A DNA stretch of 44,061 bases from a virus. The stretch covers positions 1-44,061 of IMG/VR virus record IMGVR_UViG_3300036772_000119; one strand, 5' to 3'. The position numbers and the translations under genes were made by a program. Each line of letters starts with the position of its first letter. The stretch's first letter is position 1. The notes below the pieces were generated by a model, which was not told the origin of the DNA, did not search any database, and saw only the letters and a list, made by a program, of their open reading frames with translations. Positions 1 to 44,061 of the stretch are shown piece by piece.

Positions 1-1
1 C

Positions 2-328
<327 letters not shown>

Positions 329-374
329 TCCTCTTCGTCCTTTGAGCCGCAGGTGCGTTAGCTGCCCTCACTCA

Positions 375-406
375 CCCCGGTCACATACTTGTGTATGCTC
401 CCGGGG
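375..406. repeat. intergenic palindrome between lamB and malM
   Basis: A 32-nt imperfect palindrome: CCCCGG (375-380) pairs with CCGGGG (401-406), and CATAC pairs with GTATG around a TTGT loop, with a 3x3 internal mismatch. The flanking GTTGCCGCCTTCCTGCAACT belongs to a repeat type I recall from Serratia and Rahnella intergenic regions; I cannot verify that here. In E. coli the lamB-malM gap also holds palindromic (REP-type) sequence, thought to affect mRNA stability. Confidence 0.55.
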
Positions 407-553
407 ATGAGTTCAGTTGCCGCCTTCCTGCAACTCAAATGACTTCGAGGCCTGTGCCAGTTTTCAAAAGTACAAGCAGTAAAGAAGATGTGCTGGCTGG
501 CGGATTATCGCTGATAACCGCCAGCCTTCATGGTGATTTCAAAGGAAACAATA

Positions 554-1450
554 ATGAAAAAGAATCTGCTGTCACTGTGTCTGTCGCTGAGCCTGCTGGC
601 TGCTGCACCTGCGGTCGTGAATGCGGCGCAGAATGATGCGAATACCGCACCGGCGATTTCCAGCCAGACCTTACGCAACCTTTCATGGACGCCGCTGGTC
701 CCGCCAGTGACGCAGGATGTGACGCTCGGAACGTCCAGCGCACAGATTAATCAGGGGCAAATTCAGGGCGCCGTCGGGGCATTCGCATTGCCTGCCGACC
801 GGGGTTCACTTGAAATTACGCTGACCAGTATCGCGACCGGTAAAACCGTGTATGCGCCAAATGTTCTGGTGCTGGATGAGCAGATGCGTCCGGCAGCCTT
901 TTATCCTTCCAGCTATTTCCCGTATCAGAAACCGGGCATCGTCTCCAGTGACCGTCTGGAAGGTACACTGAAACTGACGCCAGCGCTGGGTCAGAAACAA
1001 ATTTATCTGCTGGTGTACACCACTCGTCAGGATCTGGCTGAAACGACGCAGATGGTGAACCCGGCTAAAGCCTTTGCCGCTGGCGTGGGTAACGCGGTAC
1101 CGGATATCCCGGATCCGATTGCCCGTCATACCCCAACCGGCACGCTGAGCCTGAAAGTCACCGCCGAGCAGAAAACCGGTAACGTGATGATTGGTCAGTT
1201 CCTCCCGTCATCTGCACCAGCAGCAGCGGCGCCAGTGGTTGTCGGCAGCACCCAGGCACCTGCGCCTGCGGCAGCCCCGGCCAAACCGTCTGAACCTATG
1301 CTCAGTGATTCCGAAACCTATTTCAACGACGCGATTAAGAAAGCGGTGAAAGCTGGGGACGTGGATAAAGCCCTGAAACTGCTGGACGAAGCTGAACGTC
1401 TGGGTTCTAAAACTGCCCGTAAAACCTTTATTGAAAGCGTGAAACACTAA
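554..1450 (+). CDS. malM: maltose operon periplasmic protein MalM
   Basis: The 298-aa MalM protein is the last gene of the malK-lamB-malM operon. It is a periplasmic protein whose exact role is unknown. The start ATG at 554 is preceded by AAAGGA (541-546) and opens a clear Sec signal peptide (MKKN, then a Leu/Ser/Ala-rich core, probable cleavage at VNA-A near residue 25). An Ala/Pro-rich linker lies around residues 218-245, and a short helical C-terminal domain follows. E. coli MalM is 306 aa, so the length fits. An upstream in-frame ATG at 530 would spoil the signal peptide and was rejected. Confidence 0.92.
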   Translation: MKKNLLSLCLSLSLLAAAPAVVNAAQNDANTAPAISSQTLRNLSWTPLVPPVTQDVTLGTSSAQINQGQIQGAVGAFALPADRGSLEITLTSIATGKTVYAPNVLVLDEQMRPAAFYPSSYFPYQKPGIVSSDRLEGTLKLTPALGQKQIYLLVYTTRQDLAETTQMVNPAKAFAAGVGNAVPDIPDPIARHTPTGTLSLKVTAEQKTGNVMIGQFLPSSAPAAAAPVVVGSTQAPAPAAAPAKPSEPMLSDSETYFNDAIKKAVKAGDVDKALKLLDEAERLGSKTARKTFIESVKH

Positions 1451-1456
1451 GTTTTC

Positions 1457-1487
1457 TTAGTGCCTCCCTGCGAAGGGGAGGCGCTAA
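1457..1487 (+). terminator. stem-loop after malM
   Basis: GCCTCCC (1462-1468) pairs with GGGAGGC (1476-1482), and TTAG/CTAA extends the stem across one mismatch. It lies 7 bp after the malM stop codon and is followed by a T-rich but interrupted stretch. It probably ends or stabilises the 3' end of the malK-lamB-malM transcript. Confidence 0.6.
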
Positions 1488-1553
1488 ATCTCCTCATTTC
1501 ATTTTCTCCCTTCTATTTGTTACCCTGTTGTTAATTCATTCAGCGGGGGATTT

Positions 1554-2393
1554 ATGGCGTCTGCAAACTGGGTCGATTTATCGAAAGATAAAGACAGCGG
1601 GATCGAGACGATCCACGCCCATTTCGAAGGCCATGCTTACGATCCTCACTGGCATGACAGCTATCTGGTCGGCGTTACGCAATACGGATTGCAGCAGTTC
1701 AGCTGCCGGCGCCAGAAGCACCAGAGCCTGCCGGGTAAAGTGTTTATGCTCGAACCGGGCGAAATCCACGATGGCGATGCCGTGCAGCCCGGCGGTTTTA
1801 CTTACCACATGCTGTATCTCGATCCGCAATGGCTGAGCCGCGAACTGGCGGCGCGGCGCGATTCTCTGTCGTCTGCCGGTGATCCGAGTTTCGAAAACAC
1901 CTTAGCGCAGGATCCGCAGCTGGCGCAGGCGACGTCGATGGCGTTTCAGGCGTTGCATGGCAAAGAACTGCGCATTGTGCGGCAGACCGCGCTCGACGGA
2001 TTACTCAGCGCGCTGGGTGGACATCTCACCTGGCAACCGCCGCGTTTGCAGTGCGAAGCGCCATGGTCACGTGTGGCGCATCAGGCGCGGGAATATCTGC
2101 ACGCCCATCTGCACGAGGACATTGGCCTCGAACAACTGGCGGCGGCGACCGGCGAAAGCCGCTTTGTGGTCAGCCGTGCGTTTAAAGCCGAATTTGGATT
2201 GCCTCCTCACGCTTATCTTATTCAGCTGAAACTGACCCGCGCCCGCGAAGGGTTAGCGCTGGGACGCACGCCGGCAGCGGTGGCGGCAGACTTAGGGTTT
2301 GCCGATCAGAGTCATCTCGGGCGCTGGTTCCGCCGTGCGTATCAGCTCACGCCCGCGAATTACCGGCGTCTGTGCACAAATCTTCCAGATTGA
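1554..2393 (+). CDS. AraC-family transcriptional regulator with cupin N-terminus
   Basis: A 279-aa AraC/XylS-type regulator. The N-terminal ~140 residues form a cupin-like sensor domain (HWHDSYLVGV near residue 34; the LEPGEIHDGD turn), the AraC_binding type. The C-terminal ~95 residues carry two helix-turn-helix units, with typical AraC signatures in the second (AADLGFADQSHLGRWFRRAYQLTPANYR). The start ATG at 1554 has GGGGGA 4 bp upstream. The next gene, of DUF2000 type, starts 51 bp downstream on the same strand and is a likely target or partner. The inducer cannot be read from the sequence. Confidence 0.88.
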   Translation: MASANWVDLSKDKDSGIETIHAHFEGHAYDPHWHDSYLVGVTQYGLQQFSCRRQKHQSLPGKVFMLEPGEIHDGDAVQPGGFTYHMLYLDPQWLSRELAARRDSLSSAGDPSFENTLAQDPQLAQATSMAFQALHGKELRIVRQTALDGLLSALGGHLTWQPPRLQCEAPWSRVAHQAREYLHAHLHEDIGLEQLAAATGESRFVVSRAFKAEFGLPPHAYLIQLKLTRAREGLALGRTPAAVAADLGFADQSHLGRWFRRAYQLTPANYRRLCTNLPD

Positions 2394-2444
2394 GAAAAAG
2401 TGACAGGTTAAGCTCAGATTTCAACTGAACCGGAGCCTGTCACC

Positions 2445-2882
2445 ATGAATACCCCTGCCACAATTTTGCCCTCATCCCCTGGACGCTGCGTTATCGTGAT
2501 CAACCAGCAACTGGCCGCCGGACACGCCGCCAATGCCGCCGCGGTACTGGCGCTGACGCTCGGACAACGCCATCCGTCTCTGGTTGGCGCGCCGCTGATT
2601 GATGCTGATAACCGGGAACATCCGGGGCTGATCCCGATTGGTATCAGCGTGTTAGTGGCCGATGCTCAACAACTCACACAACTTCATCAGCATCTGCTTA
2701 ATGATGATGAAATGGATGGCATTATTTTCCCGGTGGAAGGGCAGCAAACCACTGATTACGCGGCATTTCGTGAAGCGGTATCTGTTGTGCCGACGGATAA
2801 CCTGCAACTGCTCGGCATCGCGCTGGCGGGGAATAAAAAAGTGGTGCGTAAGCTGACCGGCAAACTGGGATTACTGGGCTGA
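2445..2882 (+). CDS. DUF2000 family protein
   Basis: A 145-aa protein that matches the DUF2000 family as I remember it. These are small cytosolic proteins of unknown biochemical function with a peptidyl-tRNA-hydrolase-2-like fold. Visible hallmarks are the RCVIVINQQLAAGHAANAAA start, with an alternating hydrophobic strand and an Ala-rich helix, and the GIALAGNKKVVRKLTGKL C-terminus. GGAGCC lies upstream of the ATG. It probably forms a two-gene unit with the AraC-type regulator 51 bp upstream. I give no function. Confidence 0.75.
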   Translation: MNTPATILPSSPGRCVIVINQQLAAGHAANAAAVLALTLGQRHPSLVGAPLIDADNREHPGLIPIGISVLVADAQQLTQLHQHLLNDDEMDGIIFPVEGQQTTDYAAFREAVSVVPTDNLQLLGIALAGNKKVVRKLTGKLGLLG

Positions 2883-2917
2883 TGCCTGTCATTTAACCGT
2901 CACATTTTTTCTCTATT

Positions 2918-2945
2918 CTCCTGATATTCAAACTAATATCAGGAG
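2918..2945 (+). promoter_or_regulatory. hairpin that buries the phosphatase ribosome binding site
   Basis: CTCCTGATATT (2918-2928) and AATATCAGGAG (2935-2945) form a perfect 11-bp stem with a 6-nt loop (CAAACT). The 3' arm ends in AGGAG, the Shine-Dalgarno of the GTG start at 2953, so the folded RNA would hide it. There is no U-tract, so it is not an obvious terminator. It could also be a protein-binding dyad in DNA. Confidence 0.55.
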
Positions 2946-2952
2946 TTTCACC

Positions 2953-3651
2953 GTGCGTAAGTCCCTCGTCGCTCTGCTGCTTTTCACTCTGGGTTCCACC
3001 TTTGCTGTTCAGGCTGCTGAAGAAGCCAAACCGTTTATCACCAGTCAGGAACTGGATCTGACCCAATATCTGCCAGCGCCACCGGCGGATGATTCGGCGC
3101 AGACAAAAGCTGAACTGAAAGAATTGCTGGAAATTCAGGCCACCCGTACGCCTGAGCAAGAGAAAGCCGCGATTGCCGATGCTGAAGAAAACGTCTGGCG
3201 TTTTGCCGATGTGATGGGCCCGGATTTTGATGCCGCGAAACTGCCGAAAACCGCCGCACTGTTTGAACGCATTGTGGCGACAGAAGACGTGGTGGACGAT
3301 CACGCCAAGAAAGCGTTTAACCGTCCGCGTCCTTACATGCTGGATGAACAAATTCATCCGCTGCTGAAAAAATCTAAATCCGGTTCATGGCCTTCCGGTC
3401 ATTCCACTATCGGTTATCTGATGGCGACGGTGCTGGGTGAAATGGTGCCGGAAAAACGCAACGCGCTGTTCACCCGCGCGGCCGGTTACGCTGAAAATCG
3501 TCTGGTGGCCGGTTTCCATTACCGTTCTGATACCGTGATGAGTCGCACCGGCGCGGCGCTGATCGCCCAGAAGATGGCAGAGCAGCCTGATTTCAAAACG
3601 GAATTTGACGCGGCAAAAGCCGAACTGCGTACGCAGCTGGGCCTGAAATAA
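2953..3651 (+). CDS. periplasmic class A-like acid phosphatase (PAP2 superfamily)
   Basis: A 232-aa secreted phosphatase. A signal peptide (MRKSLVALLLFTLG..., cleavage near AVQA-A, residue 21) directs it to the periplasm. The three PAP2/vanadium-haloperoxidase motifs are present: K119-x6-R126-P127, P147-SGH150, and R183-x5-H189-x3-D193. These supply the phosphate-binding residues and the histidine nucleophile. Related class A enzymes (PhoN/PhoC) hydrolyse a wide range of phosphomonoesters. The third motif reads ENR rather than the usual SR, a small departure. The GTG start is chosen from AGGAG at 2941 and the signal peptide. Translation may be controlled by the hairpin at 2918-2945. Confidence 0.85.
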   Translation: MRKSLVALLLFTLGSTFAVQAAEEAKPFITSQELDLTQYLPAPPADDSAQTKAELKELLEIQATRTPEQEKAAIADAEENVWRFADVMGPDFDAAKLPKTAALFERIVATEDVVDDHAKKAFNRPRPYMLDEQIHPLLKKSKSGSWPSGHSTIGYLMATVLGEMVPEKRNALFTRAAGYAENRLVAGFHYRSDTVMSRTGAALIAQKMAEQPDFKTEFDAAKAELRTQLGLK

Positions 3652-3714
3652 TTGTCGTCAGTTCCTGCCTTTCCGGTAAAGTGTGGGGCGTAAAACTCGC
3701 AAAGGAAGGGACTG

Positions 3715-4200
3715 ATGGAATACAGATTCAAGCGAATGGCATCACCGGTCGGGCTGCTGACGCTGGCGGCAAAAGGCGACAAACTGACCGCCATTTTGTG
3801 GGAATGTGAAATCGACGGGCGTGTGCCGTTGGGCGATATGATTGAAGACCCGTCGTTTCCTATCCTGCTGAAAACCGAGCAACAGCTGAACGAATATTTT
3901 GCAGGCGAACGTACGTGCTTTGAGCTGGAACTGGATTTCACCGGCACGGAATTTCAGAAAGAAGTCTGGGCGGCGTTGCTGGAAATTCCCTTTGGTGAGA
4001 CGCGCAGTTATGGCGATATCGCCCGCCGTATTGGCCGTCCGAAAGCCGTCCGCGCCGTCGGTGCTGCCAATGGTCGTAACCCGATTTCCATTGTGGCGCC
4101 TTGCCATCGTGTCATCGGTGCTTCCGGTAAGTTAACCGGCTTTGCTGGCGGCCTCGATAACAAAGCGTTATTACTCAAGCTGGAAGGGCGCAAATCCTAG
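3715..4200 (+). CDS. ogt: methylated-DNA--protein-cysteine methyltransferase Ogt
   Basis: A 161-aa suicide DNA-repair protein that moves the alkyl group from O6-alkylguanine or O4-alkylthymine onto its own cysteine. The active site PCHRVIG is present with acceptor Cys at residue 130. The preceding conserved stretch AVRAVGAANGRNPI and the winged-helix DNA-binding region (FQKEVWAALLEIPFGETRSYGDIA) are intact. Length and the short N-terminal domain fit constitutive Ogt rather than the larger Ada. AAGGAAGG lies upstream of the ATG. The gene stands alone between the phosphatase and gdhA. Confidence 0.92.
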   Translation: MEYRFKRMASPVGLLTLAAKGDKLTAILWECEIDGRVPLGDMIEDPSFPILLKTEQQLNEYFAGERTCFELELDFTGTEFQKEVWAALLEIPFGETRSYGDIARRIGRPKAVRAVGAANGRNPISIVAPCHRVIGASGKLTGFAGGLDNKALLLKLEGRKS

Positions 4201-4225
4201 GGTTTTAATCGGGTAAATAAATCAC

Positions 4226-4255
4226 TTGATGTCCGCTTGTCAGTCGATGCATAGT
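4226..4255 (+). promoter_or_regulatory. possible gdhA promoter
   Basis: TTGATG (4226-4231) and CATAGT (4250-4255) are spaced 18 bp apart in the AT-rich gap upstream of gdhA, 60 bp before its ATG. The match to sigma-70 boxes is moderate. No other good pair was seen in the gap. Confidence 0.35.
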
Positions 4256-4314
4256 CAAAAAATAAGCAGTAAATAAAAAAAGACAACATCACTTACAGAC
4301 GGAGTTTTAAATCA

Positions 4315-5658
4315 ATGGATCAGATTCAATCCCTCGAACAGTTCTTATCCTCAGTACAACAACGCGACCCGCATCAGGTCGAATTCTCCCAGGCCGTACG
4401 TGAAGTTATGACCACGCTATGGCCTTTCCTCGAACAAAATCCGCAATACCGCCGTTCTGCTTTACTCGAACGTCTGGTGGAGCCGGAGCGTGTCATTCAG
4501 TTCCGCATCGCGTGGGTGGATGACAAAAATCAGGTGCAGGTGAACCGTGGCTGGCGCGTGCAGTTCAGCTCGGCGATTGGCCCGTATAAAGGCGGCATGC
4601 GTTTCCATCCGTCGGTCAATTTATCAATCCTCAAATTCCTTGGCTTTGAGCAGACTTTCAAAAATGCCCTGACCACGTTGCCAATGGGCGGCGGGAAGGG
4701 CGGCAGTGATTTCAATCCGAAAGGCAAAAGCGAAGGCGAAATCATGCGTTTCTGTCAGGCGCTGATGCTGGAACTGTACCGTCATCTCGGTCCGGATACC
4801 GATGTGCCTGCGGGGGATATCGGCGTCGGCGGGCGTGAAGTCGGGTATATGGCGGGGATGATGAAAAAACTCTCCAACAACACCGCCAGTGTGTTCACCG
4901 GCAAAGGGTTGTCGTTTGGCGGCAGTCTGATCCGCCCGGAAGCCACAGGTTATGGCTTGATCTATTTCACTGAATCGATGCTCAAACGCCATGGTCTGGA
5001 TTTTGAAGGTATGCGCGTTGCGGTATCCGGTTCCGGCAACGTCGCGCAATACGCGATTGAAAAAGCCATGTCACTGGGCGCCCGGGTGATTACGGCGTCA
5101 GATTCTAACGGTACTGTCGTCGATGAAGCAGGCTTTACTCCTGAGAAACTGGCGCTGCTGACCGAAATCAAAGCCAGCCGCGACGGGCGTGTGGCCGATT
5201 ATGCAGAAAAACTCGGGCTGACCTATCTCGAGGGCCAGCAGCCGTGGAACGTGCCGGTGGATATCGCGCTGCCTTGCGCCACGCAAAATGAACTGGATGC
5301 CGATGCGGCACGCGTGCTGATTGCCAATGGCGTGAAAGCCGTCGCCGAAGGCGCGAACATGCCGACAACCATTGAAGCGACCGACTTGTTCACCGACGCG
5401 GGCGTGTTGTTCGCGCCGGGCAAAGCGGCGAATGCCGGTGGCGTGGCGACGTCAGGTCTTGAAATGGCGCAGAACGCTGCACGTCTGAGCTGGAAAGCTG
5501 AAGAAGTGGATGCGCGTCTGCGTCACATCATGCTGGATATCCATCACTCCTGCGTGGAGTACGGCGGTGAAGGTAAACAGACACAATATGTGCGTGGCGC
5601 CAATATCGCCGGTTTCGTGAAAGTCGCCGATGCCATGCTGGCGCAGGGCGTGCTCTGA
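4315..5658 (+). CDS. gdhA: NADP-specific glutamate dehydrogenase
   Basis: A 447-aa enzyme, the same length as E. coli GdhA. It makes glutamate from 2-oxoglutarate, ammonium and NADPH, the high-ammonium route of nitrogen assimilation, in the cytosol as a hexamer. The catalytic segment PMGGGKGGSDFNPKGKS places the active-site lysine at K128, and the Rossmann dinucleotide motif VAVSGSGNVAQYA lies near residue 235. The start is set by the homologous N-terminus (MDQIQSLEQFL). The 3' end was originally followed convergently by the ileX tRNA; the prophage now lies between them. Confidence 0.96.
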   Translation: MDQIQSLEQFLSSVQQRDPHQVEFSQAVREVMTTLWPFLEQNPQYRRSALLERLVEPERVIQFRIAWVDDKNQVQVNRGWRVQFSSAIGPYKGGMRFHPSVNLSILKFLGFEQTFKNALTTLPMGGGKGGSDFNPKGKSEGEIMRFCQALMLELYRHLGPDTDVPAGDIGVGGREVGYMAGMMKKLSNNTASVFTGKGLSFGGSLIRPEATGYGLIYFTESMLKRHGLDFEGMRVAVSGSGNVAQYAIEKAMSLGARVITASDSNGTVVDEAGFTPEKLALLTEIKASRDGRVADYAEKLGLTYLEGQQPWNVPVDIALPCATQNELDADAARVLIANGVKAVAEGANMPTTIEATDLFTDAGVLFAPGKAANAGGVATSGLEMAQNAARLSWKAEEVDARLRHIMLDIHHSCVEYGGEGKQTQYVRGANIAGFVKVADAMLAQGVL

Positions 5659-5701
5659 TTTTAGGCAGCCACTTTTGAGGCAATTAATTTAGCTAACAAA
5701 A

Positions 5702-5725
5702 AAGCCACTTCTTGCGAAGTGGCTT
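5702..5725 (-). terminator. original ileX terminator, stranded by the prophage
   Basis: A 10-bp perfect stem (5702-5711 with 5716-5725), loop TTGC, with a T-run on the minus strand (the A-run 5698-5703). It lies just beyond the 3' tRNA stub, so before integration it ended ileX transcription. It may also act weakly for gdhA on the plus strand. Confidence 0.75.
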
Positions 5726-5746
5726 AATCGTTTGAATCTGATACTA

Positions 5747-5797
5747 AAATTTGGTGGCCCTTGCTGGACTTGAACCAGCGACCAAGCGATTATGAGT
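5747..5797. repeat. attL core (51-bp direct repeat)
   Basis: Bases 5747-5797 are identical to 41304-41354 (51/51), and both flanks diverge immediately. The repeat contains the 3' part of the ileX tRNA gene from the anticodon loop to CCA. The crossover therefore occurred within this segment. Confidence 0.95.
5752..5797 (-). pseudogene. 3' stub of tRNA-Ile2 (ileX) at attL
   Basis: The 46 nt match the anticodon-to-CCA half of the tRNA at 41309-41385. Beyond 5797 the sequence (AACAACTGAATAC) no longer fits a tRNA 5' half, so this stub cannot make a tRNA. Confidence 0.92.
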
Positions 5798-6163
5798 AAC
5801 AACTGAATACTAGGGAAAACAGTGATTTATCTTTTAATACAGTGGCATAACAAGCCAGGGATTGCCATGAAATGCCCGTTTACTCCATTTTCATCGCCAT
5901 TTTATCGCCATCAGCCTCAAGGTTTAATGGCGGCGGAAACGTCATGGTTTGAACGTTAGTTTAATCTAGATGGTGCGTTGATTATCCATCTAAGTTGATC
6001 GTTTAGGTGCCGATTGCATGGACTTATGGAAGCACAAGAGCAATACCAATGCTTTTCCTTAGGATTTTCGACATGAGCTATTCGGATGCATAGTAGTTAG
6101 CTTTTAATTTAGTTAGCTATCAAGCGAGCCATACATATTTGCATGGCTCATAATCGTGACCAT
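5798..6163. other. attP arm region, no gene
   Basis: This 366-bp non-coding stretch between attL and the end of shosT holds the paired ATCGCCA motif (5893-5910). It also holds TGGCGGCGG (5928-5936), a direct repeat of AGTTAGCT (6095-6102 and 6111-6118), and an inverted repeat GAGCCAT/ATGGCTC (6126-6132 and 6143-6149) near the shosT stop. The first items fit integrase, excisionase or IHF binding. I see no credible ORF. Confidence 0.6.
5893..5910. promoter_or_regulatory. paired arm-type site, left arm
   Basis: Two direct copies of ATCGCCA at 5893-5899 and 5904-5910 start 11 bp apart, about one helical turn. The same pair with the same spacing and orientation lies at 41222-41239 in the other arm. 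Likely a binding site for integrase arms or for Apl. Confidence 0.6.
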
Positions 6164-7447
6164 TCAATTATTCACCGGTTCGGGCCAACTCCAATTATCA
6201 TATCTTTGAATTTTAATAGTAAGTTCCTGCGGCGCTTCGCTACCACTCAAATTTTCTCGATAAGCAATGAGCCCTACAGGGATTACTTGCTCAGCACTAA
6301 AAGTGTTTGGTGCCCAGGGAGCAATGCGTTTATTGGGTTCAAAAACTTTAACGTCTCTGTTTATGGTTTTTAACCAAGAAATGCTTATGACTTCAGCACC
6401 GGCAGCATTGAGATACATCCTTGCGGTTTCATGCGCATTTCCTTCTGTACAAAAATCGTCAATGACTAATACCTTCGCTCCTCTTAAATTTGGATGATTG
6501 ACATAGCGAACTCCGGTATTTAGATTTTTTATAGGAGCTGGGTTTAGATGGACTGTATTAATCTGAGATGTTATTGATACGTCCCCGCCTCGCCTGCGGA
6601 TATTCTGAGATTTATCTGCCGTAGTATGTCTGATGAAAAGGTCTTTAAGATATTTCCCTTTGAATGCTACTGCTAGACCTTTTAGGTCATGCTCCATGAT
6701 CTCGCCAAGTTTGTATGGGTTTTGAGAGTTGTGACCTACATATGTAGTTATGTATTTTGCGCCATTACTTAGTCCAGAGAAAAAGATACTCGCTGCTAAG
6801 TATCTTATCCAGAAGTCTGGAGTGCCTATTGATAATTTGGCTAGTGATCGAGCATTCTCTGAGTAAAAACTAAAATCTGCAAGGTATGTACTAAAGGGAG
6901 CTAACGCATAGTAATTTGCATTATTTAAATTGCCTTGCCAACCCCAAGCGATTTCGCGTAGGCAGAAAATATCTATAAACCGCGCGATTTCTTTAGGGGA
7001 TGAAAATAGAAACCCATATTCGTTAACTGGTTCAAACCAAGTAGCATTTAAAAATAAAACTTTTCCATTTGTTGAGGCCTGCAAGTCTTCATCAGAACGG
7101 CCAACATAGATGATCTCATTCCTTTCGAGATTAAGATCTTCCATTATAAAATCGATAGCACGACCACTTTGTTTTACTGGGATGTCAGGGTTCAATGCTC
7201 GACAGTAGTGCTTTGATTTTGGATAACGTTGAGCAAGAAATTCATTTAATGGTATCTGTTCTTCTTCGCTGAATACCGTTCCATTATTGTTTGTAAGAAA
7301 TATTATGTGAATGTTCTTGGAATCTAAAAAGTCTAACAGTTTTTTGAATTCCCTTGCCATTGTTACTTTAATGTCATTCGAGTGAGGATTAGTTCTTGTT
7401 GGTAAGACAACATCACGTATAGAAAATATTACGGCTTTGAGAAGCAT
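6164..7447 (-). CDS. shosT: ShosT-like toxin: HAD-like plus phosphoribosyltransferase
   Basis: A 427-aa two-domain protein. Residues ~1-160 look like a HAD phosphatase: motif II LTNNNG is present near residue 51 and the acidic YVGRSDEDL near 120. However, the catalytic DxD is replaced by S9-I-R11 (AVIFSIRDVV), so phosphatase activity is doubtful. Residues ~230-400 form a type I phosphoribosyltransferase with the PRPP loop VLVIDDFCTEGNAHETAR (D330, D331). A PRTase toxin beside a DprA-like partner is the layout of the ShosTA system, as I recall it. AAGGAG overlapping the upstream stop codon (7453-7458) suggests translational coupling. The gene is clearly AT-rich compared with the phage core, which points to recent acquisition. 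Confidence 0.75.
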   Translation of the reverse strand: MLLKAVIFSIRDVVLPTRTNPHSNDIKVTMAREFKKLLDFLDSKNIHIIFLTNNNGTVFSEEEQIPLNEFLAQRYPKSKHYCRALNPDIPVKQSGRAIDFIMEDLNLERNEIIYVGRSDEDLQASTNGKVLFLNATWFEPVNEYGFLFSSPKEIARFIDIFCLREIAWGWQGNLNNANYYALAPFSTYLADFSFYSENARSLAKLSIGTPDFWIRYLAASIFFSGLSNGAKYITTYVGHNSQNPYKLGEIMEHDLKGLAVAFKGKYLKDLFIRHTTADKSQNIRRRGGDVSITSQINTVHLNPAPIKNLNTGVRYVNHPNLRGAKVLVIDDFCTEGNAHETARMYLNAAGAEVISISWLKTINRDVKVFEPNKRIAPWAPNTFSAEQVIPVGLIAYRENLSGSEAPQELTIKIQRYDNWSWPEPVNN

Positions 7448-7456
7448 AAATACTCC

Positions 7457-8431
7457 TTATAAAAATGTTAGTTGCTGTAGTGTATTAGATGGGGTCGCGT
7501 TTAGAATTCTTTCAAATTCAGCATCGTTGTTGAGAGGTGTTTTGAGTAGTAACGCCCCATAATTACTTTGTGCAAATTTAATTTCTTCATTTTCACTCAT
7601 GTCTCCAATTACGGGGCATAAGATTTTTCTTTTTAATTCTGCCGCGTTTTTTACAGTGTGAGCAGTGCCGCTTTTTATATTCCATTCAACAGGAATTAAA
7701 ATATCACTAATAGCAGCTTGAATTCTGTTGCGACGTACAAAATTTTCTTTACTTGGTTTCTGATCTGGTAAGTACTCCGTTATGATTAGGCCACCGTTGT
7801 TGACAATGTCGTTTCTGATAGCTTCACTATTTTTAGGATAGTTAGAGTAAATCCCTGTTCCTAGAACGGCAATCGTTGGTAATTTAAACATTAAAGCGGA
7901 TTCATGCGCAATCTGATCAATTCCGAATGCTAAACCACTTACTATTGAGTAGTCTAAATTTATGAAATTTGAAATAACAGATTGAGTGAGGAACGTCCCT
8001 AATTTACTAGGTTCTCTAGTTCCCACAACACCTACACACTTTTTACTTAGTAAGGATATATCACCTTGTGTGAAAAGCCAAAATGGAGGGTTGCTTAGTT
8101 CTTTTAGTTTTTCTGGATAGGATGGTGAGCCGTGATGAATTATTGAAAATCCTTGGGAATGGTAGTGGATTAATAATGATTTTGCGGCATTAATCATACC
8201 GTTTCTAAATTCAGGCCAAGTCTCTTCAGAAATACTAAGCATATTTTTATGAAGTTTTACCCCGAGAAGAGTTTCGAACTTCTGAAATGTATTTGCTGTG
8301 ATGATATCCCGAAACCTTATACCGTTTTGAGCCACTTTGTACAAAGACCAGTAGCTAACGCCGCGCATAGATGAAAGCGCTAATAATGCGGCACTTTCAG
8401 TGTTCCATCGAGCCTGTTCAGTATCTGTCAT
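7457..8431 (-). CDS. shosA: ShosA-like antitoxin, DprA/SLOG domain protein
   Basis: A 324-aa protein with a DprA-type Rossmann (SLOG) domain. GVVGTR (134-139), SGLAFGID (165-172), the GTGIYSNYP turn (191-199), RRNR (233-236) and SGTAHT (254-259) are all in the DprA order. DprA itself binds ssDNA and loads RecA in transformation. This shorter phage version lacks the usual C-terminal winged helix. It lies 9 bp upstream of shosT on the same strand, the antitoxin-first order. Upstream, an imperfect dyad (ATCGTTC 8460-8466 / GTACGAT 8479-8485) could be an autoregulatory operator. Sensing of phage DNA intermediates by the DprA fold is plausible but inferred. Confidence 0.75.
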   Translation of the reverse strand: MTDTEQARWNTESAALLALSSMRGVSYWSLYKVAQNGIRFRDIITANTFQKFETLLGVKLHKNMLSISEETWPEFRNGMINAAKSLLIHYHSQGFSIIHHGSPSYPEKLKELSNPPFWLFTQGDISLLSKKCVGVVGTREPSKLGTFLTQSVISNFINLDYSIVSGLAFGIDQIAHESALMFKLPTIAVLGTGIYSNYPKNSEAIRNDIVNNGGLIITEYLPDQKPSKENFVRRNRIQAAISDILIPVEWNIKSGTAHTVKNAAELKRKILCPVIGDMSENEEIKFAQSNYGALLLKTPLNNDAEFERILNATPSNTLQQLTFL

Positions 8432-8748
8432 TTTTACACGCCAAGTTACAAGACTTTTTATCGTTCTATCATATATTTGTACGATTGTGTAGAAGATGCA
8501 ATCAATAAATTGGAAGTGTGTGATCTAGTATTCAGCTGAAACAAACTGAATTATCAAGGCATTCCCGAGTTGCTGTTAAAATTAATGTAGGTGAAAATCA
8601 TGCAGCGCTATGTCCCTTTCAGGTACATAGCGGGTCAGTCCCCACTTCTAAACTGGTTGCCCCCTCTGTTGTAGGAACGATTAGCTTTCGCTTTTCATTC
8701 GTAGCTGACTGTCAAATTTAGAGGCGTTCGCTCCAGAGAATTATCGCG
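8432..8748. other. shosA upstream region and int 3' flank
   Basis: A 317-bp gap. The right half flanks the int stop codon. A stem-loop lies at 8606-8632, and AT-rich sequence with a candidate dyad at 8460-8485 lies just before shosA. No sigma-70 pair is convincing and no ORF is supported. Confidence 0.5.
8606..8632. other. stem-loop between int and shosA
   Basis: CGCTATGT (8606-8613) pairs perfectly with ACATAGCG (8625-8632). CC/GG extends the stem past one mismatch to a TTTCA loop. It may end int/cI transcription on the minus strand before shosTA, but the following T-run is poor. A DNA-binding dyad is the alternative. Confidence 0.45.
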
Positions 8749-9747
8749 TCAGCTGTTTGTTAGAGGATTAAGCCTTAATGCTTCTTCAAGATGCTCCGGC
8801 GCAAAATGAGAATATCTCATCGTCATTTTGATATCAGTGTGACCAAGCACCCTTTGCAGAACTAAAATATTACCGCCATTCATCATAAAGTGAGATGCAA
8901 AAGTATGGCGTAATACATGTGTAAGTTGGCCGGCAGGTAAATCGATCTCTGTACGTTCAAGTGCAGAACGGAATGCTCCATAGCAACTCTTAAACAATCT
9001 GCCTTTTTTAATCTGTGGCAATGAGTCATGCAATTCTTCACTAATTGGTATTGTTCTATTTTTTCGACCTTTAGTTTTTGTGTAAGTGACTTTATATTTA
9101 GTGACCTGACTTTTATTCAGTTCTTCAGCCTCTGACCAGCGAGCGCCTGTAGATAGGCATAACTTAACAATACAAACGAGGTCAGTATTGTTTTCTCTAC
9201 CGCATTCCTCCAACAGTTGTTCGATTTGTTCTTTTGTCAGAAAGGCCATTTCACTTTCTTCTGTCCGGAATGGGCGAACATTCTTAATCGGGTTGTCGCC
9301 TTTCCATTCACCCAAGCGAGCAAGCTCATTAAAGACCGCTCTAAAATATGCCAGTTCAAGATTGATGGTTCTTGGAGCTACTTTCTTGACTCTATTGGAT
9401 CGTGAGTAATCACCTGAAAGACGTTTTTCACGATAGCGTGAGAACATCTGTGCATCAAATTCCCTAGCTAAAGGTTGCCCCATGCATTCATAAGCATGAG
9501 TCATAGCATCTTGACGTCGTTCACCATCTTTTAAGGTTATGCCGTGAGCTGAGTACCAGGCTTTTATCAGATCCAGCAACGTGCGGTCATCATCCTTTTC
9601 TTCTTGCCAGGGTTTGGCGATGGTGTGATGTTCAAACGCAATCGCTTCGCCCTTAGTAGCAAATTTTTTCCGTATACGTTTACCCTTTGCTCCATTCGGA
9701 TAAAGCTCGCATAACCACCATCCATCAGCCTGTTTTCTGATCGCCAT
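8749..9747 (-). CDS. int: prophage integrase (tyrosine recombinase)
   Basis: A 332-aa P2/186-type site-specific recombinase that integrates the phage at the ileX 3' end. The catalytic set is complete: R203 (STGARWSE), K226 in the beta-hairpin, H277-x-x-R280 (THVLRH), H303 (LGH) and nucleophile Y312 (MRYSHFAP). The N-terminal arm-binding domain (KGKRIRKKFATKGEA) and the core-binding domain precede it. Its ATG overlaps the cI stop codon by one base, so int and cI share a leftward transcript, as in 186. Unusually, int is separated from attL by nearly 3 kb of inserted ShosTA cargo. Confidence 0.95.
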   Translation of the reverse strand: MAIRKQADGWWLCELYPNGAKGKRIRKKFATKGEAIAFEHHTIAKPWQEEKDDDRTLLDLIKAWYSAHGITLKDGERRQDAMTHAYECMGQPLAREFDAQMFSRYREKRLSGDYSRSNRVKKVAPRTINLELAYFRAVFNELARLGEWKGDNPIKNVRPFRTEESEMAFLTKEQIEQLLEECGRENNTDLVCIVKLCLSTGARWSEAEELNKSQVTKYKVTYTKTKGRKNRTIPISEELHDSLPQIKKGRLFKSCYGAFRSALERTEIDLPAGQLTHVLRHTFASHFMMNGGNILVLQRVLGHTDIKMTMRYSHFAPEHLEEALRLNPLTNS

Positions 9748-10325
9748 CAGTTAACCTCTGTATAAATCCCTATTACACGACCCAGCATTTTGATCTCGTC
9801 AATGCCACATTCAAAAGGAACTTTGCCGCCTGCAACATGTAATTTTCTTGCTGGCAATAAGGTAAGTTCACGAATGCTGACACTCCCTTCAATATCAATT
9901 AGCCATATACCGTCAGATAATGCTGAGCTTTTATCAATGAAATAAATTTTACCCTCGGTCTTCACCGCGATAGGGGTAACCACTGGCTTGCTGAATAAGT
10001 GTTTTCCAGCCTCGATAAAACCAAACTCTTCAAGTTTTCCTTCACTTAAAGTGAATAAATCGATCCGGCTTGCTTCATTTTGAATGATTTCTTTCGACAG
10101 TGGCTCACCATTACCTGTCAGAAGCCAGCGCAGGCTCGTTCCAGTCTCAAGACTACAATGTGCGGCAAAATCATAAGAAATTGCCCCTCTTGTATAGCGG
10201 TTTGACAGGGAGCTGGCGGCAATCTTGAAATGCTTAGCTAACTGAATTTTCTGAGAAAATCCATAAGCCTCGCATATACGATCAAGCACCTCGACGTTAT
10301 CCATTTCTGAATCATCAACTATCAT
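9747..10325 (-). CDS. cI: CI repressor, coliphage 186 type
   Basis: A 192-aa lysogeny repressor, the same length as 186 CI as I recall it. The N-terminal HTH (VLDRICEAYGFSQKIQLAKHF, then SLSNRYTRGAISYDFA) is the Phage_CI_repr type. The C-terminal half (SDGIWLIDIEGSVSIRELT, RKLHVAGGKVPFECGIDEIK) is the oligomerisation domain. It should repress the rightward early promoter at 10340-10368 and maintain itself from a weaker leftward promoter. There is no visible LexA-type Ala-Gly cleavage site, so induction is expected to need an antirepressor, as with 186 Tum. Confidence 0.93.
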   Translation of the reverse strand: MIVDDSEMDNVEVLDRICEAYGFSQKIQLAKHFKIAASSLSNRYTRGAISYDFAAHCSLETGTSLRWLLTGNGEPLSKEIIQNEASRIDLFTLSEGKLEEFGFIEAGKHLFSKPVVTPIAVKTEGKIYFIDKSSALSDGIWLIDIEGSVSIRELTLLPARKLHVAGGKVPFECGIDEIKMLGRVIGIYTEVN

Positions 10326-10339
10326 TTCGAGAAACCCTG

Positions 10340-10368
10340 TTGACTACTTCTCAATTGAGTAGTAGATT
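10340..10368 (+). promoter_or_regulatory. early lytic promoter pR
   Basis: TTGACT (10340-10345) and TAGATT (10363-10368) with an ideal 17-bp spacer, facing apl-cII. It lies between the divergent cI and apl genes and overlaps a strong operator dyad, matching the position of 186 pR. A weaker leftward promoter for cI is expected around 10380-10410, but no clear boxes were seen. Confidence 0.7.
10344..10365. promoter_or_regulatory. CI operator dyad within pR
   Basis: A 22-bp palindrome, symmetric at 20 of 22 positions and centred on CTCAATTGAG. It fills the spacer between the -35 and -10 boxes of pR, so bound CI would block RNA polymerase. Confidence 0.65.
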
Positions 10369-10455
10369 TTGGTTAAACCTAAGTCATTGGCGGCTTGAGT
10401 TGGCAAACGGTGGCAATCAATGACAAATAAATCACTAAAAAGGAAATAATGCATT

Positions 10456-10716
10456 ATGACTACACTCATTACAATCAAGATCCCCCGCGCAACAGTGCAT
10501 CCAGAAGAATTCGCAGCTCTCGAAGGTGTATCTGTTCGTACCGTATACCGTCAGACAACCGGCGAAAACCCCCGAATCCCTATCGAACCGCGCACCATCA
10601 AGAAAGGTAATAAGCGTGCGGGTGGTCCTATCAGAATTCTTTACGCTCGTTACAAAGAAATGGAAGCCAAAAAGAATCTTGGTCATTCACGCTTTCAAAT
10701 CATAATTGGTGCTTAA
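10456..10716 (+). CDS. apl: Apl/Cox-type excisionase and repressor
   Basis: An 86-aa small DNA-binding protein, first gene of the rightward early operon. Position and length match 186 Apl (about 87 aa), which binds attP to promote excision and also binds between pR and pL to dampen them. The segment EFAALEGVSVRTVYRQTTG looks like a helix-turn-helix. AAGGAAAT lies upstream of the ATG. Spaced TGGC motifs in the leader (10388-10413) resemble the motifs in the att arms and may be its sites. Confidence 0.8.
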   Translation: MTTLITIKIPRATVHPEEFAALEGVSVRTVYRQTTGENPRIPIEPRTIKKGNKRAGGPIRILYARYKEMEAKKNLGHSRFQIIIGA

Positions 10717-10746
10717 TTCACATTAAGTGAATTTTGAGAGGTAAAC

Positions 10747-11253
10747 ATGTTTGATTTCCAGGTTTCCAACCAGCCGCATTTTGATAATGCCTGCCGCGCT
10801 TTTTCAGTACGTCACAACCTGTCAAAACTTGCTCGCACTATTGGAATGAAAGAACAGACCCTGCGTAACAAGCTGAATCCTGATCAGGTTCATCAGCTCA
10901 CTGCCATTGAAATTGCAGTAATCACTGATGTCACCGAAGACGCAACCCTGATCGACGGATTGCTGGCACAAATGAAATGTATGCCTGCTGTTCCGGTGAA
11001 TGAGTTGGCAGAAGAAAATATTGCTACTTATACACTTCACGCTACTGCTGCCTTGGGTTCAGTTGCTGCGGGTGCGACATCACCAGAGCGGCAAACTCGT
11101 CAGGTTAAAAACTCAATCATCGAAAGTGTTAATGCTGGCATTCGCCATCTTTCACTAATCGGCTTAGCGATGCAGGAGCGTGTAGAAGCTTCACCCGCTC
11201 TGGCCTCCGTTGTTGGTGCCGTCGCAAGTGTTGCCACTAACGGGATGGTCTGA
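10747..11253 (+). CDS. cII: CII protein, 186 type
   Basis: A 168-aa regulator of the 186 CII family (186 CII is about 169 aa). The N-terminus MFDFQVSNQPHFDNACRAF and the HTH-containing KLARTIGMKEQTLRNKLNPDQVHQL are typical. In 186, CII activates the leftward promoter pE to establish lysogeny by driving cI. A GAGAGG Shine-Dalgarno precedes the ATG. It sits between apl and fil in the early operon, as in 186. Confidence 0.9.
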   Translation: MFDFQVSNQPHFDNACRAFSVRHNLSKLARTIGMKEQTLRNKLNPDQVHQLTAIEIAVITDVTEDATLIDGLLAQMKCMPAVPVNELAEENIATYTLHATAALGSVAAGATSPERQTRQVKNSIIESVNAGIRHLSLIGLAMQERVEASPALASVVGAVASVATNGMV

Positions 11254-11255
11254 AT

Positions 11256-11426
11256 ATGGTTATCTCAATTGCCCCCTTGTTAAAACAGCAAAGCCCTTCA
11301 CGCCATTTCGGTCATGGTTGCATTGAGCTGCCAGGCGGAAAGCGCTGGAGTCCTTCAATATCGAAAATCACTGTCCCGCAGGCGGTGAGAAATACAAAGC
11401 CGCTTTTAAAGCGTCTGTTTAGTTGA
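11256..11426 (+). CDS. fil: phage filamentation protein Fil family
   Basis: A 56-aa ORF that starts 2 bp after the cII stop codon. Its core RHFGHGCIELPGGKRWSPS matches the Fil/DUF2724 family, found next to cII in 186-like phages. In 186, Fil expression makes E. coli filament. The basic C-terminus KPLLKRLFS is typical. Confidence 0.75.
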   Translation: MVISIAPLLKQQSPSRHFGHGCIELPGGKRWSPSISKITVPQAVRNTKPLLKRLFS

Positions 11427-11433
11427 GGTGATT

Positions 11434-11736
11434 ATGTTTTTAGGAAATGAACAACATATTCAAATAGGCATAAAGCATCTTTCTAAAATTAAAGAAATGC
11501 TGGAATACAAAAAGAATGTAGCGCAGGAAACATTTGATAGTCAGCCGCTGCATATGCGCAAAACAATCTGCTTTCACGCTGGTTTGAAAAGCCGCCATGT
11601 TGAAATGAAGTTTGCAGAACTAACGCCGACAGAAAGGCATCAAGTGGTTGTGGCGCTAAATTCTTTACTTGGTTTAACTGAATCGCTGCCGAAATTCATT
11701 AGTGAAGATGATTGCAAGATAAATATTAATCACTAA
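11434..11736 (+). CDS. hypothetical early phage protein
   Basis: A 100-aa protein. The start ATG at 11434 follows GAGGTG (11425-11430); an upstream GTG at 11428 is possible but overlaps that site. It is mostly helical and basic (KIKEMLEYKKNV, LTPTERHQVVVALNSLL) with no motif I can name. It lies in the early operon 7 bp after fil, so it is probably co-expressed from pR. No function is assigned. Confidence 0.7.
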   Translation: MFLGNEQHIQIGIKHLSKIKEMLEYKKNVAQETFDSQPLHMRKTICFHAGLKSRHVEMKFAELTPTERHQVVVALNSLLGLTESLPKFISEDDCKININH

Positions 11737-11803
11737 CCCGAATTCAAATTAATAGGCGTAAACCCGCCGGGCATTCTTTTGCCCAAAAACAGGAGTTTTA
11801 TAC

Positions 11804-12082
11804 ATGAAAGAAATGATTAATAAATCCCGACTTAGCTTTGCTGCTTTGCCTGTAGTCGGTTTTGATATGGCCTCGGCTGAGGGTGATTACACCGGTGAAC
11901 TGACCTTAATGCTCAATGCCGCCCGTATTGACCAGCGCGGCAACTGTGCCGAAGTATTCGCCGCCCGCCTGGAAGCAATCGCGTGTTTCATCATTCAGCA
12001 GGAAATGACAGGCACCGAGGCTGCCGAAGCCTTACGCGTCGAAGCGACCCGCATCCAAAACGAAGTGGGAGAGTTTCACTAA
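11804..12082 (+). CDS. DUF2732 family phage protein
   Basis: A 92-aa protein resembling the DUF2732 family of P2-like early regions (FDMASAEGDYTGELTLMLNAARIDQRG, then a helix with EAIACFIIQQEMTGTEAAEALR). Its function is unknown. ACAGGAG precedes the ATG. The stop overlaps the start of the next gene (TAATG), indicating coupled translation. Confidence 0.72.
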   Translation: MKEMINKSRLSFAALPVVGFDMASAEGDYTGELTLMLNAARIDQRGNCAEVFAARLEAIACFIIQQEMTGTEAAEALRVEATRIQNEVGEFH

Positions 12083-12423
12083 TGATGAAGCACGAAGAAG
12101 CTACGCCAGAAATGGCGGAAGCCATGGCGAAGCGCGTTGATATCGATCTTGCCTTCACCATCATCCCTAAAAAGAACGGTGATCTGATTCTTGCCGAAAT
12201 TAAGACAGATAAAGAAACCCGCACACAGTATTGCTCCACGCTTGCTGTGTTTCAGTTGCGTCTTTCGCTTGCTGCCGAATTCATAAATCGCTCCGCCGCC
12301 CGCGCTATATGGCTTAAGAAAGTCACCTGCGCGGCAACGATGCGCAAAGAGTACAACCGCGCTGCTGATCTGGTATTTGCTGCTCTGGTAAAACTCCAAA
12401 AGCCGGAGGTGACAAATGGCTGA
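12082..12423 (+). CDS. hypothetical early phage protein
   Basis: A 113-aa protein starting at the first of two adjacent ATGs (12082 and 12085) that overlap the DUF2732 stop. It has a strand-rich start (DLAFTIIPKKNGDLILAEIKTD) followed by helical, Arg/Ala-rich sequence. Its end overlaps the next gene by 8 bp. The position corresponds to the small early genes upstream of A in P2-like phages. I do not recognise a domain. Confidence 0.65.
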   Translation: MMKHEEATPEMAEAMAKRVDIDLAFTIIPKKNGDLILAEIKTDKETRTQYCSTLAVFQLRLSLAAEFINRSAARAIWLKKVTCAATMRKEYNRAADLVFAALVKLQKPEVTNG

Positions 12424-12640
12424 TGTCATCGACACCGCACAGGAACGTGCAGACCTAATTTTGGCCGCCCAAATCCAAGCCGCCCGCGCACCTGTTGCGG
12501 GCGTTTCCGCAATGTTTTGTCTTGAGTGTGATCGACCAATCCCCGAAGAACGCCGCGCAGCTCTGCCAGGCGTTGAGCTGTGTGTGTATTGCAAAGAACT
12601 TGCTGAACTCAATGCCAAACACTACCGAGGCAACCAATGA
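12416..12640 (+). CDS. TraR/DksA-type zinc-finger protein
   Basis: A 74-aa protein with a four-cysteine finger (CLEC...CVYC, near residues 35-38 and 56-59) and PIPEERRAALPG between, the signature of phage TraR/DksA-family proteins. Family members such as F-plasmid TraR bind the RNA polymerase secondary channel and mimic DksA plus ppGpp. The DxxDxA-type acidic tip is replaced by the helical N-terminus VIDTAQERADLILAAQ. It overlaps both its neighbours, typical of P2-like early operons. Confidence 0.85.
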   Translation: MADVIDTAQERADLILAAQIQAARAPVAGVSAMFCLECDRPIPEERRAALPGVELCVYCKELAELNAKHYRGNQ

Positions 12641-12720
12641 TCAGTTTATCCGTGGCTGTTCTTGTCCTGGCGGTGAATGCCGCCTGTTATTTCTTTATTG
12701 ATATGAAAGGCGGCATGTAA
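12637..12720 (+). CDS. 27-aa hydrophobic peptide
   Basis: A tiny ORF linked by ATGA to the zinc-finger gene upstream and by TAATG to dam downstream. It encodes one membrane segment (SLSVAVLVLAVNAACYFFI) followed by DMKGGM. The double overlap argues that it is translated and that it couples its neighbours. Its function is unknown. Confidence 0.6.
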   Translation: MISLSVAVLVLAVNAACYFFIDMKGGM

Positions 12721-13595
12721 TGGAACAAGTGCGCACTGTACTGAAATGGGCGGGTTCTAAAATCCGCATTATGGATATTTTGAAAGAGCACCTGCCAGCA
12801 GGCCGCCGCTTGGTTGAACCTTTCGCGGGTTCTTGTGCTGTAATGATGAATACTGATTATCAAGAGTATTTGATTGCTGATGTAAATCCCGATCTTATTT
12901 ATCTTTATCAAGCCATAAAATTGGATGTTGAGTGGTTTATTAAAGATGCTAAGCGGTATTTTGAAGTAGCTAATAGTGCTGAGGACTATTACAGACTAAG
13001 AGCTGATTTCAACGCGGGTCTTTCTCCAGATTGGCAATATCGTGCGGCGCTTTTCCTATTCTTAAATCGCCATTGTTATAACGGTCTTTGCCGCTATAAC
13101 AGATCCGGTGGTTTTAATACTCCCTACGGTAAATATAAGAAACCATATTTCCCTGAGAATGAAATCCGCGCATTCGCAGAGAAAGCAAAACGTGCGACTT
13201 TCATCTGTTGTTCTTTTGACGAAGCCCTGGCAATGGTTCAGCCTGGCGACGTTATTTATTGTGATCCTCCATACCTGCCAGCTTCTTCCTCTGCAAATTT
13301 CACCGGTTATGCCGCTGCCTGTTTTGGTAAGCTTGAACATGAGCAACTGAGTGCCAGCTTGCTCGCGCTCGCTGAACGTAGCTATCCCGTGATTGCGTCG
13401 AACTCTGACACCCGTGAATCCCGTGGCCTGTATGGCAAATTCAAGATTGTATCGTTTGATGCTCCGCGTTCTGTTGGTGCGGCGGCTGACAGCATCAAAT
13501 CGGCTCCTGAAATCATCGCCAAAATCACCCCTAAGAAACCGCAGTATCTTCCTGCTATTTCTTCTGTTTCCGAATTAGAAGAAGTGGAAATTTAA
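12720..13595 (+). CDS. dam: Dam-type DNA adenine methylase
   Basis: A 291-aa class D12 N6-adenine methyltransferase. KWAGSK (9-14) is motif X, FAGSCAV (35-41) is the S-adenosylmethionine-binding motif I, and DPPY (182-185) is catalytic motif IV. E. coli Dam methylates GATC, which is the likely but untested target. Phage Dam homologues can protect phage DNA from restriction or shift regulation of phage genes. It begins within the stop codon of the upstream peptide and is followed 2 bp later by the TGT-like gene, so the two are probably expressed together. Confidence 0.92.
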   Translation: MEQVRTVLKWAGSKIRIMDILKEHLPAGRRLVEPFAGSCAVMMNTDYQEYLIADVNPDLIYLYQAIKLDVEWFIKDAKRYFEVANSAEDYYRLRADFNAGLSPDWQYRAALFLFLNRHCYNGLCRYNRSGGFNTPYGKYKKPYFPENEIRAFAEKAKRATFICCSFDEALAMVQPGDVIYCDPPYLPASSSANFTGYAAACFGKLEHEQLSASLLALAERSYPVIASNSDTRESRGLYGKFKIVSFDAPRSVGAAADSIKSAPEIIAKITPKKPQYLPAISSVSELEEVEI

Positions 13596-13597
13596 CG

Positions 13598-14383
13598 GTG
13601 AGGCATTTTCATGGGACGCCAGTCTGGGGCGGCGCGGGAGACGTTTTAAAGGTGGCGATCCGTGATAGCGGCGCTTTCGTCTCATACGCTCGCCCTGACC
13701 AAATCAAACAAAGCTTCACCTACGCCAGTTCTGTGGGATTGGACTGTGGGGCGTTTAGTGCATGGAAGCGCGGCCTGGTGATTGATTGGACAAAGTTTTA
13801 TCAGTTTCTTTCGATCTGGTATGGACATGAAAAGCTTAAATTTTTCTGCATACCGGACGTGATTGAGGGGGGTGAAGAAGACAACGACCTTTTGATTAAG
13901 AAGTTACCTTCTATTTTTCGCGATAAAGCCGCACCCGTTTGGCACCTACATGAATCAATTGATCGCCTAAAGAAGCTAGTTTCTGAGTGGGAACGCGTCT
14001 GCCTGGGATCTTCTGGCGAGTATGCGGTTATTCGTACAAGGCATTGGCATTCAAGAATGCATGAGGCTTTCACAGTCATTCGTGATGTAAACCCTGATGT
14101 TCATGTTCACGGACTAAGAATGCTGGATGGGCGTGTGTTTGGTAACTATCCCCTCACCACTGCGGACAGTACAAACCTGGCATGCAACGTTCCGAAAACC
14201 GAAGTGAAATATCCAGAGCTAACCCACCAGCTCCGCGCCCTTGGCTGCACGGAAGTAGAAGTGCTTGCAGGGCGCTGCGCGATTCTACGAAAAGCCATTG
14301 AAATGGTTAACCCGCCAACACTGACAGAATACTTCCAGCGTTACGAGGAAAGCCGTTCCCCTCAGTTATGCCTGGAGTTTTGA
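13598..14383 (+). CDS. TGT/DpdA-like protein, possible base-exchange enzyme
   Basis: A 261-aa protein that resembles the tRNA-guanine transglycosylase superfamily. SVGLDCGAFSAW recalls the DSGGFQ segment of TGT. FCIPDVIEGG and the C-terminal VHGLRMLDGR...YPLTTADST fit the TIM-barrel pattern of DpdA, the enzyme that swaps guanine for a 7-deazaguanine in DNA. The zinc site of classical TGT is not visible. The start is a GTG, since no in-frame ATG lies nearby. It sits between dam and the replication initiator, suggesting a role in modifying phage DNA. No preQ0-synthesis gene is present in the window, so a precursor would have to come from the host. The assignment is by motif reading only. Confidence 0.55.
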   Translation: MRHFHGTPVWGGAGDVLKVAIRDSGAFVSYARPDQIKQSFTYASSVGLDCGAFSAWKRGLVIDWTKFYQFLSIWYGHEKLKFFCIPDVIEGGEEDNDLLIKKLPSIFRDKAAPVWHLHESIDRLKKLVSEWERVCLGSSGEYAVIRTRHWHSRMHEAFTVIRDVNPDVHVHGLRMLDGRVFGNYPLTTADSTNLACNVPKTEVKYPELTHQLRALGCTEVEVLAGRCAILRKAIEMVNPPTLTEYFQRYEESRSPQLCLEF

Positions 14384-14384
14384 C

Positions 14385-16640
14385 ATGAAACTCAATATGC
14401 AAACAAGTCGATTCTTACCAGTAATAATTGTCCCTGATATCTGGGCGTTTTCCTGGAACAAACCACGACAGGCCGTTTCTGGCCTGGAAAGACCGCTTAC
14501 CCGTGATGAATACGATCAGGGGCAAGCCGTTTTAATCAAAGTTAAAACCCTTTCAACCGATCTGCAGGAAATATTCAAAGGCCGCCACAAACACCTACTG
14601 AAAAACCAGGGCATTCACGCCGCCAATAAATATCTGGTTTATACCCTGGGCCGCAGCATTCTACCGCGTGTGGATGCAGTCAATTCAGCACACGCAATGA
14701 ATCTTCATGCCTCCATGAAATTCATGTCTGAAATTGATACTTATCACCAACTGCCGAGCATGAGCGATAAGCCGTTGCGCCGGTTCGCCCAAGACATCGC
14801 CGGACAACTGAAAGAAATCTATGAAGAACATTGCGATCAACTGCTGGAGGAAAACGGTGGGGATAATGCAGTGCTTTTCTCATCTTTCACGCAAGGCCAT
14901 CTTTACGGTGAAATTGCCGAAATGGCTCGTGCTTTTAATGTCACACCGATGTACTGGAAGAAATACTGCAAAGGAAAACTGGATGCCGTTTCCGCCGTTG
15001 CCGGTTTGTCACGTCTGGTTAATCCGGATTGGTGGTTAAGTCAGTTGAAAGGCCAGCGCACCCGCTGGCGTGAATCTTTGCTGATCGCTATCGGCAAGGT
15101 TAACCGCGACGCTTCCCCCTATGCGAGTAAACAGGCTATACGCGAAGTACGTGCGCGCCGTCTGTCAAATCTCGACTACCTGAAAAACTGCGATTTAGAA
15201 AACATCGAAACCGGCGAGCGCATCAGTCTGATCGACAAAGTGATGGCAAGCATTTCTAACCCTGAAATCCGCCGTATGGAGCTGATGAGCACGATCGCCG
15301 GCACCGAGAAATATGCTGCTGCAAATGGTGACGTTGGGATGTTCCTGACTATCACCACCCCCTCCAAATATCACCCGACGCGCATGGTCGGCAAAGGTGA
15401 TAAAAAGCGCGTTCAGAGAAATCACACCTGGGACAAAGAAGCCTTCACTCCGAAAGATGCGCAGCGTTATCTGTGCGGGATCTGGAGCAAAATGCGTACT
15501 GCGTTTAAGGATAACGACCTGTCTGTTTACGGGATGCGGGTGGTGGAGCCTCACCACGACGCGACCCCGCACTGGCACATGATGTTATTCACCAGGCCTG
15601 CTATGCGTCAGCCGGTGATCGACATCATGCGTAAATACGCCATGAAAGAAGACGGCGACGAACGTGGCGCAGCCAAAAATCGCTTTGACTGTAAGCACCT
15701 GAATCGTGGCGGCGCGGCTGGCTATATTGCCAAATACATTGCAAAGAATATCGACGGTTACGCACTGGAAGGCGAGCGCGACCATGAAACCGGTGAGCTG
15801 CTGACAGATTCCGCTGCCGCTGTTACCGCCTGGGCTGCTACCTGGCGGATCCCTCAGTTTCACCCCATCGGCCTGCCTACCATGGGTTCATACCGTGAGT
15901 GCCGTCGCATCCGTTCCATCAGCCTGGCTGAAACCTTTGACGAAGAAGTGGAAGCCGTCCGCGCTGCTGCTGATGCCGGTGATTTTATGGCGTACATGTC
16001 AGCCCAGGGCGGCGCAAATGTTCCCCATGACGATCAGACTGTTCGTGTAGCTCGCCGGATTGCTGACGAGCTGAACGCCTACGACGAAGAAGTGAAAAAG
16101 GTTGTGGGTATTTTCGCGCCGCATCTCGGCGACTCCCGCGTTTATGAAACCCGTACAACTCAATGGCGCATCGTTTCTTCTGCCGTTGACGTTGAGGTTT
16201 TGACCTCAAAAAGCGCCTCCGGCGCGCCTCGGAGTCCTGTCAATAACTGTGGGTTAGGTGGAAATAAACCGGCTGCAATTGGGCGTGATAGCCAGGCTAG
16301 GAGCGCTGCTACAACGTTCATTTCTGATAACCGACCGGTAATTGACTGGACAGACACTGCCGCCGTGAGGGCGATTGTGGCACGCATTAGGGAGGAAACG
16401 CCGAGAGTCAGTAAGGCGCAGCGCAGTTTCGACCCGACAAAAGGCCGTGATGTAGCTCCGTCGGCCAGATTGACGACAGAAGAACGGGCGCGCTTGCCGG
16501 AAATCGAACGTGCATTGATGAAACACAACATCACGGCTGAACGCTGGGAACTGGAAGCGCTAAGCCGAGGGGCGAAAATCAGCTTTGGTGATCTGGTTAT
16601 GTGTTTTGAACCGCTGCCTGATTGGGCTGAATTTGAATAA
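14385..16640 (+). CDS. A: replication initiator A (rolling-circle HUH endonuclease)
   Basis: A 751-aa protein (P2 A is 761 aa) that nicks the origin to start rolling-circle replication. The HUH metal motif is H396-W-H398 (DATPHWHMMLF), and the paired active-site tyrosines are Y447 and Y451 (AAGYIAKYIAKN), the Y-x3-Y arrangement of P2 A (Y450/Y454). The P2 origin lies inside its A gene, so ori is probably internal here too. TGGAG precedes the ATG, 1 bp after the TGT-like gene. The C-terminus (residues ~610-751) is polar and less conserved. Confidence 0.94.
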   Translation: MKLNMQTSRFLPVIIVPDIWAFSWNKPRQAVSGLERPLTRDEYDQGQAVLIKVKTLSTDLQEIFKGRHKHLLKNQGIHAANKYLVYTLGRSILPRVDAVNSAHAMNLHASMKFMSEIDTYHQLPSMSDKPLRRFAQDIAGQLKEIYEEHCDQLLEENGGDNAVLFSSFTQGHLYGEIAEMARAFNVTPMYWKKYCKGKLDAVSAVAGLSRLVNPDWWLSQLKGQRTRWRESLLIAIGKVNRDASPYASKQAIREVRARRLSNLDYLKNCDLENIETGERISLIDKVMASISNPEIRRMELMSTIAGTEKYAAANGDVGMFLTITTPSKYHPTRMVGKGDKKRVQRNHTWDKEAFTPKDAQRYLCGIWSKMRTAFKDNDLSVYGMRVVEPHHDATPHWHMMLFTRPAMRQPVIDIMRKYAMKEDGDERGAAKNRFDCKHLNRGGAAGYIAKYIAKNIDGYALEGERDHETGELLTDSAAAVTAWAATWRIPQFHPIGLPTMGSYRECRRIRSISLAETFDEEVEAVRAAADAGDFMAYMSAQGGANVPHDDQTVRVARRIADELNAYDEEVKKVVGIFAPHLGDSRVYETRTTQWRIVSSAVDVEVLTSKSASGAPRSPVNNCGLGGNKPAAIGRDSQARSAATTFISDNRPVIDWTDTAAVRAIVARIREETPRVSKAQRSFDPTKGRDVAPSARLTTEERARLPEIERALMKHNITAERWELEALSRGAKISFGDLVMCFEPLPDWAEFE

Positions 16641-16682
16641 CATGTAGATTTTTATGGAAATTGTAAGCAGATAATTTTATAG

Positions 16683-16702
16683 TACTGGATAAATAAACAG
16701 TA
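16683..16702. promoter_or_regulatory. LexA box (SOS operator)
   Basis: TACTGGATAAATAAACAGTA matches the enterobacterial SOS consensus (TACTG-N10-CAGTA) with perfect half-sites and an AT-rich core. It ends 18 bp before the ATG at 16721 and overlaps a possible -10 box, TATAGT (16678-16683). LexA binding should silence this promoter until DNA damage. Confidence 0.8.
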
Positions 16703-16720
16703 TTATTTTCTGGGGGAGAG

Positions 16721-16909
16721 ATGGATTTTTTACAGACGGCAGTTTTGTTGGAACGCATATCTTTGATTGCAAAACTTTCCGCTCGCGTTGAGTGCGAAAA
16801 AGAGGAGAGGGAGCTGGTTGCTAAATGGATTTCGGAATTAGCAACAGCAGCGAATGAGGAGTTGCTGAAAGTGATATTTGACGTAAACGCGCCTGGAAAA
16901 ATTCACTGA
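16721..16909 (+). CDS. small SOS-controlled protein, possible antirepressor
   Basis: A 62-aa, mostly helical acidic protein with amphipathic heptads (FLQTAVLLERISLIAKLSARVE, then KEERELVAKWISELATAANEELL). A strong GGGGGAG lies just upstream of the ATG, and a LexA box lies 18 bp before the start. In 186, the LexA-repressed gene tum near this location makes an antirepressor that inactivates CI and induces the prophage. This protein is shorter than Tum and I see no clear homology. Its place after A and before cos, together with the SOS control, suggests the same job; that is inference. Confidence 0.65.
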   Translation: MDFLQTAVLLERISLIAKLSARVECEKEERELVAKWISELATAANEELLKVIFDVNAPGKIH

Positions 16910-16962
16910 TTTCTAAGTCTGGGGCTATGTGTGAGCCATGCATGCAATATGCGCATGGTTTT

Positions 16963-17034
16963 GCATGATCCCGAAAGGATCAAAAAACACCTGATCGCCC
17001 CTCTAGCCGTGCTTTGCGGCGATCTGGATCATGC
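16963..17034. other. nested inverted repeats upstream of cos
   Basis: An outer perfect 9-bp pair, GCATGATCC (16963-16971) and GGATCATGC (17026-17034), encloses GATCGCC/GGCGATC (16993-16999 and 17018-17024) and a small GATCC/GGATC hairpin (16968-16982). Several GATC sites fall inside the stems. It may end the early transcript or be bound by terminase. Confidence 0.5.
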
Positions 17035-17062
17035 ATTAAAAACGGTGAGCTAAGTCAAAAGC

Positions 17063-17081
17063 GGGCAGGCGGGTAACATTG
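17063..17081. other. probable cos site
   Basis: The sequence shares the AGGCGGG core and GC-rich character of the 19-nt P2 cohesive ends as I recall them, and its position between A and the portal gene Q is right. Exact cleavage points cannot be set from sequence alone. Confidence 0.45.
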
Positions 17082-17343
17082 CGCGCGCCGTGGTGAAGCG
17101 CGGTTAAAATGGCGCAACCTGTGGCACTCTGAGGCAGTTTCTCTTTCAATTCGTGTTTTGGGTGCCATTCAAGATAGGAGCGTGCAGAGAGGCTTAGAGG
17201 GGCTGGGGTGGGGGATAGATGCGGCCATTCTGCTGGGTTGAATCATAACACTGTGGCGTTGTGTTACAGAATTAGTTGAATTTAAGATAACTTTGATTTC
17301 ATATATCAGTTCAAATGATATTTTTCATTGTGGAGGGATTGAA

Positions 17344-18471
17344 GTGGGGAATGAAGTTTACGAAAGTCAAAAATGCATATTACGATACTCTAAATCAGAG
17401 ATAGAAAGGGCTGCGCAAAAAATTAGGCATGGATGCAGTGAAGAAGAAAAAGTTGAAGCTATTGCAAAAATTCAAAATTTTAGAGAACTGCATCTTTATC
17501 CCTTAATGTTAATGAAAAACCATCTTGCAAGAACAGCTGCGAAAGTGGATCGAGAGAAACGCATTATTGTCGCAAGAAGATTAAAACGACTTTATACGAT
17601 AATTGATAAGCTTGAGCGTCCTAGTCTGGATGGAGGTAAAACCGCCAATGCTATTCGACTTACCCGTATGCAGGATATCGGTGGATGCCGAGCAATTGTT
17701 AAAAATATTGAACAACTGAAACAATTAAAAGACAGGCTTGTCAAAAGCAGGTCGGTACATAAAATCATTAAGGAGTATGATTACTTAACCCCTAAAGAAA
17801 GTGGTTATGGTGGTATTCATTTGGCATACAGTTGTTTTGATGAGCAGGAGGAAAAATTCGCCTGGAGAAAAACCAAAATTGAAATACAACTAAGGACGGA
17901 GTTGCAGCACGCTTGGGCTACAAGTTTAGAAATTATCGATACTTTAGAAGACATCAAGCTAAAAACTTCGATTGAAGGCCACGCCGAGTGGCGGAGATTC
18001 TTCTATCTTGCTGGATGCCTTGTAGCTCATGATGAAAGAGCTTGTCTCTTAGAACAGGGCGTAGTGGATTCATATCAGGAGGAACTGCGAGGTCTGGAGC
18101 AACATTTATCTGTTAGGCAAAAACTAAATACATATACATTCGCGCTTAACTTAACATCAAATGAAACTACTAAAAACCAGTTACCTAAAAATCATAAAGG
18201 GTATTTTTTAGTTTCAATGAGAAACCCTAAAAATGAACCGGAGGAACCCTCTCCAAAACGTTTTATAGTAACAGTTAAAGCGTACAGGACAAAAGAGGCT
18301 GACGAGGCATTAATTGCACTAAACCAAGATGATGCTAATCCAGAAATATCAATTTCCGTCTTGGTCGCCACTGATAACATAAAATCACTAAAAAAAGCTT
18401 ATCCAAACTACTTTGGTTCAACAAGCCAGTTTAGTCGCTTTTTGAAGAAACATGTTGATCCAAAGGTATAG
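17344..18471 (+). CDS. capRel: CapRel-like fused RelA/SpoT toxin-antitoxin
   Basis: A 375-aa toxSAS protein. The synthetase-like core is intact: RLKRLYTI (79-86), MQDIGGCRAIV (109-119), the G-loop SGYGGIHLAY with Y155, and EIQLRTELQHAWA (180-192). The C-terminus carries AYPNYF with Y353 and Y356, the YXXY neutralisation motif. In CapRel of phage SJ46, Y155 is the catalytic G-loop tyrosine and Y352/Y355 hold the toxin in check. There the toxin pyrophosphorylates tRNA 3' ends once a phage capsid protein binds the C-terminal domain. The GTG at 17344, with GGAGGG 6 bp upstream, is preferred over a TTG at 17293 that has no ribosome site. The gene is AT-rich cargo between cos and Q. Confidence 0.82.
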   Translation: MGNEVYESQKCILRYSKSEIERAAQKIRHGCSEEEKVEAIAKIQNFRELHLYPLMLMKNHLARTAAKVDREKRIIVARRLKRLYTIIDKLERPSLDGGKTANAIRLTRMQDIGGCRAIVKNIEQLKQLKDRLVKSRSVHKIIKEYDYLTPKESGYGGIHLAYSCFDEQEEKFAWRKTKIEIQLRTELQHAWATSLEIIDTLEDIKLKTSIEGHAEWRRFFYLAGCLVAHDERACLLEQGVVDSYQEELRGLEQHLSVRQKLNTYTFALNLTSNETTKNQLPKNHKGYFLVSMRNPKNEPEEPSPKRFIVTVKAYRTKEADEALIALNQDDANPEISISVLVATDNIKSLKKAYPNYFGSTSQFSRFLKKHVDPKV

Positions 18472-18543
18472 GGTATTTACATGTCCATGTGGGTCATAAA
18501 AAGTTGATGGAGGAATTCTTTATTGATGGTTTAAAATACTTTA

Positions 18544-18566
18544 AAACCCCATGCGTCATGGGGTTT
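18544..18566 (-). terminator. terminator after Q
   Basis: AAACCCCATG and CATGGGGTTT form a 10-bp perfect stem around a 3-nt loop, with TTTTAAAG following on the minus strand. It lies between the convergent ends of capRel and Q and may serve both. Confidence 0.75.
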
Positions 18567-18572
18567 AGGTAT

Positions 18573-19604
18573 TTATTCTGGCGTCAATTCGTAAGAGGTG
18601 AATTTTATTACATCTCCTCCAAACCACGCATTCAATTCCTTAAACCTTTCTTGCAAAGGCGTCAGTTCATTACGGACAAACACCTGCGAAGCCTTAACAG
18701 AATCTCCGAACCCGCCGCTGTTCTCCGGAATTATCCCCATCATCTGAGGCGGAACGCGGTGCGCGCACAGCAAATCGTTCTGGCTGGCTTTTTTGATGTT
18801 AAAGAAATCGTCTTTGGTGGCGACTTCACTCAGCGGCAAAATCTTGATCCCGTCCGGCTTACCGTTCGGTGCGTACATGAACAGATTGCGGAAGTTGCCC
18901 AGGCCTTTCGTGTCCCGCATCGCCTTGCGCATCTGATCGATATCGGAGCTACTTTGCGCCGCATCGGTCATATACAGAATATATCCGGCGTGCGCGCCGT
19001 TCTGGTAATACTTGCGGCGGAACAGCGTGGCGGCTTCATTGAGCCAGGCTGAATTCAGGGCACTGAGATATTCCGGCAGGCCGTACAGCTCCTGATTAAT
19101 GTCCGGTTCAATCAGATGAAACACGCTGCCGGCTTCAAACTGGTGTGCCTCTTTCCATTGCTGCACAAACCAGTAAACATCTGACTCAACCCCGCGCCGC
19201 GCATATTTGGCGGGCACAGTTTTCATCACCACGGCGTCGCCGAGCTGGTTGCGGATAATTTCTAAAAACGCGTTGCCAAATACCAGGTAATCCAGGGCAA
19301 ACCGGCTGAATTCCTGCTGTGAGAGCAGCTTGTGCGGGACAAACGTGGAGGCCAGGATATTGCGCTTAACGTAAAGCGATGAACTGTGATGCACCGCTGC
19401 CCGCAGCGTGCGTGCCAGGCCGTCAAAGCTGACCGGCGGTTCATACCACTGGCCGTTGCCCGTGCATTCGATGTAATCCAGAATTTCACGGCGGTCTAAC
19501 ACTGGCGTCGGATCGCCAAAGCTGAACGCCTCCGCGCCGCCGTTCTGCTGAGTGGTTGCTGTGAGGGTGGTCTGTGCTGCTTTACGAAATTTGCGCTTAC
19601 TCAT
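18573..19604 (-). CDS. Q: portal protein Q
   Basis: A 343-aa P2-type portal (P2 Q is 344 aa). The dodecameric portal sits at one capsid vertex, nucleates head assembly and serves as the DNA channel. Recognisable parts are WYEPPVSFDGLARTLRAAVHHSSSL, the FALDYLVFGNAFLEI segment, and the C-terminal VPPQMMGIIPENSGGFGD. It is encoded 2 bp after P on the minus strand. The P-Q operon would be read leftward from the shared late-promoter region near 21430. Confidence 0.95.
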   Translation of the reverse strand: MSKRKFRKAAQTTLTATTQQNGGAEAFSFGDPTPVLDRREILDYIECTGNGQWYEPPVSFDGLARTLRAAVHHSSSLYVKRNILASTFVPHKLLSQQEFSRFALDYLVFGNAFLEIIRNQLGDAVVMKTVPAKYARRGVESDVYWFVQQWKEAHQFEAGSVFHLIEPDINQELYGLPEYLSALNSAWLNEAATLFRRKYYQNGAHAGYILYMTDAAQSSSDIDQMRKAMRDTKGLGNFRNLFMYAPNGKPDGIKILPLSEVATKDDFFNIKKASQNDLLCAHRVPPQMMGIIPENSGGFGDSVKASQVFVRNELTPLQERFKELNAWFGGDVIKFTSYELTPE

Positions 19605-19606
19605 GA

Positions 19607-21367
19607 TTAATAAAACTCCAGGATGTTAGGGCTTTGGCCGCCGTTCGCGGCGGTAAGTGGTTCGTTAAGCAATGCGTGCATAATTGCCCAGGCGACATCC
19701 GCGTGGCTGGCTTCCTCGCTGCGGCTGGCCTCGTAGGTGGAGCGGCTGCCGCTGGCGGTCATGGTTTTGCGGATCGCCATGAATGACGAGGTGATGTCTT
19801 TATGGTTGGTGTCGTATTCCAGGCGGCCGGAGGTGATGGTGTCCTTTGCTTTGAGTACCATTTTCGTTTTCGTTTCCGGGCTGTAGCGGATTTCCATCGC
19901 GGCGGGGAAGAACTGCCGGACAAGCTGAAAAACGCCCTGGCCGATACCGGTGGCATCAATGCCGATGTATTCCACGCAATACCGCTTTGTTAATTCCTCA
20001 ATGCTTTTCGCCTGGGCGGCAAAGTCCATGCCTTTCCACTGGTGACGCTCCAGCACGCGGAATTTTCCGCCGTCTACCAGCGGCGGAGCCAATACGGCGC
20101 AGCCTGCACTGTCGCCGGTGTGTGACGGGTCATAACCAATCCAGACGGCACGATAACCAAACGGACGCACAGCAAACGGGGTGAAATCCTCCCATTCCTC
20201 CGCGCTTTCCACCATGCAGCGTTGCAGCTCGGCAAACGGGAATACCGACGCCTGATCGTCAACAAACTCACACATGAACAGGTTGCGGAAATCCTCGCTG
20301 CTGTTTTCCTGTTTCAGCGTATCGATGTTGAACAGGTTGCAGCCACCGGCTAACGCATCCTCAATGGTGACGATTTGCCGCCACTGACCATCTTCACAAA
20401 GCCGACCTTTTGCCAGGGCGTGATGGCCGATATCCAGCTCAATCCGGTCGTTGCGATCTTCCCGCCCCTTGTTAAACAGTTCACCTGACCAGAACGGATA
20501 AGCGCCGTGCGTCAGTGCTGACGGGGTGGAGAAATACGTGGTGCGCAGATGTTCCTGCGAGGCCATGCCGCTGGCAACTTTGCGCAGTTTCTGGAAGTTC
20601 GGGATCCAAAAGATTTCATCCACGTACAAATCGCCGTTGTGGCTTTGGGCGGTGTTTGAGTTGGTGCCTAAGAAAATCAGCTTTGCGCCGTTGTTGCCGA
20701 TCACAATCGGGTCGCCGGTCAGCTCGACATCGGCCAGGCGCGCAAACTGAATGATGTATTCGCGGAACACGTAAGCCTGGGTTTTGCTGGCTGACAGAAA
20801 AATCTGGTTATGGCCGGTTGCCAGGGCGCGCAGTAATGCTTCCCGGGCAAAGAAGAACGTGGCGCCAATCTGGCGGGATTTGAGGATGTCGCGGATACGG
20901 TGTTTAAGTCCCGCGTCATACCAGATGCGCTGATACTGGAAACACTTATCAAAGAAAATTTCCTCCAGTTTTTCCAGCGCCTCGTCGCTGAAAAAGTTCT
21001 TTGTCGGTTTCTTGCGCTCGCCTTTATTCCGGTTGGCGACGTTGGGGTTTAAATCCACCTCATTCCCGCTCTGGCTGTAGCGGTTCACCCGTGCCAGGCG
21101 TTCAATCATCCGGCCTAACGCATCAATCTCTTTGTAATCCGCATTCCCTTTCACGTCTTTGGTCACAAGCTGGATCAGCCGCGCTTCCAGGCTCGATTCC
21201 ACGCGTGAAATGGGCGCGACGTTCTCCCAGGCGTCGCGTGTTTTCCAGCTCTGCACCGTCGGTATTTTTTGGGTTAGCAGTTCCGCAATCTGGCGTACAG
21301 AAAACCCCTGCCAGTAAAGCAGTGCCGCCTGTCGCCGTGGGTCGCTGATGATGGTCGAGTTTGTCAT
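19607..21367 (-). CDS. P: terminase large (ATPase) subunit P
   Basis: A 586-aa terminase ATPase (P2 P is 590 aa). With M it cuts cos and drives DNA into the prohead through Q. The N-terminus has an HTH (RRQAALLYWQGFSVRQIAELL). The Walker-like segment SRQIGATFFFAREALLRA and the acidic YVDEIFW follow, and nuclease-type residues (GYDPSHTGDS, YIGIDATGIG) lie in the C-terminal RNase H-like domain. The start MTNST at 21367 is chosen by homology. The open frame extends upstream to 21418 and MKM at 21373 is also possible. Confidence 0.93.
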   Translation of the reverse strand: MTNSTIISDPRRQAALLYWQGFSVRQIAELLTQKIPTVQSWKTRDAWENVAPISRVESSLEARLIQLVTKDVKGNADYKEIDALGRMIERLARVNRYSQSGNEVDLNPNVANRNKGERKKPTKNFFSDEALEKLEEIFFDKCFQYQRIWYDAGLKHRIRDILKSRQIGATFFFAREALLRALATGHNQIFLSASKTQAYVFREYIIQFARLADVELTGDPIVIGNNGAKLIFLGTNSNTAQSHNGDLYVDEIFWIPNFQKLRKVASGMASQEHLRTTYFSTPSALTHGAYPFWSGELFNKGREDRNDRIELDIGHHALAKGRLCEDGQWRQIVTIEDALAGGCNLFNIDTLKQENSSEDFRNLFMCEFVDDQASVFPFAELQRCMVESAEEWEDFTPFAVRPFGYRAVWIGYDPSHTGDSAGCAVLAPPLVDGGKFRVLERHQWKGMDFAAQAKSIEELTKRYCVEYIGIDATGIGQGVFQLVRQFFPAAMEIRYSPETKTKMVLKAKDTITSGRLEYDTNHKDITSSFMAIRKTMTASGSRSTYEASRSEEASHADVAWAIMHALLNEPLTAANGGQSPNILEFY

Positions 21368-21416
21368 TTTCATGACTGCCACGTTAACCAGCGGCCTGCT
21401 GATTTTCCTGCTGTCC

Positions 21417-21440
21417 ACGTTGTGCCATCAAGCATCAACC
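21417..21440. promoter_or_regulatory. Ogr-type late promoter site for O and possibly P
   Basis: ACGTTGTGCCATCAAGCATC lies between the divergent P and O genes. It has dyad symmetry TTG-N13-CAA and shares CGTTGTGCCAT with sites upstream of V and FI. P2 late promoters bind the zinc-finger activator Ogr at such a dyad about 55 bp before the start site. The two-fold symmetry would suit bidirectional activation. Confidence 0.7.
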
Positions 21441-21517
21441 CGCATCGGCTGGCGGTGTCGGGCGTGTGTCTGGAAACTTGGATTTCTCAGAAGCACACAC
21501 CGACCGGAGTCCGACAC

Positions 21518-22369
21518 ATGGCAACAAAAGCAAAGCGCTTTCGTATCTGTACCGAAGGGGCAACTACCGACGGGCGCGAAATCACCCGCGACTGGATTGA
21601 ACAGATGGCGGCGACCTATGACCCGAAGGTCTACGGCGCACGCATCAACATGGAGCACATCAAGGGCTATTTCCCTGACAGTGCGTTTCGTATGTACGGG
21701 GATGTCACCGGTGTTTACGCCGAAGAAGTGGCTGACGGCGCGCTGAAAGGCAAGCTGGCACTGTATGCCGATATCGATCCGACGCCTGATTTAGTGTCGA
21801 TGGTGAAAGCCCGTCAGAAGGTTTACACCTCCATCGAGGTTAACCCCTCGTTTTCCGATACCGGCAAAGCCTATCTGATCGGCCTGGCCGTGACCGACAG
21901 CCCCGCCAGCCTCGGCACCGAATACTTACAATTCAGCGCTAAGGCACAGCAAAACCCGCTGGCTGGCCGCAAACAGGATGCGGGAAACCTCTTTACCGCT
22001 GCCGAAGAAACGGCGTTCGAGTTTGTGGAAGAAGCACCGGCTGCGCCGTCGCTGTTCTCCCGCGTGAAACAGCTGCTTTCCAGCAAATCCACCTCAGATG
22101 ATGCCCGTTTTAAAGACGTCCATGACGCGGTGGAAGTGGTGGTTGCGCACGTTGAAACCGGCATGAAAGACACGGATGAAAAGCTGTACGCGCTGGAAAT
22201 CTCCGTGACAGAACGCCTGAACGCGCTGGAGCAAACCGCGAAAGATGACCGCGAACAGTTCAGCACGCTCAAAGGCAAGCTGGAGAAATCAGCGCCGCAG
22301 ACCTACACGCAGCGCCCTGTTTCAAGCGGCAGCGGCAAAGGTGACGCCGCGAATTTCACTGACTGCTAA
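21518..22369 (+). CDS. O: capsid scaffolding protein and protease O
   Basis: A 283-aa protein (P2 O is 284 aa). The N-terminal half is a serine protease that matures the capsid (FRICTEGATTDGREITRDWIEQMA...YDPKVYGARINMEHIKG, and YTSIEVNPSF). The C-terminal half is a helical scaffold (VEVVVAHVETGMKDTDEKLYALEISVTERLNALEQ). ATG 21518 matches the P2 N-terminus; the open frame runs upstream to 21422 into the promoter and was not used. It heads the ONMLX-lysis operon. Confidence 0.94.
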   Translation: MATKAKRFRICTEGATTDGREITRDWIEQMAATYDPKVYGARINMEHIKGYFPDSAFRMYGDVTGVYAEEVADGALKGKLALYADIDPTPDLVSMVKARQKVYTSIEVNPSFSDTGKAYLIGLAVTDSPASLGTEYLQFSAKAQQNPLAGRKQDAGNLFTAAEETAFEFVEEAPAAPSLFSRVKQLLSSKSTSDDARFKDVHDAVEVVVAHVETGMKDTDEKLYALEISVTERLNALEQTAKDDREQFSTLKGKLEKSAPQTYTQRPVSSGSGKGDAANFTDC

Positions 22370-22417
22370 GCGCGAAAAAAAACGCCTTAACCTGATAACT
22401 ATTTTGGAAAAAAACGC

Positions 22418-23482
22418 ATGAAACAAACTACCCGTTTTCAATTTAACGCCTTCCTGTCCCGGATTGCCGAGCTGAACTCTGTGGACACCGGTGACCTGAA
22501 TAAAAAATTCAGCGTGGAGCCGTCGGTAACGCAGACGCTGATGACACGCGTGCAGGAATCTTCCGCCTTCCTCCAGATGATTAACATCATCCCCGTGGAC
22601 GAAATGAAGGGTGAAAAGGTCGGCGTCGGCGTGTCCGGCTCCATTGCCAGCACCGCAGACACTAGCGGCACCGGCGAACGTCAGACGGCTGATTTTAATA
22701 CCCTGGCCGCTGAGGGTTATGAGTGCCGCCAGACGAACTACGATTTCCATTTCCGCTACGCCACGCTCGATCTCTGGGCGCGCTATCAGGATTTCCAGGC
22801 GCGTTTACGTGACGCCATCGTGAAACGCCAGGCGCTGGATCGCATCACCATCGGCTTTAACGGCGTTGAGCGTGCGGCGACATCTAACCGCACCAAAAAC
22901 CCGCTGTTGCAGGACGTGAACGTGGGCTGGCTGCAAAAGTACCGCAACAATGCGCCCGAGCGCGTGATGGATAAGGTCACGGGTAAAGATGGAACAGTAA
23001 CGTCTGAAACCGTGCGCGTCGGCCTCGGCGGAGACTTTGAAAACCTGGACGCCCTGGTGATGGATGCCACCAACAACATGGTTGACCCGATTTATCAGGA
23101 CGATACCGGCCTGGTCGTTATCTGTGGTCGTCAGTTGCTGGCAGACAAGTATTTCCCGCTGGTGAACAAGGCGCAGGAGAACTCTGAAAGCCTGGCGGCG
23201 GATATGATTATCAGCCAGAAGCGCATCGGTAACTTACCGGCGGTGCGTGTGCCTGGCTTCCCTGCCAATGCCTTCCTGATCACCCGCCTGGATAACCTGT
23301 CGATTTACTGGCAGGACGGCACACACCGCCGTCATATCGAAGAAGTACCAAAGCGCGACCGTATCGAAAACTACGAATCCATTAATGAGGATTTCGTAGT
23401 GGAAGATTATCGCGGCGGCTGCCTGGTCGAAAACATCCAGCTCGGAGAGTTCAAAGTCGTTAAGCCGGAATCAGCGGAATAA
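22418..23482 (+). CDS. N: major capsid protein N
   Basis: A 354-aa HK97-fold-type capsid precursor (P2 N is 357 aa). The N-terminal ~30 residues (MKQTTRFQFNAFLSRIAELN...) are normally removed by O. Conserved stretches include FLQMINIIPVDEMKGEKVGVG, the NYDFHFRYATLDLWARYQDF helix, and LVVICGRQLLADKYFPLVN. It lies 48 bp after O and 11 bp before M. The capsid protein of an infecting phage is the type of trigger sensed by CapRel, so this N is presumably tolerated by the prophage's own CapRel. Confidence 0.96.
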   Translation: MKQTTRFQFNAFLSRIAELNSVDTGDLNKKFSVEPSVTQTLMTRVQESSAFLQMINIIPVDEMKGEKVGVGVSGSIASTADTSGTGERQTADFNTLAAEGYECRQTNYDFHFRYATLDLWARYQDFQARLRDAIVKRQALDRITIGFNGVERAATSNRTKNPLLQDVNVGWLQKYRNNAPERVMDKVTGKDGTVTSETVRVGLGGDFENLDALVMDATNNMVDPIYQDDTGLVVICGRQLLADKYFPLVNKAQENSESLAADMIISQKRIGNLPAVRVPGFPANAFLITRLDNLSIYWQDGTHRRHIEEVPKRDRIENYESINEDFVVEDYRGGCLVENIQLGEFKVVKPESAE

Positions 23483-23493
23483 AGGGGGACACC

Positions 23494-24150
23494 ATGATGA
23501 GTCCTTGCCGTCGTCACATGTTGCGACAGTCAGCCATTCAGGCCGCGCAGCAGGCTGCCGGTCAAATGAGCCAGGCCACCGGCTACGAACTGCTCCTGCA
23601 AAAACTGAATGCGGATAAACAGGCACTGCATAAGATCCAGTCCTTCCAGGACAAGGCGGCGTTAAAACGCACGCTGTTGCCGGAGTACGCCCCGTGGGTG
23701 TCGGGCGTGCTCGCCGAAGGGAACGGCGCACAGGATGCCATCCTGATGACCGTCATGATCTGGCGTATTGATGCCGGTGATATCGCCGGTGCGCTGAACA
23801 TTGCCCGTTACGCATTTAAGCACAAGCTCGCCATGCCGTTCGGCACCCGCTCCGCCGGTTGTGCTTTCACTGAGGAAGTGATCGACCAGGCTACGCGTGC
23901 CCGCACCGCCGGTGAGCCGGTCAGCATTGACGTGATGCTGGCCGTGCTGGAGCTGACTGACAGCGAGGATATGCCCGATAAAGTCCGTGCGCAGTTGCAC
24001 AAGATTATCGGCTATCTCTACCGCGACGGCGGCAAGGACACGCTCGCCCTGGAGCGCCTGAAAAGTGCCTTAATTCTTGACGGCAAATCAGGCGTTAAAA
24101 AAGACATTGAGCGCCTGGAGTCGGCCATTAAAAAGGCATCCGGCGGCTAA
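23494..24150 (+). CDS. M: terminase small subunit M
   Basis: A 218-aa small terminase (P2 M is 247 aa; this one is somewhat short). It binds cos and directs the P ATPase to it. Visible homology: MSPCRRHMLR at the start, YELLLQKLNADKQALHKIQS, and ILMTVMIWRIDAGDIAGALNIARYA. The helical C-terminus contains DTLALERLKSALILDGKSGVKKDIERLE. AAAGGGGG precedes the ATG pair at 23494, and the second Met is equally possible. Confidence 0.93.
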   Translation: MMSPCRRHMLRQSAIQAAQQAAGQMSQATGYELLLQKLNADKQALHKIQSFQDKAALKRTLLPEYAPWVSGVLAEGNGAQDAILMTVMIWRIDAGDIAGALNIARYAFKHKLAMPFGTRSAGCAFTEEVIDQATRARTAGEPVSIDVMLAVLELTDSEDMPDKVRAQLHKIIGYLYRDGGKDTLALERLKSALILDGKSGVKKDIERLESAIKKASGG

Positions 24151-24245
24151 AAAGAATGCGCCCCGCGCAGGGCGGCACGCCAGCCGCGACAGGTCTGTGA
24201 CCTTGTTCAACGCTGGCGTCCACCGCCCCCCATTCAGAGGTCATT

Positions 24246-24716
24246 ATGTCTCTTGTTGTACCCGCACCGAAACCGGACGCCGCGACGGAACCCGCGATTA
24301 AGAACACTCATTTCTGGCCTGATGTTGATCCGGTTGAACTGCGCGACACGCTTCGCCTGGAGGGCACCGTCACCGCGAAACGCCTGCGTGCTGCCGCAAA
24401 GTTTGCCATGACAGAGGTGAACGCCGAGCTGTTCAGCTTTCGTGACGCACAGATTTCCCAGGGCTTTAAACGCCTGGCCGATGTGCCTGCCGATCAGATT
24501 GACGATGAAAGCGTGAAGGTCTGCGCCTATCAGCGCGCCGTGGCGTCTATAGCGGCGGCCTTTCTGGCGGAGCATTATCCGAACAGCGACACCACCGATA
24601 AGGGCAGTAAAAAAGCCGAAATTGTCGAAAGCACGGTTGATGATTTATGGCGTGATGGTCGCAATGCGATCAGCGACGTCGCCGGTGTGTCTCACTGCAT
24701 CATCGGGTTGCTCTGA
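24246..24716 (+). CDS. L: head completion/stabilisation protein L
   Basis: A 156-aa connector protein (P2 L is 169 aa) that binds the portal side of the filled head. Typical segments are FWPDVDPVELRDTLRLEGTVT and LAEHYPNSDTTDKGSKKAE. An AGAGG lies upstream of the ATG. The stop overlaps the start of X by one base (TGATG). Confidence 0.93.
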   Translation: MSLVVPAPKPDAATEPAIKNTHFWPDVDPVELRDTLRLEGTVTAKRLRAAAKFAMTEVNAELFSFRDAQISQGFKRLADVPADQIDDESVKVCAYQRAVASIAAAFLAEHYPNSDTTDKGSKKAEIVESTVDDLWRDGRNAISDVAGVSHCIIGLL

Positions 24717-24919
24717 TGAAAGTCCACGCCGAACAGGGCGACACCGTTGACTCGCTCTGCTGGCGGTACTACGGGCGCACCGAGTCGGTGGTGGAGCAGG
24801 TTTACGCGGCTAACGTTGGCTTAGCCGCACAGGGGGCAATTCTGCCCCATGGCTACGCGGTGGAACTGCCGGATATTACCCAGGCCGCAGTCAGTGAAAC
24901 CGTCTCACTTTGGGACTGA
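24716..24919 (+). CDS. X: tail protein X
   Basis: A 67-aa protein, the exact length of P2 X. It has a LysM-like fold core (GDTVDSLCWRYYGRTESVVEQVYAANVGLA) and is needed for tail assembly. It overlaps L at its start and the holin at its stop by one base each. Confidence 0.93.
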   Translation: MKVHAEQGDTVDSLCWRYYGRTESVVEQVYAANVGLAAQGAILPHGYAVELPDITQAAVSETVSLWD

Positions 24920-25134
24920 TGACCATGGAGCGCATCACCTCGTTTATCTGTTATTGCATTGCCGTGTTTCTGGCCTGGCTGGGGGGCATGTCTTATCAGG
25001 ATATTGCGTTTTTAGTCGGTGCCGCCGTGGGGGTCGCCACCTTCCTGGTGAACTGGTACTACCGCCGCAAAACTTATCGCCTGCTTAAACAGCTCGGCGT
25101 CAGTGGGGAAATTAATGCCGCCATCAATCGTTAA
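24919..25134 (+). CDS. holin, HP1-type
   Basis: A 71-aa membrane protein with two transmembrane segments (SFICYCIAVFLAWLGG and IAFLVGAAVGVATFLVNWYY) and a basic C-terminus with YRRKTYRLLKQ. It fits the HP1 family of phage holins and stands in the position of P2 Y. Holins set lysis time; with a SAR endolysin a pinholin-like role (membrane depolarisation) is possible. The ATG at 24919 overlaps the X stop codon; the gene overlaps the endolysin start by 20 bp. Confidence 0.85.
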   Translation: MTMERITSFICYCIAVFLAWLGGMSYQDIAFLVGAAVGVATFLVNWYYRRKTYRLLKQLGVSGEINAAINR

Positions 25135-25624
25135 ACGCTGCGCCGTCGCCGCTGTCCTGGCGATTGCCGCGCTGCTGCCGCAAACGCCAACGTTGAAAAC
25201 CTCCGCCGCCGGTCTGGCACTGATTGCCGATTTTGAAGGCTGCCGTCTGTCCGCCTACCAGTGCAGCGCGGGCGTCTGGACAAACGGCATCGGGCACACC
25301 GCAGGCGTGAAGCCACAGACCCAAATCAGCGAACGTCAGGCCGCCGTGAATCTGGTGGAAGACGTGATGCGGGTCGAGAAAGGCATTGCACGCTGTATGC
25401 CGGTTGCCATGCCGCAGCCGGTGTATGACGCCGTGGCGTCCTTTGCCTTTAACGTCGGCGTGACGGCGGCCTGCAAGTCAACGCTGGCGTTTTTCATTAA
25501 CAAGGGGGAATGGCGTAAAGCCTGCGATCAGTTGCCGCGCTGGGTGTTTGTGAATGGCGTGCGCGTCTCAGGCCTGGAGCGCCGCCGCGCCAATGAGCTG
25601 GCCTACTGCCTGCGGGGAGTCTGA
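25115..25624 (+). CDS. SAR endolysin (T4-type lysozyme fold)
   Basis: A 169-aa muramidase. An N-terminal signal-arrest-release segment (residues ~9-35, CAVAAVLAIAALLPQ and on) would export it through Sec and tether it until the membrane is depolarised. The catalytic triad reads E41-x8-C50-x5-T56, with Cys in the place of the usual Asp, a variant known from P2-like lysozymes. Additional cysteines (C9, C43) may take part in disulfide control. GGGGA precedes the ATG at 25115. An upstream ATG at 25103 would add four residues and has no better ribosome site. Confidence 0.9.
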   Translation: MPPSIVKRCAVAAVLAIAALLPQTPTLKTSAAGLALIADFEGCRLSAYQCSAGVWTNGIGHTAGVKPQTQISERQAAVNLVEDVMRVEKGIARCMPVAMPQPVYDAVASFAFNVGVTAACKSTLAFFINKGEWRKACDQLPRWVFVNGVRVSGLERRRANELAYCLRGV

Positions 25625-26049
25625 TGCGCATTTTAATTTTGTTACTGCTGGCAGCCTGCGCCCTGGTGGGGCTGCAAACCTGGCGTATCGGTGGCCTGAC
25701 TGATGAAGCTGACCAGGCCCAGCGCATTATCGGCACACTGTCCGCCGGTATCAAAAGCCGCGACAACGCCATTAATCGCCTGAGTGATGATGCCGTGACG
25801 CGGGAACGTCAGGAGCAAACACTGCGCACCCAGCTCGCACGGGCGGGGCAGCAGGCGCGGGATCGTGAAGTCCACATTCAAAGGTTACTCAATGAAAATC
25901 AGGAAATGCGCGATTGGTATGCAGCTCCTCTGCCTGATGGTATTGGCCGGATGCACGCACGTCCAACCTTTGCCAGCGCCGCAGATTATTTACGTTGGCT
26001 GTCCGGCGGTAACGAGCTGCCCGATACCAGCAAGTTCGCCGGTCACTAA
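25624..26049 (+). CDS. lysB: i-spanin LysB
   Basis: A 141-aa inner-membrane spanin, the same length as P2 LysB. An N-terminal transmembrane anchor (RILILLLLAACALVGLQTW) is followed by a long coiled coil (EADQAQRIIGTL...NRLSDDAVTRERQEQTLRTQLARAGQQARDRE). With LysC it bridges the envelope and disrupts the outer membrane in the last step of lysis. It overlaps the endolysin stop by one base (TGATG). Confidence 0.9.
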   Translation: MRILILLLLAACALVGLQTWRIGGLTDEADQAQRIIGTLSAGIKSRDNAINRLSDDAVTRERQEQTLRTQLARAGQQARDREVHIQRLLNENQEMRDWYAAPLPDGIGRMHARPTFASAADYLRWLSGGNELPDTSKFAGH

Positions 26050-26182
26050 CGGCGACTTGAGCAGCGACGTCAGAAACCTGGAGGCCGCGCTGATAGCCTG
26101 CGGCCTCCAGGTGGAAACGGTCAAACAATGCCAGGAGGAACACCGTGTTAAAACCCGCGCAACTGCGAAAAGCCTTAACTGA
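25892..26182 (+). CDS. lysC: o-spanin lipoprotein LysC, embedded in lysB
   Basis: A 96-aa outer-membrane lipoprotein spanin in the +1 frame within lysB, ending inside R. The lipobox LMVLAGC puts the lipidated Cys at residue 21. The mature part is Pro-rich (CTHVQPLPAPQIIYVGCPAVTSC...), typical of o-spanins. The ATG at 25892 is chosen because it gives a compact signal peptide (MKIRKCAIGMQLLC). Confidence 0.88.
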   Translation: MKIRKCAIGMQLLCLMVLAGCTHVQPLPAPQIIYVGCPAVTSCPIPASSPVTNGDLSSDVRNLEAALIACGLQVETVKQCQEEHRVKTRATAKSLN

Positions 26183-26612
26183 CGCCGTGCCGGTGCTGCA
26201 AACCAGCCCCGACACCCTGCGGATGTTTGTGAATAATGGGCGTATCGTTTCCACGTTAGCCAGTTCGCTGTCGTTTGAATATCAGTATCAGGTCGAGTTG
26301 CTGATCACCGACTTTGCTCAGGACTGCGATCTGATCATCGTGCCCATTCTGGCCTGGCTGCGTGAGCATCAGCCGGACATGATGGCGACACAGGAGAAAC
26401 AGCAAACCGGCTATAAGTTCAAAGCCGATATGCTCAATGATGGCAGCTATGACATTGCCGTTTATCTCCAGCTCACTGAGCGCGTGATCGTGAAACAGGT
26501 GGAAGCCGGTCTGTATGTTGAGCACTTTCCTGAACCACCGCTGCCGGAACCGGTGGAAAGGCCGCGTGAGCTGTACCTGCACGGTGAGTTAGTGAGTCAG
26601 TGGAATGACTGA
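26145..26612 (+). CDS. R: tail completion protein R
   Basis: A 155-aa tail terminator protein, equal in length to P2 R. Visible signatures are MLKPAQLRKALTDAVPVLQTSPDTLRMFVNNGRI and the SFEYQYQVELLITDFAQDCDLIIVPILAWLREHQPDMM block. The start is GTG with AGGAGG (26133-26138) 6 bp before it. It overlaps lysC upstream and S downstream by 8 bp. Confidence 0.94.
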   Translation: MLKPAQLRKALTDAVPVLQTSPDTLRMFVNNGRIVSTLASSLSFEYQYQVELLITDFAQDCDLIIVPILAWLREHQPDMMATQEKQQTGYKFKADMLNDGSYDIAVYLQLTERVIVKQVEAGLYVEHFPEPPLPEPVERPRELYLHGELVSQWND

Positions 26613-27054
26613 GCTGTCAGCGTTTGATACCCGCCTTGCGGGACTGATTGCAGCGCTGTCACCGCAAAGCCGTAAGGCAATGGCGGCGGCCATTGCGAAG
26701 CGCCTGCGTAAACATCAGCAGCAGCGCATTAAGCAGCAGGTTACGCCCGACGGTCAGCCGTTCACGCCACGCCGCCCGCAGCCGTTGCGGGCAAAGAAAG
26801 GCCGCATTAAGCGTGAGATGTTCGCCAGATTGCGCACGGCCAAATACATGAAGGCAAAAGGCACCGCTGACGACGCCGTGGTGGAATTCACCGGCCAGGT
26901 GCAGCGTATGGCGAAAGTGCATCAGTACGGGCTGCGGGATCGTCCGTCTGTCCGTGCAAAAGAAATGCAGTATCCGGCGCGCCCGCTGTTAGGACTGGAC
27001 GCAGAAGACATGAAAATTGTGGAAGATGAGTTACTGAGTGTGCTTAGCATGTAA
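26605..27054 (+). CDS. S: tail completion protein S
   Basis: A 149-aa protein (P2 S is 150 aa) of the phage virion morphogenesis family. Signatures: LSPQSRKAMAAAIAKRLRKHQQQRIKQQVTPDGQPFTPRR and VQRMAKVHQYGLRDRPS...YPARPLLGL. It is the last gene of the O-to-S late unit. An AT-rich insertion follows before V. Confidence 0.94.
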   Translation: MTELSAFDTRLAGLIAALSPQSRKAMAAAIAKRLRKHQQQRIKQQVTPDGQPFTPRRPQPLRAKKGRIKREMFARLRTAKYMKAKGTADDAVVEFTGQVQRMAKVHQYGLRDRPSVRAKEMQYPARPLLGLDAEDMKIVEDELLSVLSM

Positions 27055-27247
27055 CATGTGATGAAGCGAATTTTTAACCTTGAGTCAGATAATGGGGTTT
27101 TTCTTAAAATAGAAATCTCAAGGATAATTCCTTACTAAACCTCAATAAATTGTTATTATTCATGGCGGTAGATGTAAAATTATTTGTATCTTTCATTCTT
27201 GGCAATGCTTTCAGGCACCTTTCGTTAAAATTAAAATGGGGTTTTAA

Positions 27248-27625
27248 ATGTTCAATAAAATATTATCTTCAAAAGGGTTGTTTTTTGGGTATTGCATAGG
27301 GGCTTATATTGCTATTGCATTAATTTTCAATTCATTCATGTCACCATTATTCCTCATGGCGCTCGCAGAATCTTTGGCATCCGTATTGCTCGCTTATTGG
27401 ATTGCTAAATTACTAATTAAATTTAATGGAGTTCGCACATTAGTTACTCCAGTGGTTTTTTTCATACTACAAGTTGTTTCGTTTATTTTCGCCAGCGCAG
27501 TAACGCACAAAAACACAGGCACTGATTATGCAATGTGGACATGCGGCATTGCATTTGTTTTATTTGTAATCTCTCAATTTATTATCAAGCGAATTGCATC
27601 GAAACAAAAACATGTAACACAGTAA
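27248..27625 (+). CDS. AT-rich membrane protein, cargo between S and V
   Basis: A 125-aa protein with about four transmembrane helices (GLFFGYCIGAYIAIALIF, LFLMALAESLASVLLAYWIA, LVTPVVFFILQVVSFIFASAV, TCGIAFVLFVISQFII) and a basic C-terminal tail (KRIASKQKH). I do not recognise its family; GtrA-like size and topology are possible but unproven. It is flanked by AT-rich DNA and a terminator at 27744-27773, so it behaves like a moron with its own unit. It could serve superinfection exclusion or lysogenic conversion; this is inference from position and topology. Confidence 0.72.
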   Translation: MFNKILSSKGLFFGYCIGAYIAIALIFNSFMSPLFLMALAESLASVLLAYWIAKLLIKFNGVRTLVTPVVFFILQVVSFIFASAVTHKNTGTDYAMWTCGIAFVLFVISQFIIKRIASKQKHVTQ

Positions 27626-27709
27626 TTCAGGATAAATCAGTATCCGTTTTACTCCTAAACGTTACTTCTTGTTTATTGTGTGCAAGCAGGTTCATATCTA
27701 AAAAGACCT

Positions 27710-27732
27710 CGTTGTGCCATCGAGCATCAACC
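27710..27732 (+). promoter_or_regulatory. Ogr-type late promoter site for V operon
   Basis: CGTTGTGCCATCGAGCATCA is nearly identical to the site upstream of O (one substitution over 20 bp) and has the same TTG-N13-CAA dyad. The V start codon is only ~57 bp beyond its centre, against ~83-90 bp for the other two late promoters. Confidence 0.68.
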
Positions 27733-27743
27733 TGCCTCAAATT

Positions 27744-27773
27744 GAATGCCGCCTGACAGGGCGGCATTCTTTT
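27744..27773 (+). terminator. terminator ending the S-V cargo
   Basis: GAATGCCGCC (27744-27753) and GGCGGCATTC (27760-27769) form a 10-bp perfect stem with a 6-nt loop, followed by TTTT. It ends 4 bp before the V start codon, in the core-promoter region of V. Confidence 0.8.
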
Positions 27774-27777
27774 ATCC

Positions 27778-28419
27778 ATGAATACATCCATTCCCCAAAA
27801 CGATATTCCGCGCCTGCTGCGCAATCTGATCCGCATTGGCACCGTTGCTGAGGTGGATTTGGCTGCGGGCACCTGTCGCGTGAACACCGGCGGCAACGTC
27901 ACCGACTGGCTGCACTGGCTGACTTCCCGCGCTGGGCGCGCCCGTTCCTGGTGGGCACCGTCCATCGGGGAGCAGGTTTTGCTGTTCTGCCTGGGCGGCG
28001 AGCTGGATACCGCCTTTGTGATGCCGGGCATTTTCTCTGATGACTTTCCTGCGCCGTCGGCGTCAGCCGATGCGCTGCATGTGTCATTTCCTGACGGTGC
28101 CGTGATCGAGTACGAACCGAAAACAGGTGCGCTGCTGGCAACCGGCATTAAGTCAGCCACGGTAAATGCCTCGGATAAAGTGGCGGTAACTGCCCCGCTA
28201 ATCACCTGCACGGCGAAAACCCGTATCACGCTCGACGCGCCGGAAGTGGTCTGCACCAACAAACTCACCACCGGCACCATCGAGATAAAAAAAGGCGGCA
28301 CCATGACCGGCAACCTCACCCACTCGGGCGGCAGCATCACATCAAACGGCATTGTTGTTCACACCCATAAACACGGCGGCGTCCAGACGGGCGGCGGCAG
28401 CACCGGCGTACCTGCCTAA
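27778..28419 (+). CDS. V: baseplate spike protein V
   Basis: A 213-aa trimeric spike (P2 V is 211 aa) that punctures the outer membrane. The N-terminal OB-like domain (LLRNLIRIGTVAEVDLAAGTCRVNTGG...DWLHWLT) is typical, and the C-terminal tip carries the HTHKHGG cluster that holds an iron ion in P2. No clear Shine-Dalgarno precedes the ATG, because the upstream 30 bp are occupied by the terminator. The gene opens the V-W-J-I-H-G unit. Confidence 0.94.
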   Translation: MNTSIPQNDIPRLLRNLIRIGTVAEVDLAAGTCRVNTGGNVTDWLHWLTSRAGRARSWWAPSIGEQVLLFCLGGELDTAFVMPGIFSDDFPAPSASADALHVSFPDGAVIEYEPKTGALLATGIKSATVNASDKVAVTAPLITCTAKTRITLDAPEVVCTNKLTTGTIEIKKGGTMTGNLTHSGGSITSNGIVVHTHKHGGVQTGGGSTGVPA

Positions 28420-28435
28420 TAGCGAGGAGTTTTCT

Positions 28436-28555
28436 ATGAGTCTTTTCTTGTCAGTTTTTTGTGCATCAGTTTCAGGAGGAATGCTGACGAACGGTACAGG
28501 CGGCTGGTGGCTTGTTGCTATTCTTGGCCTTTTTTTCCTTTGCGCTCATGACTAA
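28436..28555 (+). CDS. 39-aa membrane peptide between V and W
   Basis: A small ORF with a strong GAGGAG (28424-28429), 6 bp before its ATG. It encodes a hydrophobic peptide (SLFLSVFCASVSGGM, then WWLVAILGLFFLCAH) and overlaps the W start by 8 bp, so it may couple W translation. P2 has no gene here to my knowledge. Function unknown. Confidence 0.55.
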   Translation: MSLFLSVFCASVSGGMLTNGTGGWWLVAILGLFFLCAHD

Positions 28556-28898
28556 CGCCAAATACATCGGCATGGCGCGCGACTCAGGGCGCGGCGTCGA
28601 AGACCTGGCGCACATTCAGCAATCGGTCAGCGACATTTTGCGCACACCCATCGGTTCCCGCGTCATGCGCCGTGACTATGGTTCACTACTGTCTGAACTG
28701 ACTGACCGCCCGCAGAATGCGGCGCTGCGCCTGCAAATCATGTCCGCCTGTTACAGCGCGATCCTCAAATGGGAGCCGCGCGTCACTCTGACAGGCATCA
28801 CCTTTGAAACAACGTTCGACGGAAAAGGCGTGGTGGAACTCACCGGCACCCGTAAAGACACGTCCGCCGCCATTTCCTTAACCTTACCCGTGAGCTAA
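28548..28898 (+). CDS. W: baseplate wedge protein W
   Basis: A 116-aa gp25-like lysozyme-fold protein (P2 W is 115 aa), a structural part of the baseplate wedge. Signatures: MARDSGRGVEDLAHIQQSVSDILRTPIGSRVMRRDYGS and the C-terminal VVELTGTRKDTSAAISLTL. The ATG at 28548 fits the P2 N-terminus; an upstream frame beginning at 28512 runs through the 39-aa ORF and is not used. Confidence 0.94.
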   Translation: MTNAKYIGMARDSGRGVEDLAHIQQSVSDILRTPIGSRVMRRDYGSLLSELTDRPQNAALRLQIMSACYSAILKWEPRVTLTGITFETTFDGKGVVELTGTRKDTSAAISLTLPVS

Positions 28899-28900
28899 CC

Positions 28901-29809
28901 ATGGCAACTATCGACCTGAGCCAGTTACCCGCCCCCGACGTGGTGGAGGTGCTGGATTACGAAATTCTCCTGGCGGAGCGCAAAGCCACGCTGGTCTCGT
29001 TGTACCCCGAAGACCAGCAGGCCGCCATCGCCCGCACGCTGACACTGGAATCGGAACCCATTGTGAAACTCCTGCAGGAGAACGCTTACCGCGAAGTCAT
29101 TTTGCGTCAGCGGGTGAATGAGGCAGCGCAGGCGGTGATGTTGGCGTATGCCTCCGGCACCGATCTGGACAATATCGCCGCCACGTTCAGCGTGGAGCGT
29201 CTGACGATCACGCCTGCGGATACGGTCAGCGTGCCCGCCGTCGCCGCTGTGCTCGAAAGTGACGCTGATTTGCGTATCCGTGCGCAGCAGGCGTTTGAAG
29301 GGCTGAGCGTGGCGGGGCCGGTCGGTTCTTATGAGTATCACGGACGCTCGGCTGACGGACGCGTGGCGGATATTTCGGTTATCAGCCCGTCGCCTGCCTG
29401 CGTGACGATTTCCGTGCTGGCACAGACCGGCAACGGCACCGCGCCCGCTGACCTGCTGGCGGTGGTTCAGGCCGCGCTCAACGATGAGAACGTGCGCCCC
29501 GTAGCTGACCGCGTGACGGTGCAAACCGCGACCGTCGTGAACTACACCATCAGCGCCGTGCTGTATTTGTTCCCGGGGCCGGAGGCCGAACCTATCCGTG
29601 AAGCCGCTGAGGCGAAGCTGATTGCCTACACCACCGCACAGCACCGGCTCGGGCGTGACATCCGGCTGTCGGCGATTTATGCCGCGCTGCACGTTGAAGG
29701 CGTGCAACGGGTGGAGCTGAAAAGCCCTGCGGCTGACATCGAGCTGGATAAAACGCAGGCGTCGTTCTGCACGGACTACACCCTGACCGTGGGCGGCTAC
29801 GATGAGTGA
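28901..29809 (+). CDS. J: baseplate protein J
   Basis: A 302-aa baseplate wedge protein, the exact length of P2 J. Signatures: DVVEVLDYEILLAERKATLVSLYPEDQ, LQENAYREVILRQRVNEAAQAVMLAYASGTDLDNIAA, and SYEYHGRSADGRVADISVISPSP. It starts 2 bp after W and overlaps I by 8 bp. Confidence 0.95.
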   Translation: MATIDLSQLPAPDVVEVLDYEILLAERKATLVSLYPEDQQAAIARTLTLESEPIVKLLQENAYREVILRQRVNEAAQAVMLAYASGTDLDNIAATFSVERLTITPADTVSVPAVAAVLESDADLRIRAQQAFEGLSVAGPVGSYEYHGRSADGRVADISVISPSPACVTISVLAQTGNGTAPADLLAVVQAALNDENVRPVADRVTVQTATVVNYTISAVLYLFPGPEAEPIREAAEAKLIAYTTAQHRLGRDIRLSAIYAALHVEGVQRVELKSPAADIELDKTQASFCTDYTLTVGGYDE

Positions 29810-30329
29810 TCGCCTGCTGCCCGTCGGTTCCTCCGCGCTTGAGGTTGCCGCCGCCGATGCCTGCGCGGCCCTGGAAAACGTACCGGTGCCGCTGCGGCAG
29901 CTCTGGGATCCGCTGACCTGTCCGGCAAAGTTTTTGCCTTACCTGGCGTGGGCGCTGTCGGTTGACCGCTGGGATGAGAAATGGCCTGTCGCCACCAAGC
30001 GTCGCGTCATTCAGTCGGCGTGGTTCATTCACTGCCACAAGGGAACCATCGGTGCCATCCGGCGCGTGGTGGAGCCGCTCGGCTACCTGATTAACGTGAC
30101 CGAGTGGTGGGAAACCAATGACGAACCCGGCACGTTTCGCCTGGACATTGGCGTACTGGAAACCGGCATCACCGAAGAAATGTATTTAGAGATGGAACGC
30201 CTCATCGCCGACGCCAAACCGGCTAGCCGCCATCTGATCGGGCTGACCATTACACAAGATATTAAAGGTGATGTTTACATTGGAGCAGCGCACTACCTGG
30301 GCGAACTGCTGACCGTTTACCCTGCATAA
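29802..30329 (+). CDS. I: tail/baseplate protein I
   Basis: A 175-aa protein (P2 I is 176 aa) that links the wedge to the tail fibre. Signatures: MSDRLLPVGSSALEVAAADACAALENVPVPLRQLWDP and CPAKFLPYLAWALSVDRWDEKWP...IHCHKGTIGAIRRVVEPLGY. It lies 9 bp upstream of the tail fibre gene. Confidence 0.94.
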   Translation: MSDRLLPVGSSALEVAAADACAALENVPVPLRQLWDPLTCPAKFLPYLAWALSVDRWDEKWPVATKRRVIQSAWFIHCHKGTIGAIRRVVEPLGYLINVTEWWETNDEPGTFRLDIGVLETGITEEMYLEMERLIADAKPASRHLIGLTITQDIKGDVYIGAAHYLGELLTVYPA

Positions 30330-30338
30330 GAGGACGCT

Positions 30339-33086
30339 ATGAGCACATTTAAATCCGTCGTCACCACGCAAGGCCAGGCGCGCATTGCGGCAGCCATTGC
30401 GGCGGGGACTGACATCAACATTACGCAGCTTGCCGTAGGTGACGGCAACGGCAAGGCGACCACGCCGGTCGCCACCCAGACCAAACTGGTTAAAGAGGTG
30501 TACCGCACGCCGCTCAACTCCTTAAAACTCGACCCGACGCACGCTAACTGGGTGATTGCCGAGGCGGTGATAACGTCCAGCGTTGGCGGTTTCTGGATGC
30601 GTGAAATGGGGCTGTTTAGCCGCGACGGCGTGCTGATTGCCGTGTGTAACATGGCGGACACCTACAAACCGACGCTGGCGGAAGGTTCTGGCCGCACGCA
30701 AACTTTACGTATGGTGATTGCGGTCAGTAACACCGAGGCCATCAGCCTGCTGATCGACGACTCGGTGATTATGGCAACCGAGGAGTATGTGAATGATCTG
30801 CTGGCAGCGCATGAAAAATCCCGCAACCACCCCGACGGCACGCTGACGGCAAAAGGGTTTGTTCAACTGAGCAGCTCGGTCAGCAGTACCAGTGAGGCGC
30901 TGGCCGCCACGCCAAAGGCGGTGAAGGCCGCCAATGACAATGCCAATACCCGCGTACCGTCCACCCGCAAGGTAAACAGCAAGCCGCTGAGCGCCGACAT
31001 TGTTCTGGCAGCGGCGGACGTTGGCGCGATGAGTAATCTGATGCTGGCACCGGATACCACGACGGTGAAACGCCTGGATGACCCATCAATCATCGACGTG
31101 ACGAACCCGATCAGCATTTCCGCAAGCTATGCCGATCACCCGCTGGGCGCGACTTACGTGGTCGCCGGTCAGCTTCACAACTGGCGTCGCTACTGGACGG
31201 CGGGCGCGGCGGCCTATCAACGGCTGATTAATAACGACGGCCAGATTTTTGAGCGCATTGGCTCATATACCACGGCGGGCGGCTGGAAATGGTTACTCAG
31301 TGACAGCGCGTACCCGTTCGGCTGGCGGAAGGTGCTCGACAGCGGGAGCATGACGCTGGCGGATTTAACGCGGCTTGGTGTCGCCAAATCCGGTGACAAT
31401 GACGATATTCTCAGCATGAGCAAGCTGACCAGTCTTGCGGCAGAAATCAAAATGGCGCGCACGCTTGAGGTCGCCAGCTCCATCCAGTCAAATTACCGGA
31501 TGGGCATTCTGCGCCCCAATGACTATGAAGCCTATATGTCATTCACCAGCCGGGCGGGGTTCCTGTCCGCCGTTAATCTGCCGTCCGCATTAACCTCAAT
31601 GGGCAATATGTATTTTCGTGTGCCGAATACGCTCACGGATTTGGATCCGCATACAGGGCGGGCTTTAGGGGGGATTTCCGCGGCGATTTATCCGACCGGT
31701 GAAGGCGTGATGCGCATGGATGCCAGGGACGAAACCGGCACCATTAAAGCCCGCGTCGTGTGCGACGGCCAGAACGACATTGTGCAAATCGCTAACGGCG
31801 TTTTACGTCCGGATTCCGGCATTACTCTTTATCCGGTCAATGCGTCCTCGGTCATTCGCGGCAAGAATGATGCCGTCATTCTGCGCGACCATAACAACGG
31901 CAATGTCACCCTGAGCGCGGGAATGGATGTGGCCGGTTCGGGGAAAGGCGGCACGCTGTATCTGGGGTATAACCGCGCCTCTGCCAGTATTTACACGGGC
32001 GCGGTGCAGGTCGATTCACCGCTGACCCTCACTGACACCCTGAAGGCTGCCGCAGATGCCACCTTTGCCGCCGCGATGACGGTAGCGGGAGAGGTTAATT
32101 TTAACGGGCTGGTGAAATTCAACCGGCATGACGCAACCTGCCAGTTCAGCTCGTCAGACGCTGCGCACCCGCTTCTCACGGTGAACTATTCCAATGCGGG
32201 TAACTTTGGTTTTTGGGATTCCACCAGCGGCCGGTGGGTGCTGCGTAAAAGAGCGTCAAATCTGACCACCGGCAACGCGGATAACTGGGTGATGGAAAGC
32301 AGCGGGCTTGAAATCACGGGGGCATATGGCCTGACGTTATCCACGGCTTTGCCTGTTACCAGCGGCGGCACCGGCGCTAAAACGGCTGAGCAGGCGCGGG
32401 CTAATCTCGGCGCGTTAGCCGTGGGTGACGTGCTGGTGGGGATGCCGGTGCCCTGGCCGTCTGACAAAGTGCCCGCCGGTTTTGCGCTGATGGTCGGGCA
32501 GACCTTTAACAAGACAACGTATCCGTCTCTGGCGATTGCCTACCCCTCCGGCGTTATTCCTGATATGCGCGGGCAGACCATCAAGGGCAAACCGGCGAGC
32601 GGGCGCGCGGTGCTTTCGCAGGAACAGGACGGTATCAAATCCCATACGCACGGGGCGTCTGCCTCAAACACCGACCTGGGCACAAAAACCGTCAGCACCG
32701 TTGACCACGGCACCCGTGGAACCTCGACCTTTGATTACGGTAACAAAGGCACTGACGGACAGGGAAACCACAATCACGGCGACGGGATCCGCATTCCTCA
32801 AAACCAGGACGGCGCGGTGCTTTATGGCCTGCGCGATGCCCCTGTAGGCAATGCCGCCTGGTCAAAAGGCGGGAGTAATCAGGGGGCGCAGGCCGTGACC
32901 ACCACGGACGGCAACCACGCCCACACCGTTTACATCGGCGCACACAACCACACCGTGGATATCGGTGCGCACAATCACACCGTCGCAATGGGCGCACATG
33001 GTCACACCATCACCGTGAATGCCACCGGTAACGCAGAAAATACGGTGAAAAACACCGCCTTTAACTACTTAGTGAGACTCGCCTAA
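30339..33086 (+). CDS. H: tail fibre protein H
   Basis: A 915-aa side tail fibre, longer than P2 H (669 aa). The N-terminal ~160 residues are the conserved baseplate-attaching part ([37 protein letters not shown]). A long variable shaft follows, including a repeat-rich region around 480-640. The C-terminal collar domain ([25 protein letters not shown]...[16 protein letters not shown]) ends in a His-rich tip with repeated GAHNHTV-type units, as in metal-binding needle tips of short-tailed or T4-type fibres. The tip sets host range. Confidence 0.93.
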
Positions 33087-33655
33087 TGTTCAAATATTCA
33101 GACCAGATTCAAACCGTGAAAGTGTATGACTTTGCCGCCCTGACCGGCGAGTACATCGGTCAGAGTGATGCGATGATTGCGCCCAATACCGGCCTGCCTG
33201 CCCGCTGTACTGACATCAAACCGCCAAAGGCCGAAAGCGGCACCGTTGCCATTTTCAACAATGATGCCTGGGCGATTGTTGAGGATTTTCGCGGGCAGAC
33301 GGTTTACAGCACGGACAACGGGCTGCCTGTTGTGGTGAATGAACTGGGCGCGCTGCCTGCCAATTCCACCCGCTTAGCGCCTGCCAGCCGGTTTGACCGC
33401 TGGGACGGTGAGGCCTGGGTGAAAGATGAGGCGGCGCAGTTGCTGCAACAAACCCAGGATGCGGAAGTGCAGAAAAAAGAGCTGATGAGCCAGGCGGTGT
33501 TGCAAATCGACACTTTGCAAGATGCGGTTGACCTGGAAATGGCATCCGACGAAGAACGGGCGCAGCTCCTCGCCTGGAAAAAATACCGCGTGCTGCTTAA
33601 CCGCCTCGATACCTCGGCAGCGCCTGATATCGCGTGGCCTGGGACGCCGGTGTAA
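33086..33655 (+). CDS. G: tail fibre assembly chaperone G
   Basis: A 189-aa protein (P2 G is 175 aa) that helps fold and attach the fibre H. The N-terminal part (YDFAALTGEYIGQSDAMIAPNTGLPARCTDIKPPKAESGTVAIFNNDAW) and the C-terminal Tfa-type tail (LAWKKYRVLLNRLDTSAAPDIAWPGTP) are typical of the family. It starts at the last base of H. Downstream lies the G-FI hotspot. Confidence 0.92.
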   Translation: MFKYSDQIQTVKVYDFAALTGEYIGQSDAMIAPNTGLPARCTDIKPPKAESGTVAIFNNDAWAIVEDFRGQTVYSTDNGLPVVVNELGALPANSTRLAPASRFDRWDGEAWVKDEAAQLLQQTQDAEVQKKELMSQAVLQIDTLQDAVDLEMASDEERAQLLAWKKYRVLLNRLDTSAAPDIAWPGTPV

Positions 33656-33697
33656 GCCGGTCTGCTCATCGCCTGCTGTGAATCGATCGGCTAAAAC

Positions 33698-33719
33698 GAT
33701 CAATTGCGGATAATTGATC
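33698..33719. promoter_or_regulatory. inverted repeat before the G-FI small gene
   Basis: GATCAATT (33698-33705) and AATTGATC (33712-33719) form a perfect 8-bp inverted repeat with a 6-nt spacer (GCGGAT). It lies ~68 bp before the 47-aa ORF and holds two GATC sites. It may be an operator or a hairpin; no U-tract is present. Confidence 0.5.
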
Positions 33720-33786
33720 TGTCGTAACTATTTGATAGCCAGCCGCAAATGCCAAAGGATACCCGCAGACTTTTCAGGAGGATGAA

Positions 33787-33930
33787 ATGGAATTAAACAA
33801 AGAAGAAGCGGAGATGATTGCGGGGTTCTTAGCGGCGAACTGGTCAGCCTTTTCACACGCGGCTGAGGACGTGATGATCGTCAGCGCCCTGCACCGGCTG
33901 GCTGAAAAGCTGGGGCTGGAAAACGCTTAG
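33787..33930 (+). CDS. 47-aa ORF at the G-FI hotspot
   Basis: A small helical, acidic protein (MELNKEEAEMIAGFLAANWSAFSHAAEDVMI...) with a strong CAGGAGG ribosome site just upstream. It lies between the end of G and the terminator at 33959-33981, where P2 carries its Z/fun cargo. The preceding 131 bp hold the inverted repeat. I do not recognise the protein. Confidence 0.6.
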   Translation: MELNKEEAEMIAGFLAANWSAFSHAAEDVMIVSALHRLAEKLGLENA

Positions 33931-33958
33931 CGTCCCCGCTTATTTAACTGTCTGGACT

Positions 33959-33981
33959 ATGCCCCTTCGTGGGGCATTTTT
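33959..33981 (+). terminator. terminator of the V-G late unit
   Basis: ATGCCCC and GGGGCAT pair around a TTCGT loop, followed directly by TTTTTG. It lies 28 bp after the 47-aa ORF and just before the FI promoter site. Confidence 0.85.
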
Positions 33982-33996
33982 GTTTCTGCGTCCCCA

Positions 33997-34017
33997 CGTT
34001 GTGCCATTTCCCACACA
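33997..34017 (+). promoter_or_regulatory. Ogr-type late promoter site for FI operon
   Basis: CGTTGTGCCATTTCCCACAC shares CGTTGTGCCAT with the O and V sites and fits TGT-N12-ACA, the P2 late activator consensus, exactly. Its centre is ~83 bp upstream of the FI start codon. Confidence 0.72.
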
Positions 34018-34088
34018 CCCCGCCCGCCGTGCCTGCGCGTACACAACCAGCGATGATTGACCTGCTTATTCATCACAGGAAAAACACC

Positions 34089-35258
34089 ATGGCTGATTAT
34101 CATCACGGCGTGCGCGTTGTTGAAATCAATGACGGCACCCGCGTTATCTCCACCGTTTCCACCGCCATCATCGGGATGGTTTGCACCGGCGAGGATGCCG
34201 ACGCCGACGCGTTCCCGCTCGATACGCCGGTACTCATTACCAACCCGCTGACTGCCGCAGGCAAGGCCGGTAAAACCGGCACGCTGTATTCCTCCCTGAT
34301 GGCGATCGCCAATCAGGCTAAACCCGTTGTTGTCGTGGTGCGTGTCGCCAAAGGCGAAACCGAGGCGGAAACCACTTCCAACATTATCGGCGGCACGGAC
34401 GACACCGGCATGTATACCGGCATGAAAGCCCTGCTGTCCGCGCAAACCGAACTCGGCGTAAAACCGCGCATCCTCGGCGTGCCTGGTCTGGATAATTTGC
34501 AGGTCGCCACCGCGCTCGCCGCCGTCTGTCAGCAGCTGCGCGCCTTTGGGTACGTCAGCGCCTGGGGCTGTAAAACGGTGTCTGATGCCATCAAGTACCG
34601 CGACAATTTCAGCCAGCGTGAGCTGATGGTCATCTGGCCGGATTTTGTCGCCTGGAACACCACCACCAACGCCAGCGACATCGCCCCCGCGACGGCTTAC
34701 GCCCTCGGCCTGCGCGCCAAAATCGACGCAGAAACCGGCTGGCATAAAACGCTGTCGAACGTCGGCATCAACGGCGTCACCGGCCTGTCTGCCAGCGTTT
34801 ACTGGGATTTGCAGACCACCGGCACCGATGCCGACCTGTTAAACCAGGCGTGCGTCACCACCCTTATTCGCAAAGACGGCTTTAAATTCTGGGGGCAGCG
34901 CACCTGCTCTGATGATCCGCTGTTTTTGTTTGAGAACTACACCCGCACCGCGCAGGTGCTGGCGGACACCATGGCCGAGGGGCATATGTGGGCAATGGAC
35001 AAACCCGTCACCCCGACGCTTATCAAAGACATGATTGCGGGCATTAACGCCAAACTGCGTGAAATGAAAACCGCCGGTCTGATTATTGACGGCACCTGCT
35101 GGTATGACCCCGACGCGAACACCGTCGAGACCCTCAAGGCGGGCAAGCTGTTCATTGATTACGACTATACGCCGGTGCCGCCGCTGGAAGATTTGACCCT
35201 GCGTCAGCGCATCACCGATCAGTACCTGGCGGAGTTCGCCACGTCCGTTAACAGCTAA
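34089..35258 (+). CDS. FI: tail sheath protein FI
   Basis: A 389-aa contractile sheath subunit (P2 FI is 396 aa). Signatures: MADYHHGVRVVEINDGTRVISTVSTAIIGMVCTGEDAD and the C-terminal FIDYDYTPVPPLEDLTLRQRITDQYLAEFA. The ATG at 34089 follows AGGAAAA and the homologous N-terminus; an open frame from 33969 covers the promoter and is not coding. It heads the FI-FII-E-T-U-D unit. Confidence 0.96.
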   Translation: MADYHHGVRVVEINDGTRVISTVSTAIIGMVCTGEDADADAFPLDTPVLITNPLTAAGKAGKTGTLYSSLMAIANQAKPVVVVVRVAKGETEAETTSNIIGGTDDTGMYTGMKALLSAQTELGVKPRILGVPGLDNLQVATALAAVCQQLRAFGYVSAWGCKTVSDAIKYRDNFSQRELMVIWPDFVAWNTTTNASDIAPATAYALGLRAKIDAETGWHKTLSNVGINGVTGLSASVYWDLQTTGTDADLLNQACVTTLIRKDGFKFWGQRTCSDDPLFLFENYTRTAQVLADTMAEGHMWAMDKPVTPTLIKDMIAGINAKLREMKTAGLIIDGTCWYDPDANTVETLKAGKLFIDYDYTPVPPLEDLTLRQRITDQYLAEFATSVNS

Positions 35259-35271
35259 GAGGCGCTAAAAC

Positions 35272-35781
35272 ATGGCACTGCCAAAAAAACTGAAATACCT
35301 GAACCTGTTTAACGACGGGAACAGCTATCTGGGCATGGTCAGCGCGCTGACGCTGCCGAAACTGACCCGCAAGCTTGAGAACTATCGCGGCGGCGGCATG
35401 ACCGGTTCCGCCTCCATTGATTTTGGCCTGGACGACGACGCGCTGACCTTTGAGTGGACGGTGGGCGGGCTGGATGAATTGGTGTTGCAGCAGTGGGGCG
35501 CGGTCGATGCCGTGCCGCTGCGCTTTGCCGGTTCCTTCCAGCGCGATGACACCGGCGACACCTCCGCCGTGGAAGTCACTATGCGCGGACGCCACAAGGA
35601 AATGGATTTCGGCGAGTACAAACAGGGTGAGGACACGGAAACCAAAATCACCACCCAGTGCACCTATTTCAAGCTGGTAATTGACGGCAAAGACATGATT
35701 GAAGTCGATACCGTGAACATGGTGGAAATCGTCGGCGGCGTTGACCGCGTGGCGGAGCACCGCAAAAACATCGGCCTGTAA
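35272..35781 (+). CDS. FII: tail tube protein FII
   Basis: A 169-aa tube subunit (P2 FII is 172 aa). Signatures: MALPKKLKYLNLFNDGNSYLGMVSALTLPKLTRKLENYRGGG and VEVTMRGRHKEMDFGEYKQGEDTETK. The tube inside the sheath guides DNA into the cell. It lies 13 bp after FI with AGAGGCG upstream. Confidence 0.95.
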   Translation: MALPKKLKYLNLFNDGNSYLGMVSALTLPKLTRKLENYRGGGMTGSASIDFGLDDDALTFEWTVGGLDELVLQQWGAVDAVPLRFAGSFQRDDTGDTSAVEVTMRGRHKEMDFGEYKQGEDTETKITTQCTYFKLVIDGKDMIEVDTVNMVEIVGGVDRVAEHRKNIGL

Positions 35782-35840
35782 TCCCTGACCCGCGCCGGAC
35801 ACCGGCGCGTCATTTCCCTTTTTGAATAAGAGACACCGCT

Positions 35841-36122
35841 ATGTCAGAACACAACGAAAACGTCGTTATCCTGGAAGAACCAATCAAGCGCGGCGACACG
35901 CTGATCCACCAGATTGAAATCCTCAAACCCAATGCCGGACACCTGCGCGGAATTGGCCTCGCCGCCCTGGCGAATGCCGACGTTGACGCGCTGACCGTCA
36001 TTCTGCCGCGTATTACCGTGCCGAACCTGACCACGCAGGACTGTAAAACGCTGAATCTGCCTGATCTGATTGCGCTGGCAGGCAAGGTGATCGGTTTTTT
36101 ATCGCCGAAGTCGGCACAGTAA
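35841..36122 (+). CDS. E: tail protein E
   Basis: A 93-aa tail assembly chaperone (P2 E is 91 aa), the unshifted product. Typical text: EEPIKRGDTLIHQIEILKPNAGHLRGIGLAALANADVDALTVILPRIT. Like lambda gpG, it helps assemble the tape measure T. The heptamer at 36095-36101, seven codons before the stop, directs the -1 frameshift that yields E+E'. Confidence 0.93.
   Translation: MSEHNENVVILEEPIKRGDTLIHQIEILKPNAGHLRGIGLAALANADVDALTVILPRITVPNLTTQDCKTLNLPDLIALAGKVIGFLSPKSAQ
36095..36101 (+). promoter_or_regulatory. -1 frameshift slippery heptamer
   Basis: T TTT TTA in the E frame is a canonical X-XXY-YYZ slippery sequence. After the slip, the -1 frame stays open to 36274 and reads homologous E' sequence. 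Confidence 0.88.
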
Positions 36123-36274
36123 CCCTTCCCGCGGCGCTGACCGTAGATGACCTGATGGCGGACGTGGCGGTGATCTTTCACTGGCCGCCGTCAGAAATGA
36201 ACCCGATGACGCTGACCGAGCTTTGCGCGTGGCGTCACAAGGCCATGCAACGCAGCGGAGCCGACAGTGAGTAA
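36101..36274 (+). CDS. E': E' extension (frameshifted E+E' tail chaperone)
   Basis: The -1 frame continues 57 residues (IAEVGTVTLPAALTVDDLMADV...FHWPPSEMNPMTLTELCAWRHKAMQR), to give an E+E' protein of about 144 aa (P2 E+E' is 142 aa). FHWPPSEMN and the basic C-terminus are conserved in P2-like phages. It overlaps the T start by 8 bp. It is not a separate gene; it has no start of its own. Confidence 0.88.
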   Translation: MAEVGTVTLPAALTVDDLMADVAVIFHWPPSEMNPMTLTELCAWRHKAMQRSGADSE

Positions 36275-38741
36275 TTTAAAGTTAGAGGTGCTGTTAAAGG
36301 CGGTTGACCAGGCGACCCGCCCGTTTAAATCGGTGCAGAACGCCAGTAAGGCGCTGGCCGGAGACATTAAAAATTCACAATCCACGCTCAAAGACCTGAA
36401 CGCCCAGGCCGGAAAGATTGACGGTTTCCGCAAATCCAGCGCGCAGCTGGCCGTCACCCGCCAGAAGCTCAAAGACGCCAAAGAGGAAGCGGCGGCGCTG
36501 GCTATCGGATTCAAAAATACCGCCAACCCGACCCGCGCACAGGCGCAGGCCATGGAATCCGCAAAGCGTACCGCCGCGCAGTTGCAGACCCAGTTCAACG
36601 GGTTGCGGCAGTCGGTGCAGCGTCAGCGCACGGAACTCACCCAGGCGGGCATCAGCACGCGCACACTGTCTGACTCTGAGCGCCGTCTGAAATCTTCCAT
36701 TAGCGACACCACCGCGCAGCTCAACCGCCAGCGCGAATCACTGGCACGCGTCAGCGCCCAGCAGGCCAAACTTAACGCGGTGAAAGGCCGGTATCAGGCG
36801 GGGAAACAACTGGCCGGCAGCGTCACGACCGCCGGTGCTGCCGGTCTGGGTATCGCCGCAGCAGGAACGGCGGCGGGAACGGGCATGCTGAAACCTGGCT
36901 TTGACTTTGCGCTGAAAAACTCAGAGTTGCAGGCCACGCTCGGCCTGGAAAAAGACTCTGCGGATATGACCGCGCTGCGCACTCAGGCGCGTCAGCTTGG
37001 CGACAATACCGCCGCCTCTGCCGATGATGCGGCGGCTGCGCAAATCATCGTTGCCAAATCCGGCGCGGACAAGGACGGCATTCTGGCTGCAACACCAACC
37101 ATCCTGAATCTGTCCCTGGCAAACAAGCGCACCATGGAGGAAAACGCCACCCTGCTGATGGGCGTGAAATCCGCGTTCGGCATGACCAATGACACGGTGT
37201 CACACATCGGCGATGTCCTTTCCACGGCCATGAACAAATCTGCCGCCACCTTTGAAGGGCTGTCTGACACCATGACCTACGCCGCGCCGGTGGCAAAACA
37301 GGCCGGTATCAGCGTCGAAGACACCGCCGCGATGGCCGCCGCCCTGGCAGATGCCAAAATCACCGGTTCGATGGCGGGCACCGGTGCCCGTGCGGTCATT
37401 ACCCGCTTACAGGCACCGACGGGAACGGCCGCCGCCGCGCTCGGTGAGTTAAAAGTCAAAACGGCAGACAGCAAAGGCAACATGCGCCCGCTGTTTAGCA
37501 TCCTGAAAGAAATGCAAAAGAGTTTTGAGAAAAACAAGCTCGGTTCATCGCAGCGTGCGGTGTACATGAAAGCCATTTTTGGCGAGGAAGCCAGCTCGGC
37601 GGCGGCGGTGCTGATGGGGGATGCCTCCTCCGGAAAGCTCGACAAACTCAGCCAGGCGCTCAAAACCTCTGACGGCAAAACACAGGCGCTGGTGGCGGTG
37701 ATGCAGGACAACCTCGGCGGCGACTTTAAAGAATTCCAGTCAGCCTATGAGGCCGTCGGCACTGACCTGTTTGATCAGCAGGATTCCTCTCTGCGCAAAC
37801 TGGTGCAGACCGCCACCGGCTACGTGCTGAAACTGGATAAATGGATTGTGAACAATAAGACCCTGGCGACCACGCTGGGCAAAATTGCGGGCGGCGCGCT
37901 GCTGATTATCGGCGCGCTCGGCGTGTTTGGCCTGGTGGCGGGGCCGGTGATGGGTGGCATCAATCTGATCATTGCCGCTGCCGGTATGCTCTGGACAATG
38001 CTTGGCACGGTGGGCGGCGCGATTGCCACGGTGATCGGCGGCCTGACCTGGCCGATTGTGGCCGTGGGGCTGGCGATTGTCGCCGGTGCGCTGCTTATCC
38101 GTAAATACTGGGAACCCATCAGCGCCTTCTTTGCGGGCGTGATTGAAGGGCTGGGCATTGCCTTTGAACCGGTTAAGGAATTGTTTTCGCCGCTCAAGCC
38201 GGTTTTTGACTGGCTCGGCGAGAAGCTGAAAGCCGCCTGGCAGTGGTTCAAAGACCTGATTGAGCCGGTGAAATCCACGCAGGACACGCTCAATAACTGC
38301 AAGGATGCGGGCGTGATGTTCGGGCAGGCCGTGGCGAACGCGCTGACCGCACCGTTGCAGGCGTTCAACAAACTGCGTTCGGGCGTGGACTGGCTGCTGG
38401 AGAAGCTCGGCATCATCAAAGATGAATCCGCAGACATTGATAAAACCGCCGATAAAGCTGACCAGCGTTCAAAGCAAGCCGGTGATGCAGGGCAGGCAGA
38501 TCACCCGCTGGACAACCCCGCGCCCATTACTCCGCCACCTGGCGGCCTGCTGAGCGGCGGTTATGCGCCGGTGTCCGTCGGCGGTGGCCGCAGTTACATC
38601 GACCGCAGCACGCACACTTATCAGATTTCAGCCGGTGCAGGTTTGGGCGTTCAGGATACCAGCCGCCAGATCCGTGCCGAGCTGGAAGCCCGTGACCGCG
38701 CACGCGTCGCGCAGCAACGTTCCCGCATGGATAACGATTAA
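36267..38741 (+). CDS. T: tail tape measure protein T
   Basis: An 824-aa tape measure (P2 T is 815 aa) that sets tail length. The N-terminal ~180 residues are coiled coil (LKLEVLLKAVDQATRPFKSVQNASKALAGDIKNS...). The TMP core follows (AGISVEDTAAMAAALADAKITGSMAG). Several hydrophobic helices lie around residues 530-615 (GKIAGGALLIIGALGVFGLVAGPVM...PIVAVGLAIVAGALLI), probably for membrane insertion. The start is GTG (MSNLKLEV) with GGAG 6 bp upstream. Confidence 0.95.
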   Translation: MSNLKLEVLLKAVDQATRPFKSVQNASKALAGDIKNSQSTLKDLNAQAGKIDGFRKSSAQLAVTRQKLKDAKEEAAALAIGFKNTANPTRAQAQAMESAKRTAAQLQTQFNGLRQSVQRQRTELTQAGISTRTLSDSERRLKSSISDTTAQLNRQRESLARVSAQQAKLNAVKGRYQAGKQLAGSVTTAGAAGLGIAAAGTAAGTGMLKPGFDFALKNSELQATLGLEKDSADMTALRTQARQLGDNTAASADDAAAAQIIVAKSGADKDGILAATPTILNLSLANKRTMEENATLLMGVKSAFGMTNDTVSHIGDVLSTAMNKSAATFEGLSDTMTYAAPVAKQAGISVEDTAAMAAALADAKITGSMAGTGARAVITRLQAPTGTAAAALGELKVKTADSKGNMRPLFSILKEMQKSFEKNKLGSSQRAVYMKAIFGEEASSAAAVLMGDASSGKLDKLSQALKTSDGKTQALVAVMQDNLGGDFKEFQSAYEAVGTDLFDQQDSSLRKLVQTATGYVLKLDKWIVNNKTLATTLGKIAGGALLIIGALGVFGLVAGPVMGGINLIIAAAGMLWTMLGTVGGAIATVIGGLTWPIVAVGLAIVAGALLIRKYWEPISAFFAGVIEGLGIAFEPVKELFSPLKPVFDWLGEKLKAAWQWFKDLIEPVKSTQDTLNNCKDAGVMFGQAVANALTAPLQAFNKLRSGVDWLLEKLGIIKDESADIDKTADKADQRSKQAGDAGQADHPLDNPAPITPPPGGLLSGGYAPVSVGGGRSYIDRSTHTYQISAGAGLGVQDTSRQIRAELEARDRARVAQQRSRMDND

Positions 38742-38753
38742 GGAGATTTGCAC

Positions 38754-39224
38754 ATGATGTTAGTGCTCGGGATGTTTGTCTTTCAGTTGCAGACCGTCCC
38801 TTATCAAAGCTTGCAGCGCGATGTCGATTACCGCTGGCCGGTCAATAACCGCGTCGGCCTGCGCCCGCTGCCGCAGTTCCTCGGCGTCAATGAGGAGAAA
38901 ATCACCCTGTCCGGCGTGCTGATGCCTGAAATCACCGGCGGGAAATTGTCGCTGCTGGTACTGAACCTGATGGCCGATCAGGGCATGGCCTGGCCGCTGC
39001 TGGACGGGAGCGGCACTATCTACGGGCTGTTCGTGGTGAACAGCGTCAGCGAAACCCACACGGAGTTTTTTGCTAACGGTCTGCCGCGAAAGATTGAATT
39101 TACGCTGACGCTCACCCGCGTAGATGACTCACTCAGTACGATGTTAGGCGACATGAAAGGCTGGGCTGACGGGCTGATGGATCAGGCCGGAGGCTTAACA
39201 AGTCGGCTGGGAGGTTTGCTGTGA
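38754..39224 (+). CDS. U: tail protein U
   Basis: A 156-aa protein (P2 U is 159 aa), gp53-like, involved in tail assembly. Signatures: MLVLGMFVFQLQTVPYQSLQRDVDYRWPVNNRVG and FLGVNEEKITLSGVLMPEITGGK. AAGGAG (38740-38745) precedes the double ATG at 38754/38757. Its stop overlaps the D start codon (GTGA). Confidence 0.94.
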   Translation: MMLVLGMFVFQLQTVPYQSLQRDVDYRWPVNNRVGLRPLPQFLGVNEEKITLSGVLMPEITGGKLSLLVLNLMADQGMAWPLLDGSGTIYGLFVVNSVSETHTEFFANGLPRKIEFTLTLTRVDDSLSTMLGDMKGWADGLMDQAGGLTSRLGGLL

Positions 39225-40384
39225 TTTCGGGTATGTCCATCGGAGCCGGTGCGCGGTTTGCACCGGACTTTACGGTGACGGTCGGCGGGAAGGATATTAC
39301 ACAGGACGTCAGCAACCGGCTGATATCGCTGACGCTCACGGACAACCGTGGTTTTGAGGCTGACCAGCTTGACATCACGCTGAGCGATACCGACGGCCTG
39401 CTGGAGATGCCGCCACGCGGTGCGGTGGTAAACATTGCGCTCGGCTGGAAGGGGCAGGCACTGACGAACAAAGGCGATTTTACCGTGGATGAAGTGGAGC
39501 ACAGAGGCGTGCCGGATACGCTGACGATCCGTGCCCGCAGCGCCGACTATCGCGGAAGCCTCAATTCACGCCGCGACAACTCCTATCACGACACGACGCT
39601 GGAGGCGGTCGTGTCAGCGGTGGCGGCGCGCAATAACCTCAAGCCCGCCATTGCCGAGCCGTTCAGGGGCGTAAAGGTCTCGCATATCGACCAGACCCAG
39701 GAAACCGACGCGAAGTTTATTACCCGCCTGGCTGAGCTAAACGGCGCAGTTGTCGCCATCAAGGCCGGTAATCTGCTGTTTATCAAGCCTGGGGCAGCAA
39801 AGACAGCCAGCGGGAAACCTATCCCGCAGATGACCATTGTGCGCAGTGACGGCGACGGGCACACGTTCAATATTGCTGACCGTGGCGCGTATACCGGCGT
39901 GTCGGCAAGCTGGCTGCATACCAAAGACCCGAAGCCGAAAAAAGTGAAGGTGCAGCGGAAACCGAAAGTGCAGCACCTGCGCGCCCTGCAACATCCGGGC
40001 GCGAAAAAGACCAGCGCGAAGGTGCAGAAAGCACCGGAGGCCAAAGAGGGTGATTACCTGGCGGGCAGCGATGAGAACGTGTTTACCCTCACCACCATCT
40101 ACGCCACGCAAAAGGCCGCCATGCGGGCAGCGCAGGCTAAATGGGACAAGCTTCAACGCGGTGTGGCGGAGTTCTCAATCTCCCTTGCTCGCGGACGGGC
40201 TGATTTATTTCCTGAGACGCCGGTGGCGGTGTCCGGTTTTAAATCCGTGATCGACGCGCAGCCGTGGATTGTCAGCAAGGTGACGCACAGCCTGGGCGGC
40301 AGTGGATTTGTGACGACGCTGAATCTTGAGGTTTTGTTGTCGGATGTGAGTTATGAGGCGACGGAAAGCAGCGGTGCTGAATAA
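39221..40384 (+). CDS. D: tail protein D (baseplate hub)
   Basis: A 387-aa hub protein, the same length as P2 D, of the gp27-like family that carries the spike V. Signatures: FAPDFTVTVGGKDITQDVSNRLISLTLTDNRGFEADQLDI, GRGADL-type ARGRADLFPETPVAVSGFKSVIDAQPWIVSKV. The GTG start at 39221 overlaps the U stop by 4 bp. A basic linker (PKPKKVKVQRKPKVQHLR) lies near residue 250. Confidence 0.94.
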   Translation: MISGMSIGAGARFAPDFTVTVGGKDITQDVSNRLISLTLTDNRGFEADQLDITLSDTDGLLEMPPRGAVVNIALGWKGQALTNKGDFTVDEVEHRGVPDTLTIRARSADYRGSLNSRRDNSYHDTTLEAVVSAVAARNNLKPAIAEPFRGVKVSHIDQTQETDAKFITRLAELNGAVVAIKAGNLLFIKPGAAKTASGKPIPQMTIVRSDGDGHTFNIADRGAYTGVSASWLHTKDPKPKKVKVQRKPKVQHLRALQHPGAKKTSAKVQKAPEAKEGDYLAGSDENVFTLTTIYATQKAAMRAAQAKWDKLQRGVAEFSISLARGRADLFPETPVAVSGFKSVIDAQPWIVSKVTHSLGGSGFVTTLNLEVLLSDVSYEATESSGAE

Positions 40385-40414
40385 GCTGAATGTGTAAATC
40401 ACTGTAATGTCGGA

Positions 40415-40439
40415 TGTATGTTTTTCCGAATAACATACA
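40415..40439. promoter_or_regulatory. inverted repeat in the ogr leader
   Basis: TGTATGTT (40415-40422) and AACATACA (40432-40439) form a perfect 8-bp inverted repeat with a 9-nt spacer, about 40 bp upstream of ogr. Imperfect symmetry extends outward (AATCACTGTAAT opposite ATTAAAGTGATT). It may be a stem-loop that limits read-through from D, or an operator. Confidence 0.5.
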
Positions 40440-40478
40440 ATGATTACATCTGATTAAAGTGATTATATGGTGATTATT

Positions 40479-40700
40479 ATGATGCACTGCCCGAAATGTC
40501 AGCACGCCGCACATGCCCGTTCAAGCCGTTACCTGAGCCTCAACACTAAAGAGCGTTATCACCAATGTCAGAATATTAATTGCAGCTGTACGTTCAAAAC
40601 TCATGAGTCCATTGCTGACATTATCGTAGAGCCTGGCACGGTTCACGCCGTTCAACTTCACCCAGATAAAAATCAGCAGCAATCCTTTCAGATGCACTGA
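40479..40700 (+). CDS. ogr: late gene activator Ogr
   Basis: A 73-aa zinc-finger activator (P2 Ogr is 72 aa). The Cys pattern C-x2-C (HCPKC) then C-x4-C (QCQNINCSC) matches Ogr/Delta proteins, as do HAAHARSSRYLS and TKERYHQCQNINC. Ogr binds the late-promoter dyads (here 21417, 27710 and 33997) and contacts the RNA polymerase alpha subunit. The ATG at 40479 follows GGTGA (40470-40474). An upstream ATG at 40467 would add four residues and is less likely. Confidence 0.92.
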   Translation: MMHCPKCQHAAHARSSRYLSLNTKERYHQCQNINCSCTFKTHESIADIIVEPGTVHAVQLHPDKNQQQSFQMH

Positions 40701-40714
40701 AACGGCACCAAACG

Positions 40715-40736
40715 AAGCCCGCGAAAGCGGGTTTTT
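40715..40736 (+). terminator. terminator after ogr
   Basis: A stem AGCCCGC/GCGGGTT with a GAAA tetraloop and a following run of TTTTTT (40732-40737). It ends the rightward late/ogr transcript before the convergent secreted-protein gene. Confidence 0.88.
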
Positions 40737-40745
40737 TATTGGGTG

Positions 40746-41153
40746 CTATTTGCCATTATAGGTATGTGTGTTGCCTAGCATTAAAGTTGCTGCTGGTTTA
40801 TCCATCAAATTTCCCATTTCTTTGCAGACACTCAGGGGGTTTTCAAATGAATAGCCGATGGTTTTGAATTTATTGATAATATTGATTTGTTTTATGTTCT
40901 TCAGATAACCGGCTGGCACATCTCTTGTCCAGATTGGAGAACATATACCACTGGAGATAATAAGGCCGTAAGTATCTGAATTAATGTTCGCACCAGGTAA
41001 TACAACCGTAATCTGATCGCCGTTAAGGGCTATTTCGGAAGGTTGCCATGGTTTAAGTTTGATTTTGAGTGTTGCTGTGTCTGATTCTTTTGCCACAACT
41101 GAAGAGGAAAATACTAAGGCTGCACTAAGCAAAACTACATTCAAACGCTTCAT
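40746..41153 (-). CDS. secreted protein of unknown function (cargo near attR)
   Basis: A 135-aa protein with a clear signal peptide (MKRLNVVLLSAALVFSSSVVA, cleavage near VVA-K at residue 21). The mature part is beta-rich with two cysteines (GICSPIW and LSVCKEM) that may form a disulfide in the periplasm. It resembles no family I can name. It lies between the ogr terminator and the att arm, on the strand opposite to the late genes, in AT-rich DNA. This is the location of typical lysogenic-conversion genes in P2-like prophages, so expression from its own promoter in the lysogen is likely. Confidence 0.68.
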   Translation of the reverse strand: MKRLNVVLLSAALVFSSSVVAKESDTATLKIKLKPWQPSEIALNGDQITVVLPGANINSDTYGLIISSGICSPIWTRDVPAGYLKNIKQINIINKFKTIGYSFENPLSVCKEMGNLMDKPAATLMLGNTHTYNGK

Positions 41154-41221
41154 TAGAGTCCTTCTAAATCAGAGGTTGCCTGTTATTGATAGTCAGGCTG
41201 GAAGGTATGCGGTAAAAATTT

Positions 41222-41239
41222 ATCGCCATTTCATCGCCA
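41222..41239. promoter_or_regulatory. paired arm-type site, right arm
   Basis: ATCGCCA at 41222-41228 and 41233-41239, 11 bp apart, in the same orientation and spacing as in the left arm (5893-5910). They lie 65 bp from the attR core, whereas the left pair lies 96 bp from the attL core. Confidence 0.6.
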
Positions 41240-41260
41240 CTCTAAAAGTGACCAATAAAA

Positions 41261-41282
41261 AAACCGCCTCGAAAGGCGGTTT
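41261..41282 (-). terminator. phage-supplied terminator for ileX
   Basis: A 9-bp perfect stem (41261-41269 with 41274-41282), loop CGAA, followed on the minus strand by a T-run (the A-run 41257-41263). It lies just beyond the 3' end of the reconstituted ileX tRNA and replaces the terminator displaced to 5702-5725. Confidence 0.85.
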
Positions 41283-41303
41283 AACTGCATGATTTTCATC
41301 ATT

Positions 41304-41354
41304 AAATTTGGTGGCCCTTGCTGGACTTGAACCAGCGACCAAGCGATTATGAGT
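41304..41354. repeat. attR core (51-bp direct repeat)
   Basis: Identical to 5747-5797. It makes up the 3' 46 nt of the intact ileX gene plus 5 bp downstream. Confidence 0.95.
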
Positions 41355-41385
41355 CGCGTGCTCTAACCAACTGAGCTAAAGGGCC
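41309..41385 (-). tRNA. ileX: tRNA-Ile2 (CAU anticodon, lysidine-modified), ileX
   Basis: A 77-nt gene with encoded CCA. The acceptor stem GGCCCTT/AAGGGCC is fully paired and the TPsiC arm reads GGTCGCTGGTTCAAGTCC. The anticodon CAT sits in GACTCATAATC. A CAT anticodon with this body is the tRNA whose C34 is changed by TilS to lysidine so that it reads AUA. In E. coli the same tRNA lies next to mug and rpoD, as here. The 3' half was brought by the phage. Confidence 0.93.
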
Positions 41386-41395
41386 GAGGTGCGGG

Positions 41396-41401
41396 ATTAT
41401 A
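41396..41401 (-). promoter_or_regulatory. ileX promoter -10 box
   Basis: On the minus strand TATAAT lies 10 bp upstream of the tRNA 5' end and is followed by a GC-rich discriminator (CCCGCACC), typical of growth-rate and stringently controlled tRNA promoters. The -35 region is a poor match. Confidence 0.6.
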
Positions 41402-41527
41402 CGGTAAACTCTGCTTACAGGTCTATATGTGTTCGGTTTGTATGCGCGTTTTGTGCACAGTTCTGGCATGTTGTATTCGCAGACTTTTTTACCGATAACT
41501 CCGGTAAATACATCTCAGGAAAGAATA

Positions 41528-42025
41528 ATGATTACAGATATTATCGCCAGGGATCTTTCTGTCGTGTTTTGCGGCATCAACCCTGGTCTATCTACCGCTC
41601 ATCATGGTTTTCATTTTGCTAATGCCAATAATCGCTTCTGGAAAGTTATCTATCAGGCCGGTTTTACCGCGCGCTTGCTGAAGCCTGAAGAAGAGCAACA
41701 TTTGCTGGATACGGGTTGTGGCATCACGATGCTGGTTGAGCGCCCGACCGTTGAAGCAACCGAACTGGTACGCGATGAATTGCGTGAGGGCGGGGCGGTT
41801 TTGACGGAGAAAATCGAACGCTATCAGCCGCGTGCACTGGCTGTTTTGGGTAAGCAGGCGTTCAGTAAAGCGTTTGGGATCAGCAAAGTGAACTGGGGAC
41901 GTCAGGCGCTGAAAATCGGTGCCACAGAGGTCTGGGTGTTGCCTAATCCCAGCGGACTGAACCGTGCGACGTTAGAGGAACTGACCGCCTCTTACCGCGA
42001 ACTTTACGATGCGCTTAATTCCTGA
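41528..42025 (+). CDS. mug: G/U mismatch-specific DNA glycosylase Mug
   Basis: A 165-aa glycosylase (E. coli Mug is 168 aa) that removes uracil or ethenocytosine opposite guanine. The active-site motif GINPGLSTA and the C-terminal NPSGLNR loop that probes the mismatch are intact. AGGAAAG lies 8 bp upstream of the ATG at 41528; an in-frame upstream ATG at 41429 has no homologous N-terminus. It is convergent with rpoD. Confidence 0.94.
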
Positions 42026-42043
42026 GCCTAAACTTCAAACAAT

Positions 42044-42082
42044 AAAAAGCCCCGCCATTTCCTGAGAAAGGCGGGGCTTTTT
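42044..42082. terminator. bidirectional terminator between mug and rpoD
   Basis: AAAAAGCCCCGCC and GGCGGGGCTTTTT form a 13-bp stem, so each strand has its own U-tract. It serves both convergent genes. Confidence 0.92.
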
Positions 42083-42105
42083 ATTGGCTGACAGCCTGAG
42101 GACGA

Positions 42106-43944
42106 TTAATCGTCCAGGAAGCTGCGCAGCACTTCGGAGCGGCTTGGGTGGCGCAGTTTACGCAACGCTTTCGCTTCGATCTGACGGATACGTTCACGGG
42201 TAACGTCGAACTGTTTGCCCACTTCTTCCAGAGTGTGGTCAGTGTTCATATCGATACCGAAACGCATACGCAGAACTTTCGCTTCACGTGCGGTCAGGCC
42301 AGCCAGAACGTCATGCGTCGCAGAACGCAGGCTTTCAGACGTTGCAGAATCCAGTGGCAGCTCGAGGGTAGTATCCTCGATGAAATCGCCCAGATGCGAA
42401 TCTTCATCGTCGCCGATTGGCGTTTCCATGGAGATTGGCTCTTTAGCGATTTTCAGCACTTTACGGATTTTGTCTTCCGGCATCAGCATACGCTCAGCCA
42501 GCTCTTCCGGTGTTGGCTCACGGCCCATCTCTTGCAGCATCTGACGGGAGATACGGTTGAGTTTGTTGATGGTCTCAATCATATGCACCGGGATACGGAT
42601 GGTACGTGCCTGGTCGGCGATGGAGCGGGTAATAGCCTGACGGATCCACCAGGTCGCATAAGTTGAGAACTTATAACCACGGCGATATTCAAACTTATCA
42701 ACGGCTTTCATCAGGCCGATGTTACCTTCCTGGATCAGGTCAAGGAACTGCAGACCACGGTTGGTGTATTTCTTGGCGATAGAAATAACCAGACGTAAGT
42801 TTGCTTCAACCATCTCTTTCTTCGCGCGACGGGCTTTCGCTTCGCCGATCGACATGCGACGGTTGATGTCTTTAACCTGCTCGATAGTCAGGCCAGTTTC
42901 TTCTTCGATCTGACGCAGTTTCATCAGGCCGCGCTGCACGTCTTCGGTCACTTCTTTCAGCTTCTCAGACCATGGTTTACCCATTGCCAGAGCTGCATCG
43001 AACCAGGTATCGCTGGTTTCGTTACCGGCGAACAGATTGACGAAGTTTTTCTTCGGCATTTTGCACTGTTCAACGCACACTTTCATGATCAGACGTTCCT
43101 GAGCACGTACGCGATCCATCATGGAACGCATGCTGTTAACCAGGAAATCGAACTGTTTTGGCACTAAACGGAACTGTTTGAACACATCGGACAGCTTCAG
43201 GATTTCTTCTGCTGCGCTCTTGTGACTACGGCCGTTTTTCTTGATGACCAGACGTGTCGCTTCATGTTGTTCACGCAGTTCGGTGAACTTCTGGCGAGCC
43301 AGTTCAGGGTCGATGCTGTTGTCGTCTTCAGCGTCGTCGTCTTCATCTTCGTCTTCGTCGTCATCATTCTGCTCTTCAGTGGTCAGTTCAGAACCCACAT
43401 GAGTCGCAGTTGGTGCGATTTCTTCTTCGGCGTTCGGGTCAACAAAACCGGTGATCAGGTCAGACAGACGTACTTCGCCTGCTTCTACACGGTCATATTG
43501 CTCTAACAAATAAGTGATAGCTTCAGGATATTCAGCAACGGAGCACTGGACCTGATTGATACCGTCTTCGATACGTTTGGCGATGTCGATTTCGCCTTCA
43601 CGGGTCAGCAGTTCAACGGTACCCATCTCGCGCATATACATACGCACTGGGTCGGTGGTACGGCCAATTTCGGATTCAACGCTGGAAAGTACCTGCGCCG
43701 CCGCTTCTGCAGCGTCTTCGTCGGTATCTGGGCGGTTTTCGGCCAGCATCAAATCATCGGCGTCCGGAGCTTCTTCAAGAACCTGGATGCCCATGTCGTT
43801 AATCATCTGGATGATGTCTTCGATCTGGTCGGAATCGACGATATCTTCCGGCAGATGGTCATTGACCTCAGCATAGGTCAGATAGCCTTGCTCCTTACCA
43901 CGGGTGACAAGTAGCTTAAGCTGTGACTGCGGGTTTTGCTCCAT
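42106..43944 (-). CDS. rpoD: RNA polymerase sigma-70 factor RpoD
   Basis: The 612-aa housekeeping sigma factor (613 aa in E. coli). Region 1.1 opens the protein ([26 protein letters not shown]), and region 1.2 follows ([23 protein letters not shown]). An acidic Asp/Glu tract lies near residues 195-210. Regions 2.3-2.4 ([22 protein letters not shown]), 3.0 and 4.2 ([28 protein letters not shown]) are intact. It binds core polymerase and recognises -35/-10 promoters. rpsU and dnaG would lie upstream, beyond the window. Confidence 0.98.
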
Positions 43945-44061
43945 AAGACGGTATCCACACTTCAGAGTATTTGGGTTGGTGTCGGTCGGGTAACATCGCC
44001 AACAATAACGTTAGGGGCGTTTATTGTGCCGCGGCCCACCAGGGCGGCTCTGCGCAGGGCC

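Follow-up and report, generated by a model that had tools for sequence, protein, structure and literature searches.

A DpdA-only transglycosylase gene upstream of gpA in a P2-like prophage of Rahnella and its proposed role in sparse 7-deazaguanine modification of phage DNA

The DpdA family of DNA 7-deazaguanine transglycosylases and the DpdA-only phages are already known, and the gene described here is a further member. In the Escherichia phages CAjan and 9g (Queuovirinae), DpdA carries out a DNA base exchange derived from that of tRNA-guanine transglycosylase (TGT), the phages carry their own preQ0 pathway, and CAjan modifies ~32% of its G (PMC6884629). In the DpdA-only relatives, the measured modification is sparse, at 0.02-0.13% of G. 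Virion DNA of the Pantoea phage vB_PagS_MED16, in which dpdA (gp38) is the only 7-deazaguanine gene and preQ0-synthesis genes are absent, contains dADG at 354 per 10^6 nt, or ~0.13% of G; the restriction enzymes that were tested were not noticeably impeded by this modification, but they were blocked by adenine methylation (PMC8306585). In virion DNA of Salmonella phage 7-11, the level of dADG is 50 per 10^6 nt (PMC6884629). By arithmetic from the published levels, these values correspond to ~33 modified bases per double-stranded MED16 genome and ~9 per 7-11 genome. Neither PMC8306585 nor PMC6884629 reports a protein purification or a dpdA deletion for the DpdA-only subfamily, the deletion control being that of CAjan. 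For this reason, and given the very small amounts of dADG in both phages and the lack of a noticeable restriction effect in MED16, contamination with host DNA or a host source of dADG remains a caveat to these measurements.

In this study, we analyzed a dpdA gene within a window of 44,061 nucleotides, which is the full length of the IMG/VR virus record IMGVR_UViG_3300036772_000119 (Table 1). The window holds a complete P2-like prophage of ~35.6 kb in a Rahnella chromosome, delimited by a pair of att repeats and flanked by chromosomal genes including those for glutamate dehydrogenase and RpoD. The host is assigned to Rahnella because the rpoD gene of the window is 94-99% identical to that of 14 genomes from the genus of the Rahnella rivi locus, with 99% identity to one of them. 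At the DNA level, the closest phage records are P2-like phages of Yersinia enterocolitica. A search of the window for Rfam families returned one tRNA only, and no preQ1 riboswitch. The dpdA gene is separated by 2 bp from the Dam gene upstream and by 1 bp from gpA downstream, and its GTG start is supported by relatives, which begin at the same place or at most two codons away. The open reading frame at 13598-14383 and both gaps had been given exactly in the initial annotation, and its identification of the Dam and gpA neighbors was confirmed by Pfam.

Table 1. Features of the Rahnella prophage window and of related dpdA loci (the latter with locus handles and their own coordinates)
Feature	Location	Strand	Evidence or remark
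Left att repeat, 51 bp	5747-5797		exact repeat with 41304-41354; left prophage end
ShosT/ShosA anti-phage defence pair (known system)	6164-8431	-	PADLOC, E 1.5e-213 and 5.3e-157
DksA/TraR-type zinc-finger protein	12416-12640	+	PF01258, PHROG 54; upstream edge of cargo slot
Dam-family N6-adenine DNA methyltransferase	12720-13595	+	PF02086, E 5.7e-66
dpdA, predicted DpdA-type DNA 7-deazaguanine transglycosylase	13598-14383	+	261 aa, GTG start, intact
Motif LDCGAFS with D49, residues 48-54	13739-13759	+	aligns with LDSGAFS of CAjan and 9g DpdA
Motif TADST with D190, residues 188-192	14159-14173	+	aligns with SCDSS of CAjan and 9g DpdA
gpA, P2-type rolling-circle replication initiator	14385-16640	+	PF05840, E 1.4e-103; PHROG 91
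RelA/SpoT-domain protein	17293-18471	+	candidate defence family PDC-S33, E 4e-84; GC 37.5%
Right att repeat, 51 bp	41304-41354		overlaps tRNA-Met gene; right prophage end
tRNA-Met	41309-41385		near rpoD
dpdA-linked transporter, L033	4772-5251		~155-165 aa
dpdA-linked transporter, L062	2507-3001		~155-165 aa
dpdA-linked transporter, L063	2474-2995		~155-165 aa
dpdA-linked transporter, L066	2525-2995		~155-165 aa
dpdA-linked transporter, L068	3696-4187		~155-165 aa
dpdA-linked transporter, L149	2677-3180		~155-165 aa
810-aa protein gene overlapped by dpdA, L072	4804-7236		Pantoea agglomerans phage-like plasmid; C5-cytosine methylase and Dam-type domains
Genes directly following dpdA, L073	2995-5998		Klebsiella phage KO-TP1; PD-(D/E)XK protein and two DNA methyltransferases

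The encoded protein is a DpdA of the DpdA-only subfamily (PHROG 887) with a TGT-like TIM barrel. It matches PHROG 887, named queuine tRNA-ribosyltransferase, with an E-value of 2.4e-75, and its relatives are present in 106 phage records. A profile built from 52 relatives gives 54 bits with the DpdA of CAjan and 40 bits with that of 9g, and both alignments run collinearly through the two aspartate motifs. The initial annotation of the protein as a TGT/DpdA-like enzyme is thereby supported as regards DpdA. Pfam gave no family for the protein at E-values up to 1, and thus no match to the TGT model PF01702. No family was assigned to it by NCBIfam or PADLOC. Since sequence searches of solved structures, with either the protein or the family profile, gave nothing significant, the fold assignment rests on an AlphaFold2 model (mean pLDDT 90.9, pTM 0.88), which consists of eight alternating strand-helix units, a (beta/alpha)8 barrel. 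In a Foldseek comparison of this model with the PDB, the first match was the archaeosine TGT 1j2b (E 7.7e-4, probability 1.00), followed by the DpdA crystal structure 7ui4 and many bacterial TGTs with probabilities of ~1.00; the TM-scores of ~0.5 denote similarity at the fold level, and the other TIM barrels listed were lower by TM. The structural comparison thus found the TIM-barrel TGT fold that the initial annotation had led one to expect.

Both TGT-like motifs noticed at first, DCGAFS and TADST, are present, and they are not due to chance because their key residues (D49, G51, A52, D190, S191, and T192) do not vary among 52 diverse homologues. By analogy with the DSGGFQ motif of TGT, D49 is the likely general acid/base position, and D190 probably corresponds to the nucleophile. 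The dN/dS ratio of dpdA against its 87-88%-identical relatives is 0.03-0.06 where it could be estimated, and the gene is therefore under strong purifying selection. Among the columns that reach 85% conservation in the family, the sole departure is C50, where 49 of the 52 relatives have N.

Comparison with the described systems adds temperate P2-like Rahnella phages to the carriers of DpdA-only enzymes. The protein is 62% identical, over 94-95% of its length, to MED16 gp38 and to its counterparts in the P2-like Salmonella phages SEN1 and SW9. MED16, the phage with measured virion DNA, differs from the Rahnella prophage in being a siphovirus without integration genes. SEN1 is closer in its organization, with a P2-like genome and dpdA directly before the replication gene. 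The DpdA of phage 7-11, also a DpdA-only phage with dADG in virion DNA, belongs to the same family (~41% identity); however, it is encoded in an unrelated 90-kb genome, where neither dam nor a replication initiator adjoins dpdA. CAjan and 9g DpdA have collinear catalytic motifs and significant profile similarity, but they are ~50 residues longer and only distantly related.

With a probability of about 0.78, we propose that a DpdA-only enzyme encoded before gpA introduces sparse dADG into phage DNA from host preQ0, the adjacent Dam being a separate passenger. If the enzyme works as TGTs do, D190 would attack the target deoxyguanosine at C1', releasing guanine and leaving a covalent enzyme-DNA intermediate, with D49 assisting as acid/base. 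The base then placed in the DNA would be preQ0, supplied by the queuosine pathway of the host, and its nitrile would be converted to the amide, at least in part, by some further activity, giving sparse dADG. The likely benefit to the phage would be protection of specific motifs against one restriction system or a few. Of this scheme, the family, the fold, the conserved aspartates, the purifying selection, and a host genus able to make preQ0 are observed, whereas the DNA substrate, the preQ0 donor, the dADG product, and the benefit are inferred. The swapping of bases suggested initially would hence be too broad a term if taken as wholesale, since the modification measured in the family is sparse and not a bulk replacement. 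Nor is this the least explained enzyme of the window, as it had been called, because the DpdA family has already been studied. The Rahnella prophage offers a system in which the role of sparse dADG could be tested by simple gene deletion.

The precursor would probably come from outside the phage. A profile scan of all window ORFs found no transporter-like ORF, and among the window ORFs scanned there were no preQ0-synthesis families and no gene for nitrile-to-amide conversion, in agreement with the initial remark that the usual accessory genes are missing. The host genus is capable of making preQ0: QueC, of the preQ0 pathway, is encoded in 14 of 14 Rahnella genomes, and R. rivi encodes QueF, Tgt, and a Vut_1/YhhQ transporter. 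Given these host genes, and closest measured relatives that are DpdA-only and contain dADG, the early suggestion that the phage draws on host preQ0 is probably right.

Some related phages carry a transporter of their own. When the dpdA family was clustered at 90% into 64 lineages, a short Vut_1/YhhQ-type membrane protein of the PHROG 4899 type, a PHROG listed as having unknown function, adjoined dpdA in 13 of them, on the same strand and either upstream or downstream. Where it lies upstream, its gene mostly overlaps dpdA by 1-4 bp. The Pfam Vut_1 cut-off was passed by 10 of the 12 dpdA-linked transporters scanned, and the CAjan gene annotated as 'putative preQ0 transporter' matches the same Vut_1/YhhQ-type profile. 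The short transporter was not found in loci lacking dpdA; in the one apparent exception (L166), the contig end cuts the dpdA gene. A survey from 2019 had seen YhhQ homologues in some phages, uncorrelated with any group, and the adjacency to dpdA is therefore a small addition to it. This compact transporter is a recurrent partner of the DpdA-only subfamily, and this supports the idea that the phages obtain queuosine precursors from the host or the environment.

A further idea, which we consider unlikely, gives the sparse modification a purpose of its own. Rather than shielding the whole genome, enzymes of the subfamily might set some tens of 7-deazaguanines at an uncommon sequence motif, for targeted protection or as an epigenetic mark. 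In P2-like phages these sites might lie near gpA and its replication origin, and the precursor might be host preQ0 or, in sister phages, be brought in by the linked mini-transporter.

The initial annotation took dpdA and dam for a possible DNA-modification cassette. In its full form, this reading would make them a dedicated pair of DNA-protection enzymes that travel and work together. The two genes abut in the Rahnella prophage, and dam lies directly upstream of dpdA in many P2-like relatives at 59-63% identity; moreover, dpdA overlaps a gene with a Dam domain in a Pantoea phage-plasmid, and MED16 encodes a Dam elsewhere in its genome. Nevertheless, the genes proved to be separable. In all eight of the closest dpdA relatives for which upstream sequence is available (87-88%), the zinc-finger gene is followed by dpdA and then gpA, and dam is absent; four further loci (L014-L016 and L031) have dpdA directly after the zinc-finger gene without dam, and in SEN1, unlike in the present prophage, dpdA follows a DUF5405 gene in a slot that lacks dam. 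Conversely, dpdA was found in none of the 35 loci retrieved with this Dam as query, the closest ones (75-84% identity) included. The closest lineage of dam is not that of dpdA, and the pairing is therefore a product of recombination. What lies between the zinc-finger gene and gpA is thus a cargo slot, and the two genes are independent passengers that were combined in this slot independently. The link between dpdA and Dam is thus incidental, and a working cassette is improbable.

We also judge it quite improbable that the protein is a phage TGT acting on tRNA or another RNA rather than on DNA. Such a substrate would agree with the name of the PHROG family and with the fold matches, which include many tRNA-guanine transglycosylases with the archaeosine enzyme ranked first, and the protein does share with bacterial Tgt and archaeosine TGT the TIM-barrel fold and analogous aspartate motifs. 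However, the zinc motif of tRNA TGTs (CxCxxC...H), present in both host Tgts, is missing in all 147 family members, and at 261 aa the protein is too short to hold an additional RNA-binding domain. The family profile that recognizes CAjan and 9g DpdA has no significant match to the Rahnella host Tgt, so that the resemblance to this Tgt does not extend to the sequence level. In addition, 7-deazaguanine was found in virion DNA of the relatives (PMC8306585, PMC6884629), and the host already has a Tgt of its own. DNA is the presumed substrate.

Least of all do we expect a decayed or non-catalytic TGT paralogue with another role, such as DNA binding next to gpA, for which the unusual C50 might speak, because this residue is common to the 87-88% clade and replaced by S in CAjan and 9g DpdA, every other position that reaches 85% conservation in the family is retained, both aspartates included, and selection on the gene is strongly purifying.

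Several other genes were observed in the course of the analysis. Methyltransferase genes adjoin dpdA in two loci outside Rahnella, the Pantoea agglomerans phage-like plasmid and Klebsiella phage KO-TP1 (Table 1). In the Rahnella prophage, the left att site and the integrase gene enclose the ShosT/ShosA pair, whose GC content is 37-39%, compared with 52% for the window. The gene of the RelA/SpoT-domain protein, located downstream of gpA, suggests a second defence slot.
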